From positions 1-64,000 of the forward strand of contig CAIUTB010000153.1 in NCBI GenBank assembly GCA_903901975.1: DNA of 64,000 nt. Reading direction: 5' to 3'. The translations under genes were made by a program, and so were the position numbers. Under the pieces are notes generated by a model. It made no database searches and had not been told where the DNA came from. It worked only from the letters and a program-made list of their open reading frames with translations. The stretch is from an uncultured Bacteroidales bacterium. GTDB lineage: Bacteria > Bacteroidota > Bacteroidia > Bacteroidales > Paludibacteraceae. Shown piece by piece: positions 1-64,000 of the stretch. The first letter of the stretch is position 1. Each line of letters opens with the position of its first letter.

Positions 1-33
1 CTCATTTCGAAAAAATTTGAGCGAAACGGACTG

Positions 34-64
34 CAAAGGTAATCCAAATTTCTAAACTACCAAA
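34..64 (-). promoter_or_regulatory. Second leftward consensus promoter
   Basis: On the minus strand TTTG (64-61) is followed after 19 bases by TACCTTTG (41-34), again a full match to TTTG-N19-21-TAnnTTTG. With the promoter at 183-214 it forms a tandem pair about 150 bases apart with the same direction. Confidence 0.6.
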
Positions 65-182
65 ACTTTTTAAAAAAATATCTATTTAATTTCTAATTTG
101 TCAATCCCTCATTTTAAAAAACGCCCTTTTAACAACCTTCTTTCAACCAGAAACGTAACAGGACTCTCTTGTAAAGCGGGTG

Positions 183-214
183 CAAAAGTAGATACTTTTT
201 TATTATAAAACAAA
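183..214 (-). promoter_or_regulatory. Consensus Bacteroidota promoter reading left
   Basis: On the minus strand the sequence reads TTTG (214-211), 20 bases, then TACTTTTG (190-183). This fits the sigma-ABfr consensus TTTG-N19-21-TAnnTTTG exactly. It faces away from priA and must serve something to the left of position 1. Confidence 0.6.
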
Positions 215-505
215 TCATTTATTGAAATAATCCTGATATAAAATATACTATTACTTCTAACTACCTGATATAAAATAGATTTAAAGCCAATATATTTTTG
301 AAAAAAAATGTTGAGTAAATCAAATAGTCGTAAAATAACAATATATTAAGAATAATCATTACAAATTGAAACTTATTCAAAGCACTATCAACAAAGAATT
401 TCAGCAATTATTCTCTTAAAATAGGCTTAATTATGATAGAAAAAGTATCAACCTGTAACTAAATTTCGCAGGAATAACTAAATTTGAGGGTGTAATTGAA
501 AGAGA

Positions 506-2965
506 TTACATTGGATCAACATCCAGATTTATCCACAAAGCCTTGAATTTCGGTTCGGAAATAATCTGATTTGTAATCTGCCGGAGAATCTCTTTGGCCT
601 TTTCGGCAGAAGCTTCTACTTCAAACTTGAGCAAAATGTGTTTAATGTACATATTTTGTATACGCGAAACAGCAGGAATATTGGGACCGAGAACCCGATT
701 TCCGAACACGGCGCGCAAATCGGCTGCCATTCTGAACGAAGCCTGATTCAAGATATTAGGATCGCGATGACGAATTACAATTTGTATCATGCGGAAAAAA
801 GGTGGATACCTGAACAGTTTGCGTTCTTTACATTGCGTGGCAAACATAGCCTGATAATCGTTTCGAATAACCTGCCCTATAATTGCGTGTTTGGTGGTGG
901 TGGTTTGCAAAATTACTGTTCCTCGCTTATTTTTACGTCCTGCTCTTCCACTAACTTGAGCCATTAATTGGAATGCGCGCTCGTGCGCACGAAAGTCAGG
1001 GAAGTTGAGCATATTATCGGCATTGAGAATTCCCACTAACGAAACACACTCAAAATCAAGGCCTTTCGACACCATTTGCGTACCAATCAGTATGTCCACT
1101 TTTTGTTGTTCAAAATCGGAAATAATCTTTTCATAAGACTTTTTGGAACGGGTTGTATCCAAATCCATGCGGGAAACCCGAGCCTCAGGAAATATCAGTC
1201 GAATTTCATCTTCAATTTTTTCTGTGCCAAACCCTTTTGTAGAAAGTGTTCCGGGCATTTTACAAGCCGGACAGATATTCGGGATCGGCTCATTATAACC
1301 ACAGTAATGGCAAGTAAGTGCATTAAAAGCTTTGTGAACGGTAAGACTCACATCGCAGTTTTTGCAATGCGGCACATAAGCACAAGCTTTACATTCTATA
1401 TAGGGTGCGTAGCCACGACGATTTTGAAAAAGTATTACCTGCTCATTATGCTGAAGTGCTTTAGCAATTTTTTCAAGCAAGGTATCCGAGAAATGACTTT
1501 CCATTTGCTTTTTTCGATAGGCCTCTCGGGTATCGACAACCAAAATTTCGGGCATAGCCATATCTTCATGACGTTGATTCAACTCCACCAAGCCAAATTT
1601 TCCAGTTTGTGCATTGAAATAGGTTTCGATTGCAGGTGTAGCAGTCCCCAGAAGCGTCTTTGCTCCATGCATAGAAGCCAAAACGATGGCAGCATTGCGG
1701 GCGTGATAACGTGGTGCAGGGTCATATTGCTTGTAACTCGACTCATGTTCTTCGTCCACAATGATTAAACCCAACTGGCGAAAAGGTAGGAAAATTGACG
1801 AACGTACACCGATAATTACATCATAACTTTTGTCGTTCAGCACATTGTTCCAAATTTCAACTCGTTCGGCATCAGAAAATTTGGAATGATAAACGCCCAA
1901 TCGTTTCCCAAAAACACGTTTCAAACGGGTGGTAAGTTGAGTAGTAAGCGCAATTTCAGGGACCAAATACAAAACCTGCTTTCCCTCAGACAGTACCTTA
2001 TTTATAAGATGAATATATAATTCAGTTTTGCCACTGGATGTGACTCCATGTAACAGAATAACCTGTTTTTCAACGAATTGCTTCTCAATTTCTTTAAAAG
2101 CCGTTTGCTGAAACTCATTCAAGGGATATACTTCGGCGGTTTGAACTTCGGAAAAATCGAGTCGTCCAACTTCTTTCAAATATATTTCGAAAATGCCACG
2201 TTCAATCAATCCACTCAATATAGATGTAGATGCGCCCGACTTTTCGAGCAAATCTTTTCGGGAAACTTCAAGTTGTTTTGTTGGAATAAGGCATTTTGAC
2301 ATATCGATATATTTCATCAGGACTTCCAACTGCTTTTTGGCACGACTTAGGTCATCGAAAATCCGCCGAAGCTTATCTTCCTGTAAAGCTTCGGATCTAA
2401 TTCTGATAAAGGTTTCGGTTTTTGCGCGAAACTTATCAGTCAATTCTTCACTGATTTCGACCGCTCCTTTTTCAAGTAACTTGTTTAATGTGGGCATTAC
2501 ATCACGCATTTCGGTGACTTTGTTCAATTCGGTTATAGTCACCGGCTTGCCTTCGGACAAAGCTATCAATACTTTTTCTTCTTTATCGGAAAGTACAGTT
2601 TCGGCTTCAAACTCAGGATTGATACAAACTTTAGTTTCGCTCTCCAGTTTCAGACCGGCCGGAACTGCAGCCTGATATACATCGCCCAAAAAAGCCTGAT
2701 AATAGGACGAAATCCAATCCCAAAATTTCATTTGCGGACGACGCAGAATAGGAGCATTATCCAGCAAACAAACAATATCCCTGGCTTCGTAAATCGTAGG
2801 CATAACCATGTGAACCTGATATACCACCGCCGTATACATTTTCTTTTTGCCAAACGGTACAATTACCCTCATACCAATGCGTACCAATTCCGCCCATTCG
2901 TCGGGAACAGAATAGGTAAAAGTATTAGCCAATGGTAATGGAAGTATGACGTCGACGTATTTCAT
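506..2965 (-). CDS. priA: Primosomal protein N' (replication restart helicase PriA)
   Basis: PriA recognises stalled or collapsed replication forks and reloads the replisome through its 3'-5' helicase activity. The 819-residue protein shows an N-terminal DNA-binding region, a Walker A motif (HGVTSSGKTELY, about residue 310), a DEEH box (IIVDEEHESSYKQYDP), and a zinc-binding segment with paired CxxC motifs (CKAC, CKNC, CHYC, CPAC) between the helicase lobes, followed by the QVSGRAGR motif VI. Length and motif order are normal for the family. A minus-strand promoter (TTG-N19-TACCTTTG) lies about 30 bases upstream of the ATG, so it is probably transcribed on its own. Confidence 0.97.
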   Translation of the reverse strand: MKYVDVILPLPLANTFTYSVPDEWAELVRIGMRVIVPFGKKKMYTAVVYQVHMVMPTIYEARDIVCLLDNAPILRRPQMKFWDWISSYYQAFLGDVYQAAVPAGLKLESETKVCINPEFEAETVLSDKEEKVLIALSEGKPVTITELNKVTEMRDVMPTLNKLLEKGAVEISEELTDKFRAKTETFIRIRSEALQEDKLRRIFDDLSRAKKQLEVLMKYIDMSKCLIPTKQLEVSRKDLLEKSGASTSILSGLIERGIFEIYLKEVGRLDFSEVQTAEVYPLNEFQQTAFKEIEKQFVEKQVILLHGVTSSGKTELYIHLINKVLSEGKQVLYLVPEIALTTQLTTRLKRVFGKRLGVYHSKFSDAERVEIWNNVLNDKSYDVIIGVRSSIFLPFRQLGLIIVDEEHESSYKQYDPAPRYHARNAAIVLASMHGAKTLLGTATPAIETYFNAQTGKFGLVELNQRHEDMAMPEILVVDTREAYRKKQMESHFSDTLLEKIAKALQHNEQVILFQNRRGYAPYIECKACAYVPHCKNCDVSLTVHKAFNALTCHYCGYNEPIPNICPACKMPGTLSTKGFGTEKIEDEIRLIFPEARVSRMDLDTTRSKKSYEKIISDFEQQKVDILIGTQMVSKGLDFECVSLVGILNADNMLNFPDFRAHERAFQLMAQVSGRAGRKNKRGTVILQTTTTKHAIIGQVIRNDYQAMFATQCKERKLFRYPPFFRMIQIVIRHRDPNILNQASFRMAADLRAVFGNRVLGPNIPAVSRIQNMYIKHILLKFEVEASAEKAKEILRQITNQIISEPKFKALWINLDVDPM

Positions 2966-2991
2966 TTAGTTGGTTGTGCCCGTTAAAGACA

Positions 2992-3021
2992 CAAAGGTAA
3001 GAAAGAATTAAGAAACGACAA
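2992..3021 (-). promoter_or_regulatory. priA promoter
   Basis: Minus strand TTG (3021-3019), 19 bases, TACCTTTG (2999-2992). This fits the Bacteroidota consensus and places the transcription start a few bases before the priA ATG at 2965. Confidence 0.6.
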
Positions 3022-3092
3022 TTGATTCAACTAAAACAAATCGACCCCATCGCTTTGAAAAATGAGGTCTTTAATTGCAGAAATTAAAAAAA

Positions 3093-4067
3093 TTACAACG
3101 TAAACTTAACTATAGAATTAGTATAACTTCCCATAATTCCGATTCCGCCTTCTATATTGGTATAAACCTGAACTGGTTCTGCAAAGAAAGTATTGGTTTT
3201 AATCCCTGCGCGGGTTTTAAGGTAAAGGAAATAACTGCGACTTACTCTCTGTAAATTAATAGAAACTTCCTGTGTGTTCGGATTCTTAGTATAAGCCGGC
3301 AAAAATGAATTTTTATTGTAAAGCACACTAAATTGTAATGCATATGGTTTCCCCAGAAATAATTCATTATTAAATATATTATATTTATTTGAAACCAGGG
3401 AAGTTGGTGGTCCAATACTATTATTTGTATTGCCCGAAACGATATCATCAAAATTAAAACTATAAGAATATGTCTTTTTGGTACCCATTGTGGTTTTAGT
3501 TGTAACAACTAAGCGGTAATAATTCCTGGCAATTCCATCGTCAGTAAAATGCAATGCACAACTCATCTTGTGTTCATAGCCATACCCAATAGTATCAAGT
3601 TCCATATGAGTAGCATCGATAATACGGTTGTATAAAATTGGAGTTTTCTTTCCGGTTGAAACAGTATTTGTGTCAATAGAAGCAATAACAGGAGTTGATT
3701 TCATACTGGTGGCGCAAGTAACATCATTTTTCCCCGGAATTTTAATCTGGAAACTCAACGAATCACCCGAAACCGGCTTATATGTTCCAACATATACACC
3801 ATTACTTTTATATGAAAGTGTTTCTTTTAGAGCTCCATTTACAAATAAATTGGTTTGAGCATTAGCAATCATATTATAAACAGTATCGTTACTCAAAAAA
3901 AAGCGGCTGAGCGAGACTTGTGCAGACACAACAGAGTCAGGTGTCAGCAAGCTATTTACTGTGACGATTGGCTGTGTTATTTCACCATTAAATTCAATTA
4001 CTTTCTGGCAAGACGAAATAGCGATGGCCAGTAATAAAAATGTGATAAATATTTTGAATGAATTCAT
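3093..4067 (-). CDS. DUF4249 family outer-membrane lipoprotein
   Basis: A 324-residue predicted lipoprotein. The N-terminus is a signal peptide with the lipobox ISSC (Cys20), followed by VIEFNGEITQPIVTVNSLL, typical of the DUF4249 family. The rest is beta-rich with Asn/Thr-rich loops and no catalytic motif. It starts about 18 bases after the stop of the TonB-dependent receptor at 4086-6536, so the two are almost certainly one operon. DUF4249 proteins are often found beside TonB receptors of this kind, perhaps as a surface partner for substrate capture, but their substrate is not known. Function here is inferred from context only. Confidence 0.8.
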   Translation of the reverse strand: MNSFKIFITFLLLAIAISSCQKVIEFNGEITQPIVTVNSLLTPDSVVSAQVSLSRFFLSNDTVYNMIANAQTNLFVNGALKETLSYKSNGVYVGTYKPVSGDSLSFQIKIPGKNDVTCATSMKSTPVIASIDTNTVSTGKKTPILYNRIIDATHMELDTIGYGYEHKMSCALHFTDDGIARNYYRLVVTTKTTMGTKKTYSYSFNFDDIVSGNTNNSIGPPTSLVSNKYNIFNNELFLGKPYALQFSVLYNKNSFLPAYTKNPNTQEVSINLQRVSRSYFLYLKTRAGIKTNTFFAEPVQVYTNIEGGIGIMGSYTNSIVKFTL

Positions 4068-4085
4068 TTTAAAATTTTCAGGTGT

Positions 4086-6536
4086 TTAAAACTTGTATGT
4101 ATAACTTACCGAAGGAATTATCGGGAAAAGGGAAATTTGTGTCAATTGCTTCACTTGAGAGTAAGTGCCGGTATTTGGATCTAACACTGAATTTGTTTTC
4201 ACAGTTGTAAGAAAAGGATTTAGCTGATTATAAGCATTATATAAACTTACATTCCAGGTACGTTTCCCGTGCTTCAGTTGTTTATGGAAATTTACACCCA
4301 CGTCCAGGCGATGTGTTGGTTCGTATCGGAAATTATTTCGGGCACTAATGTAAGGCATATTACCAATATATTGGGTTGGGAAAAGTCCTTTTTGAGAATT
4401 ACTTGTTCCGGGAATAACCGGACCTACATAATTTTGCAAAGCCAGTGTGCCTGCATTTCCTGTGCTGTAAACCCAGGTAGCAGCCACATCAAAGCGGTCA
4501 CTGAATTTATGCGAAACCACAACGCTCAAATCGTGTGTGCGGTCGTATTTGGCAGGAAAAACCAATCCATTATTTAATTCCTGACCGGTACGATTAAAAA
4601 GTCGCTCGGTTTTCGACCAGGTGTAACCAATCCAACCAGTTGTTTTTCCGACCGTTTTTTGTGCTAAAAACTCAATACCATAAGCCCATCCCCGTCCTAC
4701 ATTTACCTTGTCTTCCCAGCCTGTACTTGACCCGAAAAAAGAAGCACCATCTTTATATTCTATCAGATTGTCCATGTTTTTAAAATACGATTCAACCGAT
4801 AAATCAAACATATTCAATAAATTATAAAATACTCCAAGCGAAACCTGTTGTGATCGCATGGGTTCAATACGTTTTGTTACCGGTACCCACAAATCTGTCG
4901 GCAAATCAATATTGCTGTTTGACAACAAATGAATGTACTGGCTCATAGAAGCATAACCAGCTTTCAATGACAATTTATCATTAATCAAATAGCGCATACT
5001 GAATCTCGGTTCGAGTGATTGATAAAATTGTCCCTGAACAAAAAATGTAGAATAGTGCAGACCAACATTGGCTTTCAGCACATCGTTTAGGGTAATATTG
5101 TCTTCTACATAAGCCACGGCTTCATGTGAGTAAATGTTTACATCACCTATGGTTGTGTCCATAGGTTGAGTTGTTCCTCCGGTACTTTCTGCCACTGTTA
5201 CCCCGGGACGAAAAGTATGATACGTGTAGTTTGCACCAAACTTAATATCGTGATTTGGATTTGGGGCATAATCAAAATCAACCTTAGCCGCGTAATCATC
5301 AATCCCCGAATGGAAACCCAGATTTATAGTGGAATTGGTAGTCGATGGTGGCGTTGTAATTGTCGATTCATTTGCCATTCCTACACCCATTAAAAAATCA
5401 TATCGGGTATAATAGGCTGTGGCATTCATAAACAACTTATTTGAAATGACATGATTCCAGCGTAAAGCCGTAAGGATATTTCCCCAGTTCCAGTCCATTT
5501 TAAGCCATGTTTTCTGAGTCCCAAAATCGGAAATGGTAGAACTTTGTTGAATGTTGGCGTAAATCACATCATTCCCCGTAAATACACTCAGAAAAAGTCT
5601 GTCTTTATCTGAAAACTTATGGCTTAGTTTTGCGTTAAAATCGTAAAAATAATAACCAGCAGTTGTTTTTTCCATACCCGGTTGTTTGGCCAGTGTTGCC
5701 TGTATTAGAGGCTGAGCAAGCAAATCGGCATAGGTTCTACGTGCGGAGATATTAAAGGTGGTTTTATCATTTATAATAGGACCCTCTACATTTATTTTAG
5801 AAGAAATAAGACCAACAGTCACATTCCCATGATACGCATGATTATTTCCATCATTCATGCTGATATCTACCACCGACGAAAGCCGCCCACCAAACCGGGC
5901 TGGAAAACTGCCTTTATACAATGTCACATTTTTAATTGCATCGGCATTGAAAACCGAGAAAAATCCAAACATATGATTGACATTATACACCGGAACACCG
6001 TCGAGCATAATCAGATTTTCGTCAGGACCGCCACCACGCACAAAAAAACCGGCTGAGCCTTCTGTTCCGGCTTTTACTCCGGGCAATAATTGCAAGGCTT
6101 TCAGCACATCAGTTTCACCAAAAAGTGTCGGAACAGATTTTATCTGAGCAATAGGCACATCGATTGCACTCATTTGTGAACCCTGAACTCCGAAATCTTT
6201 CCGATTTGCGTAAACTGTTACTTCAGTAAGTTCTGTGGCTTCAGACATTTGCAAATTAACAACTGTATCTTTTTTTAGTCTGAAATCACGGTTCAATTGT
6301 TTATAACCGACATAGGAATAGATCAGATTCGCTTTCCCCTTTGGAAGTGTAATGGAATAATAACCATAGGTATTGCTTACACATCCTTTGTGCGAATTAT
6401 TATCGAAAATTGTAGCATTTATAATCGTTTCGCCATTTTTTGCATCGGTAATATGACCACTAATCGTAAAATTCTGAGAATAAGTAAGCGTGTGGAGAAT
6501 GAAAAGAAAAAAATAAATTAAAATGAATTTTTTCAT
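4086..6536 (-). CDS. TonB-dependent outer-membrane receptor with CarboxypepD_reg-like domain
   Basis: An 816-residue outer-membrane transporter starting at the ATG at 6536, which gives the signal peptide MKKFILIYFFLFILHTLTYS; an upstream in-frame Met would add 24 residues before it and is unlikely. Domains in order: a carboxypeptidase-regulatory-like beta-sandwich (FTISGHITDAKNGETI, about residues 22-110), a plug (about 115-235, with GVKAGTEGSAGFFVRGGGPD and LDGVPVYN), then the beta-barrel to the C-terminal aromatic residue. It pairs with the DUF4249 lipoprotein downstream. It lacks a SusD partner, so it is not a classic SusC. The transported ligand cannot be read from the sequence. Confidence 0.9.
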   Translation of the reverse strand: MKKFILIYFFLFILHTLTYSQNFTISGHITDAKNGETIINATIFDNNSHKGCVSNTYGYYSITLPKGKANLIYSYVGYKQLNRDFRLKKDTVVNLQMSEATELTEVTVYANRKDFGVQGSQMSAIDVPIAQIKSVPTLFGETDVLKALQLLPGVKAGTEGSAGFFVRGGGPDENLIMLDGVPVYNVNHMFGFFSVFNADAIKNVTLYKGSFPARFGGRLSSVVDISMNDGNNHAYHGNVTVGLISSKINVEGPIINDKTTFNISARRTYADLLAQPLIQATLAKQPGMEKTTAGYYFYDFNAKLSHKFSDKDRLFLSVFTGNDVIYANIQQSSTISDFGTQKTWLKMDWNWGNILTALRWNHVISNKLFMNATAYYTRYDFLMGVGMANESTITTPPSTTNSTINLGFHSGIDDYAAKVDFDYAPNPNHDIKFGANYTYHTFRPGVTVAESTGGTTQPMDTTIGDVNIYSHEAVAYVEDNITLNDVLKANVGLHYSTFFVQGQFYQSLEPRFSMRYLINDKLSLKAGYASMSQYIHLLSNSNIDLPTDLWVPVTKRIEPMRSQQVSLGVFYNLLNMFDLSVESYFKNMDNLIEYKDGASFFGSSTGWEDKVNVGRGWAYGIEFLAQKTVGKTTGWIGYTWSKTERLFNRTGQELNNGLVFPAKYDRTHDLSVVVSHKFSDRFDVAATWVYSTGNAGTLALQNYVGPVIPGTSNSQKGLFPTQYIGNMPYISARNNFRYEPTHRLDVGVNFHKQLKHGKRTWNVSLYNAYNQLNPFLTTVKTNSVLDPNTGTYSQVKQLTQISLFPIIPSVSYTYKF

Positions 6537-6633
6537 TGAAAACGTTCTGAAAGTGTGAAATTTCGGCAAAGATAGGTATTTGTCGAATATAAATTGTTTA
6601 TCCTTCAAACGTTTTCAATCTCATTTTGTTTTA

Positions 6634-6849
6634 TCACTTCGCTAATTGATGTACTTCGTCAAGCGTGTAAGATGCAGATTCCATTTTTTGCGAAGCGTGA
6701 ATCATTGCTTTTGCTACATCAACAGCTTGAATGGGGCGATATTTCCGAAGAATCCCGAGTTTATTCAGGCCATAAACCAATGAAAGTTCAAGTTTTTCGT
6801 CGATGCGATTTTCGGAGCGTGTTCCATCTAATTGCCCGGGTCGGAGAAT
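6634..6849 (-). pseudogene. Truncated 3' copy of the NAD(P)-binding oxidoreductase gene
   Basis: Reading leftward, an open frame from ILRPGQLDGTRSE to YTLDEVHQLAK and a TGA at 6634-6636 matches the last ~70 codons of the intact gene at 9299-9946. A long stretch (YGLNKLGILRKYRPIQAVDV and the following AKAMI) is identical at protein level. The N-terminal two thirds are absent: similarity stops at about 6849, exactly at the stop codon of the beta-helix gene. The remnant keeps its frame and stop but has no start of its own, so I treat it as a non-functional fragment left by duplication and rearrangement. Confidence 0.8.
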
Positions 6850-9218
6850 TATTGCTTTATGATTTTAAATGTCTTTTTCGTTGCTTTACCAATTATACTT
6901 ATAAAGTAAATTCCAGAGGATTTATCCGCAAGAAAATTGATATTAAATTGTTTGGTATCGAAGGTATTCTGGTTAAATATTTTTTGACCTAAACTATTAT
7001 AAATCTCAATATTATCAAAACCATCGGAAACATCTATTGAAAAATTGCGAGTGAATGGATTCGGATAAACTTGTGGTTGAAATTCACTAAAAGAAGTTAT
7101 GTCTGTAACAGGGTTTCTAACATATAATGCAGACATATAAGTTGTTGGGATTTCAAAAACCATAGTACCTATGGTTTCTCTAATATTAAAGAATGTACCA
7201 GCAGTATTAAATGATTTTGCCTGTGAAACCAACAAGTCGGTCGAATTGACTACATCAATCATTGGTCTCCCCCCTGTATTGGAAACATTACCACTTACAC
7301 AATATATTCTAACATTTGATGAATTGAGAATCTGAATTGGTGTGTTAGTATCAAGTCCTGTTCCATCAGTACCTGCTTCGCTTTTTTGGTAGTATACTCT
7401 AACATTCTTTGCATTTTGTATAATCGACATGGGGTTTGATTGCGCTCTTTCTATATTATAAGCATAGAAAGATATTGGCATCGTTGTGCCATTATCATTA
7501 ATTGCAACTGCTAAACCATAAAACCGGCCACCTGCATTTCCTGTTAAACTATAGGTTTTGGGGTTTTTACTATACTTACCGGAAGCAAATGCAAATATAC
7601 CTTTCCCTGCTTTCCAACTTACACTGCCTGCAATATATAAAAGAGATACGCTGGAAAAAGCACTTGAATCGTCCACAGTAGAAACATTTCCTTCAATAGT
7701 ACTAAATTTGTCTAATCCAAAAATTTGTGTATTAGATCCTAAAACAAGTGTTTCTGAAAGTTTAAAATTTCCTTTGGGCAAAAATATCTTGTTACTAACA
7801 GCCATTGCAGCTTTAAATGCAGCAATATCATTTGTTGAACCATCGCCAAGCGCACCAAAATCTTTTACATTTACTGCATCAGCATCTTCGAAAGAAGGCA
7901 GTACCGTCCAGTGTTTATCATGGATTGATGTATAATCTGGTGTGGTTGATTGAACAGACTTAAAAACTGAAGAGGTCGAAGTTACACCATCAACTAGATT
8001 TCTAGTATTACTTTTAGCATTGGAGTATAATGAAATTGTAGTCCAACCGGAATTACTTATTAGTTGATTATCATAGGTTTGAATTTTTGTGAAATTATTA
8101 ACCGTGAGATTTTCGATAAATACATTTTCAATTGATGATTTTGTTTTGACAACAACACTGGATTGATTGAGATTAACTACGCAGTCAATCATATTAATTC
8201 CAGGATATCCGTTTGGATTTGTTAAGTCGACAGCTTGTGTACTTTTTGGTTCTAATAGACATCCGACCATTACCAAGGGAACATAGCCCCCTGAAACTTC
8301 TGAAATTTGAACACAAGCTGCAGTCTGCCCCTTGAATAAACACGAACAAAGCATAGGAAATCGAGCATCTACATCAAGTTGTATTCCGTATTTCCCACCC
8401 TGTACCTCGATATTATATGTTCCACCACCCTGCCCACAACAATTACTGAGCCCCGCAAATGCACCATCAGCAATAATCTTTGAATCCATCATGTAGGAAC
8501 CTTGTGATCCTGTGAAACGGATTCCTATTGCCCCAGGATTTCCCCCTAAATCAATATCAATTCCTTTGAAAGTGTGATTAAATGTAATATTGGGCTGTTC
8601 CTGTCCCCAAATAGGAGTGGATACCAGACATGGATTTAGCGGATCAACAGTACCTCCACGATCATCACGGGTTTGAGCCCATATTTTCAATGCTACTTTT
8701 GGGTTTGCTGTATCGCCAAAGCCAGTTGCGTTGGGTGCAAGTTTAATGATTGGTCGTGCACCACCCTTACTTGAACCAAGAAGATAAATCATATCATTGG
8801 TATCATTCCAGTAATGTTGGGTTTTCCCATCTGTTGACATATATTTTCCACAGGCATCAGTATTTGAACCGGTTTGACCACCAGAGATTGGTAATTTGTA
8901 AACGGGCTGTTCACAACTTATTGTTTCGGAAATAAGATAAGTTCCTATCGGGAAAAAACACACCATATGGTTGTCTCTTGCATAATTTACAGCAGTTTGA
9001 ATGGCAATAGTACAATCTGTCAACCCGGTTGGATCAGCATTAAATGGAGCTAAAGTAATATCAATAAGTCCCAGTGGAAGCGAGCTGTTATTATCCACCG
9101 TATTCATCTCTTGAAGATTAATTGTGACGGAAGCATAACTGATAATACCTGATAATAGGATACTGATAATAACTAAAGTTCCCACTCTTAAAAATTTCCA
9201 ACGGTTGATTTTTTTCAT
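6849..9218 (-). CDS. Secreted pectate-lyase-superfamily beta-helix protein with T9SS sorting domain
   Basis: A 789-residue exported protein. It has an N-terminal signal anchor (about residues 8-30), then two pectate_lyase_3-like modules: one beginning GLIDITLAPFNADPTGLTDC (near 50) and one beginning VNVKDFGALGDGSTNDIAAF (near 450). Such modules form right-handed beta-helices in glycan lyases, hydrolases and phage tailspikes. The C-terminus (PQVYPNPFTRNFSI to FKIIKQ) is a type A T9SS sorting domain, so the protein should cross the outer membrane and be surface-attached or released. I cannot identify catalytic residues or a substrate. Its stop codon abuts the truncated oxidoreductase remnant, suggesting the gene arrived by rearrangement. 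Confidence 0.82.
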   Translation of the reverse strand: MKKINRWKFLRVGTLVIISILLSGIISYASVTINLQEMNTVDNNSSLPLGLIDITLAPFNADPTGLTDCTIAIQTAVNYARDNHMVCFFPIGTYLISETISCEQPVYKLPISGGQTGSNTDACGKYMSTDGKTQHYWNDTNDMIYLLGSSKGGARPIIKLAPNATGFGDTANPKVALKIWAQTRDDRGGTVDPLNPCLVSTPIWGQEQPNITFNHTFKGIDIDLGGNPGAIGIRFTGSQGSYMMDSKIIADGAFAGLSNCCGQGGGTYNIEVQGGKYGIQLDVDARFPMLCSCLFKGQTAACVQISEVSGGYVPLVMVGCLLEPKSTQAVDLTNPNGYPGINMIDCVVNLNQSSVVVKTKSSIENVFIENLTVNNFTKIQTYDNQLISNSGWTTISLYSNAKSNTRNLVDGVTSTSSVFKSVQSTTPDYTSIHDKHWTVLPSFEDADAVNVKDFGALGDGSTNDIAAFKAAMAVSNKIFLPKGNFKLSETLVLGSNTQIFGLDKFSTIEGNVSTVDDSSAFSSVSLLYIAGSVSWKAGKGIFAFASGKYSKNPKTYSLTGNAGGRFYGLAVAINDNGTTMPISFYAYNIERAQSNPMSIIQNAKNVRVYYQKSEAGTDGTGLDTNTPIQILNSSNVRIYCVSGNVSNTGGRPMIDVVNSTDLLVSQAKSFNTAGTFFNIRETIGTMVFEIPTTYMSALYVRNPVTDITSFSEFQPQVYPNPFTRNFSIDVSDGFDNIEIYNSLGQKIFNQNTFDTKQFNINFLADKSSGIYFISIIGKATKKTFKIIKQ

Positions 9219-9298
9219 ATATATTTAAGTCAACTGTTAATCAATCGCTTTCGGGCTGCTTCTGCACGGATTGTTTCGTATGCAAGTTAAAGAGCTGT

Positions 9299-9946
9299 TT
9301 AGATACGGGTAAGTTCGTGAACTTCATATAGTGTATAAGTTCCCGAAACAGATTTAGTGGATGCTGCTATCATGGCCTTAGCTACATCAACAGCTTGAAT
9401 AGGACGATATTTCCGAAGAATCCCGAGTTTATTCAGGCCATATACAAGCGAAAGTGCAATTTTTTCAGTTCTGCGTTTTTCGGAGCGGTTTCCATCCAAT
9501 TGTCCCGGACGGAGGATGCTAACTGACTCGAAAGGAAGTGACATTACAGCATCATCGAGTTTTCCTTTCATTTGTGAATAGAACACAGCTGATTTAGAAT
9601 CAGCTCCGGCCGCCGAAACGAGAACGTAACTGGAAACTCCATTAGATGCTGCAATTTCAGCAACTGCAAACTGATACTCAAAATCAACTTTATATTGCTC
9701 AGCTTTTGTTTTAGCCTGAGCCAGGGTTGTTCCCAGCGCTGAAAACAGCACATCGCCGACAACGAAGTTAATCCATTCTTCCGGTTTTTCAAAATCGATA
9801 ATATGCTCGTTAAGTTTCGGATGAACTATTCCACTTGCTCGTCGAACCAGTGAAACTATTTCTGAGAATGCTTGATTTTCAGTCAATAAATTTATCAATT
9901 GGACACCAACCATGCCAGTTCCACCAATCACAATTGCTTTTTTCAT
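9299..9946 (-). CDS. NAD(P)-binding Rossmann-fold oxidoreductase (HTATIP2/YbjT-like)
   Basis: A 215-residue short-chain-dehydrogenase-like protein of the NAD(P)H-binding family. The dinucleotide-binding loop GGTGMVGVQL is at the N-terminus, and a YSQMKGKLD segment carries a YxxxK-type pair near the middle. The C-terminal region (YGLNKLGILRKYRPIQAVDV) matches the remnant at 6634-6849. It lies 38 bases after serB on the same strand, separated by a quasi-repetitive AT spacer. Proteins of this family act on diverse small molecules or serve as redox sensors; the substrate is unknown. Confidence 0.85.
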   Translation of the reverse strand: MKKAIVIGGTGMVGVQLINLLTENQAFSEIVSLVRRASGIVHPKLNEHIIDFEKPEEWINFVVGDVLFSALGTTLAQAKTKAEQYKVDFEYQFAVAEIAASNGVSSYVLVSAAGADSKSAVFYSQMKGKLDDAVMSLPFESVSILRPGQLDGNRSEKRRTEKIALSLVYGLNKLGILRKYRPIQAVDVAKAMIAASTKSVSGTYTLYEVHELTRI

Positions 9947-9984
9947 GACTTTTATTTTATAAACTAGAAACTGTGAACTATAAA
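9947..9984 (-). repeat. Quasi-repetitive intergenic spacer
   Basis: On the minus strand the gap between serB and the next gene is built from variants of one word (AGTTTATAG, AGTTCACAG, TTTCTAG, AGTTTATAA). Similar degenerate word-repeat spacers occur in other intra-operon gaps of this window (33736-33785, 35713-35757, 45118-45150, 49853-49893, 50842-50880). Confidence 0.45.
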
Positions 9985-11202
9985 CTAATCTATATGCATA
10001 TCCCTGAATCCCAGAAAATAAAGCACACCATCCAACCCGATAGTGGAAATGGATTGCTGCGCATTTGCAATAACTTTCGGTTTAGCGTGGAAAGCAATTC
10101 CCAGTCCGGCAATATTGAGCATCGGTAAGTCGTTGGCACCATCGCCCACAGCTATAACCTGCTCCAGATTAATTTTCTCAACCTGTGCTATTAATTTAAG
10201 CAATTCGGCCTTACGCCTGCCATCCACAATTTCGCCTACATAATTTCCGGTTAGCTTTCCATCCATAATTTCCAGCTCATTGGCATAAACATAATCCACA
10301 TCAAACAATTTCTTGAGGCGATTACCAAAATACGTAAAACCTCCCGAAAGAATGGCAATCTTAATTCCACAAACTTTCAATGTTGCCATCAATCGTTCAG
10401 CTCCTTCCATAATAGGGAGATTTTGGGCAATTTCCTCCATAACAGACTCATCCAAACCTTTGAGCAAAGCCACCCGTTGCTTAAAACTTTCGGTAAAATC
10501 AATTTCACCACGCATGGCCGACTCGGTAATGGCACGAACCTGTTTGCCTACTCCGGCTCGCTCAGCCAACTCATCAATCACCTCCGTTTTAATAAGCGTA
10601 GAGTCCATATCAAAACAAATCAAGCGGCGATTCCGGCGAAACATATCGTCCTTTTGAAATGAAATGTCAATTCCTAATTCGGTGGAATATTTTACAAATT
10701 GGGTGGAAAGTATGTTTCTATCCGGAATTTCACCCCGTACTGACAATTCGATACAAGAACGTACAGAATTTTCATCATCTGTTTTGAGCGATAATCGTCC
10801 GGTCAATCGTTTAATAGAGTCAATATTAAGGTTTTGATCGGCAAGTACTTTAGTTACAATAGATAACTGACTGGCAGTTATTACCTTGGCAAGTATAGTT
10901 ACAATATATCGGTTTTGACCTTTGCGAGCAACCCAATTTTCATAACGTTCAATTGAAATGGGAGTAAAACGCACATTTACATTTAGTTCCGAACATTTAA
11001 ATAGCACTTCCTTTAAAATATGACCGGATTGGGCATCGTCCGACATTTTAAATAAAATTCCAAGCGAAAGCGTGTTGTGAATATCGGCTTGCCCAATGTC
11101 CAAAATGGTGGCTTTATATTTACCTAAAATTTCTGTAACTGCTGTCGTAACACCGGGTTTATCATCCCCCGAAATATTGATCAGAATAATTTCACTATCC
11201 AT
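9985..11202 (-). CDS. serB: Phosphoserine phosphatase SerB with ACT domains
   Basis: Catalyses the last step of serine synthesis, phosphoserine to serine. The 405-residue protein has two N-terminal ACT-type regulatory domains (about 5-80 and 98-175) and a C-terminal HAD phosphatase domain. HAD motif I is DMDST at 198-202, motif II is the ILSGGFTYF segment, and motif III/IV is the VGDGANDLPML segment, with the catalytic Asp residues in place. The ACT pair suggests amino-acid feedback control. The length is typical of the long, ACT-containing SerB seen in Bacteroidota and some actinobacteria. Confidence 0.95.
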   Translation of the reverse strand: MDSEIILINISGDDKPGVTTAVTEILGKYKATILDIGQADIHNTLSLGILFKMSDDAQSGHILKEVLFKCSELNVNVRFTPISIERYENWVARKGQNRYIVTILAKVITASQLSIVTKVLADQNLNIDSIKRLTGRLSLKTDDENSVRSCIELSVRGEIPDRNILSTQFVKYSTELGIDISFQKDDMFRRNRRLICFDMDSTLIKTEVIDELAERAGVGKQVRAITESAMRGEIDFTESFKQRVALLKGLDESVMEEIAQNLPIMEGAERLMATLKVCGIKIAILSGGFTYFGNRLKKLFDVDYVYANELEIMDGKLTGNYVGEIVDGRRKAELLKLIAQVEKINLEQVIAVGDGANDLPMLNIAGLGIAFHAKPKVIANAQQSISTIGLDGVLYFLGFRDMHID

Positions 11203-11284
11203 ATTCTTAGTTGATTATTTTTAAATAAATGTATTTTTCAGAGAAACTTTAAAGACTTTCTGTCTGTAAAATTATCTACTGTTT

Positions 11285-12661
11285 TTATTTTCTGTTCAAG
11301 TATTTGCTGTAGGTATCCAGTATATTCTGAACGTATTTAACTGTTACTTTCCCACGAAAATAACCATATTTTACCACCGGATCGTTATAGAATTGCGGGT
11401 CACTTTTTTTGAGCAAAAAATACTCAACATTATTAAACCAAACTTGTGGATTTTTGCCATATTTTGCGGCAAGTGCCATTGCATCCAATATATGTGCCGG
11501 ACCGGAATTATAAGCTGCCAATATAAACTTTATTCGTTCTTCGTTATTCTCAACCCGCCGAAAAACCAGATTTAAACTTTTAATATACTGTACACCAGCC
11601 TCAATATTCAATTCAGGCTCAAATATTGTTGTATTATCCAGCCCGAAATTTTCGGCGGTACGTGGCATCAACTGCATTAATCCCGCAGCTCCAACCCAAG
11701 AAACCTCCTGATTATCAAACCGTGACTCGTGAAATGCTACCGATGCCAGTAACCGCCAATCCCAATTAATCAACGCAGCATATTTTTTAAAAAACTGATC
11801 ATAAGGCGATATAGCTCCTTTCGGAATTTTGACTTTCCGAAGTGAGAAAAAAGGACTTTTCTCCCAGTATTTATGAAAAAGATTGGTTTGAAGATGCTCT
11901 GTGTCAGATAATTTCTGCCATTTGTCAATAACCTTTCGTAAATCACGACTTTGTTTTCGGATAAGCCAGCCATTTTTTTGATCAAAACCAACCGGCATAT
12001 GACAATCAAGTGTTTTACTGTAGATTTTGTGAAGCATTGCCACATTGTGATATGTCAACGTATAGTTTATCTTTCCAGAGGAAACCATGTCTATCAAATC
12101 GTCGTTTGAAAGTGAATCGGCAACTTGCACTATCTTTATCGTTCCTCCAATTTCTTCGTTTAGCGATTTCAACCGTTCCAGAAAAATACTGTTTGCATTT
12201 ACATGAACCGTTTTACCGGAAAGTTGTGTCACATCTGAAAGCGAGCTTACTCCCATTTTTTGAACCAATACCTGATACGAATCTTCCTGAGCTAACACAA
12301 AATCGTACTTTTGTCTTAATTCTTTGGTTTCAATCACATTATAAGCCACCATATCAACTCTGCCTTCTTCAAGCCACTGAACCATTTCTTTTTGGGTATG
12401 CGCAATGCTTATTTCAAGATTCAAATGCAAAAAATTAGCTATATTTTCTGCCATTTCGTAATCAAATCCAAGCAATTCGTCACGAAATAAAAAATAGGAA
12501 GTGGAGCCATACATTGTGGCAACACGCAAGGTATCTGATTTAATAATTTGGTTGAGGTCTTTTGAAGATTGCAGCGCAGATTCATCACTCTTTTTCGTTC
12601 CACAGGAGGTGAACATCGAAATGCAAATCGTGATTAGAATTAGGCTGAAGTATTTCTTCAT
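11285..12661 (-). CDS. MltF-like membrane-bound lytic murein transglycosylase
   Basis: A 458-residue lipoprotein that should cleave peptidoglycan glycan strands with 1,6-anhydro product formation. I chose the ATG at 12661 because it gives the signal peptide MKKYFSLILITICISMFTSC with a lipobox Cys; an upstream Met would add 19 residues before it. Residues about 40-270 form a periplasmic amino-acid-binding-like (SBP_bac_3) domain, and the C-terminal part is an SLT domain with the catalytic Glu in AFHESRFDNQ and the GLMQLMPRTAE signature. The two-domain order is that of MltF, where the N-terminal domain acts as a regulatory sensor. Confidence 0.9.
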   Translation of the reverse strand: MKKYFSLILITICISMFTSCGTKKSDESALQSSKDLNQIIKSDTLRVATMYGSTSYFLFRDELLGFDYEMAENIANFLHLNLEISIAHTQKEMVQWLEEGRVDMVAYNVIETKELRQKYDFVLAQEDSYQVLVQKMGVSSLSDVTQLSGKTVHVNANSIFLERLKSLNEEIGGTIKIVQVADSLSNDDLIDMVSSGKINYTLTYHNVAMLHKIYSKTLDCHMPVGFDQKNGWLIRKQSRDLRKVIDKWQKLSDTEHLQTNLFHKYWEKSPFFSLRKVKIPKGAISPYDQFFKKYAALINWDWRLLASVAFHESRFDNQEVSWVGAAGLMQLMPRTAENFGLDNTTIFEPELNIEAGVQYIKSLNLVFRRVENNEERIKFILAAYNSGPAHILDAMALAAKYGKNPQVWFNNVEYFLLKKSDPQFYNDPVVKYGYFRGKVTVKYVQNILDTYSKYLNRK

Positions 12662-12674
12662 ACTGAATTGAATA

Positions 12675-13412
12675 TTAGAGGAATTGAATATTTTCAGTGT
12701 TGATGAGATCAAATCCATTGAGACGGAGAAAAACCTGAGCAGTTGCTATAACATCTTTTTGACAATAAAGCGCAATGCGTTCGATGTCCTTTTCCTTATA
12801 ATAAACCATTGCCACCTGACTGCCATCGATATCATCTTTCGGAGTTGGAATTCCAAAAACGGCTGTCAAAAGTTTTAGTGCTGTATAATTTTTATAATCA
12901 CCGAATTTCCATAATTCCAGGGTATCATAAAAGCTTATTTCCCAAGGCTTTTTGCCCGAAATATTTATAACCGACGGGAGTTTTAGCCCATTTATTAGCA
13001 TACGCCTGCAAATATATGGAATATCGAATTCTTTGATATTATGTCCACAAAAGCTATGTTCTTTGGAAGTGCAAAATTTATAAATCAATGATGAGAAGTC
13101 GATTAGAATTTGTTTTTCATCGTCACCTCTAAATGATTTGGTTCGAAAATGCATTTCTTCTTCTTTAAAATGAATAAATCCAACCGAAATACACACAATT
13201 TTACCAAACTCAGCATAAATGCCGGCGCTTTGGTTAAAGGCTTCAGCGGCAGTGGTTTCTTCGCTGTATTTTTCGGGCATTCGTTTGTGAATCGTTCCAA
13301 ACTTATCTTCCCATAAATGAGCCAATTCCTTACTTATTTCGGAAAAATCAGCAGTTTGCGGAACTGTTTCGATGTCCAGAAACATAATTTTTGTCAGTTC
13401 AGTTTTCAGCAT
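12675..13412 (-). CDS. DnaQ-like 3'-5' exonuclease (DNA_pol_B_exo2 type)
   Basis: A 245-residue ribonuclease-H-fold exonuclease. The DEDD-type motifs are visible: Exo I (MFLDIETVP, starting near residue 10), Exo II (CGHNIKEFDIPYICRR, near 120) and Exo III (YCQKDVIATAQVFLRL, near 215). It resembles stand-alone polymerase-B-type exonuclease proteins that are common in Bacteroidota, and there is no polymerase domain. It lies 13 bases upstream of the MltF start on the same strand and could share a transcript. A role in DNA repair or nucleic-acid turnover is inferred from the fold. Confidence 0.85.
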   Translation of the reverse strand: MLKTELTKIMFLDIETVPQTADFSEISKELAHLWEDKFGTIHKRMPEKYSEETTAAEAFNQSAGIYAEFGKIVCISVGFIHFKEEEMHFRTKSFRGDDEKQILIDFSSLIYKFCTSKEHSFCGHNIKEFDIPYICRRMLINGLKLPSVINISGKKPWEISFYDTLELWKFGDYKNYTALKLLTAVFGIPTPKDDIDGSQVAMVYYKEKDIERIALYCQKDVIATAQVFLRLNGFDLINTENIQFL

Positions 13413-13461
13413 AGGTTTTTAGGTTAACATTGATTAATAAATAGTGATGAGCAACTTAATA

Positions 13462-14094
13462 TTATGGATTTCCCGTTGACTGCTCACTTACTAGTTTATT
13501 TTCAATAAATTTCGTAAGAATATCGATGGCAATATGATTATTCCCACCTTGTGGAATAATTAAGTCGGCAAAGCGTTTCGATGGTTCAATAAACTGAAGG
13601 TGCATAGGCTTTACTGTGCATTCATAGCGTTCCATTACTTTGTTCACCGATCGTCCACGTTCCACAATATCTCTGTTAATTACTCGAATCAGGCGATCGT
13701 CAGCATCAGCATCAACAAATACTTTCAAATCCATCATTTTGCGTAAGTCAGGATTAGTAAGCACCAAAATCCCTTCGATAATAATCACATGGCAAGGCTC
13801 GATGGGAATAGTTTCCAATGCACGTGTACAACTTAGGTACGAATAAATAGGTTGGTCGATAGTTTTACCTTTACGCAACTCTTTTAAATGTTTCACCAAC
13901 AACTCAAATTCAATCGAATCGGGATGATCAAAATTAATTTCCAAGCGTTCTTCGAGAGGTAAATGCCCACTGTCACGATAATATGAATCCTGTGGCAGAA
14001 TGACAACTTCGCCCTCAGGCAATCGTTCCAGAATTTTTCGAACTACAGTTGTTTTGCCCGAACCTGTTCCTCCTGCAATTCCAATAATTAACAT
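13462..14094 (-). CDS. udk: Uridine kinase
   Basis: Phosphorylates uridine and cytidine to UMP and CMP in the pyrimidine salvage pathway. The 210-residue protein has the P-loop GIAGGTGSGKTT at the N-terminus, then the PQDSYYRD, NFDHPDSIEF and IIIEGILVL segments that form the nucleoside site, and the DADDRLIRVINRDIVERGR lid region. Length is normal. A weak minus-strand -7-like box (TACTTTAG) lies about 25 bases upstream of the ATG. Confidence 0.96.
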   Translation of the reverse strand: MLIIGIAGGTGSGKTTVVRKILERLPEGEVVILPQDSYYRDSGHLPLEERLEINFDHPDSIEFELLVKHLKELRKGKTIDQPIYSYLSCTRALETIPIEPCHVIIIEGILVLTNPDLRKMMDLKVFVDADADDRLIRVINRDIVERGRSVNKVMERYECTVKPMHLQFIEPSKRFADLIIPQGGNNHIAIDILTKFIENKLVSEQSTGNP

Positions 14095-14239
14095 ATCATT
14101 ATTTTTGTAAGTTTCAGAGCACTAAAGTAGGGATTTATTTTTTTTCAATCGAATTTGTCGAACTGTTTTTTTGTTTTTTAATTAAAATATTTTATAATAG
14201 CTCTGTTTTTGATCTTGATAATTGACAAATAAAATAACA

Positions 14240-14272
14240 AATGGGGTTCCAATAACAATATGAAATGGGGTT
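14240..14272. promoter_or_regulatory. Direct repeat upstream of the GH20 gene
   Basis: Two exact copies of AATGGGGTT at 14240-14248 and 14264-14272, with start-to-start distance 24 bases. They lie about 50-80 bases upstream of the GH20 -7 box, where an activator would bind. Which regulator binds is unknown. Confidence 0.35.
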
Positions 14273-14322
14273 TTTCAACATTGTTTGGCTCATAAAACAG
14301 AAAGACAAAACTAAAATTATTG

Positions 14323-14330
14323 TATCTTTG
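14323..14330 (+). promoter_or_regulatory. -7 box of the GH20 gene
   Basis: TATCTTTG matches the TAnnTTTG consensus, 20 bases before the ATG at 14350. No good -33 TTG at the expected spacing was found, which would fit an activator-dependent promoter. It also shows that the in-frame TTG at 14320 is not a start codon. Confidence 0.55.
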
Positions 14331-14349
14331 CTCATTAATTTTTATTTAT

Positions 14350-16677
14350 ATGCAAAAATCAATATCCAACATCCAATTTCGATTCTTTCTATTTCTTACG
14401 TTAGTATTAATTTCAAGGAGTATTTATTCAAGCAATCAATACAACATTGTTCCCTATCCACAGCAACTTGTTCCTCAATCGGGACAGTTTGTTTTCAATG
14501 CCAATACACGTGTCATGTGCCAGTCAAATCAAGCGGAAATATATAAACTCGCGCAGCAATTTGCGGCTCAGTTAAAGTTGGTTTCGGGTATAAATCTGAA
14601 AATTGAGGAGCTTAAAGGAGCGGATACCTTGAATACTGTTATATTCCAAAAACTAAGCAATCAGGATAATATAGAAGCATATAAGTTGTATATTTCAGTA
14701 AAAACCATTCGGATTGAAGCTGGTTCAGCCAATGGCTTTTTCTACGGTCTACAAAGTTTATATCAATTAATGCCCTCCGAAATTTACGGAAAGAAAAAGC
14801 TTTGTTTCAAAAAATGGTCAGCTGCTGCTGTTCGAATTTCCGATTCGCCTCGTTTTGCTTATCGTGGGCTGCATTTGGATGTTGGTCGGCACTTTTTCCC
14901 AGTGTCGTTTATCAAAAAATATATAGACGCTATGGCGATTCACAAGCTTAATAAATTTCATTGGCATCTGACTGAAGATCAGGGATGGCGGATAGAAATA
15001 AAGAAATATCCCGGTCTCACTGAAATTGGCTCAAAGCGAGCCGAAACACTCGAAGGTTATTTCTTTAGTCGCTATCCACAACAATATGATGGCAAACCAT
15101 ACGAGGGTTATTACACACAGAATGAAGCCCGCGAAATTGTAGCTTATGCTGCCGAACGTTTTATCACCGTTATTCCTGAAATAGAAATGCCTGGTCATGC
15201 ACAGGCTGCACTAGCTTCGTATCCTTTCCTTTCATGTAGAAGAGATTCAACCCTAAAAGTTGCTACACGTTGGGGAGTTTTTCATGATGTATTTTGTCCA
15301 CGTGATACTACTATTAGATTTTTGGAAGATGTACTGACTGAAATTATGGCTATTTTTCCATCAAAATACATACATATAGGTGGGGATGAATGCCCGAAAG
15401 ACCGTTGGAAAGTCTGTCCGGATTGTCAGGCACGAATTCAAAAGGAAGGACTGAAAGACGAAAATGGATTACAGAGCTATTTTATTCATCGAATTGAAGG
15501 TTTTTTAAATTCAAAAGGTCGGCAGATTATTGGTTGGGACGAGATTTTGGATGGTGGACTGGCACCTAATGCCACAGTGATGTCTTGGCGCGGAACTCGG
15601 GGTGGAATTGCGGCTGCCAAAGCCGGTCATGATGTGATTATGACTCCTACTTCTACCAGTTATTTCAATTTCTATCAATCAGACCCGGTAAGTGAACCTT
15701 TAGCTTTTGGTGGTTTTCTCCCGCTTAATATGGTATACAATTACGACCCGGTACCAACGGAATTGAACGATTCGGAAGCGAAATATATTCTGGGTGCACA
15801 AGCCAATCTTTGGACTGAATATATCGCTACTACTGAGCAAGCTGAATATATGGCATTTCCGAGAGTTTCGGCATTAGCCGAAATTTTGTGGAGTCCTAAA
15901 ATAAACCAAAACTGGCATTCATTCCGGAAACGAATGAGCAGCGAATTCAATCGTTATAAAAATCTGAGTATCAAACCTTCTAAAGCTTTTTATGAAGTTC
16001 AATTCGCAGCAATACCAACAGTGGATCATAAACTAAAAATCACACTTTTATGCGACTGTCCGGATGCCCGAATTCAGTATGAAATAAACGGAAAATCACT
16101 GTACTACAGCGAGCCGTTTGAGCTCACAAAAACCTCCGATATTACTGCCATAGCGTTGATTAATAATAAGAAAATTGGAAAATCAATCACAAAACAATTT
16201 ATTGTCAGCAAACTTACCGGAATCAATTATAACCAAAGCCTTATCAATACCTGGTATCGGGGAAACAACAATAATGCGCTGACTGATGGCATTCCCGGCA
16301 ACAAAGTAACATATACTCAATGGGTTGGTATCGGGCACGGTAAAGATGTTGAAATTACTTTCGATTTGAAAGATACAACACTCATTGATCGTTGCTCATT
16401 CGGGTTACTTCATACTTCAGCTTTATGCGTTGTTTTTCCAGCTCATCTGAAAATAACGAGTTCGCTGGATGGGATTGAATATAAAGTATTGATTGAAAAA
16501 GAATTACCGACTACAAACACAGCAATTTGGGAAATGTTAAGACCGGAAGTTTCATTTGCTGCAAGCAAAATGCGATTTCTGAAAATTGAGCTAAAAAGCG
16601 GTGGTGATTGTCCTTCCGACAGTCCTGATAGAATGGATGGCAGCATGATGTTTATTGACGAAATCAGTGCATGGTAA
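14350..16677 (+). CDS. Secreted beta-N-acetylhexosaminidase, GH20
   Basis: Releases terminal N-acetylhexosamines from glycans such as chitooligosaccharides or host-type glycans. The 775-residue protein begins at the ATG at 14350, giving a signal peptide (FFLFLTLVLISRSIYS). A GH20 N-terminal helper domain spans about 25-150, followed by the catalytic barrel with FHWHLTEDQGWRIEI and the Asp-Glu catalytic pair in HIGGDECPKD (near residue 346). The last ~150 residues look like a chitobiase C-terminal plus F5/8-type beta-sandwich. There is no T9SS domain, so it is probably periplasmic or anchored otherwise. Confidence 0.95.
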   Translation: MQKSISNIQFRFFLFLTLVLISRSIYSSNQYNIVPYPQQLVPQSGQFVFNANTRVMCQSNQAEIYKLAQQFAAQLKLVSGINLKIEELKGADTLNTVIFQKLSNQDNIEAYKLYISVKTIRIEAGSANGFFYGLQSLYQLMPSEIYGKKKLCFKKWSAAAVRISDSPRFAYRGLHLDVGRHFFPVSFIKKYIDAMAIHKLNKFHWHLTEDQGWRIEIKKYPGLTEIGSKRAETLEGYFFSRYPQQYDGKPYEGYYTQNEAREIVAYAAERFITVIPEIEMPGHAQAALASYPFLSCRRDSTLKVATRWGVFHDVFCPRDTTIRFLEDVLTEIMAIFPSKYIHIGGDECPKDRWKVCPDCQARIQKEGLKDENGLQSYFIHRIEGFLNSKGRQIIGWDEILDGGLAPNATVMSWRGTRGGIAAAKAGHDVIMTPTSTSYFNFYQSDPVSEPLAFGGFLPLNMVYNYDPVPTELNDSEAKYILGAQANLWTEYIATTEQAEYMAFPRVSALAEILWSPKINQNWHSFRKRMSSEFNRYKNLSIKPSKAFYEVQFAAIPTVDHKLKITLLCDCPDARIQYEINGKSLYYSEPFELTKTSDITAIALINNKKIGKSITKQFIVSKLTGINYNQSLINTWYRGNNNNALTDGIPGNKVTYTQWVGIGHGKDVEITFDLKDTTLIDRCSFGLLHTSALCVVFPAHLKITSSLDGIEYKVLIEKELPTTNTAIWEMLRPEVSFAASKMRFLKIELKSGGDCPSDSPDRMDGSMMFIDEISAW

Positions 16678-16931
16678 AATAAATCCGGATTGTATATTTT
16701 ACTACATATTTATGTCGTAATTATTTTAATAAATAACCTTAAAATAATATTCGACGTTAATTAAATTTTTGTACTTTTATACCGCAAAAACTTAAGGGAT
16801 ATTATTTTTTTTATTAAAAAATGCTGCTTTCGAAAGGGCTTTATCATCAATACATATACATATGCCTAATATTCAACGTATTGACAACTCGACTGGTATG
16901 AAAGGTCATTTAGAATTAATCTAAATAACAA

Positions 16932-17756
16932 ATGAAAAAAACTTATATAATTATTTTCATTTTGTTTTTATTAATTCAAATTAGTAAAAGTCAAACTGTT
17001 GATCGAAAACTTGCTGTTGGATTTTCCATCAGTAAAAATCTATATGTGGGTGATTATGGTGGTAATGGAATATATGACTTTGGACATTCGGAATTTACAC
17101 AAGGATATTTGTCAGGCGGCCTTTCTTTAGGATTATATATATCTCCTGCAATTGAATTAGGCATTCAGGCTAATTACGGGGATTATGGGTATTGGAATAC
17201 TGATGATTTTACGAACCGATATATCAAACCAATTTACGGTGATGTTGGAGTTCCTTGCAGTTTTTTGGCAATGAAGTACCAGGCAACCACTTCCATAAAA
17301 TATAAATTCCATTTTATAAATGAAGATGACCATTTTGTGCCTTTTATAACAGTTGGAATGGGTATTGCTGGTTATGCAAGGAATACCGTGAAAGATCATG
17401 GTACTTATCCAAGATTAGATGATAAAGGTAATGATTTAATTGTTCCATTTGGAGCCGGTTTCAAGTATCTGTTTTCTGATAAAATAGCAATACAATACCA
17501 ATACCTTTACAATTTAACTAATAGCGATGTTCATGATACACACATGAGTAGTAATGATATAAAATATACTGGATATTCAGATTATGATTTTGAACATAAT
17601 AAACCTGGGAATGATGCCTTTGGAGAACATGTATTCAGTATAATTTACACCTTTGATATAGATCCAACTTTCGATAGATATCATCCCTGGAGATCGACAA
17701 AATATAAAGGTTATAAAAATGCGAGTTGGAAAAATTATAAGTATCGACATTACTAA
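16932..17756 (+). CDS. Outer-membrane beta-barrel protein, unknown function
   Basis: A 274-residue protein with a clear signal peptide (MKKTYIIIFILFLLIQISKS). The mature part shows alternating aromatic-rich beta-strands with Gly/Asp/Tyr turns (KLAVGFSISKNLYVGDYGG, SGGLSLGLYISPAIELGIQA, VPFGAGFKYLFSDKIAIQYQ), as in small OmpW/OmpA-like porin-fold barrels. The C-terminal tail is basic and Tyr-rich (RSTKYKGYKNASWKNYKYRHY is its general character), and there is no OmpA peptidoglycan-binding domain. It is separated from GH20 by about 250 bases and ends at a strong terminator. No substrate can be inferred. Confidence 0.7.
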   Translation: MKKTYIIIFILFLLIQISKSQTVDRKLAVGFSISKNLYVGDYGGNGIYDFGHSEFTQGYLSGGLSLGLYISPAIELGIQANYGDYGYWNTDDFTNRYIKPIYGDVGVPCSFLAMKYQATTSIKYKFHFINEDDHFVPFITVGMGIAGYARNTVKDHGTYPRLDDKGNDLIVPFGAGFKYLFSDKIAIQYQYLYNLTNSDVHDTHMSSNDIKYTGYSDYDFEHNKPGNDAFGEHVFSIIYTFDIDPTFDRYHPWRSTKYKGYKNASWKNYKYRHY

Positions 17757-17760
17757 CATA

Positions 17761-17798
17761 AAAAAAGGCCTCAGAAAAAATTTTCTGAGGCCTTTTTT
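17761..17798. terminator. Bidirectional terminator between the barrel gene and recQ
   Basis: A perfect 18-bp inverted repeat with a 2-base loop: arms AAAAAAGGCCTCAGAAAA and TTTTCTGAGGCCTTTTTT. A-tract and T-tract flanks on both sides let it end both the plus-strand barrel gene and the minus-strand recQ gene. Confidence 0.92.
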
Positions 17799-17811
17799 GA
17801 ATCAACTAGTA

Positions 17812-20004
17812 TTAATTCCCAATTTCAGAAAGAAACTTAATTCGTACCAATCGTACTTCAGTTTCACTAAAATCATCTTCTCCTAATTCATTAAGTGCCG
17901 CATCAATTTTATCGGTCTCAGCAGTGCTGAAATAATCAAATATTTCATCCACATGATCTAAGTCCATGATTTCCTGTAGAAAATAATCTATATTTATTTT
18001 TGTGCCTGAATATACTATTGCTTCAATTTCGTCGAGGAGTTCAAAAATATCTAGTCCCTTGGAAAGAGCAATATCGTCAAGAGCTATTTTACGATCAATA
18101 GCCTGTATAATTGAAACTTTCAACTTAGACTTATTGGCCACAGTACGCACCCGTAAATCTTCCGGACGAATAATTTCGTTTTCTTTTACATGTTCCTTAA
18201 TTACTTTCAAAAACTCTTCACCATAGCGTTTGGCTTTCCCTGCACCCACTCCCGGAATATTTTGCAATTCGTCCATCGTAATCGGGTAACTTGTCGCCAT
18301 AGCTTCTAGCGATGGGTCCTGGAAAATCACAAAAGGTGGGACTTCAAGTTTTTTTGACAATTTTTTTCGTAAATCTTTCAGAATAGAAAACAAAACATCG
18401 TCGGCAGCACATGTTCCACCACTACTTTTCCCACCGACATTCGATTCATCATCATCATCCTCAAATTCATTATCTTTTACAATTTGGAATGGACTTGGTT
18501 TTTTGATATACGCTTTGCCGGAATGAGTTATCCTTAATAAGCCGTAATTTTCTATTTCTTTGGTAATATAGCCAGCTATCATTGCCTGACGGATTACGGC
18601 GTGCAGCAATCGTTCATCTTCGTCAGAAGCAGAACCAAAGTTCTCCAGTTCGTCATGTTGATACGATTTTACATCTGAACTTTCATTCCCTTTTAGAATG
18701 TCAACAATGTGTTCAGCTTTGAATTTTTCTTTAACTAGTTGAATTGTTTCTAAAACAAGCAAAAGCAATTCTTGTCCTTCAATAAATTTTCGTGGTTTCA
18801 TACAGTTATCACAGCATCCACAGTTGTCTTCCTGATATTCTTCACCAAAATAGTGAAGCAATAATTTTCGTCTGCAGATGGAAGATTCGGCATAGGCCTG
18901 CGTTTCCAATAATAGTTGATTGCCAATTTCCTGCTCAGCAACTGGTTTGCCTTGCATAAATTTGCGTAGTTTATCTAAATCTTTATAAGCGTAAAAAGCA
19001 ATACATTGTCCCTCACCGCCATCGCGACCACCACGACCAGTTTCCTGATAATAGCCTTCCAGACTTTTAGGCATATCGTAATGCAAAACATAACGCACAT
19101 CGGGTTTATCAATTCCCATTCCGAAAGCAATGGTTGCCACAATGACTTCCACTTTTTCCATCAAAAAACTATCCTGATTCTGACTTCTCATGGCCGAATC
19201 CATTCCTGCGTGATAAGGAAGGCAAGAAATACCGTTCATGCTAAGTGTTTCAGATAATTCTTCCACTTTTTTTCGGCTCAGGCAATAAATAATCCCTGAT
19301 TTTCCAGCTTGTGAACGAATATATTTTATAATGTCTTTGTCTACATTTGTAGTTTTTGGACGAACTTCGTAGTACAAGTTGGCTCTGTTAAACGACGATT
19401 TGTAAATCGTTGCATTTAACATGCCAAGGTTTTTCTGAATATCGTGTTGAACTTTGGGAGTAGCAGTCGCTGTCAGAGCAATAAGTGGGGCAGAACCAAT
19501 ATCATTAATAATCGGGCGAATTCGCCTATATTCAGGGCGGAAATCATGTCCCCATTCCGAAATGCAATGTGCTTCGTCGACTGCGTAAAATGATACTTTA
19601 ATTTGTTTCAAAAACTCAATATTCTCATCTTTAGTCAATGATTCGGGCGCCACGTAAAGCAATTTTGTTTTCCCCGAAACAATATCCGCCTTTACTGCAT
19701 CTATAGCCTGACGTGTAAGTGATGAATTTATAAAGTGAGCTACACCATCTTCTTCACTAAAATTCCGCATGGCATCTACCTGATTTTTCATCAAGGCAAT
19801 AAGGGGAGAAATTACCACTGCAGTTCCTTCCAAAATAATCGAGGGTAGTTGGTAGCACAATGATTTACCGCCTCCAGTAGGCATTAACACGAATGTGTCA
19901 TTCCCATCAAGTACGTTTTGAATTATTGCTTCCTGATTTCCTTTGAAGTTGTCAAAACCGAAGTTCTTTTTCAACTGCACAGATAATTCCGACAATTTGG
20001 CCAT
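17812..20004 (-). CDS. recQ: ATP-dependent DNA helicase RecQ
   Basis: A 3'-5' helicase used in recombination and repair of stalled forks. The 730-residue protein has motif 0/I (LMPTGGGKSLCYQLP), the DEAH box (VDEAHCISEWGHDF), motif VI (QETGRGGRDG), the RecQ-Ct zinc site (CRRK, CGCCDNC), a winged helix, and an HRDC-like domain around residues 520-600, with a further helical C-terminal extension. It is longer than the E. coli enzyme, as usual in Bacteroidota. A TACTTTCG box lies about 30 bases upstream. Confidence 0.96.
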   Translation of the reverse strand: MAKLSELSVQLKKNFGFDNFKGNQEAIIQNVLDGNDTFVLMPTGGGKSLCYQLPSIILEGTAVVISPLIALMKNQVDAMRNFSEEDGVAHFINSSLTRQAIDAVKADIVSGKTKLLYVAPESLTKDENIEFLKQIKVSFYAVDEAHCISEWGHDFRPEYRRIRPIINDIGSAPLIALTATATPKVQHDIQKNLGMLNATIYKSSFNRANLYYEVRPKTTNVDKDIIKYIRSQAGKSGIIYCLSRKKVEELSETLSMNGISCLPYHAGMDSAMRSQNQDSFLMEKVEVIVATIAFGMGIDKPDVRYVLHYDMPKSLEGYYQETGRGGRDGGEGQCIAFYAYKDLDKLRKFMQGKPVAEQEIGNQLLLETQAYAESSICRRKLLLHYFGEEYQEDNCGCCDNCMKPRKFIEGQELLLLVLETIQLVKEKFKAEHIVDILKGNESSDVKSYQHDELENFGSASDEDERLLHAVIRQAMIAGYITKEIENYGLLRITHSGKAYIKKPSPFQIVKDNEFEDDDDESNVGGKSSGGTCAADDVLFSILKDLRKKLSKKLEVPPFVIFQDPSLEAMATSYPITMDELQNIPGVGAGKAKRYGEEFLKVIKEHVKENEIIRPEDLRVRTVANKSKLKVSIIQAIDRKIALDDIALSKGLDIFELLDEIEAIVYSGTKINIDYFLQEIMDLDHVDEIFDYFSTAETDKIDAALNELGEDDFSETEVRLVRIKFLSEIGN

Positions 20005-20179
20005 ATCAGTTACTTAGTGTAAAAAATGATTACGAAAGTAGTATTTATTGATGAATAAAGCGCACTGATTTATATGTAATTTTATTGTTTATTCGAAATA
20101 AACACTAATTCAACTTATTTTGGGTACGTCAATTATGAAACAAAAATATAAACAGATTTGAAATATACAACACCTTTTG

Positions 20180-20224
20180 AAAAAAAAAACAGGAAATTAA
20201 CTAATATAATTAGCAAACCTCCTG
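20180..20224 (-). terminator. Rho-independent terminator after clpX
   Basis: On the minus strand a hairpin starting CAGGAGGTTTGCTAAT pairs with ATTAGTTAATTTCCTG across a 3-base loop, about 15 of 16 pairs including wobbles, and is followed by a run of ten T. It ends the clpP-clpX transcript. Confidence 0.75.
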
Positions 20225-20271
20225 GTAAGATTATTTATGTATCATTAAACTAGATCTTTAAATTCAAAATG

Positions 20272-21504
20272 CTAAGCTATTCGTAATCGATTTAAATTTG
20301 TCTTTTCTATCTTACTTTGAGCGTAAAGCAACTTTACTATTAATTTACTCTGATTCTTCGAAGGCATTTCATACATTTCGTCCATCATGATGGTTTCTGT
20401 TATCGATCTAAGACCACGAGCACCCAGCTTAAATTCCATAGCTTTATCAACAATATATTCCAACACATTTTCATCAAAAGTAAGCTCAATGGCATCCATG
20501 TTGAATAATTTGATATATTGTTTAATAATAGAATTTTTTGGTTCGGTCAGAATTCGTCGCAAAGCTGTTCTGTCAAGTGGTTCAAGGTAGGTCAAGATTG
20601 GTAAACGTCCGATAATTTCGGGAATCAGACCAAATGATTTCAAATCCTGAGGTGCAATATATTGCAGTAAATTTTGTTTATCAACCAGTTCGTTTTCTTT
20701 AGCAGCATTGTAGCCTACTACCCTGGTATTCAGCCGTGAAGCTATTTTCTTTTCAATTCCATCAAAAGCTCCACCACAAACGAACAATATGTTTTGTGTG
20801 TTTACAGCTATCATTTTTTGATCAGGATGCTTGCGACCTCCTTGAGGTGGAACATTTACTACTGCTCCCTCTAGCAGTTTAAGTAATCCCTGTTGAACTC
20901 CTTCACCACTCACGTCACGTGTTATGCTTGGATTGTCGCCTTTACGGGCAATTTTATCAATTTCGTCAATAAATACAATACCACGTTCGGCTGCTTTTAC
21001 ATCATAATCGGCGACCTGAAGTAATCTGGTCAAAATACTTTCAATGTCTTCACCAACATAACCCGCTTCGGTCAACACGGTTGCATCCACAATGGTAAAA
21101 GGCACATGCAGCTTTTTAGCTATTGTTTTGGCCAACAAGGTTTTTCCGGTACCTGTATACCCAACCATAATGATATTCGATTTCTCAATATCAACATCAT
21201 CGGTTGTTTTTTCCTGCATCAAGCGTTTGTAGTGGTTATAAACTGCTACGGAAAGATATTTTTTTGCTTCTTCCTGTCCGATAACGTATTCATCAAGATA
21301 TTCTTTAATTTCAATCGGTTTAGGCAGTTGCTCTTTTTTCAGATTAAGCAAACTGGATTTTTTGCTGGTATTTTCCTTTACAATTTCAGATGCTTGCACT
21401 GCACATTCATTACAAATTTGCGCACTGTCTTGTCCCAGAATGAAAAAATCAACCTGCGATTCTAAACGTCCGCAAAAACTGCAATGTTTGGTATTTTTTG
21501 CCAT
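20272..21504 (-). CDS. clpX: ATP-dependent Clp protease ATP-binding subunit ClpX
   Basis: The AAA+ unfoldase that recognises substrates and feeds them to ClpP. The 410-residue protein starts at the ATG at 21504 (a TTG three codons earlier is not needed). It has an N-terminal zinc-binding domain (CSFCGR and CNEC), Walker A ([13 protein letters not shown]), Walker B ([11 protein letters not shown]), the pore-loop YVGED segment and the C-terminal small domain. It follows clpP by 23 bases, so the two are cotranscribed, and a terminator lies just downstream. Confidence 0.97.
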
Positions 21505-21527
21505 AATAATCAAGTCAGGGCTTTGTC

Positions 21528-22205
21528 TTATTTCTTTTTTTCGTTAATCAAAATCTTATCAATCATACCATATTCCAACGCTTCCTGCGAAGTCATCCAA
21601 TAGTCTCGGTCTGAATCTTTTTCAATTCGTTCGAACGGATTATTGGAGTGTTCGGCAATAATAGTATATAATTCCTTTTTAAGCTTTTGAATTTCACGGG
21701 CTGTGATTTCAATATCCGAAGCCTGTCCCTGAGCACCACCCATTGGTTGGTGAATCATCACCCGGGAGTGTTTCAACGCAGAACGTTTGCCTTGTGCACC
21801 GGCAACCAACAAAACTGCACCCATCGAAGCAGCCATTCCAGTACATATTGTAGCCACATCGGAACTTATAAACTGCATGGTATCGTAAATTCCCAGTCCG
21901 GCATACACCGAACCACCCGGCGTATTCAGGTAGATAGAAATATCTTTGCCCGGATCGGAAGAGTCGAGGTAAAGTAACTGAGCCTGAATCACATTAGCTG
22001 TATAATCGTCAACCTGAGTACCGAGAAAAATAATGCGATCCATCATCAAACGCGAAAAAACATCCATTTGAGTTACGTTTAATTGACGTTCTTCCAAAAT
22101 AGATGGTGAAATATAATTACCAGTTATGTCGGCATATTTATCCAAAGCCAATCCATTCATGCCCAGATGTTTGGTTGCGTAATTGCGAAAATCGTTGTTG
22201 TTCAT
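21528..22205 (-). CDS. clpP: ATP-dependent Clp protease proteolytic subunit ClpP
   Basis: The serine peptidase chamber of ClpXP. The 225-residue protein has the catalytic Ser in GMAASMGAVLL, His in RVMIHQPMGG, and the Asp in the EKDSDRDYWM segment. Length is normal. Two minus-strand -7 boxes upstream (TATCTTTG at 22284-22291 and TATTTTTG at 22272-22279) suggest its own promoter in the 180-base gap after tig, as well as possible readthrough from tig. Confidence 0.97.
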   Translation of the reverse strand: MNNNDFRNYATKHLGMNGLALDKYADITGNYISPSILEERQLNVTQMDVFSRLMMDRIIFLGTQVDDYTANVIQAQLLYLDSSDPGKDISIYLNTPGGSVYAGLGIYDTMQFISSDVATICTGMAASMGAVLLVAGAQGKRSALKHSRVMIHQPMGGAQGQASDIEITAREIQKLKKELYTIIAEHSNNPFERIEKDSDRDYWMTSQEALEYGMIDKILINEKKK

Positions 22206-22283
22206 ATTCGTATGTGTTTGAAAGTATGTATAGTTTGAAAGTTTCTAAAGTCGAAAAAGGCTTTAACCTTACAAAAATAGAAA

Positions 22284-22291
22284 CAAAGATA
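22284..22291 (-). promoter_or_regulatory. -7 box for clpP-clpX
   Basis: The minus strand reads TATCTTTG, a full match to TAnnTTTG, about 80 bases before the clpP ATG. A second TATTTTTG lies 12 bases further downstream at 22272-22279. No convincing -33 element. Confidence 0.45.
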
Positions 22292-22385
22292 TAAGTATTT
22301 TGTTTAAATTTCCAGTAGGTAAAAGCCGTTTTTGAAATATAAGAATCTTTGTTCAGAAAAATGAATGAGAACAAGTGCTTGACAA

Positions 22386-23738
22386 TTATTTTGTTTCAAA
22401 CATTTTGTTGAATTCTTCTATCGAAACTTCTTTATTGTCAAGTTTTACAGCTTCTTTAATTGTAGCAAAAACTTTCTCTTCCGACACCCGGTCAACCATG
22501 CTTTTCAGTGTATCTTCCTTTTTCATCATATCTTTGGCATAGTTGGCGATAATTTCGTCTTCCATTCCAATCATACCGTACTGAGCAAACTGGGCTTTAG
22601 CCATTTTCTTGGCGTATTCTTCCACTTCAGTTGGTTCAACTTTGAGGTCGTTGGTTTTCTGAATTTTATTTTTAATTAACTGCCATTTCAAATCAGCAAT
22701 CATTTTAGGGAAATCTTCCTCTAGTGTTTCGGCAGTGAGGTTTTCGTTACTCGACAATACCCAACGTTTCAGAAATACATCTGGGAAAGTTAAGTGGTCA
22801 AATTTAGCAACCAACATTTCTTTTGCATCCAACCCAAATTTATATTCGGTATCTGAAACGAGACTTTCCTGAATGTTTTCCTTTATTTTATTACGGAAAG
22901 CAGCTTCACTTGTCACAACGCCTTCTCCGTAAACTTTGTCAAACAAATCCTGATTGATTTCAGATTCGTGGTAACGGGTAATGCTGTCAATTTTCAATTG
23001 AAAATCTGAACTGATATTTTTGGCTTCCTCTTTCGATATTTTCAATAATGAACTGAGCTCAGTTTCATTCTCGAATGCAGCAGAAGGGTTAAATGTTATT
23101 ACATCACCTTTCTTTGCACCAACAAACAATGCTTTTTGTTCATCTTTCATGTACGAAGCAGTCAAAGCAGCATCCTGAACTTTCAAGCCAGACTCGTTTA
23201 CTTTTCCGTTAGACATTTCAAGCAATTCGCCTTTTAACATGTCTTTTTCTTCTACCACTTCTTCCTGGATATATTTTCCATAACGACCGGTATACGATTT
23301 AAGCTGATTGTCAATCATTTCATCGCTTACAGCAATTGTATAAAATTTTACTTTATCTTTTTTGTTCAGTTCTACTTCAAATTCTGGAGCTATTCCCAAA
23401 TCGAATACAAATTCAAAATTTTCATCCGTATCAAAATCAACCGGTTTTTGTTCCGATTCGTTTGGCATAGGCTCACCCAGCATATTTATAGTGTTCTCTT
23501 GAATATAGCTATATAAACTATCAGAAACCAGTTTGTTGATTTCTTCTGCAATCACAGCCTTACCATACATTTTTTTCAACAAACCCATTGGTACCATACC
23601 TGGACGGAAACCTGGAATATTTGCCTTTTTGCGGTAATTGCGCAAGTTTTTCTCTACTTTCTCGGCATAATCGGTTTTTTCAATGCAGACAGTTAACAGT
23701 GCATTGTTCTGATCAAGGTCTTTCTTAACAATATTCAT
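22386..23738 (-). CDS. tig: Trigger factor (ribosome-associated chaperone)
   Basis: Binds the ribosome exit tunnel and shields nascent chains. The 450-residue protein has an N-terminal ribosome-binding domain with the signature region IPGFRPGMVPMGLLKKMYG (near residue 40), a central region that in this lineage is a degenerate peptidyl-prolyl isomerase domain (about 150-230), and a long helical C-terminal domain. Gene order tig-clpP-clpX is conserved across bacteria and supports the call. The -7 box TACCTTTG at 23851-23858 is upstream. Confidence 0.96.
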   Translation of the reverse strand: MNIVKKDLDQNNALLTVCIEKTDYAEKVEKNLRNYRKKANIPGFRPGMVPMGLLKKMYGKAVIAEEINKLVSDSLYSYIQENTINMLGEPMPNESEQKPVDFDTDENFEFVFDLGIAPEFEVELNKKDKVKFYTIAVSDEMIDNQLKSYTGRYGKYIQEEVVEEKDMLKGELLEMSNGKVNESGLKVQDAALTASYMKDEQKALFVGAKKGDVITFNPSAAFENETELSSLLKISKEEAKNISSDFQLKIDSITRYHESEINQDLFDKVYGEGVVTSEAAFRNKIKENIQESLVSDTEYKFGLDAKEMLVAKFDHLTFPDVFLKRWVLSSNENLTAETLEEDFPKMIADLKWQLIKNKIQKTNDLKVEPTEVEEYAKKMAKAQFAQYGMIGMEDEIIANYAKDMMKKEDTLKSMVDRVSEEKVFATIKEAVKLDNKEVSIEEFNKMFETK

Positions 23739-24105
23739 ACGAAATCAATTTATTTTATGTTGTATTTTTAGAATCGTCCCTACTGAGACTTATCTCATTT
23801 TCTATTAATTATGTAATTTTCTGTCGTTTATCTTTTTTCAGAATGGGGTGCAAAGGTACAAAAAAAAAATAAATATCGTATTGATTTCAGGAAAAAGTAA
23901 ATTTTAGAATTATAAATATTGTATTACTAGTTAGCAAATAGTTTCCGACATTAATTTCATGAAAAATTATTTAATCAAATCGAAAAAACAGTCATAAAGA
24001 TAATTTGTTGATTTTTTATTACTTTTGCTGATAAAACCAGTTGAAATTAGGTGTAAAATAAAGATATATTGTCTATTAAGACATTTTTTATTTGAACTAT
24101 ATGCT
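23739..24105. other. Divergent intergenic region between tig and RNase HI
   Basis: It holds a minus-strand -7 box TACCTTTG (23858-23851) for tig and a plus-strand -7 box TACTTTTG (24020-24027) for the RNase H gene. Between them I see only AT-rich sequence with no ORF or RNA gene. Confidence 0.5.
24020..24027 (+). promoter_or_regulatory. -7 box of the RNase HI gene
   Basis: TACTTTTG, a full TAnnTTTG match, 79 bases before the ATG at 24106. A TTG pair lies only 10-12 bases upstream, closer than the usual -33 spacing. Confidence 0.45.
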
Positions 24106-24738
24106 ATGAGCAAAAATAAATTTTTCGTAGTTTGGGAAGGCAAAGAACCAGGTATTTATCGTTCATGGGATGAATGCAAGCGGCAGATTCACGGCTTTGA
24201 AGGTGCTATATTTAAAGGTTTTGCTACTGAGGCTGAAGCTCGGGAAGCTATGGTTTCGCCTTGCTGGGATTATATAGGTAAGAATGCAAAAAAGAAGAAA
24301 CCAACAGCCGAAAAGATCAGCCATGTTGGTTTGCCAAATTTTGAAAGTATTTCAGTTGATGCAGCATGCAGTGGCAATCCTGGTTTAATGGAATATCGGG
24401 GCGTTTATACCAAAACCGGCGAACAGATTTTTCATCAAGGTCCATTTAAAGATGGGACAAATAACGTTGGTGAATTTTTGGCATTAGTTCATGGATTGGC
24501 TTTTTTAAAACAAAAAAACAGTACATTCCCGCTTTATACTGACAGCAAAACAGCTTTGGCCTGGATAAAAACGGGGAAAGCCAAAACAAAACTGGAAAAA
24601 AGTGAAGCAAATGATGTGCTTTTTGATCTGATTCATCGGGCCGAAAAATGGCTGGCTGAAAATGATTTCAGTACAGTGGTACTGAAATGGGAAACTGAAG
24701 TATGGGGTGAAATTCCGGCTGATTTTGGCCGGAAATAA
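24106..24738 (+). CDS. Ribonuclease HI with N-terminal viroplasmin domain
   Basis: Cleaves the RNA strand of RNA-DNA hybrids. The 210-residue protein begins at the ATG at 24106 (MSKNKFFVVWEGKEPGIYRS), which is the start of a caulimovirus viroplasmin-type hybrid-binding domain (residues 1-50). The RNase H fold follows, with acidic residues in SVDAACSGNPG, NNVGEFLALVHGL, LYTDSKTALAWI and the C-terminal PADFGRK. This architecture is like eukaryotic RNase H1 and is common in Bacteroidota. An upstream in-frame ATT/ATG frame extends into the promoter and is rejected. Confidence 0.9.
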   Translation: MSKNKFFVVWEGKEPGIYRSWDECKRQIHGFEGAIFKGFATEAEAREAMVSPCWDYIGKNAKKKKPTAEKISHVGLPNFESISVDAACSGNPGLMEYRGVYTKTGEQIFHQGPFKDGTNNVGEFLALVHGLAFLKQKNSTFPLYTDSKTALAWIKTGKAKTKLEKSEANDVLFDLIHRAEKWLAENDFSTVVLKWETEVWGEIPADFGRK

Positions 24739-24742
24739 TTCT

Positions 24743-25963
24743 TCACGATTTCACTTTTACAGGTTCAACTATGTTATTTTTCACACGTAAAATAAGCAGT
24801 ACTAAAATACAAAAAATACTAGCAAAGGGTCCGGTAATAAACATATCGAAAACCGACTGATAAGCACATAGAAACATTATGAAAAATGCAAAAAGGCGTT
24901 TGTTATAAGACGCTATAAATATTGGGCTTATATAAAGAAATAAGAGCGTAAAAATACCAATTATACCAAACTCCATTGTTGTCTGAAGATATTGATCATG
25001 ACTATCCAAATGAGGGCTCTTAATCCACATTTTTCTATAATCTACAGTTTCATATTTTGCTCTTGCAACATCAAACTTTTCCTGAGCATCGCTAATTCCA
25101 TGGCCTAAAATTGGTTTTTCTTTAATTATTGATGCTGCTGCTTTCCATAAAAATATTCTTGATTCTGTTTTAAGGTCATCTTTACTCATACGCTTATGAT
25201 GGCTTGCCCATCCAGCAAATAAAGACAGAATAAGAAGGGCAATCACAATTCCCACAATTTTCTTTCTTTTCCAGATTTCAAAAAATACAAAACCTAACAT
25301 AAGTATAATCGCCAGCAAAAAACCGCTTCGGCCTTCTGAAATAGAAAGTGATCCCAGAAAAACAGGAAGTGTTGCAATATAAAGACTTATTTTCCACCAG
25401 CTGGTACGATTCCATGATCTTGTTAAGATATACCATATACCAATTAATGATATATTTAGATAAAAATCAAAAAGCATGTGAGAGTTCACAAAAATATTTC
25501 GTTGGTCCACATATAAATCAGCCCTTATCGGGTTTGAGATAAATTGAAGAATACCAACTTTTAAAAATATTAGATAGAGGATTGAAAAAATAGATGTTAT
25601 AATAAAAGTATTCAAAAAGTAGTTCAATTTAAACTTGTCATTCACCCCAAAAAATCCTACTAAAGCAAAACCGAGTAGAGAAAACCGTTTTTCAAAAAGA
25701 AAGTTTGTATATTTCCTGGATGATTCAAAAGGCAGATAAATAACAGCCAACATAAAGAAAAAAGCTAATACTATGAAATACCATGTTTTTTTATCAAAAT
25801 GAATTCTCTCCCATTTTCGGTCTACAAAAATTTCAATAATATATGCGGCAAAGAAAATATAAAAACCTGGCTTTTGAACCGGATAATAAAAGATTGAACT
25901 AGCTGTCAGATACATGGCCGACAGAAGAGTAATATAATTCAAAACTGATTTTAATTGCTTCAT
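24743..25963 (-). CDS. O-antigen polymerase/ligase family membrane protein
   Basis: A 406-residue protein with about ten or more membrane segments and a large periplasmic loop (about residues 255-345). The loop carries the Wzy_C/WaaL-type features: an HGISDAQEKF segment and an SHDQYLQTTMEFGIIG segment. Such proteins either polymerise O-units (Wzy) or join O-polysaccharide to lipid A-core (WaaL), and the sequence alone does not separate the two. It is the last gene of the glycan cluster, 6 bases after the preceding glycosyltransferase. Its stop is only 4 bases from the convergent RNase H stop. Confidence 0.85.
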   Translation of the reverse strand: MKQLKSVLNYITLLSAMYLTASSIFYYPVQKPGFYIFFAAYIIEIFVDRKWERIHFDKKTWYFIVLAFFFMLAVIYLPFESSRKYTNFLFEKRFSLLGFALVGFFGVNDKFKLNYFLNTFIITSIFSILYLIFLKVGILQFISNPIRADLYVDQRNIFVNSHMLFDFYLNISLIGIWYILTRSWNRTSWWKISLYIATLPVFLGSLSISEGRSGFLLAIILMLGFVFFEIWKRKKIVGIVIALLILSLFAGWASHHKRMSKDDLKTESRIFLWKAAASIIKEKPILGHGISDAQEKFDVARAKYETVDYRKMWIKSPHLDSHDQYLQTTMEFGIIGIFTLLFLYISPIFIASYNKRLFAFFIMFLCAYQSVFDMFITGPFASIFCILVLLILRVKNNIVEPVKVKS

Positions 25964-25969
25964 AATGTT

Positions 25970-26881
25970 TTAATTAATGTTTTTGTTTCGTATCGTTGAT
26001 ATTATATAGATAAATAATATTTTTATTCTGATAAAGTTAAGTATGAAAATAGCTCTTTTATTGCCCGTCTTTCTGATAAAAGTGGACATATAATTAGCAG
26101 TTTCGTTTAGCGGCATTCCCGATCTGACGAGCCACTTCAGCAGTCGTTTTGCACGTTGAATTTCAAGTTTGGGCAATAACTTTTTTTGTTCATCTGTTGA
26201 TATATTTCGTTCAAAAACGGGAAGTATACTTTCCCATTTTTCATAAATGTATTTTATTTTTCGGAAGTATTCAGCATCCATCCTTCCTTTTGAAAAATGC
26301 TCTACTTCAATGTCATACATGACTAAATTACAAAATCCTGCTAAAAACGACTGAATACTAATATCATAGTCATAAGCATGAAAACCGCCAATCAATTCAT
26401 CGAATCGAATTTTATCAAATAGATTTTTTCGACCACAAAGCATAACCCCATCCAGTAATAAAACCGGGTGTGAATTTCCCTGAAAATCGATTGGCATTCG
26501 GACGTACTCAATTGGATTATTGCCAGTTTTATCAACATGAATTATATTCATTCTCCTATTCAAAGCTCCATAGTCAAACGGAATCCGCAACATAGCATCT
26601 CCACCAGCAAGGCCAACTAATCCTATGTTTTCATTTTTTAGATGATTGATTACTTTCAATCCCCATTCTGGAGTATTGAACTTAACATCATCATGTACAA
26701 AGCATAAAAATGGAAACCGACTCTTGTCAATACCCTCATTATATGCCGAATAAATACTATATATATTTTTAGAGTTATCAATGAAAATCAATTCATATGC
26801 CACACCAATAGTTGCCTCAATGTTTGTTGAAAGCAACTTATCCAGCAATGGTTTTCGTGAACAGATTATGATTGAAAGCAT
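25970..26881 (-). CDS. Glycosyltransferase (GT2-like, Glyco_tranf_2_5 type)
   Basis: A 303-residue cytoplasmic-side glycosyltransferase. The N-terminal beta-strand MLSIIICSRK, the IFIDNSKNIY segment and the acidic FVHDDVKF motif (near residue 80, the probable metal and sugar-nucleotide site) mark a GT-A fold. The central LLDGVMLCGRKNLFDKIRFD region is typical of this subfamily. A basic, hydrophobic C-terminus (residues 280-300) may sit on the membrane. It lies between the fused glycosyltransferase and the polymerase/ligase and probably adds one sugar of the repeat unit. Donor and linkage cannot be predicted. Confidence 0.82.
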   Translation of the reverse strand: MLSIIICSRKPLLDKLLSTNIEATIGVAYELIFIDNSKNIYSIYSAYNEGIDKSRFPFLCFVHDDVKFNTPEWGLKVINHLKNENIGLVGLAGGDAMLRIPFDYGALNRRMNIIHVDKTGNNPIEYVRMPIDFQGNSHPVLLLDGVMLCGRKNLFDKIRFDELIGGFHAYDYDISIQSFLAGFCNLVMYDIEVEHFSKGRMDAEYFRKIKYIYEKWESILPVFERNISTDEQKKLLPKLEIQRAKRLLKWLVRSGMPLNETANYMSTFIRKTGNKRAIFILNFIRIKILFIYIISTIRNKNIN

Positions 26882-26900
26882 AGTAAAATCGTTAATTCAA

Positions 26901-28715
26901 TTATTGGTATTTCCAGAATACTTTCAAGCAAAAAAGCATTTTGCGTATGCTGTTTCTTTTCTTGAAAAGCAATAAATCATTTCTATTTTCCCAAAACAGA
27001 CCAATTCTTCCAAATCTTGAGAAGATGGAACGGTCCGAATAGGTTTTAGCAAGTTTTTCGAGAACTTTTCTTTCTCTAATTAAATGCGGGACAATGATTT
27101 TGCTGAAAATTTCTATTCGTATTTGTGATTTTTTCATTCGGCTAAGTTCACTGTCACCCTTATCGCTACTATAACCAATGGCACCTAATGCATTGTTTTG
27201 ATGCTGACGATAACCCACTAAAGGTTCGTCAACATATTGAATTTCGCCGAATTGAGCAGCATGAAAACCCAGCCAAAAATCATAGGGAATATCTTGGTCA
27301 AAAGGCAATGCAAACTTCAACAAATCTCTGTTAATCAGCATAGTATGACCAGATATAGCATTAAATAACGCAAAATTCAAACAACTTGTTGATTTTTGCA
27401 AATTAATAAAATCAGAAAACTGTTTGTCGAGCTTATTACCATTTTCATCAATGTACTGATTATCGGAATAAGCTATTAAGCTATCGCCAATTGTCTCAAT
27501 AAGTTTAGAAATTTTAGTAGGGTACCACACATCGTCCTGATCGGAAATGGCAATATATTTGTTTGTTGTCTTCGACAATGCTTTTTCAAAATTCCGGATA
27601 TAACCTTCATTGGATTGATTTCTGAAAATTCTGAACTGTTTGTATTTTGCAGCATATTCCTCCAGTATGGACCAAGTTTTATCAGTGGAATTATCGTCAA
27701 CACAAACGATTTCAGAAAGCCGGCTGTAATCCTGATTCAGTATACTGTTCAATTGCTCGCGTAGGTATTGCTCTCCATTATAGGTACAAAGCGCAACTGA
27801 AACGTCAGAAGTTTTATCAGACTTTATTTCTGAAACAAGTGATGTATTGTGAATTGAACCCGATTTATTTAATTTGAAATCAACTAATCCATTGAGTATA
27901 AAACCAAGTTTTCGAAGTTTTCGGTTGTTATCATACATAATGGTTTTCCGTACCAATCTTTTCCATCGGGTTTTAATGTTTTTTGCTTCCTTTGGATATA
28001 ATTTACTAACATATAGGGCATTACGCGTAATATAATAATACCGTACCGGTGAATAGTCATCAAATGTCTTTTCAACGCCAAAGAAATTTATTTTTCTCGT
28101 TCCATTGCCAACGAAGTGATTGAGAATAAATGGATTAACACGAACTATATTCAACCCATTCAATCTGATACGGATGCACAACTCTTCATCAACCCAATCT
28201 ATAAAAAGCTTTTCATTGAAATATCCGGTTTTGAGCAATGCATTGATTGAAAGCAAATTGCCCGAAGTCATTGTATAAGCAATTCGTGTGAATTTTTCCG
28301 TTGGCAGGAAATTATGAAAATCAGTACGTGAATCGTAATATGTTGGTGAGAAAATAGCAACATTTTCAATCTTGCTATATTCGTTGGCTGCTTGAATGTA
28401 TTGCTTCAAATCCCGGTTTATAAATGAACTATCCTGATCCATCGTCAGAATCCACTCGGCATTATTATCTCGTGCAGTTCTAACTCCCTGATTCAACGCT
28501 TTAGCAATTCCATTATTTTGAAAATTAGGGATGTATTTAACCTTTGATTGATCAAATTTTAGCAGGAGATTTGAATTATCAATATTTGAATTATCAACAA
28601 TGACCAATAATTTTATATCTTGCAGATAAGTGTTAATATTTCGGATATTTTCCAGGTCTGGAAAATACCATATTACCACTCCAACCAGATTTTGTTCAGT
28701 TATTATGCTATTCAT
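26901..28715 (-). CDS. Two-domain fused glycosyltransferase (rhamnosyltransferase-like + GT2)
   Basis: A 604-residue fusion of two GT-A domains. Domain 1 (about residues 8-270) resembles RfbF-type rhamnosyltransferases: VGVVIWYFPD, IVDNSNIDNS, NNGIAKALNQG, ILTMDQDSSF. Domain 2 (about 305-600) is a second GT2: VSVALCTYNGEQYLREQL, CVDDNSTDKTW, ISDQDDVWYP and GHTMLINRDLL. Each carries its own acidic motif, so both may be active, perhaps adding two consecutive sugars. It overlaps the upstream gene by 4 bases (ATGA-type), indicating translational coupling. Confidence 0.85.
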   Translation of the reverse strand: MNSIITEQNLVGVVIWYFPDLENIRNINTYLQDIKLLVIVDNSNIDNSNLLLKFDQSKVKYIPNFQNNGIAKALNQGVRTARDNNAEWILTMDQDSSFINRDLKQYIQAANEYSKIENVAIFSPTYYDSRTDFHNFLPTEKFTRIAYTMTSGNLLSINALLKTGYFNEKLFIDWVDEELCIRIRLNGLNIVRVNPFILNHFVGNGTRKINFFGVEKTFDDYSPVRYYYITRNALYVSKLYPKEAKNIKTRWKRLVRKTIMYDNNRKLRKLGFILNGLVDFKLNKSGSIHNTSLVSEIKSDKTSDVSVALCTYNGEQYLREQLNSILNQDYSRLSEIVCVDDNSTDKTWSILEEYAAKYKQFRIFRNQSNEGYIRNFEKALSKTTNKYIAISDQDDVWYPTKISKLIETIGDSLIAYSDNQYIDENGNKLDKQFSDFINLQKSTSCLNFALFNAISGHTMLINRDLLKFALPFDQDIPYDFWLGFHAAQFGEIQYVDEPLVGYRQHQNNALGAIGYSSDKGDSELSRMKKSQIRIEIFSKIIVPHLIRERKVLEKLAKTYSDRSIFSRFGRIGLFWENRNDLLLFKKRNSIRKMLFCLKVFWKYQ

Positions 28716-29545
28716 ACCTCTTGCTTATTAATACCATGAGGCGTGTAAGTCACTTTATTGCTGTTATTTTCTTCGTAAAGTTTTTTATTAGGCTTATTGT
28801 CCGTATCAAAATGAACATGATGGTAATGAAAAATGGTTATTAAATGCTTTTTAGAAATGCAAAATACAGCAATTCTTGCCAACCGTTCTTCTAAATCAGT
28901 GTCTTCGCCGGTTCCGGGATGCACAAAACGTTCATCAAATCCGTTTACTTTCAACAAGTCAGTTTTCCAAATGGAATAATTGCAGCCCAGTAAATATCGA
29001 CGTCGGTCCTTTAATATCAACCTGCGCAAAAATGGATTCCTGATGCGAATCATATCCTCCATAAAAGTTTTTTTACGGCCGAAAACAGTCTGAAAAAAAA
29101 GTGGAAATCCTACTAAAAAATCAAGATAACCGTTTTGTATCTTCTTTAAATCGAGAGATTTCGATATTTTTTCAGTAAGCAAAATACGGCGACCACTTAT
29201 TACCTGATTTTCAGCTCTGTTTTCCACATGTTCCTGAATAAATCGTTGGTGTGGTATACAATCGCCATCTATGAAAATCAGGTATTCGCCTTCCGTAGAA
29301 ACAATGGCTTTATTCAGAATTTTGTTTTTTTGCCAACCGCTGTCTTCGTGCCAAACATGCTTAATCGAAAAAAAATAGTTTGATTTCAAACGCTCAATTT
29401 CTGCAACAACTTCCGGTATTGAACCATCATCAGCAATAATTACTTCAAAATTCCTATAAGTTTGACGTTCGAGTGCAGCAAAAATGAATTTCAGGAGTTC
29501 AATTTTATTGTAAAATGAAATAATAAGACTAACCGGATGAATCAT
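28712..29545 (-). CDS. Glycosyltransferase GT2 with galactosyltransferase-type C-terminus
   Basis: A 277-residue glycosyltransferase with the GT-A features IIADDGS (near 40) and FIDGDCIPHQRF (near 92, the DxD-type motif), and a C-terminal Glyco_transf_7C-like segment GFDERFVHPGTGEDTDLEER. It is a diverged paralog of the next gene upstream (29547-30365): same length, same motif spacing. One base separates it from that gene and 4 bases overlap with the fused glycosyltransferase downstream. Confidence 0.86.
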   Translation of the reverse strand: MIHPVSLIISFYNKIELLKFIFAALERQTYRNFEVIIADDGSIPEVVAEIERLKSNYFFSIKHVWHEDSGWQKNKILNKAIVSTEGEYLIFIDGDCIPHQRFIQEHVENRAENQVISGRRILLTEKISKSLDLKKIQNGYLDFLVGFPLFFQTVFGRKKTFMEDMIRIRNPFLRRLILKDRRRYLLGCNYSIWKTDLLKVNGFDERFVHPGTGEDTDLEERLARIAVFCISKKHLITIFHYHHVHFDTDNKPNKKLYEENNSNKVTYTPHGINKQEV

Positions 29546-29546
29546 A

Positions 29547-30365
29547 TCACTTTAAGTCTGTTTTTATTAAACCGTTTTTACACACAAATTTATTTTCTTT
29601 TTGTTTCATACGGCAAATTTCCATGTTTCCCTCTTGCTCAATCCAGTTTTCATGATGTTGTAAGTGGTACTGAACAGCAAGATTCCGAAGGGATACGTGA
29701 TTGTAGCCTGCTGCATTAAATCTCCAGGTTAGGTCAAAATCTTCACCTACCGCTGGTAACTGATAATCTTCATCAAATCCATTTATAGCATAAATTGCTT
29801 TTTTTGAAAAAGACATATTGCTACCCACTAACTTGTTGTTTTTTCGTAATTTAGTGATAAATGCAAGCAGTCCATCGGGTGAAATATAGAAACCTTCTTC
29901 AATAAATTTAATATTCCCTTTTCCGAAGAAAAGTTTTTGGAAAAGTTTTTGCTGTAAATCATTAATTTGAAGACTTTCATTGAGTAATTTGGTTGTAATA
30001 CTCTTATCTAATTTTACACGTTTACCTGCTAAAATGTTCTTTTCACCTGAATAACGAAGATGCATTTCAATGAAACGGGGATGAGGTATACAATCACCAT
30101 CAATAAAAATCAACCAATCTGTTTTTGCAGCTCTGATTGCCATATTCATGGCCTGATTTTTACGCCAACCTTCGTCTTTTTGAGTCAAATGTTGCCAGGG
30201 TTGCACAAAATTATATGTTTCGACAAACTCCTTAACTGCATGATTTTCACCATCTTCAGCAATAATAATCTCGAAATCTTTTTCAGTTTGAAGCTGAAGT
30301 GAATCAAGTACAGCCTTCAAAAACAGAATATTGTTGTAAATGGCAATAATCAATGAGGCTTTCAT
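29547..30365 (-). CDS. Glycosyltransferase GT2 with galactosyltransferase-type C-terminus (paralog)
   Basis: A 272-residue glycosyltransferase. Motifs: IIAEDGENHA, FIDGDCIPHPRFIEMH and the C-terminal GFDEDYQLPAVGEDFDLTWR. The pair 28712/29547 looks like an old tandem duplication that has diverged, so the two probably add different sugars. A minus-strand TATTTTTG box at 30403-30410 lies in the 79-base gap upstream and may be an internal promoter. Confidence 0.86.
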   Translation of the reverse strand: MKASLIIAIYNNILFLKAVLDSLQLQTEKDFEIIIAEDGENHAVKEFVETYNFVQPWQHLTQKDEGWRKNQAMNMAIRAAKTDWLIFIDGDCIPHPRFIEMHLRYSGEKNILAGKRVKLDKSITTKLLNESLQINDLQQKLFQKLFFGKGNIKFIEEGFYISPDGLLAFITKLRKNNKLVGSNMSFSKKAIYAINGFDEDYQLPAVGEDFDLTWRFNAAGYNHVSLRNLAVQYHLQHHENWIEQEGNMEICRMKQKENKFVCKNGLIKTDLK

Positions 30366-30402
30366 GCTTTTGTAATTTTTTCAGATAATAACTTAGGAAC
30401 CA

Positions 30403-30410
30403 CAAAAATA
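30403..30410 (-). promoter_or_regulatory. Possible internal -7 box in the glycan cluster
   Basis: The minus strand reads TATTTTTG in the only sizeable gap (79 bases) of the cluster, 38 bases before the ATG at 30365. No -33 element at the right spacing was found. Confidence 0.3.
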
Positions 30411-30444
30411 CAATTTTTAGGGGAATAAAAAGAATCTGTTAATG

Positions 30445-31236
30445 TCAGTGTGATTTGAACGTCACTTTTTTTACTATTCGATTTAAGCAATTAAAGGTTT
30501 TCGACCAGGTTCGCTGATAGTGAAGTTTTCCGCCTAATTCTCTGGAAAAGAACGATTCGTGATGTGAATTGAGGATGTCTATCATTTTCTTTTTAAGGTT
30601 ACGGGTGGCAATACGGCTTGATTTCTTGTGAACTCTGTAAAAGAAACATTTGTCAGGCAAACAAACAACTTCAGCTCCATTCTTGAGAAGTGATATCCAG
30701 ACATCCCAATCTTCAAGGCTGGGCATTTCGGGACAAAAGCCTGCTGTTTTATCGAAGTCAGCTTTGCGGAAAAGTGCGCTGACATAAATCAGATTCTTGC
30801 GAGCCAGCAAATGAATATTAAATTCCGGTAACTTCCATTCACCGGTACGGTCGCCTATAAATCCGGCTTTACCGTAAACAACATTTACATTTTCATTTTT
30901 CGATAATACTTCAACAGCTTTTTCAATGTAATCAGCTGATATTAAATCATCCGCATCCAATGGAAGAATATATTTGCCCCTAGCTTGCGAAATACAAAAA
31001 TTGCGTGTTACCGAAACGCCCTGATTTTTTTGATTAAACACTTTTATTTGGGGATGTTTAGCTACAATTTGCTCTATAACTTCGGATGTTGAATCAATAG
31101 AACCGTCGTTGGTAATAATAATTTCTACGTGTGGGTAAGTTGAAGCCAGAGCAGATGCGACTGTCTCTTCGATATATTCGGCACAATTGTAGGCCGGAAT
31201 AATAATACTAACCAATTCATTGTCAGTCTTAGGCAT
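30445..31236 (-). CDS. Glycosyltransferase family 2
   Basis: A 263-residue GT2 enzyme with the standard signature: VSIIIPAYNCAEYIEETVAS at the N-terminus, IITNDGSIDST (near 40), LPLDADDLISADYIEKA (DxD motif, near 95) and MPSLEDWDVWISLLKNGA (ED acceptor motif, near 175). Its start overlaps the stop of the upstream gene by one base, so it is coupled to it. It should transfer one sugar onto the undecaprenyl-linked unit. Confidence 0.9.
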   Translation of the reverse strand: MPKTDNELVSIIIPAYNCAEYIEETVASALASTYPHVEIIITNDGSIDSTSEVIEQIVAKHPQIKVFNQKNQGVSVTRNFCISQARGKYILPLDADDLISADYIEKAVEVLSKNENVNVVYGKAGFIGDRTGEWKLPEFNIHLLARKNLIYVSALFRKADFDKTAGFCPEMPSLEDWDVWISLLKNGAEVVCLPDKCFFYRVHKKSSRIATRNLKKKMIDILNSHHESFFSRELGGKLHYQRTWSKTFNCLNRIVKKVTFKSH

Positions 31237-31958
31237 TAAATTTTGTCTCGTTTTTTGGTTATTTTCAACCAGTAATATTTTAACGGATTACTATATTTCA
31301 GGAGTTTCCACGGGCGGCTGCTATGAGGCAAATGCAAAACCGGTATGGATGTCAGTAAATAATTAGAAAACCCAAGTTCAACCGATTTATGCGAAATAAA
31401 GACATCATACCAGTTTTTTTCAGGATTCAGTTCGTTGAAATCAAATGACTTAAGGAATTCAACATTCAGTATTGTACAACAAAAACTGAGTCGTTTTTTG
31501 GTCTCATAAATTCCGGTTTTAAATTTTTTCGCATATAAATATGGAAAATTTATTTTACCGTCGATATCAGTTGTTACTGCAGCTACCATCCCAACTTTGT
31601 CGTGCATGCTGACATTTTCAGCCATTTTTTGAAGGGTATTTGTTCCCAAAATAACATCCGATTCAACAATAAGCAAATGAGCATCTTCTGCAATTGCCTT
31701 TTGCTGAGCCAATTGCAAAACTAACAAATAATTTGGTGAAGGATGGACGGTTAGATCTTTCAGGTTTACAAGCGTAAAACCACGTTTTACAGACTCAACT
31801 TGCAATGCTTGAGTAGTTTCATCCGAACTGAAGTCGTTGTAAATAGTATATGAAAAAACTACGCTACATTCTGAACTCATAATGCTGTCGATGGTTACGA
31901 GAGTTGTCTCGAGAGAATCTTTTACAGGAGTAATGACATGCAGTTTATCCATTTTCAT
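31236..31958 (-). CDS. Glycosyltransferase-like protein
   Basis: A 240-residue GT-A-like protein. It has an N-terminal HVITPVKDSLETTLVTIDSI strand-helix, a YNDFSSDETTQAL segment in place of the usual DDGS, and an acidic LLIVESDVILGTNTLQKMAE motif near residue 95. The C-terminus is short and basic. It overlaps the flippase gene by 4 bases upstream and the next glycosyltransferase by one base downstream. It is more divergent than the other transferases, so the call rests on fold motifs plus position. Confidence 0.75.
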   Translation of the reverse strand: MKMDKLHVITPVKDSLETTLVTIDSIMSSECSVVFSYTIYNDFSSDETTQALQVESVKRGFTLVNLKDLTVHPSPNYLLVLQLAQQKAIAEDAHLLIVESDVILGTNTLQKMAENVSMHDKVGMVAAVTTDIDGKINFPYLYAKKFKTGIYETKKRLSFCCTILNVEFLKSFDFNELNPEKNWYDVFISHKSVELGFSNYLLTSIPVLHLPHSSRPWKLLKYSNPLKYYWLKITKKRDKI

Positions 31959-33442
31959 TTAAAAAGTTTATTAATAAGGGGGATTGTTCTCAAAGGAAAA
32001 TCACGTTTTACCATCAAAATAAGATACGATAACATTAACACGGTTTTCAGCAATACATTTAAAGCTGTATACGGAGTTTTGATAAACAAACTGACGCAAT
32101 ACAACAGTAGTGTAACGCAGGTGTATAATCCAATAGTTTTGAAATCGTATTTTATTGGCATATGTTTTTGACCGAAGAAATAAGACAAGCACATAACAAT
32201 AAAATATCCGGCAAATGCAGCCCAAGCCGAACCCCAATAGCTATAATGCGGCACTAACAGGATATTTCCAACAAGTACAATAACCATTCCGATGTTCGAG
32301 AACCAGGCTCCATACTTATTTTTATCGGTTAGCTTGTACCAAATTGACAGATTAAAGAAAATGCCTTGGAAAATAAATGAAAAGAGAATTATTGGTACTA
32401 CAGCAAGCCCCGACCAATAAGTATGTTTAATTATGAATTTTATCAAATCCATATACAAAACCATTCCCAGAAAGATTAATAACGAGAAAACAATAAAATA
32501 CTTCATGGCATCAGCATACATTCCCAAGCTATTTTTGTCTTTGTTTTTGGCAAAAACAAAAGGCTCGTATGCATACCGGAACGCCTGAGTAAACATCATA
32601 ATGACCATGGCAATTTTGGATACCGCACCATAAATTCCTAAATCAATTTTTCCTTGTTCGCCCAATTGCATAAATGGAAAAAGAATTTTATCCAGATTTT
32701 GATTGGCTGTACCTGCAATTCCCAAAAAGAGCAAGGGGAACGAATATCTCAAAATTTGTTTAATCAATTGAAAATCAAAGGTAAACTTAGCAACAAAAAT
32801 ATATTTACACAATACAATTGTTTGCAGAGTAGTGGCTATGATATTCGACAAGAAAATGTAACCCACACCATAATTTGGATTGTAAAACCATGAAACTAAA
32901 CCCGGAGCCACTTTCATTAACCACGGACAACCAACCAAAAAGAACAGATTAAATCCTATATTCAGCAAAATATATACAAACTTAAGTGTTGCAAAAGCGA
33001 TTGGGCGTTTGACAAAACGGAGGTACGCAAATGGAATTGAGGCAAATGCATCTAGTGCAACCGTTATTCCAAGCATCCAAATAAATTCGGAATGAATTGA
33101 ATAACCTAAAAAGTTAGCAATCGGTTGATTGAAAATGATAATAAAAGCAATAAAAAGTAACGAAGTTATTCCAACTGCAATTAAACTGTTTCCATACACT
33201 TTATCCGAATTTGCAGTATCTTTATTGGCATAACGGAAATAGCCGGTTTCCATGCCGTATGTTAATATTACGAGTAATAATGCTGTCCAAGCATACAAAT
33301 TGGTTACAATTCCATAGTCAGCTTGTTTTTCGAGCACATAAGTATAAAGTGGAACTAATAACCACCCTAAGAACTTACCCAGAATACTGCTAACTCCATA
33401 AATGGCAGTGTCCTTTGCCAACGATTTCATTTCTTCTGCCAT
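31955..33442 (-). CDS. Wzx-type oligosaccharide flippase (MOP superfamily)
   Basis: A 495-residue integral membrane protein with about 12-14 hydrophobic segments and the MOP/MATE polysaccharide-export pattern (an N-terminal KDTAIYGVSSILGKFLGWLL segment, typical of Bacteroidota flippases). It should flip lipid-linked repeat units to the periplasmic face, where the polymerase/ligase at 24743 acts. It is the first gene of the sugar-assembly run and lies 5 bases after the DUF2007 gene, downstream of ruvB. Confidence 0.9.
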   Translation of the reverse strand: MAEEMKSLAKDTAIYGVSSILGKFLGWLLVPLYTYVLEKQADYGIVTNLYAWTALLLVILTYGMETGYFRYANKDTANSDKVYGNSLIAVGITSLLFIAFIIIFNQPIANFLGYSIHSEFIWMLGITVALDAFASIPFAYLRFVKRPIAFATLKFVYILLNIGFNLFFLVGCPWLMKVAPGLVSWFYNPNYGVGYIFLSNIIATTLQTIVLCKYIFVAKFTFDFQLIKQILRYSFPLLFLGIAGTANQNLDKILFPFMQLGEQGKIDLGIYGAVSKIAMVIMMFTQAFRYAYEPFVFAKNKDKNSLGMYADAMKYFIVFSLLIFLGMVLYMDLIKFIIKHTYWSGLAVVPIILFSFIFQGIFFNLSIWYKLTDKNKYGAWFSNIGMVIVLVGNILLVPHYSYWGSAWAAFAGYFIVMCLSYFFGQKHMPIKYDFKTIGLYTCVTLLLYCVSLFIKTPYTALNVLLKTVLMLSYLILMVKRDFPLRTIPLINKLFK

Positions 33443-33447
33443 TCTTT

Positions 33448-33735
33448 TTATTTTCTTCTAAAAAAATTCAACATTTTCTCCATCCATTTCATTTCGGGAG
33501 ATGACTCGAAATCTTCTTTTGTCAAGTAACCAACTGCGAGAAGCAATCTGATTGCCTCCTCAGCCTGATTGGAACTGACTTCAAGTTTTACACCGCCATT
33601 CACATTGCCCAAATATGCCCAGTTAATAAACTCGTCCTTTCCGTAACATTCTATTCCTAATGATTCCAGATAAGATTTAGCTAACTCATATTCTGTTGCA
33701 TTATTGAATGATCTTAGAGTAACTAATTCGTTCAT
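33448..33735 (-). CDS. DUF2007 family small protein
   Basis: A 95-residue cytoplasmic protein with the pattern LVTLRSFNNATEYELAKSYL, followed by ESLGIECYGKDE and a VKLEVSSNQAEEAIRLL segment. This is the ferredoxin-like DUF2007 fold seen in putative signal-transducing proteins. It is squeezed between ruvB (50 bases upstream) and the flippase (5 bases downstream) and likely cotranscribed. Its role is unknown. Confidence 0.8.
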   Translation of the reverse strand: MNELVTLRSFNNATEYELAKSYLESLGIECYGKDEFINWAYLGNVNGGVKLEVSSNQAEEAIRLLLAVGYLTKEDFESSPEMKWMEKMLNFFRRK

Positions 33736-33785
33736 AGGTTTTTTGTATTTATGACCTGATACTGTTTACTACTTGTCGATTACTG
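33736..33785 (-). repeat. Quasi-repetitive intergenic spacer
   Basis: On the minus strand the gap after ruvB consists of related words (CAGTAATCG, CAAGTAGTAA, ACAGTATCAG, GTCATAAATAC). It belongs to the same class of degenerate spacer as 9947-9984 and 49853-49893. Confidence 0.4.
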
Positions 33786-34802
33786 CTAAAACAGTGTACC
33801 TGTCTCGCCCAGTTTTATTTTGCCTAAATGTTTGTATGCCAATTCTGTAACTTCCCGACCTCTTGGTGTACGTTTCATAAATCCTTCTTTAATTAGAAAT
33901 GGTTCATAAACCTCTTCCAACGTTCCGGCATCTTCTCCAAGGGCTGTAGCAATAGTGGTCAATCCAACCGGTCCACCACTGAATTTATCAATAATCGTAT
34001 TCAGTATTTTATTGTCAATCTCATCGAGCCCAAACTTATCAATATTCAGTGCTTCAAGGGCATAACAGGCAATTTCCCAATCGATTTTTCCGTTGCCTTT
34101 TACCTGTGCAAAGTCACGTACCCGACGTAGCAAGGCATTGGCAATACGTGGCGTTCCACGACTACGACCGCCAATTTCTAAGGCTGCTTTATCGTCAATT
34201 TTAACGTTTAACAAACGAGCTGACCGTTTTATAATTCCTGTAATTACCTCAATGTCATAATATTCAAAGTGGCAATTTATTCCAAAACGAGCACGCAATG
34301 GAGCTGTGAGCAGGCCACTTCGTGTGGTAGCACCAATCAGTGTAAACGGATTTAATTCCAACTGTATGGAGCGCGCACTAGGTCCTTTATCTATCATGAT
34401 ATCAATGCGATAGTCTTCCATGGCGGAATAAAGATATTCTTCCACAATTGGACTCAGGCGATGAATCTCGTCAATAAAAAGCACGTCATTGGGTTCAAGA
34501 CTGGTAAGCAAACCTGCCAAATCGCCCGGTTTATCAAGTACCGGACCCGAAGTGATTTTGAAACCCACATTAAGTTCATTGGCAATGATGTTCGAAAGCG
34601 TGGTTTTGCCCAGTCCGGGAGGTCCGTGAAGCAACACGTGGTCAAGCGATTCGGTACGCATACGGGCAGCCTGGACGAAAATCTTCAAATTCTCGACAAT
34701 CTTATTTTGTCCGGCAAAGTCGGAAAAACTCAGCGGTCGCAGCGCATTTTCGAACTCTTTTTCGCCGTTACGGTTATTTCGTATGTCAAAGTTTTCTTCC
34801 AT
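33786..34802 (-). CDS. ruvB: Holliday junction branch migration helicase RuvB
   Basis: The AAA+ motor that drives branch migration with RuvA during recombination. The 338-residue protein has the arginine-rich start region [11 protein letters not shown], Walker A ([13 protein letters not shown]), Walker B ([12 protein letters not shown]), the sensor [18 protein letters not shown] and a winged-helix C-terminus ([16 protein letters not shown]). All are canonical. It lies 4 bases after the ABC ATPase gene on the same strand. Confidence 0.98.
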
Positions 34803-34806
34803 AATT

Positions 34807-35757
34807 TTATTTAGTCAATTCCCTGAACACATCCTCCATACTTCGTTCCACCGCTTTCATTGTCAGAATTTTATTGTTTGATTTCACTGCAAAATCAAAT
34901 ATTTGTGAGCGGATATCTGAAGTTGCCATTACTGAAAATGATTTGTCACTCAATGCATTAATTGCAGAAACAAGTTTCAGTTTTTCAAGCTCTTTAAGGT
35001 TGACTTCATTCAGAAATTCCACTTCAAACTGCAAGATGTTTTCATCAAAAGCTGAAATCTTTGATAAATCAGAATAATCAGCCACAATTTCGCCTTTGTT
35101 TATAATGATTACCCGATTGCAAATTGCTTTTATTTCCTGCAAAATATGCGTACTGAGTAATACCGTCTTATTTTTGCCGATTTCCCGAATCAGCTTACGG
35201 ACTTCTTCCAGTTGATTGGGGTCAAGTCCAGTAGTTGGTTCGTCCAGAATCAACACTTTTGGGTTTGGAATCAAGGCCTGAGCCAGTCCCACACGTTGGC
35301 GATAACCTTTGGAAAGTTGACCCATTTTCTTTTGAAATTCAGGTCGAAGACCTACTAAATCAATAAGCTCGTTGACCCGCTTCTTTTTTTCTTTACCCAA
35401 TTTGTATGTTTCCGCCACAAAAAGCAGATATTCTTTTACATACATGTCACTGTACTGCGGGTTTTGCTCCGGCAAATAACCAACCAACGCACTTGTTTTC
35501 AGTTGGTTTTCATGTACTTCCATGCCGCAAATCTTCGCATAACCGCTTTCGTATGCTAATGCTCCGGCTAAAATCTTCATCGTGGTAGTTTTACCAGCAC
35601 CATTTGGTCCAAGAAAGCCTACGACCTCTCCTTCAGCAATTTCAAAGCTGATATTATTAAGCACGGTTTGATTGCCGTATTTTTTGGAAAGATTTGATAT
35701 ATTGATCGACACCTTAGAATTGACGCTTTTAGATTTACGATTTACGATTTTTGACAT
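34807..35757 (-). CDS. ABC transporter ATP-binding protein, GldA-like
   Basis: An ABC ATPase of about 316 residues from the ATG at 35757. Walker A is [17 protein letters not shown], the signature is [15 protein letters not shown], Walker B is [13 protein letters not shown] and the H-loop is LSTHILQEI. The C-terminal ~90 residues resemble the extension of GldA, the ATPase of the Gld gliding/T9SS-associated exporter. No permease (GldF/GldG) is adjacent, so the GldA assignment is tentative. The start is uncertain: a GTG at 35712 just before [14 protein letters not shown] would give the family's usual N-terminus, and the sequence between is a repetitive spacer. Confidence 0.85.
35713..35757 (-). 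repeat. Quasi-repetitive spacer at the ABC ATPase start
   Basis: On the minus strand the words AAATCGTAA, AAATCGTAA and AAATCTAAAA follow one another. This is the same class of word-repeat spacer as at 45118-45150 (plus strand TTTACAATTTACGATTTA), and here it overlaps the pssA 3' end and the putative N-terminal extension of the ATPase. Confidence 0.45.
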
Positions 35758-36424
35758 TGGGTTGGAAAAGCGCAATGATAACCGAAAGTAAAATATACCA
35801 AGCAATTATTGGCGCAAAAGCATTAAATTGTAAAGCAGCCAGAATAAGTATGGCCCCGAATAAAAAAATGTACTGAATTAGGTTTTCTTTCCATGCCAAA
35901 CTTTTCAGTTTTAAAGCAAACATAGGTATTTCCGCCACTAATAAATAGCTAAAAAACAAGGTTATTGCTACTAATAGCCATAAATTGGTTACTAAAAAAT
36001 CGGAATATGAGAATGCCAGCCCTGAGAGAAAAATAGCATTTGCAGGTGTTGGAAGTCCCATAAATGAAGACGTCTGTCTGTCATCTATGTTGAATTTTGC
36101 TAACCGAAGACCAGAGAACACCGGAATCAGAAATGCCAGATAAGGCAAAAATTCATTTATTCCGGATTCGGAAAGTAATGAAAATACGATTGCTCCTGGT
36201 GCTAGTCCAAAACTTATCACATCGGCCAGTGAATCAAGTTCTTTACCCATAGCTGAATACGCTTTCAGAATACGGGCTGCAAATCCATCGAAAAAGTCGA
36301 ATACCGCCGAAAGTAGAATAGCGATGAAAGCAGCTTCCAAATTTCCATTAAAGGCCAACCAAACCGCCACAGAACCTGAAAACAAATTCAGGCAGGTAAT
36401 AAAATTAGGGATATGTTTTTTCAT
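35735..36424 (-). CDS. pssA: CDP-diacylglycerol-serine O-phosphatidyltransferase
   Basis: Makes phosphatidylserine, the precursor of phosphatidylethanolamine. The 229-residue membrane protein has the full CDP-alcohol phosphotransferase motif DG-x2-AR-x8-G-x3-D-x3-D (from DGFAARILKAYSAMGKELD onward, near residues 47-69) and about six to eight membrane segments. It overlaps the predicted start of the downstream ABC ATPase gene. Confidence 0.94.
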   Translation of the reverse strand: MKKHIPNFITCLNLFSGSVAVWLAFNGNLEAAFIAILLSAVFDFFDGFAARILKAYSAMGKELDSLADVISFGLAPGAIVFSLLSESGINEFLPYLAFLIPVFSGLRLAKFNIDDRQTSSFMGLPTPANAIFLSGLAFSYSDFLVTNLWLLVAITLFFSYLLVAEIPMFALKLKSLAWKENLIQYIFLFGAILILAALQFNAFAPIIAWYILLSVIIALFQPNVKNRKS

Positions 36425-36528
36425 AATACAAATTTTAAAAATTAAATCGAGTCAAGCTAATTTATTAAATATCAATTTTATAACGCGAACGAAGCAAATA
36501 ACACGAAGTAAATATCGCCGGAGGCTAC

Positions 36529-36981
36529 TTATTCTTTGTTTTTTGAATCAATCCAAATCGTTACCTGTCCATCGTTTACAAGGGCCACCTTCATATCGGC
36601 TGCAAATGTTCCGGTTTGAACCGGTTTGCCCAGTTTATTGCTTACTGATTGGCAAAAATACTCGTACAATGGAATCGCAATTTCATGTTTTGAAGCACGG
36701 ATATACGAAGGTCGATTACCTTTTTTTGTCATAGCATGTAGCGTAAACTGGCTGACAACCAGAATATCACCATCAATATCTGTTACGGAGCAGTTCATTA
36801 TCCCATGTTGGTCGTCAAAAATCCGTAATCCAATCACTTTGGCGGCAAGCCACTCACTATCTTCGACAGTATCATCGTTCTCAATACCAATCAAAATCAA
36901 AAGACCGCTCTGAATTTCGGCAGTTTGTTGAAAATTGATTTCAACCGAAGCCTGAATAACCCGTTGAATTAAAACGCGCAT
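36529..36981 (-). CDS. dtd: D-aminoacyl-tRNA deacylase Dtd (variant active-site motif)
   Basis: Hydrolyses D-amino acids mischarged on tRNA. The 150-residue protein starts at the ATG at 36981 (MRVLIQRVIQASV), and an upstream extension of 11 residues is rejected. It has the conserved SQFTLHA and KKGNRPSYIRAS segments. Two positions depart from the family: GTFAADM where FGADM is usual, and NDGQVT where NDGPVT, the Gly-cisPro motif, is usual. The rest is normal, so the fold is secure but activity may be altered. Confidence 0.92.
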   Translation of the reverse strand: MRVLIQRVIQASVEINFQQTAEIQSGLLILIGIENDDTVEDSEWLAAKVIGLRIFDDQHGIMNCSVTDIDGDILVVSQFTLHAMTKKGNRPSYIRASKHEIAIPLYEYFCQSVSNKLGKPVQTGTFAADMKVALVNDGQVTIWIDSKNKE

Positions 36982-37182
36982 TTTATCTGTATAATATACA
37001 TTTTCAACTGACAAAATTACAAAAAAATGTTGACAGTCAATTTTTATGAGTTTTAAGATATCATTTTTGTACTGATTTTTACTTATCTTTTTAATCCCTA
37101 TTAAAAAAAATGAATTAAAAATATACGTATTCTATTGTGAAACAAAGGTAAAGACAAAAAAATATGGAATTCTCATTAAAAG

Positions 37183-37201
37183 CTGTAAATATGTTTTACA
37201 G
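37183..37201. promoter_or_regulatory. Operator-like inverted repeat upstream of GH28
   Basis: CTGTAAA and TTTACAG form a perfect 7-bp inverted repeat with a 5-base spacer, about 76 bases upstream of the GH28 -7 box. The symmetry fits a dimeric regulator, but none is identified. Confidence 0.35.
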
Positions 37202-37276
37202 TTTTAAATGAATAAAATAGTCAAAAAATCCAACAATAATACCAATTATTAGTCTATCCTTATTTGTTTTCATCCG

Positions 37277-37284
37277 TATCTTTG
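37277..37284 (+). promoter_or_regulatory. -7 box of the GH28 gene
   Basis: TATCTTTG, a full TAnnTTTG match, 25 bases before the ATG at 37310. No good -33 element, as expected for a regulated glycan-use gene. Confidence 0.55.
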
Positions 37285-37309
37285 TTTCAAAATTATTGAA
37301 ACTAATTTT

Positions 37310-38596
37310 ATGAAATTCACAAAAACGATTCTGTGTACAGTTGTGTTGGTTTGCCTGAGCTTTAGTGCTACAGGCATAACCATGCCCAGCATTCCTTCAA
37401 AACAAGTAGTTGTTACTAATTATGGTGCTTCTACAGCTTCGGTGGATAATGCACCGGCCATACAGAAGGCCATTGATGACTGTGCAGCCTCGGGTGGAGG
37501 AAAAATCATTATTCCGAAAGGAGTTTTCCTGAGTGGTCCGCTTTGGATGAAGGATCACACTGAACTTAATCTGGCAGCCGGTTCAGTATTGAAAATGCTT
37601 CCTTATGGCGAAGGAAACGGTGTTCGTCCAAACACTTTTCCGAACAACGGAACTCCTGATATGTATCCACACTTGATTTCGGCAGCTAAATCGACAAGTC
37701 ATATTAAAGTGAGTGGTTCAGGCATCTTAGATGGAGATGGATCAGCCTGGTGGAGTGTTTACCGGGGTGGTAAAAAAATGAAACGGGGTTGCCTGATTCG
37801 ATTGGAGGGTTGTAAATACATTGAAATAACCGGAATTACGCTGAAGAATTCACCCAATGTGCATATTACCATTGGCAAAGGTTGTTCGGATGCAACAATT
37901 AGTGGAATAAGCATTGATACTCCTTCAGATTCTCCAAACACGGATGGTATAGATACCTGGTCGGGAAACGTACAAATACTGAACTGTAAAATTTCCTGTG
38001 GCGATGATAATGTGGCGATGGATTCAGAATCGCAAAATATAACTATCAAACATTGCTACTTTGGAAGCGGACATGGTTGTTCGATTGGTAGTTTCAGCAA
38101 AAATATACAAAACATTCTGGTGGATAGTTGTACTTTCGTTGGTACTACAGCGGCTATCCGAATGAAAAGTAACCGAGACCGTGGAGGAAATGAATGTAAC
38201 ATAACCTATTCAAACCTGACTATTTCGGGAGTAGTTACCCCCATTTCAATTTCAAGTTATTACCCTAAAACCCCAAAACACCCCGAAGATGATCAGGCTC
38301 AAACAGTAACAGCCACCACCCCAAGTTGGAAAAATATTTTGATTAAAAACGTTACAATTAGTGGTTGTCAAAAGCCTTGTATAATATGGGGATTGCCTGA
38401 AATGCCCATTGGTAAAGTTGTACTGGATAATGTGTACATAAAGACAGACAAAACAATGCTTATCAATTATGCATCGGATGTTTCATTTATCAATAAATCA
38501 AAAATTGTTGTATCGACAGGAGCTGCCATTTCAAGCTATGAATCAACCATAATAGGGATTGATTTAGCAATGGGGAAAGCGTTACAAATCAAATAA
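37310..38596 (+). CDS. Polygalacturonase / exo-galacturonidase, GH28
   Basis: Hydrolyses galacturonic-acid linkages of pectin. The 428-residue protein has a signal peptide (LCTVVLVCLSFSATG) and a right-handed beta-helix with the GH28 catalytic motifs in order: NTDGIDTWSG (NTD), CGDDNVAMDS (DD), SGHGCSIGSF (GHG) and AIRMKSNRDRGG (the RIK-like element). The N-terminal VVTNYGASTASVDNAPAIQKA segment is the pectate_lyase_3-type start. No T9SS sorting domain is present, so a periplasmic location is likely. It is transcribed from its own promoter and is followed by a broken second copy. Confidence 0.95.
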   Translation: MKFTKTILCTVVLVCLSFSATGITMPSIPSKQVVVTNYGASTASVDNAPAIQKAIDDCAASGGGKIIIPKGVFLSGPLWMKDHTELNLAAGSVLKMLPYGEGNGVRPNTFPNNGTPDMYPHLISAAKSTSHIKVSGSGILDGDGSAWWSVYRGGKKMKRGCLIRLEGCKYIEITGITLKNSPNVHITIGKGCSDATISGISIDTPSDSPNTDGIDTWSGNVQILNCKISCGDDNVAMDSESQNITIKHCYFGSGHGCSIGSFSKNIQNILVDSCTFVGTTAAIRMKSNRDRGGNECNITYSNLTISGVVTPISISSYYPKTPKHPEDDQAQTVTATTPSWKNILIKNVTISGCQKPCIIWGLPEMPIGKVVLDNVYIKTDKTMLINYASDVSFINKSKIVVSTGAAISSYESTIIGIDLAMGKALQIK

Positions 38597-38664
38597 TCGA
38601 ATTCGCCCTAAATTAAAAAATAGCATGAATAATCGATTCATTTCTGGTTTTAAAACCCTATTTT

Positions 38665-38952
38665 ATGAAAACCAAATTACTTCTGTTATTTATTTCCATT
38701 TTTGGAACAGTGTCGGTGCTTGATGCTTCCACTAATTTACCCCTCCCGGTAATTCCATCCATACAGTTTCTGATTACAAGTTATGGAGCTACACCAACAA
38801 GACTTGAAAATGCTACAGCCATTAATGCGGCCATTACAGCTGCCAACGCCGCAGGAGGATGAACAGTAGTATTGCCTGCAGGGACTTTCCTGAGTGGCAT
38901 TATAACTATGAAAAGCAATGTCAGGCTTTTACTTCAGACACATTGTAGTTAA
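38665..38952 (+). pseudogene. Broken second GH28 gene (5' fragment)
   Basis: The first 65 codons encode a signal peptide (KTKLLLLFISIFGTVSVLDA) and the GH28/pectate_lyase_3 start FLITSYGATPTRLENATAIN, then an in-frame TGA at 38860-38862 interrupts the run. The frame continues with TVVLPAGTFLSGIITMKSNV, the expected next strand of the fold, and stops at TAA 38950-38952. Nothing downstream encodes the catalytic half. So this is the 5' quarter of a second GH28 gene with a premature stop and a 3' deletion. Confidence 0.85.
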
Positions 38953-39241
38953 GCTCATATTTAAGAACGTATAACTGTACGAAATATCAATGCTCAAAGA
39001 AATAAGAGCAATCTCGATTAAATCAAATCCTGTTTTGGGCTTAGCGTAATTGGCGAAAGCAGTTTAGGCTAAGACTTTGCTTTCGTCAGGACATTAAGCT
39101 TGGCTGCCGATAAACCGGTATGTAGCATTTGCATTGTGTCATTTTTTTTATCGAAAAAAGAATTATATTTGCAGAGATAATGCTCTAAACTTTTAAGCAA
39201 AGAGTACCGGCTATAAATAAAGTAGTTCAGCAAGCTTTAAA

Positions 39242-39343
39242 AATGTAATATTCAGGATGGTGAACCTGATGAATTTGTTTACACGCAAGCTCTATAGTGA
39301 TATTGTAATTGACAGTATGAAATTTTGTCGGAGAAATAACTGA
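39242..39343 (+). mobile_element. Remnant of a REP-associated tyrosine transposase (Y1_Tnp/RAYT-like)
   Basis: Thirty-three codons (NVIFRMVNLMNLFTRKLY, then SDIVIDSMKFCRRNN and a stop) resemble the N-terminal part of Bacteroidota RAYT transposases, which typically read FVTFTVVNWIDxFTRKxYxDIVIDSLKFC. The catalytic HUH and Tyr motifs, which lie further on in such proteins, are missing, so it is dead. It sits inside the pectin locus directly after the truncated GH28 gene. Confidence 0.6.
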
Positions 39344-39368
39344 AAAGTTAGCAATTAGGTTAGTTCGA

Positions 39369-39376
39369 TAGCTTTG
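39369..39376 (+). promoter_or_regulatory. Possible -7 box of the GH43 gene
   Basis: TAGCTTTG fits TAnnTTTG and lies 71 bases before the GH43 ATG. No -33 element is visible. Confidence 0.35.
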
Positions 39377-39446
39377 AATCCTGAAAGCAGCAGCTTTCCT
39401 TTTTGCAATGAGGTGAATTAAATTTAACTACGCATTTTGATTAGCC

Positions 39447-41108
39447 ATGAAAAAACAAATCATTTTCACTGCTTTTACTAGCTTGATTTTGTCATTTACA
39501 CTTTCAGCTCAGTATGTTTCCAAGGTATGGGTATCCGATTTAGCTAATGGAAACTTTAGGAATCCGGTGCTCTACGCTGATTATTCCGATCCGGATGTCT
39601 GTCGTGTAGGGGATGATTATTACATGGTGGCATCCTCTTTCGGTCATATTCCCGGCCTTCCTGTTCTACACTCAAAGGATATGATAAACTGGAGTATTAT
39701 TGGTTATGCTATTCATCAAATGACTCCAAATGACCGTTTCAGTACGATGCAACATGGAAATGGTGTATGGGCACCCAGTATCCGTTACCACAATAAGGAG
39801 TTATATATCTATTTTGGTGATCCCGATGCCGGGCTTTATATGACTAAAACTTCTGATCCTCGTGGCATATGGTCTACACTTACATTGGTCAAGGAAGCTA
39901 AAGGTTTGATTGACTGCTGTCCGCTTTGGGATGAGGATGGACGTGCTTATATGGTTCATGGCTATGCTGGAAGTCGTGCCGGGATGAAAAGTGTGTTGGG
40001 TATATTCGAAATGTCGGCTGACGGGACAAAAGCGATTTCAGCTGATCGATTGGTATTCGATGGTCATCCGGTGAATACAACTACAGAGGGTCCAAAATTT
40101 TATAAACGGAATGGATATTATTATATTTTTTCTCCTGCCGGCGGAGTAAAGACTGGCTGGCAACTGGCATTACGATCGAAAAACGTATATGGGCCTTATG
40201 AAGAAAAACGGATATTGGAGCAAGGTAATACCGATATCAACGGACCTCATCAAGGAGCGTGGGTAGATACTCCTGATGGGAAAGAAGATTGGTTCTTTCA
40301 TTTTCAAGATTTATATGCGTATGGTCGCGTAGTGCATTTACAAGCTATGAAGTGGATAAAAGACTGGCCTGTTATAGCAGAAGATAAAGATGGCAATGGT
40401 TGTGGGAATCCTGTTTCGATCTACAAAAAACCAAATGTAGGAAAATCTTACCCCATTTGTACACCCATAGAAAGTGATGAGTTTAATTCGAATACACTCG
40501 GGCTTCAGTGGCAATGGCAAGCCAACAACAATCCACTTTGGTATTTCCCTGCTGGTGAAAAAGGCTATCTGCGTTTATTTGCCTGGAATTTGATTGGAAA
40601 TGCCAAAAACCTATGGGATGCACCGAATTTGTTGATGCAGAAATTTCCTGCTCCGAATTTCAGAGCAACTACCAAACTGACTTTTTGCCCGTATAAAAAG
40701 GGTGAGCATGCAGGGTTAATTATTTTTGGTCAGGATTATGCAACCATCACAATTGAAAGTACTGAAAACGGATTAATACTGAATCAAACAAGTTGTAAAG
40801 GTGCTTTTGACGGAACAGCGGAAGTTGTAAATGCTACTGTAGAAACAAATCAAAAAACAATCTATTTTCGGGTTGAAGTAAAACAGAATAGCGCTAAAAA
40901 TAAGGAAAATATAAGGCAACCTCAGGCAAGCTGCCTGTTCAGCTATAGTTATAACGGAGAAAATTTTGTGACTTTCGGGAATCCGTTTATTGCTTCCGAA
41001 GGGAAATGGGTTGGAGCGAAAGTTGGAATTTTCTGTCAACGTCCCCAATGGTTGAACGATTCAGGTTATGCAGATTTTGATTGGTTTCGTGTTAGTAGTT
41101 TAAATTAA
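39447..41108 (+). CDS. Glycoside hydrolase GH43 (arabinofuranosidase/xylosidase-like)
   Basis: Probably removes arabinose or related side-chain sugars from pectin. The 553-residue protein has a signal peptide ending near LSAQ (residue 21), then a five-bladed beta-propeller with the three expected acidic residues: Asp in LYADYSDPDVCRVGDDYY, Asp in IDCCPLWDEDGRAYMVHG and Glu in TTEGPKFYKRNGYYYIFS. The C-terminal ~200 residues (from SDEFNSNTLGLQWQW) form a GH43_C2-type concanavalin-like sandwich. The fold and catalytic set are clear; the exact substrate is not. Confidence 0.93.
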   Translation: MKKQIIFTAFTSLILSFTLSAQYVSKVWVSDLANGNFRNPVLYADYSDPDVCRVGDDYYMVASSFGHIPGLPVLHSKDMINWSIIGYAIHQMTPNDRFSTMQHGNGVWAPSIRYHNKELYIYFGDPDAGLYMTKTSDPRGIWSTLTLVKEAKGLIDCCPLWDEDGRAYMVHGYAGSRAGMKSVLGIFEMSADGTKAISADRLVFDGHPVNTTTEGPKFYKRNGYYYIFSPAGGVKTGWQLALRSKNVYGPYEEKRILEQGNTDINGPHQGAWVDTPDGKEDWFFHFQDLYAYGRVVHLQAMKWIKDWPVIAEDKDGNGCGNPVSIYKKPNVGKSYPICTPIESDEFNSNTLGLQWQWQANNNPLWYFPAGEKGYLRLFAWNLIGNAKNLWDAPNLLMQKFPAPNFRATTKLTFCPYKKGEHAGLIIFGQDYATITIESTENGLILNQTSCKGAFDGTAEVVNATVETNQKTIYFRVEVKQNSAKNKENIRQPQASCLFSYSYNGENFVTFGNPFIASEGKWVGAKVGIFCQRPQWLNDSGYADFDWFRVSSLN

Positions 41109-41288
41109 TCAGCGAACCATTTTATTGATCGAAAGCTAATAAAATTCAATTCGGTACTGTTAGTTTACACATAATGAAATTTATATCTCAATTTTTACGC
41201 ATTAAAAATCAATTTTTCCCCTATAATCTGCTCAAAATTATGGAAATTTGCAACTGCTAAAGTTTGTAAATCTCCTAAAAATACTATC

Positions 41289-42464
41289 ATGTCAAAAATC
41301 AGATTAATTCTTCCTTTTTTCTACTTCTTTTTCGTTTTCACGGGACTCGTATCAGCTGCTAAGCCATACTCGGTGTGGATGGCCGATTCTGAAATAAAAC
41401 GTATGCCGGAAAGCTGGATGACCGACTTTGCCAAAAAGCCTAAATGGGATTATTGTAACGGACTGGAACTTCAGGCTATTTACATGGTTTGGAAGCAAAC
41501 AGCAAATCCAAAGTATTTCAATTATGTGAAAAGTTATACCGATACTTTAATAGCACAGGATGGCAGTATAACCGGCTATAAAGTTCAGGATTATAATATT
41601 GACAAGCTGAATTCCGCTAAAATTTTGTTCGACCTTTATGCCAAGACCAAGGAAGAAAAGCTTAAAAAAGCGATGGATTTGCTTCGTAACCAAATGAAAA
41701 CGCATCCACGTACAAGCGAGGGAGGTTTTTGGCATAAGAAAATATATACGAATCAGATGTGGCTCGATGGTATCTACATGGCCTCACCATTCTTAGCAGA
41801 ATATGCCTACCGTTTTGGAGAAAAAGAGATTTTTGACGATGTGGCCAATCAGATTCTAACCATGGCAAAACACAGTTTTGATCCGAAAAGTGGACTATAT
41901 TATCACGGGTGGGACGAAAGCCACCAGCAAAAATGGTCGAATGCTCAAACGGGTTGTTCTCCCAATTTTTGGAGTCGTAGCATGGGCTGGTATATGATGG
42001 CACTGGTAGATGTGCTTGATTACCTTCCCAAAGATCATCCTAAACGTCCTGAAATAATCAACATACTGACCGATTTGAGTAAATCACTCGAGAAGTACCG
42101 TGACTCAAAAACAGGCATGTGGTATCAGGTGACGGATAAAGTTAGTGCAGAGGGAAATTACGTTGAATCATCCGGCTCAGCCATGTTTATTTACAGTTGG
42201 GTAAAAGGAGCTCAGAAGGGATATTTGCCAAAAGAATATTTAAGCAAAGGATTAAAAGCATACGAGCAGTTTGTGAAACGATTTATCAGAGAAAACACTG
42301 ATGGAACAATTTCATTGACTGATGTTTGTATGGTTGCCGGACTTGGTGGCGAACCCCGCTTTCGCGACGGAAGCTATCAGTATTATATTTCAGAGCCTAA
42401 GCGTGACAACGATCCGAAGGCAGTTGGACCATTTATCATGCTTAGTGTTTTGTTGAAGAAATAA
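41289..42464 (+). CDS. Unsaturated rhamnogalacturonyl hydrolase, GH105
   Basis: Removes the unsaturated uronic acid that pectin or rhamnogalacturonan lyases leave at the non-reducing end. The 391-residue protein has a signal peptide ending near VSAA, then an (alpha/alpha)6 barrel of the YteR/YesR type: WDYCNGLELQAIYMVWK, the catalytic-Asp region NQMWLDGIYMASPFLAEYA, and the YYHGWDESHQQKWSNAQTG and FWSRSMGWYMMALVDVL segments. It is the first gene of a four-gene operon; the next gene starts 4 bases after its stop. Confidence 0.94.
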   Translation: MSKIRLILPFFYFFFVFTGLVSAAKPYSVWMADSEIKRMPESWMTDFAKKPKWDYCNGLELQAIYMVWKQTANPKYFNYVKSYTDTLIAQDGSITGYKVQDYNIDKLNSAKILFDLYAKTKEEKLKKAMDLLRNQMKTHPRTSEGGFWHKKIYTNQMWLDGIYMASPFLAEYAYRFGEKEIFDDVANQILTMAKHSFDPKSGLYYHGWDESHQQKWSNAQTGCSPNFWSRSMGWYMMALVDVLDYLPKDHPKRPEIINILTDLSKSLEKYRDSKTGMWYQVTDKVSAEGNYVESSGSAMFIYSWVKGAQKGYLPKEYLSKGLKAYEQFVKRFIRENTDGTISLTDVCMVAGLGGEPRFRDGSYQYYISEPKRDNDPKAVGPFIMLSVLLKK

Positions 42465-42468
42465 AAAA

Positions 42469-44157
42469 ATGAGAAATATATTCTTTCTGGTTTTAATATT
42501 TTTTACTGCTACTGTTCAGGCTCAAACTCCAGCTTTCCCTACAGCTGAAGGCGATGGAATGTACACAACCGGTGGCCGTGGAGGTATAATTCTTTATGTA
42601 ACCAAACTAACTGACGACGGAACTGTAGGAACATTACGTTGGGCGATTGAGCAATCCGGCGCTCGGACTATTATGTTTAAAGTGGCCGGTTTAATTCCTT
42701 TGACTTCCGAACTTCGAATAAAAAATGCCAATCTGACCATTGCCGGGCAAAGTGCTCCGGGTGATGGAATTTGTTTAAAAAATTATTCCGTTGTGCTTCA
42801 GGCAAATAATGTGATTATCCGTTTTATGCGGTTTAGAATGGGCGATGAAGCTGCCGAAGCGGACAAGCTTGCAGGTAATACTTCATATAGTTGGGATGGT
42901 GCTGATGCCATTTGGGGGCGTGATATGACTGATGTTATTATTGACCATTGTTCTATGAGTTGGAATATTGATGAATGCTCATCTTTTTACGACAATAAAC
43001 GTTTTACCTTGCAATGGTGCGTGATGGCTGAAAGTATGCGGAACTCTATTCATTCCAAAGGTGCACATGGCTATGGCGGAATCTGGGGTGGTGAACCTGC
43101 GACTTTTCATCATAATATCCTGGCTTTTCACGACAGCCGTAATCCGCGGTTCTGCGGAAGTCGTTATACCAACAGTGCCTCAACCGAACTCGTAAACTTT
43201 ATAAACAATGTAATTTATAATTGGGGCTCAAATTCAGGTTATGCCGGCGAAGGTGGTCGATTTAATATGATCAATAATTATTACCGTTCTGCTGCTGCAA
43301 CAGGTTCAAGCGCAACCTACCGTATTTTTAGTCCGAATGGCGATACCGGAACGAATAGTCAGCCTGCAGGAGTTTGGGGAACATTTTATCTGAATGGAAA
43401 TATCATGAAAAATTACCCGGCAGTTACTTCCAATAACTGGCTTGGTTTTCAGCCAAATAGTCTTGGCACGAAAAGCATAACCGATTTAGAATCAACTGTG
43501 CCATTTCCCGCACCAATAATTACAACTCAAACAGCTAACGATGCCTATACTTCTGTAACATCATATGCAGGCGCAAGCCTTAAGCGTGATGCTGTTGATG
43601 TCCGTGTGGCAAATAATATCCTGAACGGAACAGTTTCCTGTTCTGCCGGCAGCAACGGTAGTACGGGTGGATTTATTGATTCGCAGAAAGATGTGGGTGG
43701 ATGGCCAACATATACTTTCGAAGTGAATACAGTTCCTTTAGATACGGATAGTGATGGAATGCCCGACAGTTGGGAAACTGCTCATGGACTAAATCCGAAT
43801 AATCCAGCTGATGGAATCACAACAACACTAGATGGGAAATATAGCAACGTGGAAATCTATCTGAATGAATTAGCAAAACCGGTTACCAATCTTCAAACCG
43901 GCTTATTTACACCCATTATTCCCAATTCAGCTATTATTACAGCGGTTTATTGTTCGAAATTACATCAAATCGAAATTACATCACCGACAACTATGAACAG
44001 AATCTTGTTACGTGATTTGAGTGGACGATTGCTCAAAAGTATTCCCTGCGATACTCAAAAATTTAGTTTGGATGCTTCAGGCTTGTCGTCATCAATTTTT
44101 ATTATTTCAGCAGTTGGCTCTGATTCAACTGTTTCCAGCATTAAAATTGTCATTTAA
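42469..44157 (+). CDS. Pectate lyase, PL1, with C-terminal sorting-like domain
   Basis: Cleaves polygalacturonan by beta-elimination. The 562-residue protein has a signal peptide ending in VQAQ, then a PL1 beta-helix: AFPTAEGDGMYTTGGRGG, RWAIEQSGARTIMFKVAG, IRFMRFRMGDEA and DGADAIWGRDMTDVIIDHCS. A calcium-binding-like DTDSDGMPDSWETAHGLNPN motif (near residue 425) follows. The last ~75 residues (RILLRDLSGRLLKSI to the end) look like a diverged T9SS sorting domain, though the PNP motif is weak. It would supply unsaturated oligogalacturonides to the upstream GH105. Confidence 0.92.
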   Translation: MRNIFFLVLIFFTATVQAQTPAFPTAEGDGMYTTGGRGGIILYVTKLTDDGTVGTLRWAIEQSGARTIMFKVAGLIPLTSELRIKNANLTIAGQSAPGDGICLKNYSVVLQANNVIIRFMRFRMGDEAAEADKLAGNTSYSWDGADAIWGRDMTDVIIDHCSMSWNIDECSSFYDNKRFTLQWCVMAESMRNSIHSKGAHGYGGIWGGEPATFHHNILAFHDSRNPRFCGSRYTNSASTELVNFINNVIYNWGSNSGYAGEGGRFNMINNYYRSAAATGSSATYRIFSPNGDTGTNSQPAGVWGTFYLNGNIMKNYPAVTSNNWLGFQPNSLGTKSITDLESTVPFPAPIITTQTANDAYTSVTSYAGASLKRDAVDVRVANNILNGTVSCSAGSNGSTGGFIDSQKDVGGWPTYTFEVNTVPLDTDSDGMPDSWETAHGLNPNNPADGITTTLDGKYSNVEIYLNELAKPVTNLQTGLFTPIIPNSAIITAVYCSKLHQIEITSPTTMNRILLRDLSGRLLKSIPCDTQKFSLDASGLSSSIFIISAVGSDSTVSSIKIVI

Positions 44158-44166
44158 ACTTCGTGT

Positions 44167-45117
44167 ATGAAAAAAAACATATTGTTATTTGTGTTTGTTT
44201 TGATTGCCCGGTTTGGCTATTCACAACAACATTACGACATAATTGTTGACCGCAATGGAACCGGAAATTTCCGGAATATTCAGCAAGCCATTGATTCAGT
44301 GCGTGCATTTAATCCAGCCGGAACAGTCAGCATTTTTATCAAAAAAGGGTTTTACAAAGAGAAACTGGAAATTCCCAGCTACGTTTGTAACGTGAGGCTG
44401 ATAGGTGAAGACCGCGACCAAACCATTATTAATTACGACGACCACGCCAACATTCGCAAGATGGGGACTTTTAAAACCTACACATTCAAAATTTGTGGAA
44501 ATGATATCCGGCTCGAAAATCTGACAGTTGAAAATACGGCTGCACAAATGGGGCAAGCGGTTGCTTTGCATGTGGAAGGTGACCGGGCTGTGTTTTTGAA
44601 CTGTCGTTTTCGGGGAAATCAGGATACAATTTATACCGGAAAACAAAATGCCCGTCAGTATTTTTTGAATTGCTCTATTGAAGGCACAACCGATTTTATT
44701 TTCGGACCATCGACAGCCTGGTTTGAAGGTTGTTCGATTCTTTGCAAGCGAAATTCGTATATTACTGCCGCCAGCACGCCCGAGAATATTAAATACGGCT
44801 ATATTTTGAATAACTGTAAAATAATGCTTGCCGATAGCGTAACAAATGAATACCTGGGTCGTCCGTGGAGAGCCTTTGCAATGACTTTATTTATGAATTG
44901 TCAATTACCAAAAGGAATTAGGCCTATTGGCTGGGACAACTGGAAAAATCCTGAAAATGAAAAGACTGCCCGCTACATGGAATACAACAATACAGGCGAG
45001 GGTGCAGTCACTTCAGGACGTCTGGCATGGATTAAATTACTGACGAAAAAAGAGGCAGCCGAATTTACTGTTGAAAATGTATTGAAAGGCTACGATAACT
45101 GGAATCCGACAAAATAA
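44167..45117 (+). CDS. Pectin methylesterase, CE8
   Basis: Removes methyl esters from homogalacturonan so that lyases and hydrolases can act. The 316-residue protein has a signal peptide (FVFVLIARFGYSQQ) and the CE8 beta-helix: IIVDRNGTGNFRNIQQAID, GQAVALHVEGDRAVFLNC, the active-site GNQDTIYTG, the catalytic-Asp TTDFIFGPSTAWFEGC and EYLGRPWRAFA. It lies 9 bases after the pectate lyase stop, so it is in the same operon. Confidence 0.95.
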   Translation: MKKNILLFVFVLIARFGYSQQHYDIIVDRNGTGNFRNIQQAIDSVRAFNPAGTVSIFIKKGFYKEKLEIPSYVCNVRLIGEDRDQTIINYDDHANIRKMGTFKTYTFKICGNDIRLENLTVENTAAQMGQAVALHVEGDRAVFLNCRFRGNQDTIYTGKQNARQYFLNCSIEGTTDFIFGPSTAWFEGCSILCKRNSYITAASTPENIKYGYILNNCKIMLADSVTNEYLGRPWRAFAMTLFMNCQLPKGIRPIGWDNWKNPENEKTARYMEYNNTGEGAVTSGRLAWIKLLTKKEAAEFTVENVLKGYDNWNPTK

Positions 45118-45150
45118 TTTACAATTTATTCATTTACAATTTACGATTTA
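45118..45150 (+). repeat. Quasi-repetitive spacer between CE8 and CE12
   Basis: ACAATTTATTCATTTACAAT followed by a TTTACGATTTA word just before the CE12 ATG. It shares words with the spacer at 35713-35757 on the opposite strand. Confidence 0.45.
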
Positions 45151-45900
45151 ATGAAAGTAAGATTTATAATTTTATTCATACTTGCATTTAGTTTTACACA
45201 GGCTAAAACACGTGTTTTTTCTATCGGCGATTCGACTATGGCCGATTACGATACCATCAAATACAGTGGCGCAAACGAACAACGCGGTTGGTGTCAACTT
45301 TTTCCAAAGTTCCTGAATACCGATGTAACCCTGAAAAACGCTGCCAGAAACGGAAGAAGTTCGAAATCCTTTTACAAAGAACTGTGGGTAAAACTCCGGA
45401 ATGAGTTGAAGCCGGGTGACATCGTTTTCATTCAGTTTGGTCATAATGACGAAAAGCAAAACGGACTGGATACTGACGAAAAAGATTCAACAGCACGCGG
45501 AACTGCTCCCTGGGGATTATTTCAGAAATACCTCAAACTTTATGTGAATGAAACCCGTGAACGTGGAGCAATTCCCGTACTGATTACACCGGTTGTGCGG
45601 CGATATTTCAAGGATGAAAAACTGACTCAGAAAGCTCAACATAATTTATCGGAAGTGCTTGGCGATTCAACGCTGAATTATGTGACAGCTATGAAAAGTG
45701 TAGCTCGTGAACTGAAAGTTCCATTAATTGACTTGACAGCTTCTACGAAAAAACTGCTTGAAAGCTATGGATCTGAGAAGTCAAAAGCTGTTTTGTATGT
45801 AAATTCGGATGACACGCACCTAAAGAAAGAAGGAGCATATCAGTTTGCTAAACTGGCTGCCAATGAGTTGAAAGAAAAGGGTATTTTGAAACTGAAATAA
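45151..45900 (+). CDS. Rhamnogalacturonan acetylesterase, CE12 (SGNH hydrolase)
   Basis: Removes O-acetyl groups from rhamnogalacturonan. The 249-residue protein has a signal peptide ending near TQAK and the SGNH blocks: block I RVFSIGDSTMADYD with the nucleophile Ser, block II NAARNGRSSKSF, block III IQFGHNDEKQN, and block V DDTHLKKEGAYQFAKLA with the Asp-His pair. It is the last gene of the GH105-PL1-CE8-CE12 operon and ends at a hairpin terminator. Confidence 0.95.
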   Translation: MKVRFIILFILAFSFTQAKTRVFSIGDSTMADYDTIKYSGANEQRGWCQLFPKFLNTDVTLKNAARNGRSSKSFYKELWVKLRNELKPGDIVFIQFGHNDEKQNGLDTDEKDSTARGTAPWGLFQKYLKLYVNETRERGAIPVLITPVVRRYFKDEKLTQKAQHNLSEVLGDSTLNYVTAMKSVARELKVPLIDLTASTKKLLESYGSEKSKAVLYVNSDDTHLKKEGAYQFAKLAANELKEKGILKLK

Positions 45901-45921
45901 TCAATTTCAAATCAGTTTATG

Positions 45922-45958
45922 AAAATTATCAGGCGAATCAAATCACCTGATAATTTTT
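45922..45958. terminator. Convergent bidirectional terminator after the pectin operon
   Basis: Arms AAAATTATCAGG and CCTGATAATTTT (12 bp perfect, extended by flanking bases) around a 12-base loop, followed by T-rich and preceded by A-rich sequence. The stop codon of the minus-strand gene at 45938 lies inside the hairpin, so it can serve both converging transcripts. Confidence 0.75.
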
Positions 45959-46255
45959 GTTTTGAGCCAGATAATATCCGGCAGTTCCCAGTAAAGGAAA
46001 GCAAGCAATACCAGCTAATAGATAATAATACGGAACAGACTTAAACAACAGAGAAATAGAATGTTCGAATAGTCCGCTTGTCAGTCCGAAGTAGGTAAAA
46101 ATAGCCATTCCGAAAGCTGCAAAAACCCATACAATCCAGCTGCGGTCAGTTGTTTCAGGTAAGTTTCGCATCACACGGTTCGAAAAACCGTTATCAGCAA
46201 TTTCCTGTTTTTGTTCGCTGAAAAATTGTTTCAGCAGTTTATCGTTAGTTTCCAT
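45938..46255 (-). CDS. Small DUF5056-like membrane protein, putative anti-sigma partner
   Basis: A 105-residue protein with a charged N-terminal cytoplasmic part (DKLLKQFFSEQKQEIADNGF, then SNRVMRNLP) and two hydrophobic segments (about 41-60 and 75-95). It overlaps the sigma factor gene by 11 bases, a common sign of translational coupling. Its position and shape suggest it could restrain the sigma factor, but it has no recognised anti-sigma zinc motif, so this is inference from context. Confidence 0.7.
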   Translation of the reverse strand: METNDKLLKQFFSEQKQEIADNGFSNRVMRNLPETTDRSWIVWVFAAFGMAIFTYFGLTSGLFEHSISLLFKSVPYYYLLAGIACFPLLGTAGYYLAQNKNYQVI

Positions 46256-46787
46256 ATCCTGCGTTTGTGAGATACAAAGATAGTTTTTCTTTTCCTTTTA
46301 GAATGTATGTTTTCACAGTTCCAAGTGGACAATTCATTATTTTAGCAATTTCAGGGTGCGTTTTGTCTTCCATATAAAACAATAACACGGCAGTTTGTTC
46401 TTCTTTCCTCAGAAATTGTATTGCTTTGTAAATATCCATCTTCTCAGCCGAGAATTCATTTTGCGTTTGATGCTGACTATCAATTTCCCATTCGTTGATA
46501 TCGGCATATTTTTTTTGCGCTCGTACCGAGTCGTAATATACATTGTAAGCAATGCGGTACAACCAGGTGGAAAAGCCTGAAATTCCTTTAAAAGCAGTGA
46601 TATTAAGGTATGCTTTGATAAAGGTTTCCTGTGCCAGATCATCGCTTAGCGGGCCATCGCCTGCCGTCAGGTTCAGAAAGAACCGACGGATAGGCGATTG
46701 GTATTTGCAGGTTAGTTTATCGAAAGCTTTTTTGTCGCCAAGCAAAGCAACCTGTGTGACCCAGCGGATATCATCCGTGTTGCTCAT
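46245..46787 (-). CDS. ECF-type RNA polymerase sigma factor
   Basis: A 180-residue sigma-70-family factor. Region 2 shows YQSPIRRFFLNLT, DLAQETFIKAYLNI and FSTWLYRIAYNVYYDSVRA; region 4 shows AIQFLRKEEQTAVLLFYMED and the helix-turn-helix EIAKIMNCPLGTVKTYILKG. There is no sigma-1.1 or region 3, so it is ECF. It lies 2 bases after the DUF6249 gene and overlaps the small membrane protein gene downstream. Its regulon is unknown; it faces the pectin operon from the far side of a terminator. Confidence 0.94.
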   Translation of the reverse strand: MSNTDDIRWVTQVALLGDKKAFDKLTCKYQSPIRRFFLNLTAGDGPLSDDLAQETFIKAYLNITAFKGISGFSTWLYRIAYNVYYDSVRAQKKYADINEWEIDSQHQTQNEFSAEKMDIYKAIQFLRKEEQTAVLLFYMEDKTHPEIAKIMNCPLGTVKTYILKGKEKLSLYLTNAGYGN

Positions 46788-46789
46788 GG

Positions 46790-47401
46790 TTATTCAGCGC
46801 TTGAATCTGATTTTGGCTTATCAAGAAAATGTACAATCAGGTAACCGGCGCCCACAAAGGCAGGTACTATTCCCAGTATCAAACCATTCTGTTTGTGCAT
46901 GATAACAAAAGAAATTAAAACTGCCAGACCGACTGCAAGCCAAATAATACCTCGTTTCAGATTCGAAGCCGGATTTGCTTTTTTCGGTTCATCAAAGAAG
47001 TTTTCCGGAATGGTTTGTCCCATTTCAAGCGATTTAGTGTACAATTCGTACTTACGTTGAGATTCCTTGTTTTTGTGACGCACATTCACAACAATAATAG
47101 TTCCGACAAAAAGAAATGGTAATGCACAAATCAGAAAAATAATAAAGCTTGGTAAAGGCATTTCGGCATGTCTTTCAGCTTCAATCTTTTGTTTTTCAAC
47201 TTCCTGCTCTCCTTTTTTAAGTTCAAGAAGTTGGTTGGGTGAAAGTTTCGACAACATAATCGAGTCTTTCTTCTGATCCTGAATTTCTTTCGAAGTTTTC
47301 ACAATTTCGTCTTTCAAACTATCCATATCGATAGTAGAAGCTGTTACATTAGCCCCGATAAATAATGTCAAAGCCAATAAAAATAATCCAATTCGTTTCA
47401 T
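46790..47401 (-). CDS. DUF6249-like membrane protein
   Basis: A 203-residue protein with a signal peptide (LFLLALTLFIGANVTA), a charged coiled-coil-like stretch (about 25-80, KDEIVKTSKEIQDQKKD onward), a transmembrane segment (about 83-105, LPSFIIFLICALPFLFVGTI), a basic juxtamembrane part, then two more hydrophobic segments near the C-terminus. It is the first gene of the sigma-factor operon. Similar proteins accompany ECF sigma genes in Bacteroidota; function unknown. Confidence 0.7.
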   Translation of the reverse strand: MKRIGLFLLALTLFIGANVTASTIDMDSLKDEIVKTSKEIQDQKKDSIMLSKLSPNQLLELKKGEQEVEKQKIEAERHAEMPLPSFIIFLICALPFLFVGTIIVVNVRHKNKESQRKYELYTKSLEMGQTIPENFFDEPKKANPASNLKRGIIWLAVGLAVLISFVIMHKQNGLILGIVPAFVGAGYLIVHFLDKPKSDSSAE

Positions 47402-47648
47402 AATCGTAAAATTTTAAGTGTAAAAATAATAATTGTTTTCTGATTAGACGCAATGAACATCCTGTTTGGATTTAAAACGAGTAAAAAAACCAACAATTAA
47501 CACATAGTAGTGGTTTATGTGCTGTCAGTTGGTATATTGTACGATCTAAAAGTATATTCCTAAAGTTTATTATAGTTGGTCAACCTTTACCCTACTTATG
47601 GTATAAAAATCCCTGTTGAAAGGTATTTCAAAGACCTATCGAGATTTC

Positions 47649-47656
47649 TATCTTTG
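47649..47656 (+). promoter_or_regulatory. -7 box of the RBBP9-like hydrolase gene
   Basis: TATCTTTG, a full TAnnTTTG match, 20 bases before the ATG at 47676. Confidence 0.55.
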
Positions 47657-47675
47657 TAAAATAATTTACAAAGAT

Positions 47676-48203
47676 ATGACAAACTATTTTATAATTCCCG
47701 GTTATGGAGGATCAGGCGAAAGCCACTGGCAAAGCTGGCTTGAGAAATCGGGCGAAAATTTTCAACGGATTGTTCAAAAGGACTGGAATAATCCGAATAT
47801 AGATGACTGGACTTCAACCCTTGATTACACCCTTGCTGAATATGAACATGAATCTGTTGTGCTGGTAGCGCATAGTCTGGGTTGTCTGATGGTGGCCGAA
47901 TGGGCTAAGCGCTACAACCGAAATATTAAAGCAGCTTTGTTGGTTGCACCACCTGATACCGACCTGTTGCATGGAAAACTTCAGAAAAAGTTGTTTGCAG
48001 AAATTCCATTGAGCAAACTGAATTTTCGGACCAAACTTGTTGCCAGCACCAACGACCCCTGGGCTACTATCGAAAAAGCAGAATTCTATGCTCATAGTTG
48101 GGGCAGCGAATTGGTCAATATTGGTCAGGCAGGTCATATAAATGATCTGTCGGGTCATTATGAATGGAAGCAGGGGTTGGAATTGCTTTATTCGATGGAT
48201 TAA
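47676..48203 (+). CDS. RBBP9/YdeN-type alpha/beta hydrolase
   Basis: A 175-residue serine hydrolase. I chose the ATG at 47676 (MTNYFIIPGYGGSGESHWQS) because the -7 box lies just upstream; a longer frame from 47616 would start within the promoter. The nucleophile is the Ser in VLVAHSLGCLMVAEW (near 73), the Asp is in ASTNDPWA and the His in GQAGHINDLSGH. Length and motifs match the DUF1234/RBBP9 family, whose members hydrolyse small esters or act on serine-type substrates; the natural substrate is not known. Confidence 0.9.
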   Translation: MTNYFIIPGYGGSGESHWQSWLEKSGENFQRIVQKDWNNPNIDDWTSTLDYTLAEYEHESVVLVAHSLGCLMVAEWAKRYNRNIKAALLVAPPDTDLLHGKLQKKLFAEIPLSKLNFRTKLVASTNDPWATIEKAEFYAHSWGSELVNIGQAGHINDLSGHYEWKQGLELLYSMD

Positions 48204-48232
48204 AAAACGGATTTTTATTAAATATTTAAACC

Positions 48233-48267
48233 ACAATAGAAACATAGTCAACCAATGTTTCTATTGT
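48233..48267 (+). terminator. Hairpin downstream of the RBBP9-like gene
   Basis: A perfect 13-bp inverted repeat, ACAATAGAAACAT and ATGTTTCTATTGT, with a 9-base loop, 30 bases after the stop codon and followed by a short T-rich tract (AGTTTTAG). The T-tract is weak, so termination strength is uncertain. Confidence 0.55.
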
Positions 48268-48295
48268 AGTTTTAGTAATGAGTATGGTTTTGAAC

Positions 48296-48329
48296 AAAAA
48301 TGCTCTCCAATCACTTGGGGAGCATTTTT
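48296..48329. terminator. Bidirectional terminator between the RBBP9-like gene and metY
   Basis: AAAAATGCTCTCC pairs with GGGGAGCATTTTT (one G-T pair) around an 8-base loop. A-tract and T-tract flanks allow it to act for both the plus-strand hydrolase and the minus-strand metY gene. Confidence 0.75.
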
Positions 48330-48357
48330 CTACTAACTAAATACTAACAAAAGAAAA

Positions 48358-49788
<1,431 letters not shown>

Positions 49789-49803
49789 TTAAAAATACTT
49801 GGA

Positions 49804-49852
49804 GTAAGAGGCAAATGTCGCCTAATGAGACCAACATTTTGCTGCCTCTTAC
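49804..49852 (-). promoter_or_regulatory. Long hairpin in the cysK-metY gap
   Basis: An outer 10-bp perfect inverted repeat (GTAAGAGGCA and TGCCTCTTAC) encloses an inner pair (AATGT and ACATT), giving an imperfect stem of about 15 bp with a 15-base loop. It lies upstream of metY and downstream of cysK. It lacks a T-run, so it is more likely an RNA structural or processing element, or a mobile palindrome, than a simple terminator. Confidence 0.45.
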
Positions 49853-49893
49853 CTTTTGATGTTTACCGCTTACTGCTTAACGCTTACTGTTGT
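49853..49893 (-). repeat. Quasi-repetitive spacer after cysK
   Basis: On the minus strand the words CAGTAAGCG, TTAAGCAG, TAAGCGG and TAAACATC follow one another. It is the clearest example of the degenerate word-repeat spacers in this window. Confidence 0.45.
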
Positions 49894-50841
49894 TTACAGT
49901 GGGTATTCTTCAAATGCGTAAAGCAAAGTTGAAAGATAACGTTCACCGGTGTCAGGTAGCAATGTGACAATGTTTTTACCTTTATTTTCGGGACGTTGAG
50001 CCAGGATAGTGGCTGCATAAGCTGCTGCTCCCGAAGAGATTCCTACTAACAATCCTTCTTGTTGTGCCAACTGACGTGAAGTAAGGATAGCGTTATCGTT
50101 GCTCACCTGAAGAATTTCGTCAACGACATTCGGATCATAGTTTTTAGGAATAAATCCGGCACCGATACCCTGAATTTTGTGAGGACCGGGACCTCCACCT
50201 GAAAGTACTGGAGAATCAGCAGGTTCAACTGCTACTATTTTAATGCCTGGATTTTTTGATTTCAGATAAGCACCTACACCGCTGATAGTTCCACCTGTTC
50301 CCACACCGGCAACAAAAATGTCCACTTTGCCATCTGTATCGTTCCAAATTTCCTGACCGGTAGTTGTATTATGAATTTTTGGATTAGAGGCATTTTCAAA
50401 TTGTTGTGGAATATAAGAATCAGGATTTTCTTCATGCAGTTCAATAGCACGTGCAATGGCACCTTTCATCCCGTTCGCACCGGGAGTCAAAACCAGGTTT
50501 GCGCCAAGGGCTTTCAATAAGTTACGACGTTCCACGCTCATGGTCTCGGGCATGGTCAGTGTAAGTTTATATCCTTTTACGGCAGCTACCATTGCCAGAC
50601 CAATACCGGTATTTCCGCTGGTAGGTTCAATAATTTCAACACCGGCTTTCAGAATTCCTGCTGCTTCAGCATCTTCAATCATGGCTAGGGCAATGCGTTC
50701 TTTCACGCAACCTGCAGGGTTAAACGATTCCAGTTTTACAATTACATTAGCTTCCAGTCCTTTGTTCGAAGCATAATTTGAAAGTTGGAGCAATGGAGTA
50801 TTTCCAATCAGTTCCGTGAGGTTTTTTGCAATCTTTGCCAT
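49894..50841 (-). CDS. cysK: Cysteine synthase A
   Basis: Makes cysteine from O-acetylserine and sulfide. The 315-residue PLP enzyme starts at the ATG at 50841 ([20 protein letters not shown]); an upstream in-frame extension overlaps the promoter. The PLP-Lys is in [15 protein letters not shown], the substrate loop is [13 protein letters not shown], the phosphate-binding loop is [12 protein letters not shown] and the C-terminal [14 protein letters not shown] is present. It has a promoter TTG-N20-TATCTTTG just upstream. Confidence 0.96.
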
Positions 50842-50883
50842 GTTGTTTATTTGTTGATGTGATGATTTGGTGATTTGTTGCTG

Positions 50884-50914
50884 CAAAGATAGAGGCATTC
50901 GGCATTGCCCACAA
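50884..50914 (-). promoter_or_regulatory. cysK promoter
   Basis: Minus strand TTG (50914-50912), 20 bases, TATCTTTG (50891-50884): a full consensus match, about 43 bases before the cysK ATG. Confidence 0.6.
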
Positions 50915-51063
50915 TCGCAATGATGGGGTATTTTTATATACCATGATTATGGTATTTGGTTGGAATGATTACAAAGCTATGTTTGTCAGCTGTTTGAAAA
51001 TGAAAGAGCGGGTAGCAGAAGAATCCTGCCGGGCAGAAATATAAGCGGGCTGTAATTTTTTTG

Positions 51064-51122
51064 TCCGCAGATTACGCTGATAAGCGCAGAATTATCTGCG
51101 AAAATCAGCGGAATCAGCGGGA
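51064..51122. repeat. REP-like nested palindrome
   Basis: An outer arm beginning CCGCAGATTACGCTGAT pairs, with two mismatches, with an arm ending AATCAGCGGAATCAGCGG. Between them an inner arm CGCAGA pairs with TCTGCG around ATTA. The whole folds as a nested cruciform of about 60 bases. The words CGCAGATTACGCTGAT and ATCAGCG resemble a widely scattered intergenic repeat type in Bacteroidota. It may be a REP/MITE-type element. Confidence 0.6.
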
Positions 51123-51170
51123 AATATTTTCGTTTCCGAATAAATAAGAAATTTACGGAAAAACCTCTTT

Positions 51171-52211
51171 TCAGATTTTTACTTTTACGGGTATACCGGT
51201 TCGGAGCGATTCGTCCATAGCTTGCATAACGGCCACAGTGCCAATTCCTTCTTTTAAATCGGGGTAAGCAGTCTGACCGGAGTCAAGACAATCGGCAAAG
51301 TATTCGTAGTAATTCTGATACTCTCCTGCATGATGCGATTTTCCTTCAAAACGGAAATAATGTTTCAGCTTGTGGTCGAAAGTAATCAGTTTTTCTTCAC
51401 CTGTTTTGGTCGTGATGGCATAGCGCAAATCCATATAATCACCCTGACTGCAACCTTCGGTGCCCCGTAAAATACAGCTCATCTCGCTGTCACGTACAGT
51501 TGGTTGCACCGGACCTGAATACACACCACTTACCCTGGCAATGCGACCATCGGCTGCTTTCAGAATGAAATGCATGGTATCCGCATTTTTCAGCCCGCCT
51601 GCTTTTCCGTTGGGACTCAACATGCCGTAACCCATCACTTCCACAATATCGGGCAAATACCAGCGAACCAGATCTATCGGGTGACTCATGCCGCCATATA
51701 GCCATTTAAACGATTCTTCGAGCGACCAGCCTTTGCCCAGAAACCAGCGATGGTCGGCATGGTAATACGCTTCCACGGTTACCAGTTCGCCAATTTCACC
51801 CGCTTCGTAGTCGGCACGCTGGCGTTTCATGGGTTCGAAAAAGCGACTGCTTTGTCCCACAAACACACGTTTACCGCTTTGCTCACAGAGCTCAATCAGT
51901 TCCTGCACGTGGCTCAGGTCGTCAATCAGTGGCTTGGTACAAACCACATGTTTGCCGGCCTGCAGCGCCATTTTAATATGTTGGGCGTGAAATTTATCGG
52001 GGGTGTAAATGCCGATTACATCAATTTCGGGATCTTCCAGTAAATCCTCATAACGGGTGCTATAGTTATGAAAATCAAATTCCTTTGCGCGTTGCTTGCA
52101 AAGGTTTTCGTTGAGATCGCAGATGGTTTTAAGTTCCCATTTGTCGCTTTGCAGAGCCGCCGACATGGTGCTGCGACCTTCACCCAATCCTAATATTCCT
52201 AATTTATACAT
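51171..52211 (-). CDS. Gfo/Idh/MocA family oxidoreductase
   Basis: A 346-residue NAD(P)-dependent sugar or polyol oxidoreductase-like protein. The N-terminal Rossmann fold reads KLGILGLGEGRSTMSAAL, and the family EKP motif appears as HVVCTKPLIDDL, with Thr in place of Glu. The C-terminal domain holds FRFEGKSHHAGEYQNYYEYF and the substrate-side KWLYGGMSHPIDLVRWYLPD segment. A role in glycan catabolism is plausible, given the enzymes on both sides, but the substrate is unknown. Confidence 0.88.
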   Translation of the reverse strand: MYKLGILGLGEGRSTMSAALQSDKWELKTICDLNENLCKQRAKEFDFHNYSTRYEDLLEDPEIDVIGIYTPDKFHAQHIKMALQAGKHVVCTKPLIDDLSHVQELIELCEQSGKRVFVGQSSRFFEPMKRQRADYEAGEIGELVTVEAYYHADHRWFLGKGWSLEESFKWLYGGMSHPIDLVRWYLPDIVEVMGYGMLSPNGKAGGLKNADTMHFILKAADGRIARVSGVYSGPVQPTVRDSEMSCILRGTEGCSQGDYMDLRYAITTKTGEEKLITFDHKLKHYFRFEGKSHHAGEYQNYYEYFADCLDSGQTAYPDLKEGIGTVAVMQAMDESLRTGIPVKVKI

Positions 52212-52703
52212 TCTTGTTTTGTTTTTCCAATAAAGACATTTTTTATCCGAAATTGTACTCTTTGAAACAAATAGTCAGGGATTTCTTTGCTTACTTATGA
52301 AAATACCTTTCAATTATATTAGCAACAATGTCATATTACTTTCTGAGCCCCGCCTGATGGTCTATTAAACTATGGACAGTCCCGATTCCCGGGATGTTGT
52401 ATGCTCATTAGGCAGGAGCTGTTAAGAGTAAACAGTGCAAAACACCCGATTACCAATCAATCATATATATAAATGCGAAAACCTAGTTATACAATAAGAA
52501 AGACACTTCCAAAAGACTTTTTGATACATATAAGTGTTCAAAAAAGTATAATCATTTGACTGAATTTTGTAATAAACAATGAAAAATCACATCTATTTTT
52601 GTAGCGTTGATTATTCAATGGAAAAATCATTGTTTATTCGGCATCATTTTAGCATATTAATGATCTGTTTCCATAGAATTCAAACAATTAAAATTAAAAT
52701 CTT
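52212..52703. other. Intergenic region upstream of the A-B protein genes
   Basis: The first ~320 bases show no gene, RNA or clear repeat. The last part holds the shared regulatory block (52536-52601) of the following locus. Confidence 0.5.
52536..52601 (+). promoter_or_regulatory. Shared upstream block, copy 1, with -7 box
   Basis: A conserved core (TTCAAAAAAGTATAATCA followed by TTTGACTGAATT and TGTAA) is followed about 23 bases later by the -7 box TATTTTTG at 52594-52601, 103 bases before the ATG at 52704. Near-identical blocks precede the genes at 54189 and 57654. The conserved core is longer than a promoter needs and looks like a regulator-binding site. Confidence 0.65.
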
Positions 52704-53924
52704 ATGAAAAAAACAATTACTCTTCTATTTATCGCTCTTTGTAGTCTCAGCGTTTATTCTGCTGATTTGGTATTGAATAATTTTAATGACATTACCTGTG
52801 TTACAGGTACTTCAGGTTCTTTTGGAAGTACAATGAACACTGTTAACGGTGAAGGAGTTATTACAGTTCCAGCTAATAATACCGGTGAATATATTTATTT
52901 TTCACTACCTGCCGGGTTTGATGTAAATCCGTATCAGTTTTTAAAAATCTCAGTGAAGTCAACCGAAACAAATTATCGTTTTGTTCCTTCATTATTAACT
53001 CCGGAATGGACCGAATCGTCGGATTGGAATGGCTCTTATAAATACACAGGAGCCGGAGCATGGCAGGATATTTATATTGCATTGAGTGGTATGACTGCAG
53101 GTACTGCGGGAACTTATGATAAGATAGCCATTAAAATAGCCGCCTATGATTCGAAGCCTTCGTTTGATTTGTATATCGACAATGTTACGTTTATGGCTAA
53201 GTATGTGCCTGATTACACAAAAAATGTGATTGTTTGTAACTTCGACAATGTAATTGCGCCAATGGGAGCTTGGGGCAATAATACTATTTCTCAAACAATT
53301 AATGTTGATGGTACTGGAAATATTGGAACAGTGTCTGTGCCTGCAAATAATGATGGCGGTATCACCTTTAATACTGTTGATAAGATAAATACAACAACAC
53401 ACGACAAAATTAACTTTAGAGTGTTGGCATCGCAAGCATTTACGATCAATTTTGAGAAACTGGAAGACAAGACAAACAGTGCCATAAATGCAGCCTTGGG
53501 ATTGTATCCAGCTTACACAACCCCTAACGAATGGCAAGAACTGTCAATGGATATTTCAGCAGTAGCCAGCAATACATACGATAAAATAGTGTTGTTTGCT
53601 GAGGCATGGCAGAGTAAACCCGCCTTTACGTTTTATATAGACGACATTATATTGATGAAAAAAGGACTAACTGCAGTTGATATAGCGTCTGATTCTAAAA
53701 CTTCAATGTTTTACACTTCACTTCAAAACACGTTGAACATAAAATGCGATGGAGATGCATTGCTGGAATTGATAACACTTACGGGAGTTGTGACAAAAAC
53801 TGTAAATATTCACGGAGACACAACATTAAAATTATCGGACATTCAAAATGGTGTTTACATTGTTCGACTGAAGAATTCAGGTACTTGGGCTGTTCAGAAA
53901 ATAATAGTTGGAAACGCATTGTAA
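52704..53924 (+). CDS. T9SS-exported A-B module protein, putative carbohydrate-binding
   Basis: A 406-residue secreted protein with no catalytic motif. Signal peptide residues 1-20 (LLFIALCSLSVYSA). Module A (about 21-165: DLVLNNFNDITC to SFDLYIDNVTF) and module B (about 172-325: NVIVCNFDNVI to AFTFYIDDIIL) look like diverged copies of one jelly-roll, each ending in F-x-x-YID-[DN]. They resemble galactose-binding-like carbohydrate modules, but I cannot assign a CBM family. The C-terminal ~75 residues (ISVYTSLQNT-like to KIIVGNAL) form a T9SS sorting domain. It is a close paralog of the next gene. Confidence 0.75.
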   Translation: MKKTITLLFIALCSLSVYSADLVLNNFNDITCVTGTSGSFGSTMNTVNGEGVITVPANNTGEYIYFSLPAGFDVNPYQFLKISVKSTETNYRFVPSLLTPEWTESSDWNGSYKYTGAGAWQDIYIALSGMTAGTAGTYDKIAIKIAAYDSKPSFDLYIDNVTFMAKYVPDYTKNVIVCNFDNVIAPMGAWGNNTISQTINVDGTGNIGTVSVPANNDGGITFNTVDKINTTTHDKINFRVLASQAFTINFEKLEDKTNSAINAALGLYPAYTTPNEWQELSMDISAVASNTYDKIVLFAEAWQSKPAFTFYIDDIILMKKGLTAVDIASDSKTSMFYTSLQNTLNIKCDGDALLELITLTGVVTKTVNIHGDTTLKLSDIQNGVYIVRLKNSGTWAVQKIIVGNAL

Positions 53925-53966
53925 CCATTATAAATTTATATTAAATAGCTTTTAATAAGGCAAATG

Positions 53967-54000
53967 CCATCCTGATCGTAATTCAGGATGGTATTTTTTT
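53967..54000 (+). terminator. Terminator after the first A-B gene
   Basis: CCATCCTGA and TCAGGATGG form a 9-bp stem with a 7-base loop, followed by a run of T. A diverged copy of the same hairpin lies at 57474-57506. Confidence 0.8.
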
Positions 54001-54020
54001 TGAAAAACAGAGCATAACTA

Positions 54021-54085
54021 TTCAAGAAAGTATAATCAATTGACTGAATTCTGTAACAAACAATGAAAAATCACATCTATTTTTG
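54021..54085 (+). promoter_or_regulatory. Shared upstream block, copy 2, with -7 box
   Basis: TTCAAGAAAGTATAATCA then ATTGACTGAATT, TGTAA and the -7 box TATTTTTG at 54078-54085. It is nearly identical to copy 1 through CAATGAAAAATCACATCTAT and lies 103 bases before the ATG at 54189, the same distance as copy 1. Confidence 0.65.
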
Positions 54086-54188
54086 TATCGTTAATTATTT
54101 ATTTTAAAAATCAACATTAACAACGATCAACTTTTACCATTCAGACGATCCTTTAGCAATTAATTCAAACATTTAAAATCAAATTATT

Positions 54189-55412
54189 ATGAAAAAAACT
54201 ATTACTCTTCTTTTTATTACTCTTTGTAGTTTCAGCGTTTATTCTGCTGATTTAGTATTGAATAATTTTAATGATATTACGTGTTATACGGGTGTTTCTG
54301 GTTCTTTTGGAAGTACAATGACCACAGTCAACGGTACAGGAGTTATTACTGTTCCTGCTAATAATACCGGCGAATACATTTATTTTTCGCTACCTGCCGG
54401 TTTTGATGTAAATCCGTATCAATTTTTGAAAATTAGTGTGAAGTCAACTGAAACTAACTATCGTTTTGTGCCTGGACTCATTACGCCGGCCTGGACTTCA
54501 TCCGAAGATTGGACTGGTACGTATAAATATACCGGTGCCAATGCGTGGCAGGATATTTATATTCCGCTGAGTGCTATGACGGCTGGTAGTGCAGGAACGT
54601 ATGACAAGATAGCACTGAAAGTTGCGGTTTATGATTACAAGCCATCTTTTGATATGTACATTGACAATGTTACGTTTGTGGCGAAGTATGTGCCTGATTA
54701 TTCAAAGGATGTGATTGTTTGTAATTTCGATAATGTGATTGCGACAATGGGTGGGTTTAGTAGCAATACTATTTCAACAACAATTAATCCGAATGGCACA
54801 GGAAATGTGGGAGTTGTATCTGTTCCTGCAAATAATGCCGGCGGAATAGCAGTTAATACTATTGATAAAATTAATACAGCTACTCATAACAAAATCAGCT
54901 TTAAAGTATATGCTTCACAGGCATTTACCATTAATTTTGAGAAACTGGAAGACAAGACAAACAATGCCATAAATACAGCATTGGGATTATATCCTGCTTA
55001 CACTACTCCTAATCAATGGCAAACGTTGACCATGGATATTTCTGCAGTAACTACTAATACCTATAGTAATATTGTCTTGTTTGCTGAGGCGTGGCAGAGT
55101 AAACCCGCTTTTACATTTTATATCGACGACATTACCTTAGTAAAGAATGGAATTGTTTCTGCTGTTGATATAGCGTCTGATGCTAAAACTTCTGTGTATT
55201 ACTCTTCATTACAAAACACGTTGAACATAAAATGTGAGGGAGATGGCTTGCTGGAATTGATAACACTTACGGGAGTTGTAACAAAAAGTGTAAATATGCA
55301 CGGTGATACAACTTTAGAATTATCGGATATAAAGAATGGAGTTTATCTTGTTCGCCTTAAGAATTCAGGAAGGCAGGACATACAGAAAATAATTGTCAGC
55401 AATAAATTGTAA
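54189..55412 (+). CDS. T9SS-exported A-B module protein, paralog
   Basis: A 407-residue paralog of the 52704 gene with the same order: signal peptide (1-20), module A (21-165), module B (172-326), T9SS domain (about 332-407). Conservation is high throughout, including stretches of near-identical DNA in the sorting-domain region and upstream block, pointing to recent tandem duplication. Differences cluster in loop residues, for example SEDWTG versus SSDWNG, which might alter ligand choice. No catalytic residues. Stand-alone binding proteins of this type could capture a glycan at the surface for the enzymes encoded next. Confidence 0.75.
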   Translation: MKKTITLLFITLCSFSVYSADLVLNNFNDITCYTGVSGSFGSTMTTVNGTGVITVPANNTGEYIYFSLPAGFDVNPYQFLKISVKSTETNYRFVPGLITPAWTSSEDWTGTYKYTGANAWQDIYIPLSAMTAGSAGTYDKIALKVAVYDYKPSFDMYIDNVTFVAKYVPDYSKDVIVCNFDNVIATMGGFSSNTISTTINPNGTGNVGVVSVPANNAGGIAVNTIDKINTATHNKISFKVYASQAFTINFEKLEDKTNNAINTALGLYPAYTTPNQWQTLTMDISAVTTNTYSNIVLFAEAWQSKPAFTFYIDDITLVKNGIVSAVDIASDAKTSVYYSSLQNTLNIKCEGDGLLELITLTGVVTKSVNMHGDTTLELSDIKNGVYLVRLKNSGRQDIQKIIVSNKL

Positions 55413-55443
55413 TTCAGTAGAAAAAGAAAAGAATTCAAATAGA

Positions 55444-55479
55444 AGAGGCTGTCTTAAATCAATATTTGGGATGGCCTCT
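55444..55479 (+). terminator. Weak hairpin after the second A-B gene
   Basis: AGAGGC and GCCTCT, partly extended inward, form a stem in the gap before the GH26 gene. There is no long T-run, so it may attenuate rather than end transcription, allowing readthrough into GH26. Confidence 0.4.
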
Positions 55480-55497
55480 ATTCTATAAAGTGAAAAA

Positions 55498-57432
55498 ATG
55501 AAGAAGCTTTTACAACTCTTTACTCTGTTTTTTTTGTTTGCAACTACTTTGATGGGAAAGGGTAAGGTAAATGGATTGCCTGAGCAGATTGAATCAAAAA
55601 TAAGTGCAATTATACCGGATACTTTGTGTTTGCTGGATAAAAGCAGCACGGCAGAAACCAAAGCACTTTACTCCCAGTTGTGGAAAATCCCCGAAAAAGG
55701 ATTTATGTTTGGACATCACGACGACTTGATTTATGGCAGGAAATGGTACAATGTGGCCGGTGGTTCTGATACAAAAGATGTTTGTGGCGATTATCCCGGA
55801 GTTTTCAGTGTGGACTTTGCCGAAGTGATGGATGACCGATGTAATAATAATACCGATAATCCTATTCGTTTACGAGTTATTAAGGAAGCCCGTGCTCGTG
55901 GTGAGGTGATTACTGCATGTTGCCATTTAAACAACCCAATCACCAATGGTGATGCCTGGGATGTTTCAAATACTACAGTAGCAAAACAAATTGTGACCAA
56001 TGGTAGCGCCACCAATATTCGTTTTAAGCTATGGCTCGATAGACTGGCGGCTTTTGCGGCAACATTAAAAGACAATCAGGGGAATTTAATCCCAATTATT
56101 TTTCGCCCTTTCCATGAACATACTCAATCCTGGTCGTGGTGGGGATCTACCTGTACTACGCAAGAAGAATTTATAAATCTCTGGCGTTTTACAGTATCTT
56201 ATTTACGCGATACCAAAGGCGTTCATCAGTTTATTTATGCCATATCACCTCAATTGGATGGACTTCAAACCATTAATGACATTCTATTCCGCTGGCCGGG
56301 AGATGATTATGTGGATTTTATTGGCATGGATTGCTATCATGGACTTTATACTGATGCATTTAAGGAAAATCTTTTAAATCTTTCCATACTATCACAACTA
56401 AAGAAAAAACCCTGTGGAGTAACTGAAACGGGAATAGAAGGAATAATAAATGCGGATGGGTCTGATTGTACTGACTATTGGACGAAGCAAATACTTGCTC
56501 CACTTAGCGGGCAACGGGTTAGTATGGTGGTTATGTGGCGAAATAAATATGATCCTAGCCTGACAGGAACACATTACTATTCAGTTTTCAGCGGACAGGC
56601 ATCAGTGACTGATTTTATGACTATGTATACTAGTCCTGTTAGTTTGTTTAGTAAGGATTTACCTTCCATGTATGTGATGGCCGATGGGGTAAGTATTGTA
56701 GATAATTATATTCCAACTTATGGAAGCAATATCATCGTTTGTAATTTCGATAATGTGATTTCGCCAATGAGTGGATTTAGCAGCAATACGATTACAACCG
56801 TTAACAATCCAAGTGGTACAGCGAAAGTAGGACTCGTTTCCGTACCGTTGAGGAATGTAGGAGGTATTACATTTACAGCTGTTGATAAAATTAATACAAT
56901 AATACGCGATAAAATTAACTTTAAAGTATACGCATCAAAAGCATTTAATTTTACTTCCGGGAAGCTGGAAGACCAAACCAACAGTACTATTAATCAATCC
57001 ATGACGTTGAATCTTGCTTACACAACTCCCAATAAGTGGCAGGAACTATCTATGGATGTGTCATCAATAAGCAGTAATACCTACGACAGGATAGTGTTGT
57101 TTCCCGAAGCATGGTCGAATAAATCAGCTTTCAGTTTTTATATTGATGACATCACATTGGTTAAAAATTATCTTATTTCCGGAACTGAAGTAAATAAGCC
57201 TGCAGATTCAGAAATTCGTTATTCAGCGGCACAACATAGCTTATACATAAAATGCAAAGGCGAAGGATGGCTGGAGTTGATATCACTTTCAGGGAAAATA
57301 GTGAGAAGTTATCGAATAAATGCTGATGAGACAATTGAATTATCAGGCTTATCAAATGGTGTTTATATCGTTCGTTTAAAGAGTTCAGACACACGAACTG
57401 TTCAAAAAATAACAATTGGAAATGCATTGTAA
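55498..57432 (+). CDS. GH26 beta-mannanase with B module and T9SS domain
   Basis: A 644-residue secreted enzyme predicted to cleave beta-mannan or a related glycan. After a signal peptide (about 1-20) comes the GH26 barrel (about 50-395): FMFGHHDDLIYGRKWYN, the acid/base Glu207 in FRPFHEHTQSWSWWG and the nucleophile Glu310 in GVTETGIEG, with VVMWRNKYD after it. A single B-type module follows (about 405-555, IIVCNFDNVISPMSGF to AFSFYIDDITL), then a T9SS sorting domain (565-644). The B module matches those of the neighbouring A-B proteins, so enzyme and binding proteins probably see the same glycan. It has no copy of the shared upstream block. Confidence 0.9.
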   Translation: MKKLLQLFTLFFLFATTLMGKGKVNGLPEQIESKISAIIPDTLCLLDKSSTAETKALYSQLWKIPEKGFMFGHHDDLIYGRKWYNVAGGSDTKDVCGDYPGVFSVDFAEVMDDRCNNNTDNPIRLRVIKEARARGEVITACCHLNNPITNGDAWDVSNTTVAKQIVTNGSATNIRFKLWLDRLAAFAATLKDNQGNLIPIIFRPFHEHTQSWSWWGSTCTTQEEFINLWRFTVSYLRDTKGVHQFIYAISPQLDGLQTINDILFRWPGDDYVDFIGMDCYHGLYTDAFKENLLNLSILSQLKKKPCGVTETGIEGIINADGSDCTDYWTKQILAPLSGQRVSMVVMWRNKYDPSLTGTHYYSVFSGQASVTDFMTMYTSPVSLFSKDLPSMYVMADGVSIVDNYIPTYGSNIIVCNFDNVISPMSGFSSNTITTVNNPSGTAKVGLVSVPLRNVGGITFTAVDKINTIIRDKINFKVYASKAFNFTSGKLEDQTNSTINQSMTLNLAYTTPNKWQELSMDVSSISSNTYDRIVLFPEAWSNKSAFSFYIDDITLVKNYLISGTEVNKPADSEIRYSAAQHSLYIKCKGEGWLELISLSGKIVRSYRINADETIELSGLSNGVYIVRLKSSDTRTVQKITIGNAL

Positions 57433-57473
57433 ATATTAATAAATTATCTTAAATAGCTTTTAATTAAGCAAAT

Positions 57474-57506
57474 ACCATTCTGACAATTATTCAGGATGGT
57501 ATTTTT
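57474..57506 (+). terminator. Terminator after the GH26 gene
   Basis: ACCATTCTGA and TCAGGATGGT pair (one wobble) with a 7-base loop and a following T-run. It is a diverged copy of the hairpin at 53967-54000, and the flanking sequence is also duplicated. Confidence 0.75.
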
Positions 57507-57527
57507 TGATAAAACAGAGCATAAATG

Positions 57528-57592
57528 TTCAAGAAAGTATAATCATTTGACTGAATTGTGTAATTCCGGCAATTGCTATACCTATATTTTTG
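57528..57592 (+). promoter_or_regulatory. Shared upstream block, copy 3, with -7 box
   Basis: GTTCAAGAAAGTATAATCA, then TTTGACTGAATT and TGTAA, identical to the core of copies 1 and 2. After that the sequence diverges, but a -7 box TATTTTTG lies at 57585-57592, 62 bases before the ATG at 57654. Retention of only the core and the -7 box supports a functional regulator site. Confidence 0.65.
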
Positions 57593-57653
57593 TAACTTAA
57601 ATAAGTTGCTACAATCTCCATTCGACTATTGTGTTAATTTTAAATTTAATATC

Positions 57654-60600
57654 ATGAAAAAACTATTCTTTTTATTCGGCTTAATGGCAGGCTTAGTGAG
57701 CTTGAATGCTCAAACATTATCGCAAAGTTTTCTTTTCGACTTTGGACCTGTAGCCACTACGCCAACTAATAATGGTGACATTACACCATCACCTGATGCT
57801 AATGGTAAGTATTGGAATAACATTGCTAGCGGTACGGGTAGCAATAGTATTGCAGCGGGTGTAGCTTTTACCGCATTAGTAAATACTGCCAATACAGCTT
57901 CAACTTATGCATTAACAACAACTGTAGCAGGATTCGTCCCCAATGGATTACAAAATGGAGGACTAAGAACACCTTATGCCTCTCAGTTTACTGCCGGGGG
58001 TAGTGATACTGACCTTGCAATAGCTACTGCTACCGAAGATTTCTGGTATGCAACATCTGCTACTTCGCCTGCATTTAAAATCACAGGATTAAACCCTGCA
58101 AAACGTTATAAGTTTAAGATTTTTGGTTCTCGCACGGGTGATATTGTGAAAACATCCAGGTATACCATTGTTGGTGCTGCTTCAACTGTTGGAACACTAA
58201 ACTCATCTAACACCGCTGCATCTCTTTCGTATGGTACCGTTTATTCACTTGCTACGGGCTATAATGCTAATAGCAATAATGGGTATCAACTTACCAGTGG
58301 TGGTTCTTACACAACGTCGACTGCATATACCGGGAATAATCGTTATACCTATGTGACTGATTATATTACTCCATTAAATGTGTCTGGCTCAGGTCAATTT
58401 ACTTTAACATTGACAGATGCAAGTCCTACCGCTCAAAATACTTTTCTCAATTGCATGAAAATGGAAGAGTATAAAGGAACTCAAACCATTAGCTTTGCTA
58501 CTTTAACATCAAAAGCTGTTGGTGATGCAGACTATGCACCCGGTGCAACTGCCAGTTCGGGATTGGCAGTAAGGTATGAAAGTTCCAGCCCATCTGTCGC
58601 TATAATTGTTGACGGGAAAATTCAAATCGTAGGGGTAGGAAATACAACTATCACGGCTTTTCAAGACGGAGATGCTACATACGAAGCTGCCACAAGCGTG
58701 CCACAAACATTGAATGTGAGTGCTTCACTGACAGCACAAACCATTACATTTGGAGCATTGTCTGCTAAAACTACCGGCGATGCACCCTTTGATCTAACAG
58801 CCACTGCCACTTCAGGATTAACGGTATCGTATAGCAGTTCCAATACTGCTGTAGCTACCATTTCGGGAAGTACAGTTACTATTGTAGGCGGTGGAACTAC
58901 CGATATTACAGCATCTCAGGCAGGAAACAGCACATATTCTGCAGCTCCTAATGTAATTCAGACATTGACCGTAAATAAACAAAATCAAACCATTACTTTC
59001 GGAGCACTTAGCTCTAAAACCGATGCAGATGCCCCTTTCACGGTTTCACCATCGAGTACTTCGGGACTGGCAGTCACGTTGACAAGTTCCAATACCGACG
59101 TGGCATTGGTAAGTGGAAGTACGATAACGATAGTAGGTTCGGGAACCTCTACTATCACCGCTTCACAAGCGGGAAATACTATTTATAATGCAGCTACCAG
59201 CATACCACAAACATTAACGGTAAGTTCAGTTCTGTCGGTAAATCAAAGTTTTCTTTTCGACTTTGGACCAGTTACTGGTTCAGCTGGTGATATAACATCA
59301 TCACCTGACGCTAAAGGAAATTATTGGAATAATATTACTGGCCCTGCTGCGAATGCTTCTGTTTCCGGTTTAGTAAATACCGCAAATACAGCTTCAACGT
59401 ATGCTTTAACAACTACTGTGGGATTCACCGCTGCAGGATTATCAAACGGAGGTTTAAGAACACCATATGCCTCTCAGTTTACCGCCGGAGGTAGTGACAC
59501 AGACCTTGCTATTGGTACTGCTACTGAAGATTTTTGGTTTGGTTCATCTACCAGTAATTCAGCATTCAAAATCACAGGATTAAACCCTGCAAAACGCTAT
59601 AAGTTTAAGATTTTTGCATCTCGTGCTGGTGATATATTAAAAACAACCAGATATACCATTGTGGGGGCTGCTACTACAATTGGAACTCTAAATGCATCTA
59701 ATACAGCTGCATCCCTCTCTTATGGTACCGTTTATTCGCTTACCACTGGTTATAATATACTTAGTAATAACGGGTATAAACTTACAGATACTGATCCATT
59801 ATACACTTTGTCGACTGTTTATACCGGGAATAATAGTAATACATACGTGACTGGTTTAATTAATCCATTAGATGTATCAGGATCAGGTCAATTTACTTTG
59901 ACCTTGACAGATGCTAGTCCTGCCGCACAAAATACTTTTATTAACTGTATGAAAATAGAAGAATATGCAACTGCCCAAACCATAACTTTTGGAGCTTTGA
60001 GTACTAAAAATTATGGAGATGCCGATTTTGCGCCGGGGGCTTCAGCCAGCTCAAGCTTGAGTGTACATTACACTAGCTCTAATACCAGTGTAGCAACCAT
60101 TGTTTCAGATCAGATTCATATTGTGGGAGCTGGCACCTCAACAATTACCGCTTCGCAGGCAGGCGATACAAATTATAGTCCGGCAACCAATGTTTCACAA
60201 ACCCTGACCGTAAACACAAAATCCTTAACAGCTATATCTTCGGCAACTGCTTCTGATAAAGTGTATGACGGCTCAACAGCAGCAGTAATTACTGGTACAT
60301 TCACCGGTATTGTTGAAGGTGATGCAGTAAACTTAAGCGGAACATTTGCTGATGCCAATATAGGTTCCGGTAAAACAGTTACAGCAAGTTCAACTTTGGG
60401 AGGAGCACAAGCAGCAAAATACATTTTTACAGGCACGCTCCCGAGTGGATTGACCGCTTCTATCACTGCTGCTTCTGCAAGCAGTACTGGTGGAAATATC
60501 AGTGCATCAGGAATATCGGAAACGGATTTGCTTAATACAAATCTAACCGTTTCTTCCGGCGAACTTGTTATCAATCAGGCTTCAACCATTCATGCTTTAA

Positions 60601-62084
60601 CTGTAGCACCTGGAGCAAAACTGACACTTAATTTAAATCAATCGTTGTCGGTTGTTGGTGCGTTGACCCTTCAAAGTGATGCCACGCTCGGGACTGCTAC
60701 ATTTATTGATAATGGTGGAACAATCAGTACCGGTACTGCCACTGTTCAACAATATCTCACTGCCGGTCGTAACTGGTATATCAGTAGTCCTGTAAATGCT
60801 GCAACAGCGGCAGTATTTAATCCGGCAGGTGGTTCTAATAAACTGTATTGGTATGATGAAACAAAAGGAAGTGTTGTTTTACCGGAAACTCCATGGACAG
60901 CTATTTCTCTGAACACTACCGGTCTTACCGCCACTCAGGGCTATGTAGCCAATATGGCTGCTGATGGGGTAGTTAGTTTTAGCGGCACACTTAATACAGG
61001 TTCTTTGCCTACCACGACTATTAATCGTAGTGATATTCCGACAAATGCAGGGTTCAATTTAGTCGGTAATCCATATCCTTCTTACCTGGATTGGGATCAG
61101 GTATCGGCAGCATCAACCCACTTGTTGACCACCATCTGGCAGCGTACGAAAACGATTGATAATACTACATATCAGTTTGACACCTATAACAATTTAGGTA
61201 AAATGTATATCAGCAATAGTGGAAAAACGGTAAACAGTCATATTCCACCTATGCAGGCTTTCTGGGTACGGGTTGATAACGGATATAACTCCGGGACTTT
61301 GAATTTTACAAATGCTATGCGTTCACACAAAGGTTCTCAGAATACAGGTACGGTTGAAACTCCCAATGTGATTAATGATCCGATTTTCAAGTCAAAGGCA
61401 ACCAATGCAGTTTCACAAACTATATTGCGTCTTCAGGTTTCGAACGGATCAAACACAGATGAAACGGTGGTTTACAGCAATCCGGATGCATTGAATAGTT
61501 ATGATAATTTTGATTCACCAAAAATGTTTAATAACTCGACATCGATAGCCGAAATTTATACCCAGGCAGGTAGCGAACAATTGGCTATTAATGGATTGAA
61601 TGCTATTCCTTACGATACTGAAATGCCATTGGGATTCAAGACTTTAGTTGCAGGAAATTTCAGTATTAAAGCCTCACAAGTAGCTAGTTTTGAATCAGGA
61701 ACTAAAGTAATTCTTAAAGACTATGCAGACCCAACTTATCCAATTGTTGCTGACCTGACGGATGGTAGTAGCTATTTATTCAGTTCGGCTGCTTCGAATA
61801 ATACCAGTCGTTTCACTTTGTTGTTCCGGTCACCATCAGTAGTTACAGGAATAAATCCTGAAACTAATAACAATGTATGGATTTCAATCCGTAACGGACA
61901 AATAGTAATTAATGGCACTTCAAACGGAGGAATGTTTGATGTATTTAATGCCATTGGACAGAGAATCATTTCAAAAAATCTGACAGGAACAACTGTACAA
62001 CAGAATATTGACTTACCTGGTGTTTATCTGGTGAAGATAACAAATGAAGGTAAGAGTATAACGAGAAAAATAATTGTTGATTAA
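57654..62084 (+). CDS. Giant T9SS-exported repeat protein (adhesin-like)
   Basis: A secreted protein of 1476 residues, starting at the ATG at 57654 with the signal peptide MKKLFFLFGLMAGLVSLNAQ. Domain order: an X module of ~250 residues (SFLFDFGP, DITPSPDANGKYWNN), three Ig-like repeats of ~80 residues (pattern QTITFGALSAKT, then SSNTAVATISGS and TITASQAG), a second X module, a fourth Ig-like repeat, a YDG-type domain (SDKVYDGSTAAVITGTFTGI), a beta-strand-rich linker region (about 950-1230, GFNLVGNPYPSYLDW) and a T9SS sorting domain. It has no recognised catalytic site. A surface adhesin or glycan-binding scaffold is the best guess; the X module is unassigned. Confidence 0.8.
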   Translation: MKKLFFLFGLMAGLVSLNAQTLSQSFLFDFGPVATTPTNNGDITPSPDANGKYWNNIASGTGSNSIAAGVAFTALVNTANTASTYALTTTVAGFVPNGLQNGGLRTPYASQFTAGGSDTDLAIATATEDFWYATSATSPAFKITGLNPAKRYKFKIFGSRTGDIVKTSRYTIVGAASTVGTLNSSNTAASLSYGTVYSLATGYNANSNNGYQLTSGGSYTTSTAYTGNNRYTYVTDYITPLNVSGSGQFTLTLTDASPTAQNTFLNCMKMEEYKGTQTISFATLTSKAVGDADYAPGATASSGLAVRYESSSPSVAIIVDGKIQIVGVGNTTITAFQDGDATYEAATSVPQTLNVSASLTAQTITFGALSAKTTGDAPFDLTATATSGLTVSYSSSNTAVATISGSTVTIVGGGTTDITASQAGNSTYSAAPNVIQTLTVNKQNQTITFGALSSKTDADAPFTVSPSSTSGLAVTLTSSNTDVALVSGSTITIVGSGTSTITASQAGNTIYNAATSIPQTLTVSSVLSVNQSFLFDFGPVTGSAGDITSSPDAKGNYWNNITGPAANASVSGLVNTANTASTYALTTTVGFTAAGLSNGGLRTPYASQFTAGGSDTDLAIGTATEDFWFGSSTSNSAFKITGLNPAKRYKFKIFASRAGDILKTTRYTIVGAATTIGTLNASNTAASLSYGTVYSLTTGYNILSNNGYKLTDTDPLYTLSTVYTGNNSNTYVTGLINPLDVSGSGQFTLTLTDASPAAQNTFINCMKIEEYATAQTITFGALSTKNYGDADFAPGASASSSLSVHYTSSNTSVATIVSDQIHIVGAGTSTITASQAGDTNYSPATNVSQTLTVNTKSLTAISSATASDKVYDGSTAAVITGTFTGIVEGDAVNLSGTFADANIGSGKTVTASSTLGGAQAAKYIFTGTLPSGLTASITAASASSTGGNISASGISETDLLNTNLTVSSGELVINQASTIHALTVAPGAKLTLNLNQSLSVVGALTLQSDATLGTATFIDNGGTISTGTATVQQYLTAGRNWYISSPVNAATAAVFNPAGGSNKLYWYDETKGSVVLPETPWTAISLNTTGLTATQGYVANMAADGVVSFSGTLNTGSLPTTTINRSDIPTNAGFNLVGNPYPSYLDWDQVSAASTHLLTTIWQRTKTIDNTTYQFDTYNNLGKMYISNSGKTVNSHIPPMQAFWVRVDNGYNSGTLNFTNAMRSHKGSQNTGTVETPNVINDPIFKSKATNAVSQTILRLQVSNGSNTDETVVYSNPDALNSYDNFDSPKMFNNSTSIAEIYTQAGSEQLAINGLNAIPYDTEMPLGFKTLVAGNFSIKASQVASFESGTKVILKDYADPTYPIVADLTDGSSYLFSSAASNNTSRFTLLFRSPSVVTGINPETNNNVWISIRNGQIVINGTSNGGMFDVFNAIGQRIISKNLTGTTVQQNIDLPGVYLVKITNEGKSITRKIIVD
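57711..58470 (+). repeat. Intragenic direct repeat, X module copy 1
   Basis: This ~750-bp stretch encoding the first X module is repeated at about 59241-59960. Long runs are nearly identical (for example the DNA for RTPYASQFTAGGSDTDLAI and KITGLNPAKRYKFKIF), implying an internal duplication. Confidence 0.7.
59241..59960 (+). repeat. Intragenic direct repeat, X module copy 2
   Basis: Second copy of the X-module segment, slightly shorter than copy 1 and separated from it by the three Ig-like repeats. Confidence 0.7.
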
Positions 62085-62201
62085 TTTAGCTAAGTAATTT
62101 GTTGTTTTTGTTTGCAAAATTCAGGTCTCATTACTCCAAAAGAGTAAGGGACATGAATTAACAAATTAACTAGACCAATTAATTTTTAAAACTCTAAAAC
62201 C

Positions 62202-62369
62202 ATGGAAGCACCAAATCAGGAGTATTTAGCTCCTCAAATTGAGCGTATTGAACTGGATAATGAAATAGCCTTACAGCTTGAATCAACTCCACCCTATGCA
62301 CCCGGCGAAACTAAATTAAATGCACCGGAGTATTTATATAACGATCCATTTAAAACGAATCAAGTGTGA
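62202..62369 (+). CDS. Small acidic ORF (55 residues) after the giant adhesin
   Basis: An ORF of 55 codons starting MEAPNQEYLAPQIERIELDN, which begins 117 bases after the adhesin stop. It is rich in Pro, Glu and Leu, with a YLAPQIERIELD segment and a C-terminal APEYLYNDPFKTNQV. Small Bacteroidales proteins with an aPxIExIEL-type pattern are common but of unknown role. No signal peptide or transmembrane segment is evident. A hairpin follows the stop codon, so it is probably a real, expressed gene. Translation is not proven. Confidence 0.55.
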   Translation: MEAPNQEYLAPQIERIELDNEIALQLESTPPYAPGETKLNAPEYLYNDPFKTNQV

Positions 62370-62396
62370 TATTCATATATTGGATTAAAGATAAAG

Positions 62397-62428
62397 GTTT
62401 ATTAAAGAATGTTTTATCTTTAATAAAC
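62397..62428 (+). terminator. Hairpin after the small ORF
   Basis: GTTTATTAAAGA and TCTTTAATAAAC form a perfect 12-bp stem with an 8-base loop, 28 bases after the small ORF. AT-rich with no strong T-run, so it may stabilise a 3' end rather than terminate strongly. Confidence 0.5.
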
Positions 62429-62566
62429 TCCAATAATTTAAATTAATATTGCAGGCAATTAATACTAAATTGTAAGTTATTATATATCAACTAAAGTAAC
62501 TTATTTAATTGAAGGATTAATGTTTTGATTTTCAAAATAATACAATCATTTAGCCATATTAGCTAA

Positions 62567-62595
62567 TTGCGATAAGAAAAATAACAGTATGTTTG
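62567..62595 (+). promoter_or_regulatory. Promoter of the A-B-esterase gene
   Basis: TTG (62567-62569), 18 bases, TATGTTTG (62588-62595), 62 bases before the ATG at 62658. It fits the Bacteroidota consensus apart from slightly short spacing. The shared upstream block seen at the other A-B genes is absent here. Confidence 0.5.
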
Positions 62596-62657
62596 TAGCT
62601 AATTTTTTGCAGATATCTGTGAATCAGTTTTGGGTATAAATCTTTTAAATAGTAAAA

Positions 62658-64000
62658 ATGAAAAAAACAATTGTTTTGGTATGCATTATTCTTTGTAATG
62701 TAAGTCTTTATTCTGCTGATTTAGTGTTGAACAATTTCAATGACATTACCTGCTATACGGGTGTCTCCGGTGCTTTTGGAAGTACCATGACTACAGTTAA
62801 TGGAACCGGAAAAATAACGGTGCCTGCCAATAATACAGGTGAGTATATCTACTTTACGCTGCCTGTAGGATTTGATGTAAATCCTTATCAGTTTTTAAAA
62901 ATCAGTGTGAAGTCAACCGAAACAAACTATCGTTTTGTGCCTGGATTCATTACGCCGGAATGGACTTCATCCGAAGATTGGACAGGCACCTATAGATATA
63001 CCGGTGCAGGAGCGTGGCAGGATGTTTATATTTCACTGAGTGGTATGACTGCAGGTAGTGCAGGAACATACAATATGGTAGCGTTAAAAATCGCCTCTTA
63101 TGACTCGAAACCTTCGTTCGATTTGTATATTGATAATGTAACGTTTGTCGAAAAATATGTGGCTGATTATACAAAAGATGTGATAGTATCTAACTTCGAT
63201 AATGTAATTTCACCTACAGGTGCGTGGGGAAATAATACGGTTTCGATAGCAGCTACTCCCAGTGGTACCGGAAATGCAGGATTAGTATCGGTTCCGGCAA
63301 GCAATACCGGCGGTATAACATTTAACCTGACGAATAAAATAAATACCGCCGTGCATGAAAAACTAAAATTTAAAGTATTTTCAACACAGGCATTTACAAT
63401 TTCACTTATAAAATTGGAAAGTAAAGCCAACAATACAGTATATCAACAGATTGCACAATACCTGGCCTATTCAACTCCAAACCAATGGCAAGACTTCTCG
63501 CTTGATCTTACGGCTTATGGAGCCAATTTGTATGATGTAATTACAATTATGCCAATGGCCTGGGCAAATGCACCTGCTTTTACATTTTATATGGACGATG
63601 TAATGCTTGCAGTAAAACCGGTATATAATACAGTTACGCTACCCAATGTTTTCTCCAGTAATATGGTGATACAACAAAATATGCAAGTAGCACTTTGGGG
63701 ATGGGCATTGGCAAATGAAAATGTTGATATTACCGCAAGCTGGGGGCAGACTGCAACTGCAAAAGCCGGAACTGATGGCAAATGGAGTACCACGATTCAA
63801 ACACCAAAAGCCATTCCTGGTCAACCAACGCCCTATACCCTCACTTTTAAAGGCACAACCAACACAGTTCAACTCAGTAATGTATTAATCGGTGATGTGT
63901 GGGTTTGCTCAGGACAATCGAACATGGAATACAACATGAATGTTGTCTCGGGAGGTACCAGAGGAGTGAAAAACTATGCTACAGAAATAGCGGCAGCTAA
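62658..64000 (+). CDS. A-B module protein fused to sialate O-acetylesterase-like domain (3' end missing)
   Basis: The gene is open to the end of the window (447 codons so far). A signal peptide (LVCIILCNVSLYSA, cut near 20) is followed by module A (21-165) and module B (about 172-325), close relatives of those at 52704 and 54189. After residue ~330 begins an SGNH/GDSL domain of the sialate 9-O-acetylesterase type: TLPNVFSSNMVIQQNMQVAL, WSTTIQTPKA and the nucleophile block VWVCSGQSNMEYNM with its Ser. It should therefore remove O-acetyl groups from a sugar. The T9SS domain, if any, lies beyond the window. Confidence 0.85.
   Translation, partial: MKKTIVLVCIILCNVSLYSADLVLNNFNDITCYTGVSGAFGSTMTTVNGTGKITVPANNTGEYIYFTLPVGFDVNPYQFLKISVKSTETNYRFVPGFITPEWTSSEDWTGTYRYTGAGAWQDVYISLSGMTAGSAGTYNMVALKIASYDSKPSFDLYIDNVTFVEKYVADYTKDVIVSNFDNVISPTGAWGNNTVSIAATPSGTGNAGLVSVPASNTGGITFNLTNKINTAVHEKLKFKVFSTQAFTISLIKLESKANNTVYQQIAQYLAYSTPNQWQDFSLDLTAYGANLYDVITIMPMAWANAPAFTFYMDDVMLAVKPVYNTVTLPNVFSSNMVIQQNMQVALWGWALANENVDITASWGQTATAKAGTDGKWSTTIQTPKAIPGQPTPYTLTFKGTTNTVQLSNVLIGDVWVCSGQSNMEYNMNVVSGGTRGVKNYATEIAAA

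Follow-up and report, generated by a model that had tools for sequence, protein, structure and literature searches.

Near its end, the 64,000-nucleotide stretch of DNA analysed here (hereafter the window) contains four open reading frames in which two modules, A and B, recur next to different partners. This raises the question of what these modules are and which glycan they might bind. The original observation of shared A and B modules was confirmed: the four open reading frames are as it described them and together contain seven modules (three A and four B):

P1, 52704..53924, + strand: putative signal peptide (by eye), A, B and T9SS CTD; a module-only protein
Module A of P1, 52761..53201, + strand
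Module B of P1, 53226..53663, + strand
T9SS type A sorting domain of P1, 53742..53909, + strand; 33.3 bits, cut-off 23
P2, 54189..55412, + strand: putative signal peptide (by eye), A, B and T9SS CTD; tandem duplicate of P1
Module A of P2, 54246..54686, + strand; CIA30 match of 24.5 bits, cut-off 24
Module B of P2, 54711..55148, + strand
T9SS type A sorting domain of P2, 55230..55397, + strand; 30.5 bits
P3, 55498..57432, + strand: GH26 beta-mannanase, B and T9SS CTD
GH26 catalytic domain match of P3, 55639..56355, + strand; Pfam E = 3e-38
Module B of P3, 56731..57168, + strand
T9SS type A sorting domain of P3, 57271..57417, + strand; 39 bits
P5, first part, 62658..64000, + strand: putative signal peptide (by eye), A, B and the start of a SASA esterase
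Module A of P5, 62715..63155, + strand
Module B of P5, 63180..63617, + strand

Module-bearing proteins and the A/B family

P1 and P2 indeed consist of modules plus a sorting domain and contain no enzyme. P5 was expected to be an A-B-esterase protein, and this order was correct for its SASA esterase (PF03629; E = 2.5e-17). However, the open reading frame of P5 continues past the window as far as contig position 65294, where it closes with a CTD of its own (contig 65070-65285). Hence, all four module proteins carry a CTD (TIGR04183, over the cut-off in each), which identifies them as T9SS type A cargo. The genome also encodes the T9SS pore SprA (SprA_N, 646 bits), in line with the export route originally proposed. 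A signal peptide would take these proteins through the inner membrane and the T9SS through the outer membrane, with retention on or near the cell surface. Matches to the NCBIfam family T9SS_DNase fell far under the cut-off; they span the CTD and also the end of B (most in P2).

The A modules (147 amino acids) are 82-87% identical to each other, and the B modules (146 amino acids) 48-79%. At the level of their sequences, A and B are homologous: they are 23-31% identical (BLAST E = 8e-8 to 1e-12), and their alignment score exceeded that of all 300 shuffles in 12 of 12 pairs (z = 14-20). The idea that they are copies of one fold ending in F-x-x-YID-[DN] thus held for the homology and, by model, for the fold, while the motif is exact in six of the seven modules and reads F-x-x-YMDD in B of P5. 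A search of the whole genome gave seven matches at E values up to 0.001, which are the seven known modules. Module A had no match in any of 47 other genomes of the same genus, so the A-B pair is rare even within the genus.

Selection on both modules is purifying. For pairs with a computable dS, dN/dS was 0.06-0.12 in A and 0.11-0.31 in B, at high dS. A was more constrained than B in pairs with P5, and the comparison of P1 with P2 gave 0.12 in both modules. The greater likeness of A than of B between P5 and the other proteins might point to recent gene conversion of the A block, but this was rejected: synonymous divergence is high in both modules, and constraint therefore explains the likeness of A better. 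P1 and P2 are a tandem duplication, which includes about 175 upstream bases over which their likeness continues.

A first structural model, built from three rows, was weak (pLDDT 63.9). A later model of the A-B pair of P2, built from 66 rows, reached a pLDDT of 80.5, with about 91 in B, lower values in A and poor values (41-49) in the first 30 residues of A. The predicted structure suggests a beta-sandwich fold shared by A and B that resembles PDB 8qx6, CBM11 and a CBM22 pair. Foldseek ranked a CBM22 tandem first and 8qx6 43rd; TM-scores by target were 0.67 for 8qx6 and 0.59 for CBM11. Because two domains were superposed together, the whole-pair matches have a large rmsd, and single-domain matches are more telling. 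Many non-CBM beta-sandwich proteins (reelin, meprin, insecticidal proteins) ranked over 8qx6. Hence, the fold alone is no proof of sugar binding.

Relatives of the modules

The modules were originally not recognised as an existing CBM family. No Pfam CBM family passed the cut-off in the four window proteins. However, a profile of B, A and their relatives matched 8qx6 (E = 9.3e-13), the closest solved relative by sequence; the structure library gives its title as 'Novel laminarin-binding CBM X584'. We take the family of 8qx6 to be CBM102 and its source organism to be Christiangramia forsetii; the X584 work is reportedly the founding study of CBM102. A profile confined to A, B and the GH5-linked rows, i.e. 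the clade described below, matched 8qx6 at E = 0.0062 only. In PDB sequence searches, P2 alone gave no match, and the best E value for A alone was 0.97. Of the original interpretation as a whole, the lack of a known CBM relative did not hold, whereas the single family, the T9SS CTDs, the mannan context and the module exchange did. Besides its match in A of P2, CIA30 (PF08547) scored 13.4 in P1 and was not listed for P5 and P3. Pfam matches under the cut-off include MAM and the surface glycan-binding protein B domain (E = 0.14, B of P2).

The narrow A/B alignment had no match in a collection of genome contigs. With the wider alignment, the same collection yielded at least 138 relatives, nearly all from Bacteroidota among the matches listed, and 80 of these were kept for family comparison. 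In 91 open reading frames of loci L030-L110, the P5 esterase among them, 226 module matches were counted, often in tandem. Six of ten further proteins scanned had a PKD match, one of the six under the cut-off, and a protein elsewhere (L018) combines two modules with a CTD match just under the Pfam cut-off. A plasmid search gave no match. Two loci in other genomes of the class (L155 and L156) join modules of the wider family to calcineurin-like phosphoesterases that carry T9SS CTDs.

In a midpoint-rooted tree of 80 modules, A and B grouped with the mannanase-fused (GH5-linked) modules of other Bacteroidales at a support of 94/91, which is just under the starred level of the tree tool. A grouped with the GH5-linked modules at 100/99. 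The 8qx6 module and the genus's own esterase modules fell outside this clade. The mannanase fused to a clade module occurs in genomes G367, G430, G252 and G1177. For the G367 protein, which is presumably GH5_10, four of four PDB matches are beta-1,4-mannanases, and there was no Pfam match. Clade-level matches came from the same four genomes, that of G1177 by profile (E = 4e-60) rather than by the tree. The clade is present in three of 101 searched G367 relatives (G367, G430 and G1177). The nearest hundred genomes (query A) and the class and phylum samples (queries A, B and fused rows) gave no clade match besides the window's own, in searches that overlap and do not sum to a total of distinct genomes. 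The next best match in the class and phylum samples (E = 1e-15) was a PKD-bearing protein of the wider family.

The clade also has its own pattern of aromatic residues. At column 76 of the alignment, about 96% of the 70 other rows, 8qx6 included, have an aromatic residue (W, F or Y), whereas all 10 clade rows have G, D, A, V or T and none an aromatic; this column lies in a gapped region, A has a Tyr two columns later, and the 70 rows include some duplicates. Furthermore, three other columns are fixed in all 10 clade rows: 178 as Y, 233 as Y or W and 240 as F. In P2, column 233 corresponds to Y129 of A and W128 of B, and column 178 to Y95 of A and Y97 of B; the Phe at column 240 belongs to the end motif and may be structural. 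The fused rows share Trp 89 with A, and B lacks it. From these alignments we infer that columns 76, 233, 178 and 240 may line the sugar site.

Genome context and module exchange

Past the window, the locus completes the esterase and goes on to an AraC regulator, a symporter, a GH130, SusC, SusD and a TIM-barrel-like pair. It further holds a second GH26, a GDSL protein with a CTD and a GH2 of the mannosidase type. This content supports a beta-mannan-type locus. In all four other genomes with clade members, the modules likewise lie beside mannan enzymes. The fused mannanase of G367, G430 and G1177 adjoins a GH26 (61-63% identical) and a GH2 (45%). In G252, one contig begins with a module-CTD fragment, and the genes directly after it encode an AraC regulator, a symporter and a GH130 at 65-73% identity to their counterparts in the window's locus; a separate contig ends in a signal peptide plus the first portion of such a module.

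Several other features of these loci were observed. Two related TIM-barrel-like proteins (L030:15409-16923 and 16933-18420) have no Pfam match; a relative of them scores just under the Cellulase cut-off, and the mannan clusters of G1177, G367, G430 and G252 contain counterparts of one or both. They are possibly an undescribed mannan-active glycosidase. The genome has a second mannan-type locus without A/B modules (L231, G000:C169:22000-36000), with SusD-like, GDSL, GH26, GH130-like, MFS transporter and epimerase-like proteins, all named by eye except GH26. P4 (57573-62084) has two copies, 75% identical, of a second repeated module of about 250 amino acids that starts QSFLFDFGP. This module recurs at 31-46% in other proteins of the window locus and as short stretches in two proteins of the second mannan-type locus (sites 57573-62084, L030:3376-5802, L167:3663-7154 and L231:3881-6910), and it may be another unnamed binding module.

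Movement of the modules between enzymes is supported by two comparisons. The second GH26 of the locus is 76% identical to P3 but has no module, so that P3 differs from it by B-CTD. The esterase domain of P5 has six relatives at 53-71% identity (L063 and L016 being one gene), each of which carries one other module in the place of A-B, at 27-34% to the N-terminal part of P5. Here, the A-B pair probably replaced an older module.

A rival reading is that the modules do not bind a substrate at all. They would instead anchor the exported proteins to one another or to a surface polysaccharide that the cell itself makes, as T9SS cargo in which they accompany various enzymes or no enzyme, and with a fold that is common to many non-CBM proteins. 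We consider this unlikely, because a single mannan-type locus holds all seven copies in a genome with at least 150 CTD matches (every one of the 150 candidates scored, out of 232), and because clade members in two other families adjoin mannan enzymes.

The neighbouring genes also distinguish the clade from the rest of the family. GH16 was near 61 of 80 other family loci (tblastn E 1e-6; 80 kept of at least 138), while GH26, GH130 and the clade-type mannanase were near none of them, GH2 near one and SASA near two. In contrast, the five clade loci had GH16 near none, the mannanase near four, GH26 and GH2 near three each, GH130 near one and at least one mannan enzyme near all five; these loci span 10-19 kb versus at most 12.4 kb for the compared loci, and they represent four genomes, three of one genus, two of the five loci being stretches of one contig. 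The counts were obtained with three queries for GH16, two for GH26 and one for each other enzyme, of which the mannanase query was itself drawn from a clade locus, where it is fused to the module. The mannan link has few independent cases, since clade members outside the window come from only four genomes, three of one genus.

These counts also weigh on the idea that the modules still bind beta-glucan (laminarin or mixed-linkage) and that a mixed wall substrate accounts for the mannan context. That idea fits the match to 8qx6 in sequence and model and the GH16 neighbours of the wider family. It nevertheless appears quite improbable, given the absence of GH16 near the clade loci, the missing aromatic at column 76 and the fusion to GH26 or GH5-type mannanases.

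Candidate ligand and comparison with known systems

A reasonably probable explanation is that A and B are divergent, X584-related beta-sandwich CBMs whose clade has probably shifted to beta-mannan and serves on T9SS surface proteins and enzymes. It builds on what was observed of homology, clade and domain order, of the genome context, and of the CTDs and T9SS pore, whereas mannan as the ligand is suggested by context and clade, and a surface location and different roles for A and B are presumed. The ligand of the clade would be beta-mannan, perhaps acetylated gluco- or galactomannan. The module-only A-B proteins would hold mannan at the surface, and through their own modules the GH26 and the esterase would cut and deacetylate one and the same chain. 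Mannan would then be processed near the SusC/SusD importer encoded in the same locus. More specifically, we lean towards a clade of the X584 family that swapped its ligand to beta-mannan, as the common aromatic was lost and new ones were fixed. It would now serve as a targeting part that can be exchanged among GH26, GH5-type and SASA enzymes and free T9SS-borne mannan binders, and might represent a new CBM family or subfamily.

In a partial survey of the literature, the described comparison for such mannan-binding modules was CBM112, and an earlier description elsewhere is possible. CBM112 modules bind mannan, belong to GH26 proteins of Bacteroides and usually sit as inserts within the GH26 domain; like A/B, they occur in mannan loci, with GH26, GH5 and esterase partners and in module-only proteins (PMC13357471). 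Membership of A and B in this recently named family was rejected as highly improbable despite the similar partners, at an hhalign probability of 0.1% against the GH26 inserts of G078 and G084, which were taken as CBM112 by architecture only. The best matches of these two presumed members to A had E = 3e-4 (HMM) and E = 0.002 over 24 residues (BLAST), in tiny databases, and indicate no clear homology.

If the mannan reading is true, the clade and X584 would form a natural pair for how one CBM fold retunes from beta-1,3-glucan to beta-1,4-mannan, with the positions named. Module-only T9SS proteins, which are blank in the family libraries used here, would likewise gain a function, and mannan loci a marker. 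We regard the result as informative rather than startling: within a laminarin-CBM family, one branch probably binds mannan and is used as an interchangeable part.

Several known systems can be compared with these modules. CBM11, CBM22, CBM30 and CBM4 have a beta-sandwich fold like that of A/B according to Foldseek, but have no Pfam match over the cut-off in the window proteins. For CIA30, there is the borderline score in P2, with the other window proteins under the cut-off or unlisted. Set against surface glycan-binding proteins, module-only surface binders encoded next to susD, P1 and P2 are module-only but carry a T9SS CTD rather than being lipoproteins, and their genes do not adjoin susD. 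The window locus resembles the beta-mannan locus of Muricauda, which has GH26s, a GH130, an AraC regulator and a symporter (PMC9860051). CBM X584 is like A/B by profile homology and model, and its relatives often occur in tandem in Bacteroidota proteins. The clade differs from the X584 family in its aromatic pattern, in its separate place in the tree and in its occurrence in GH26/GH5-type mannan loci instead of near GH16.
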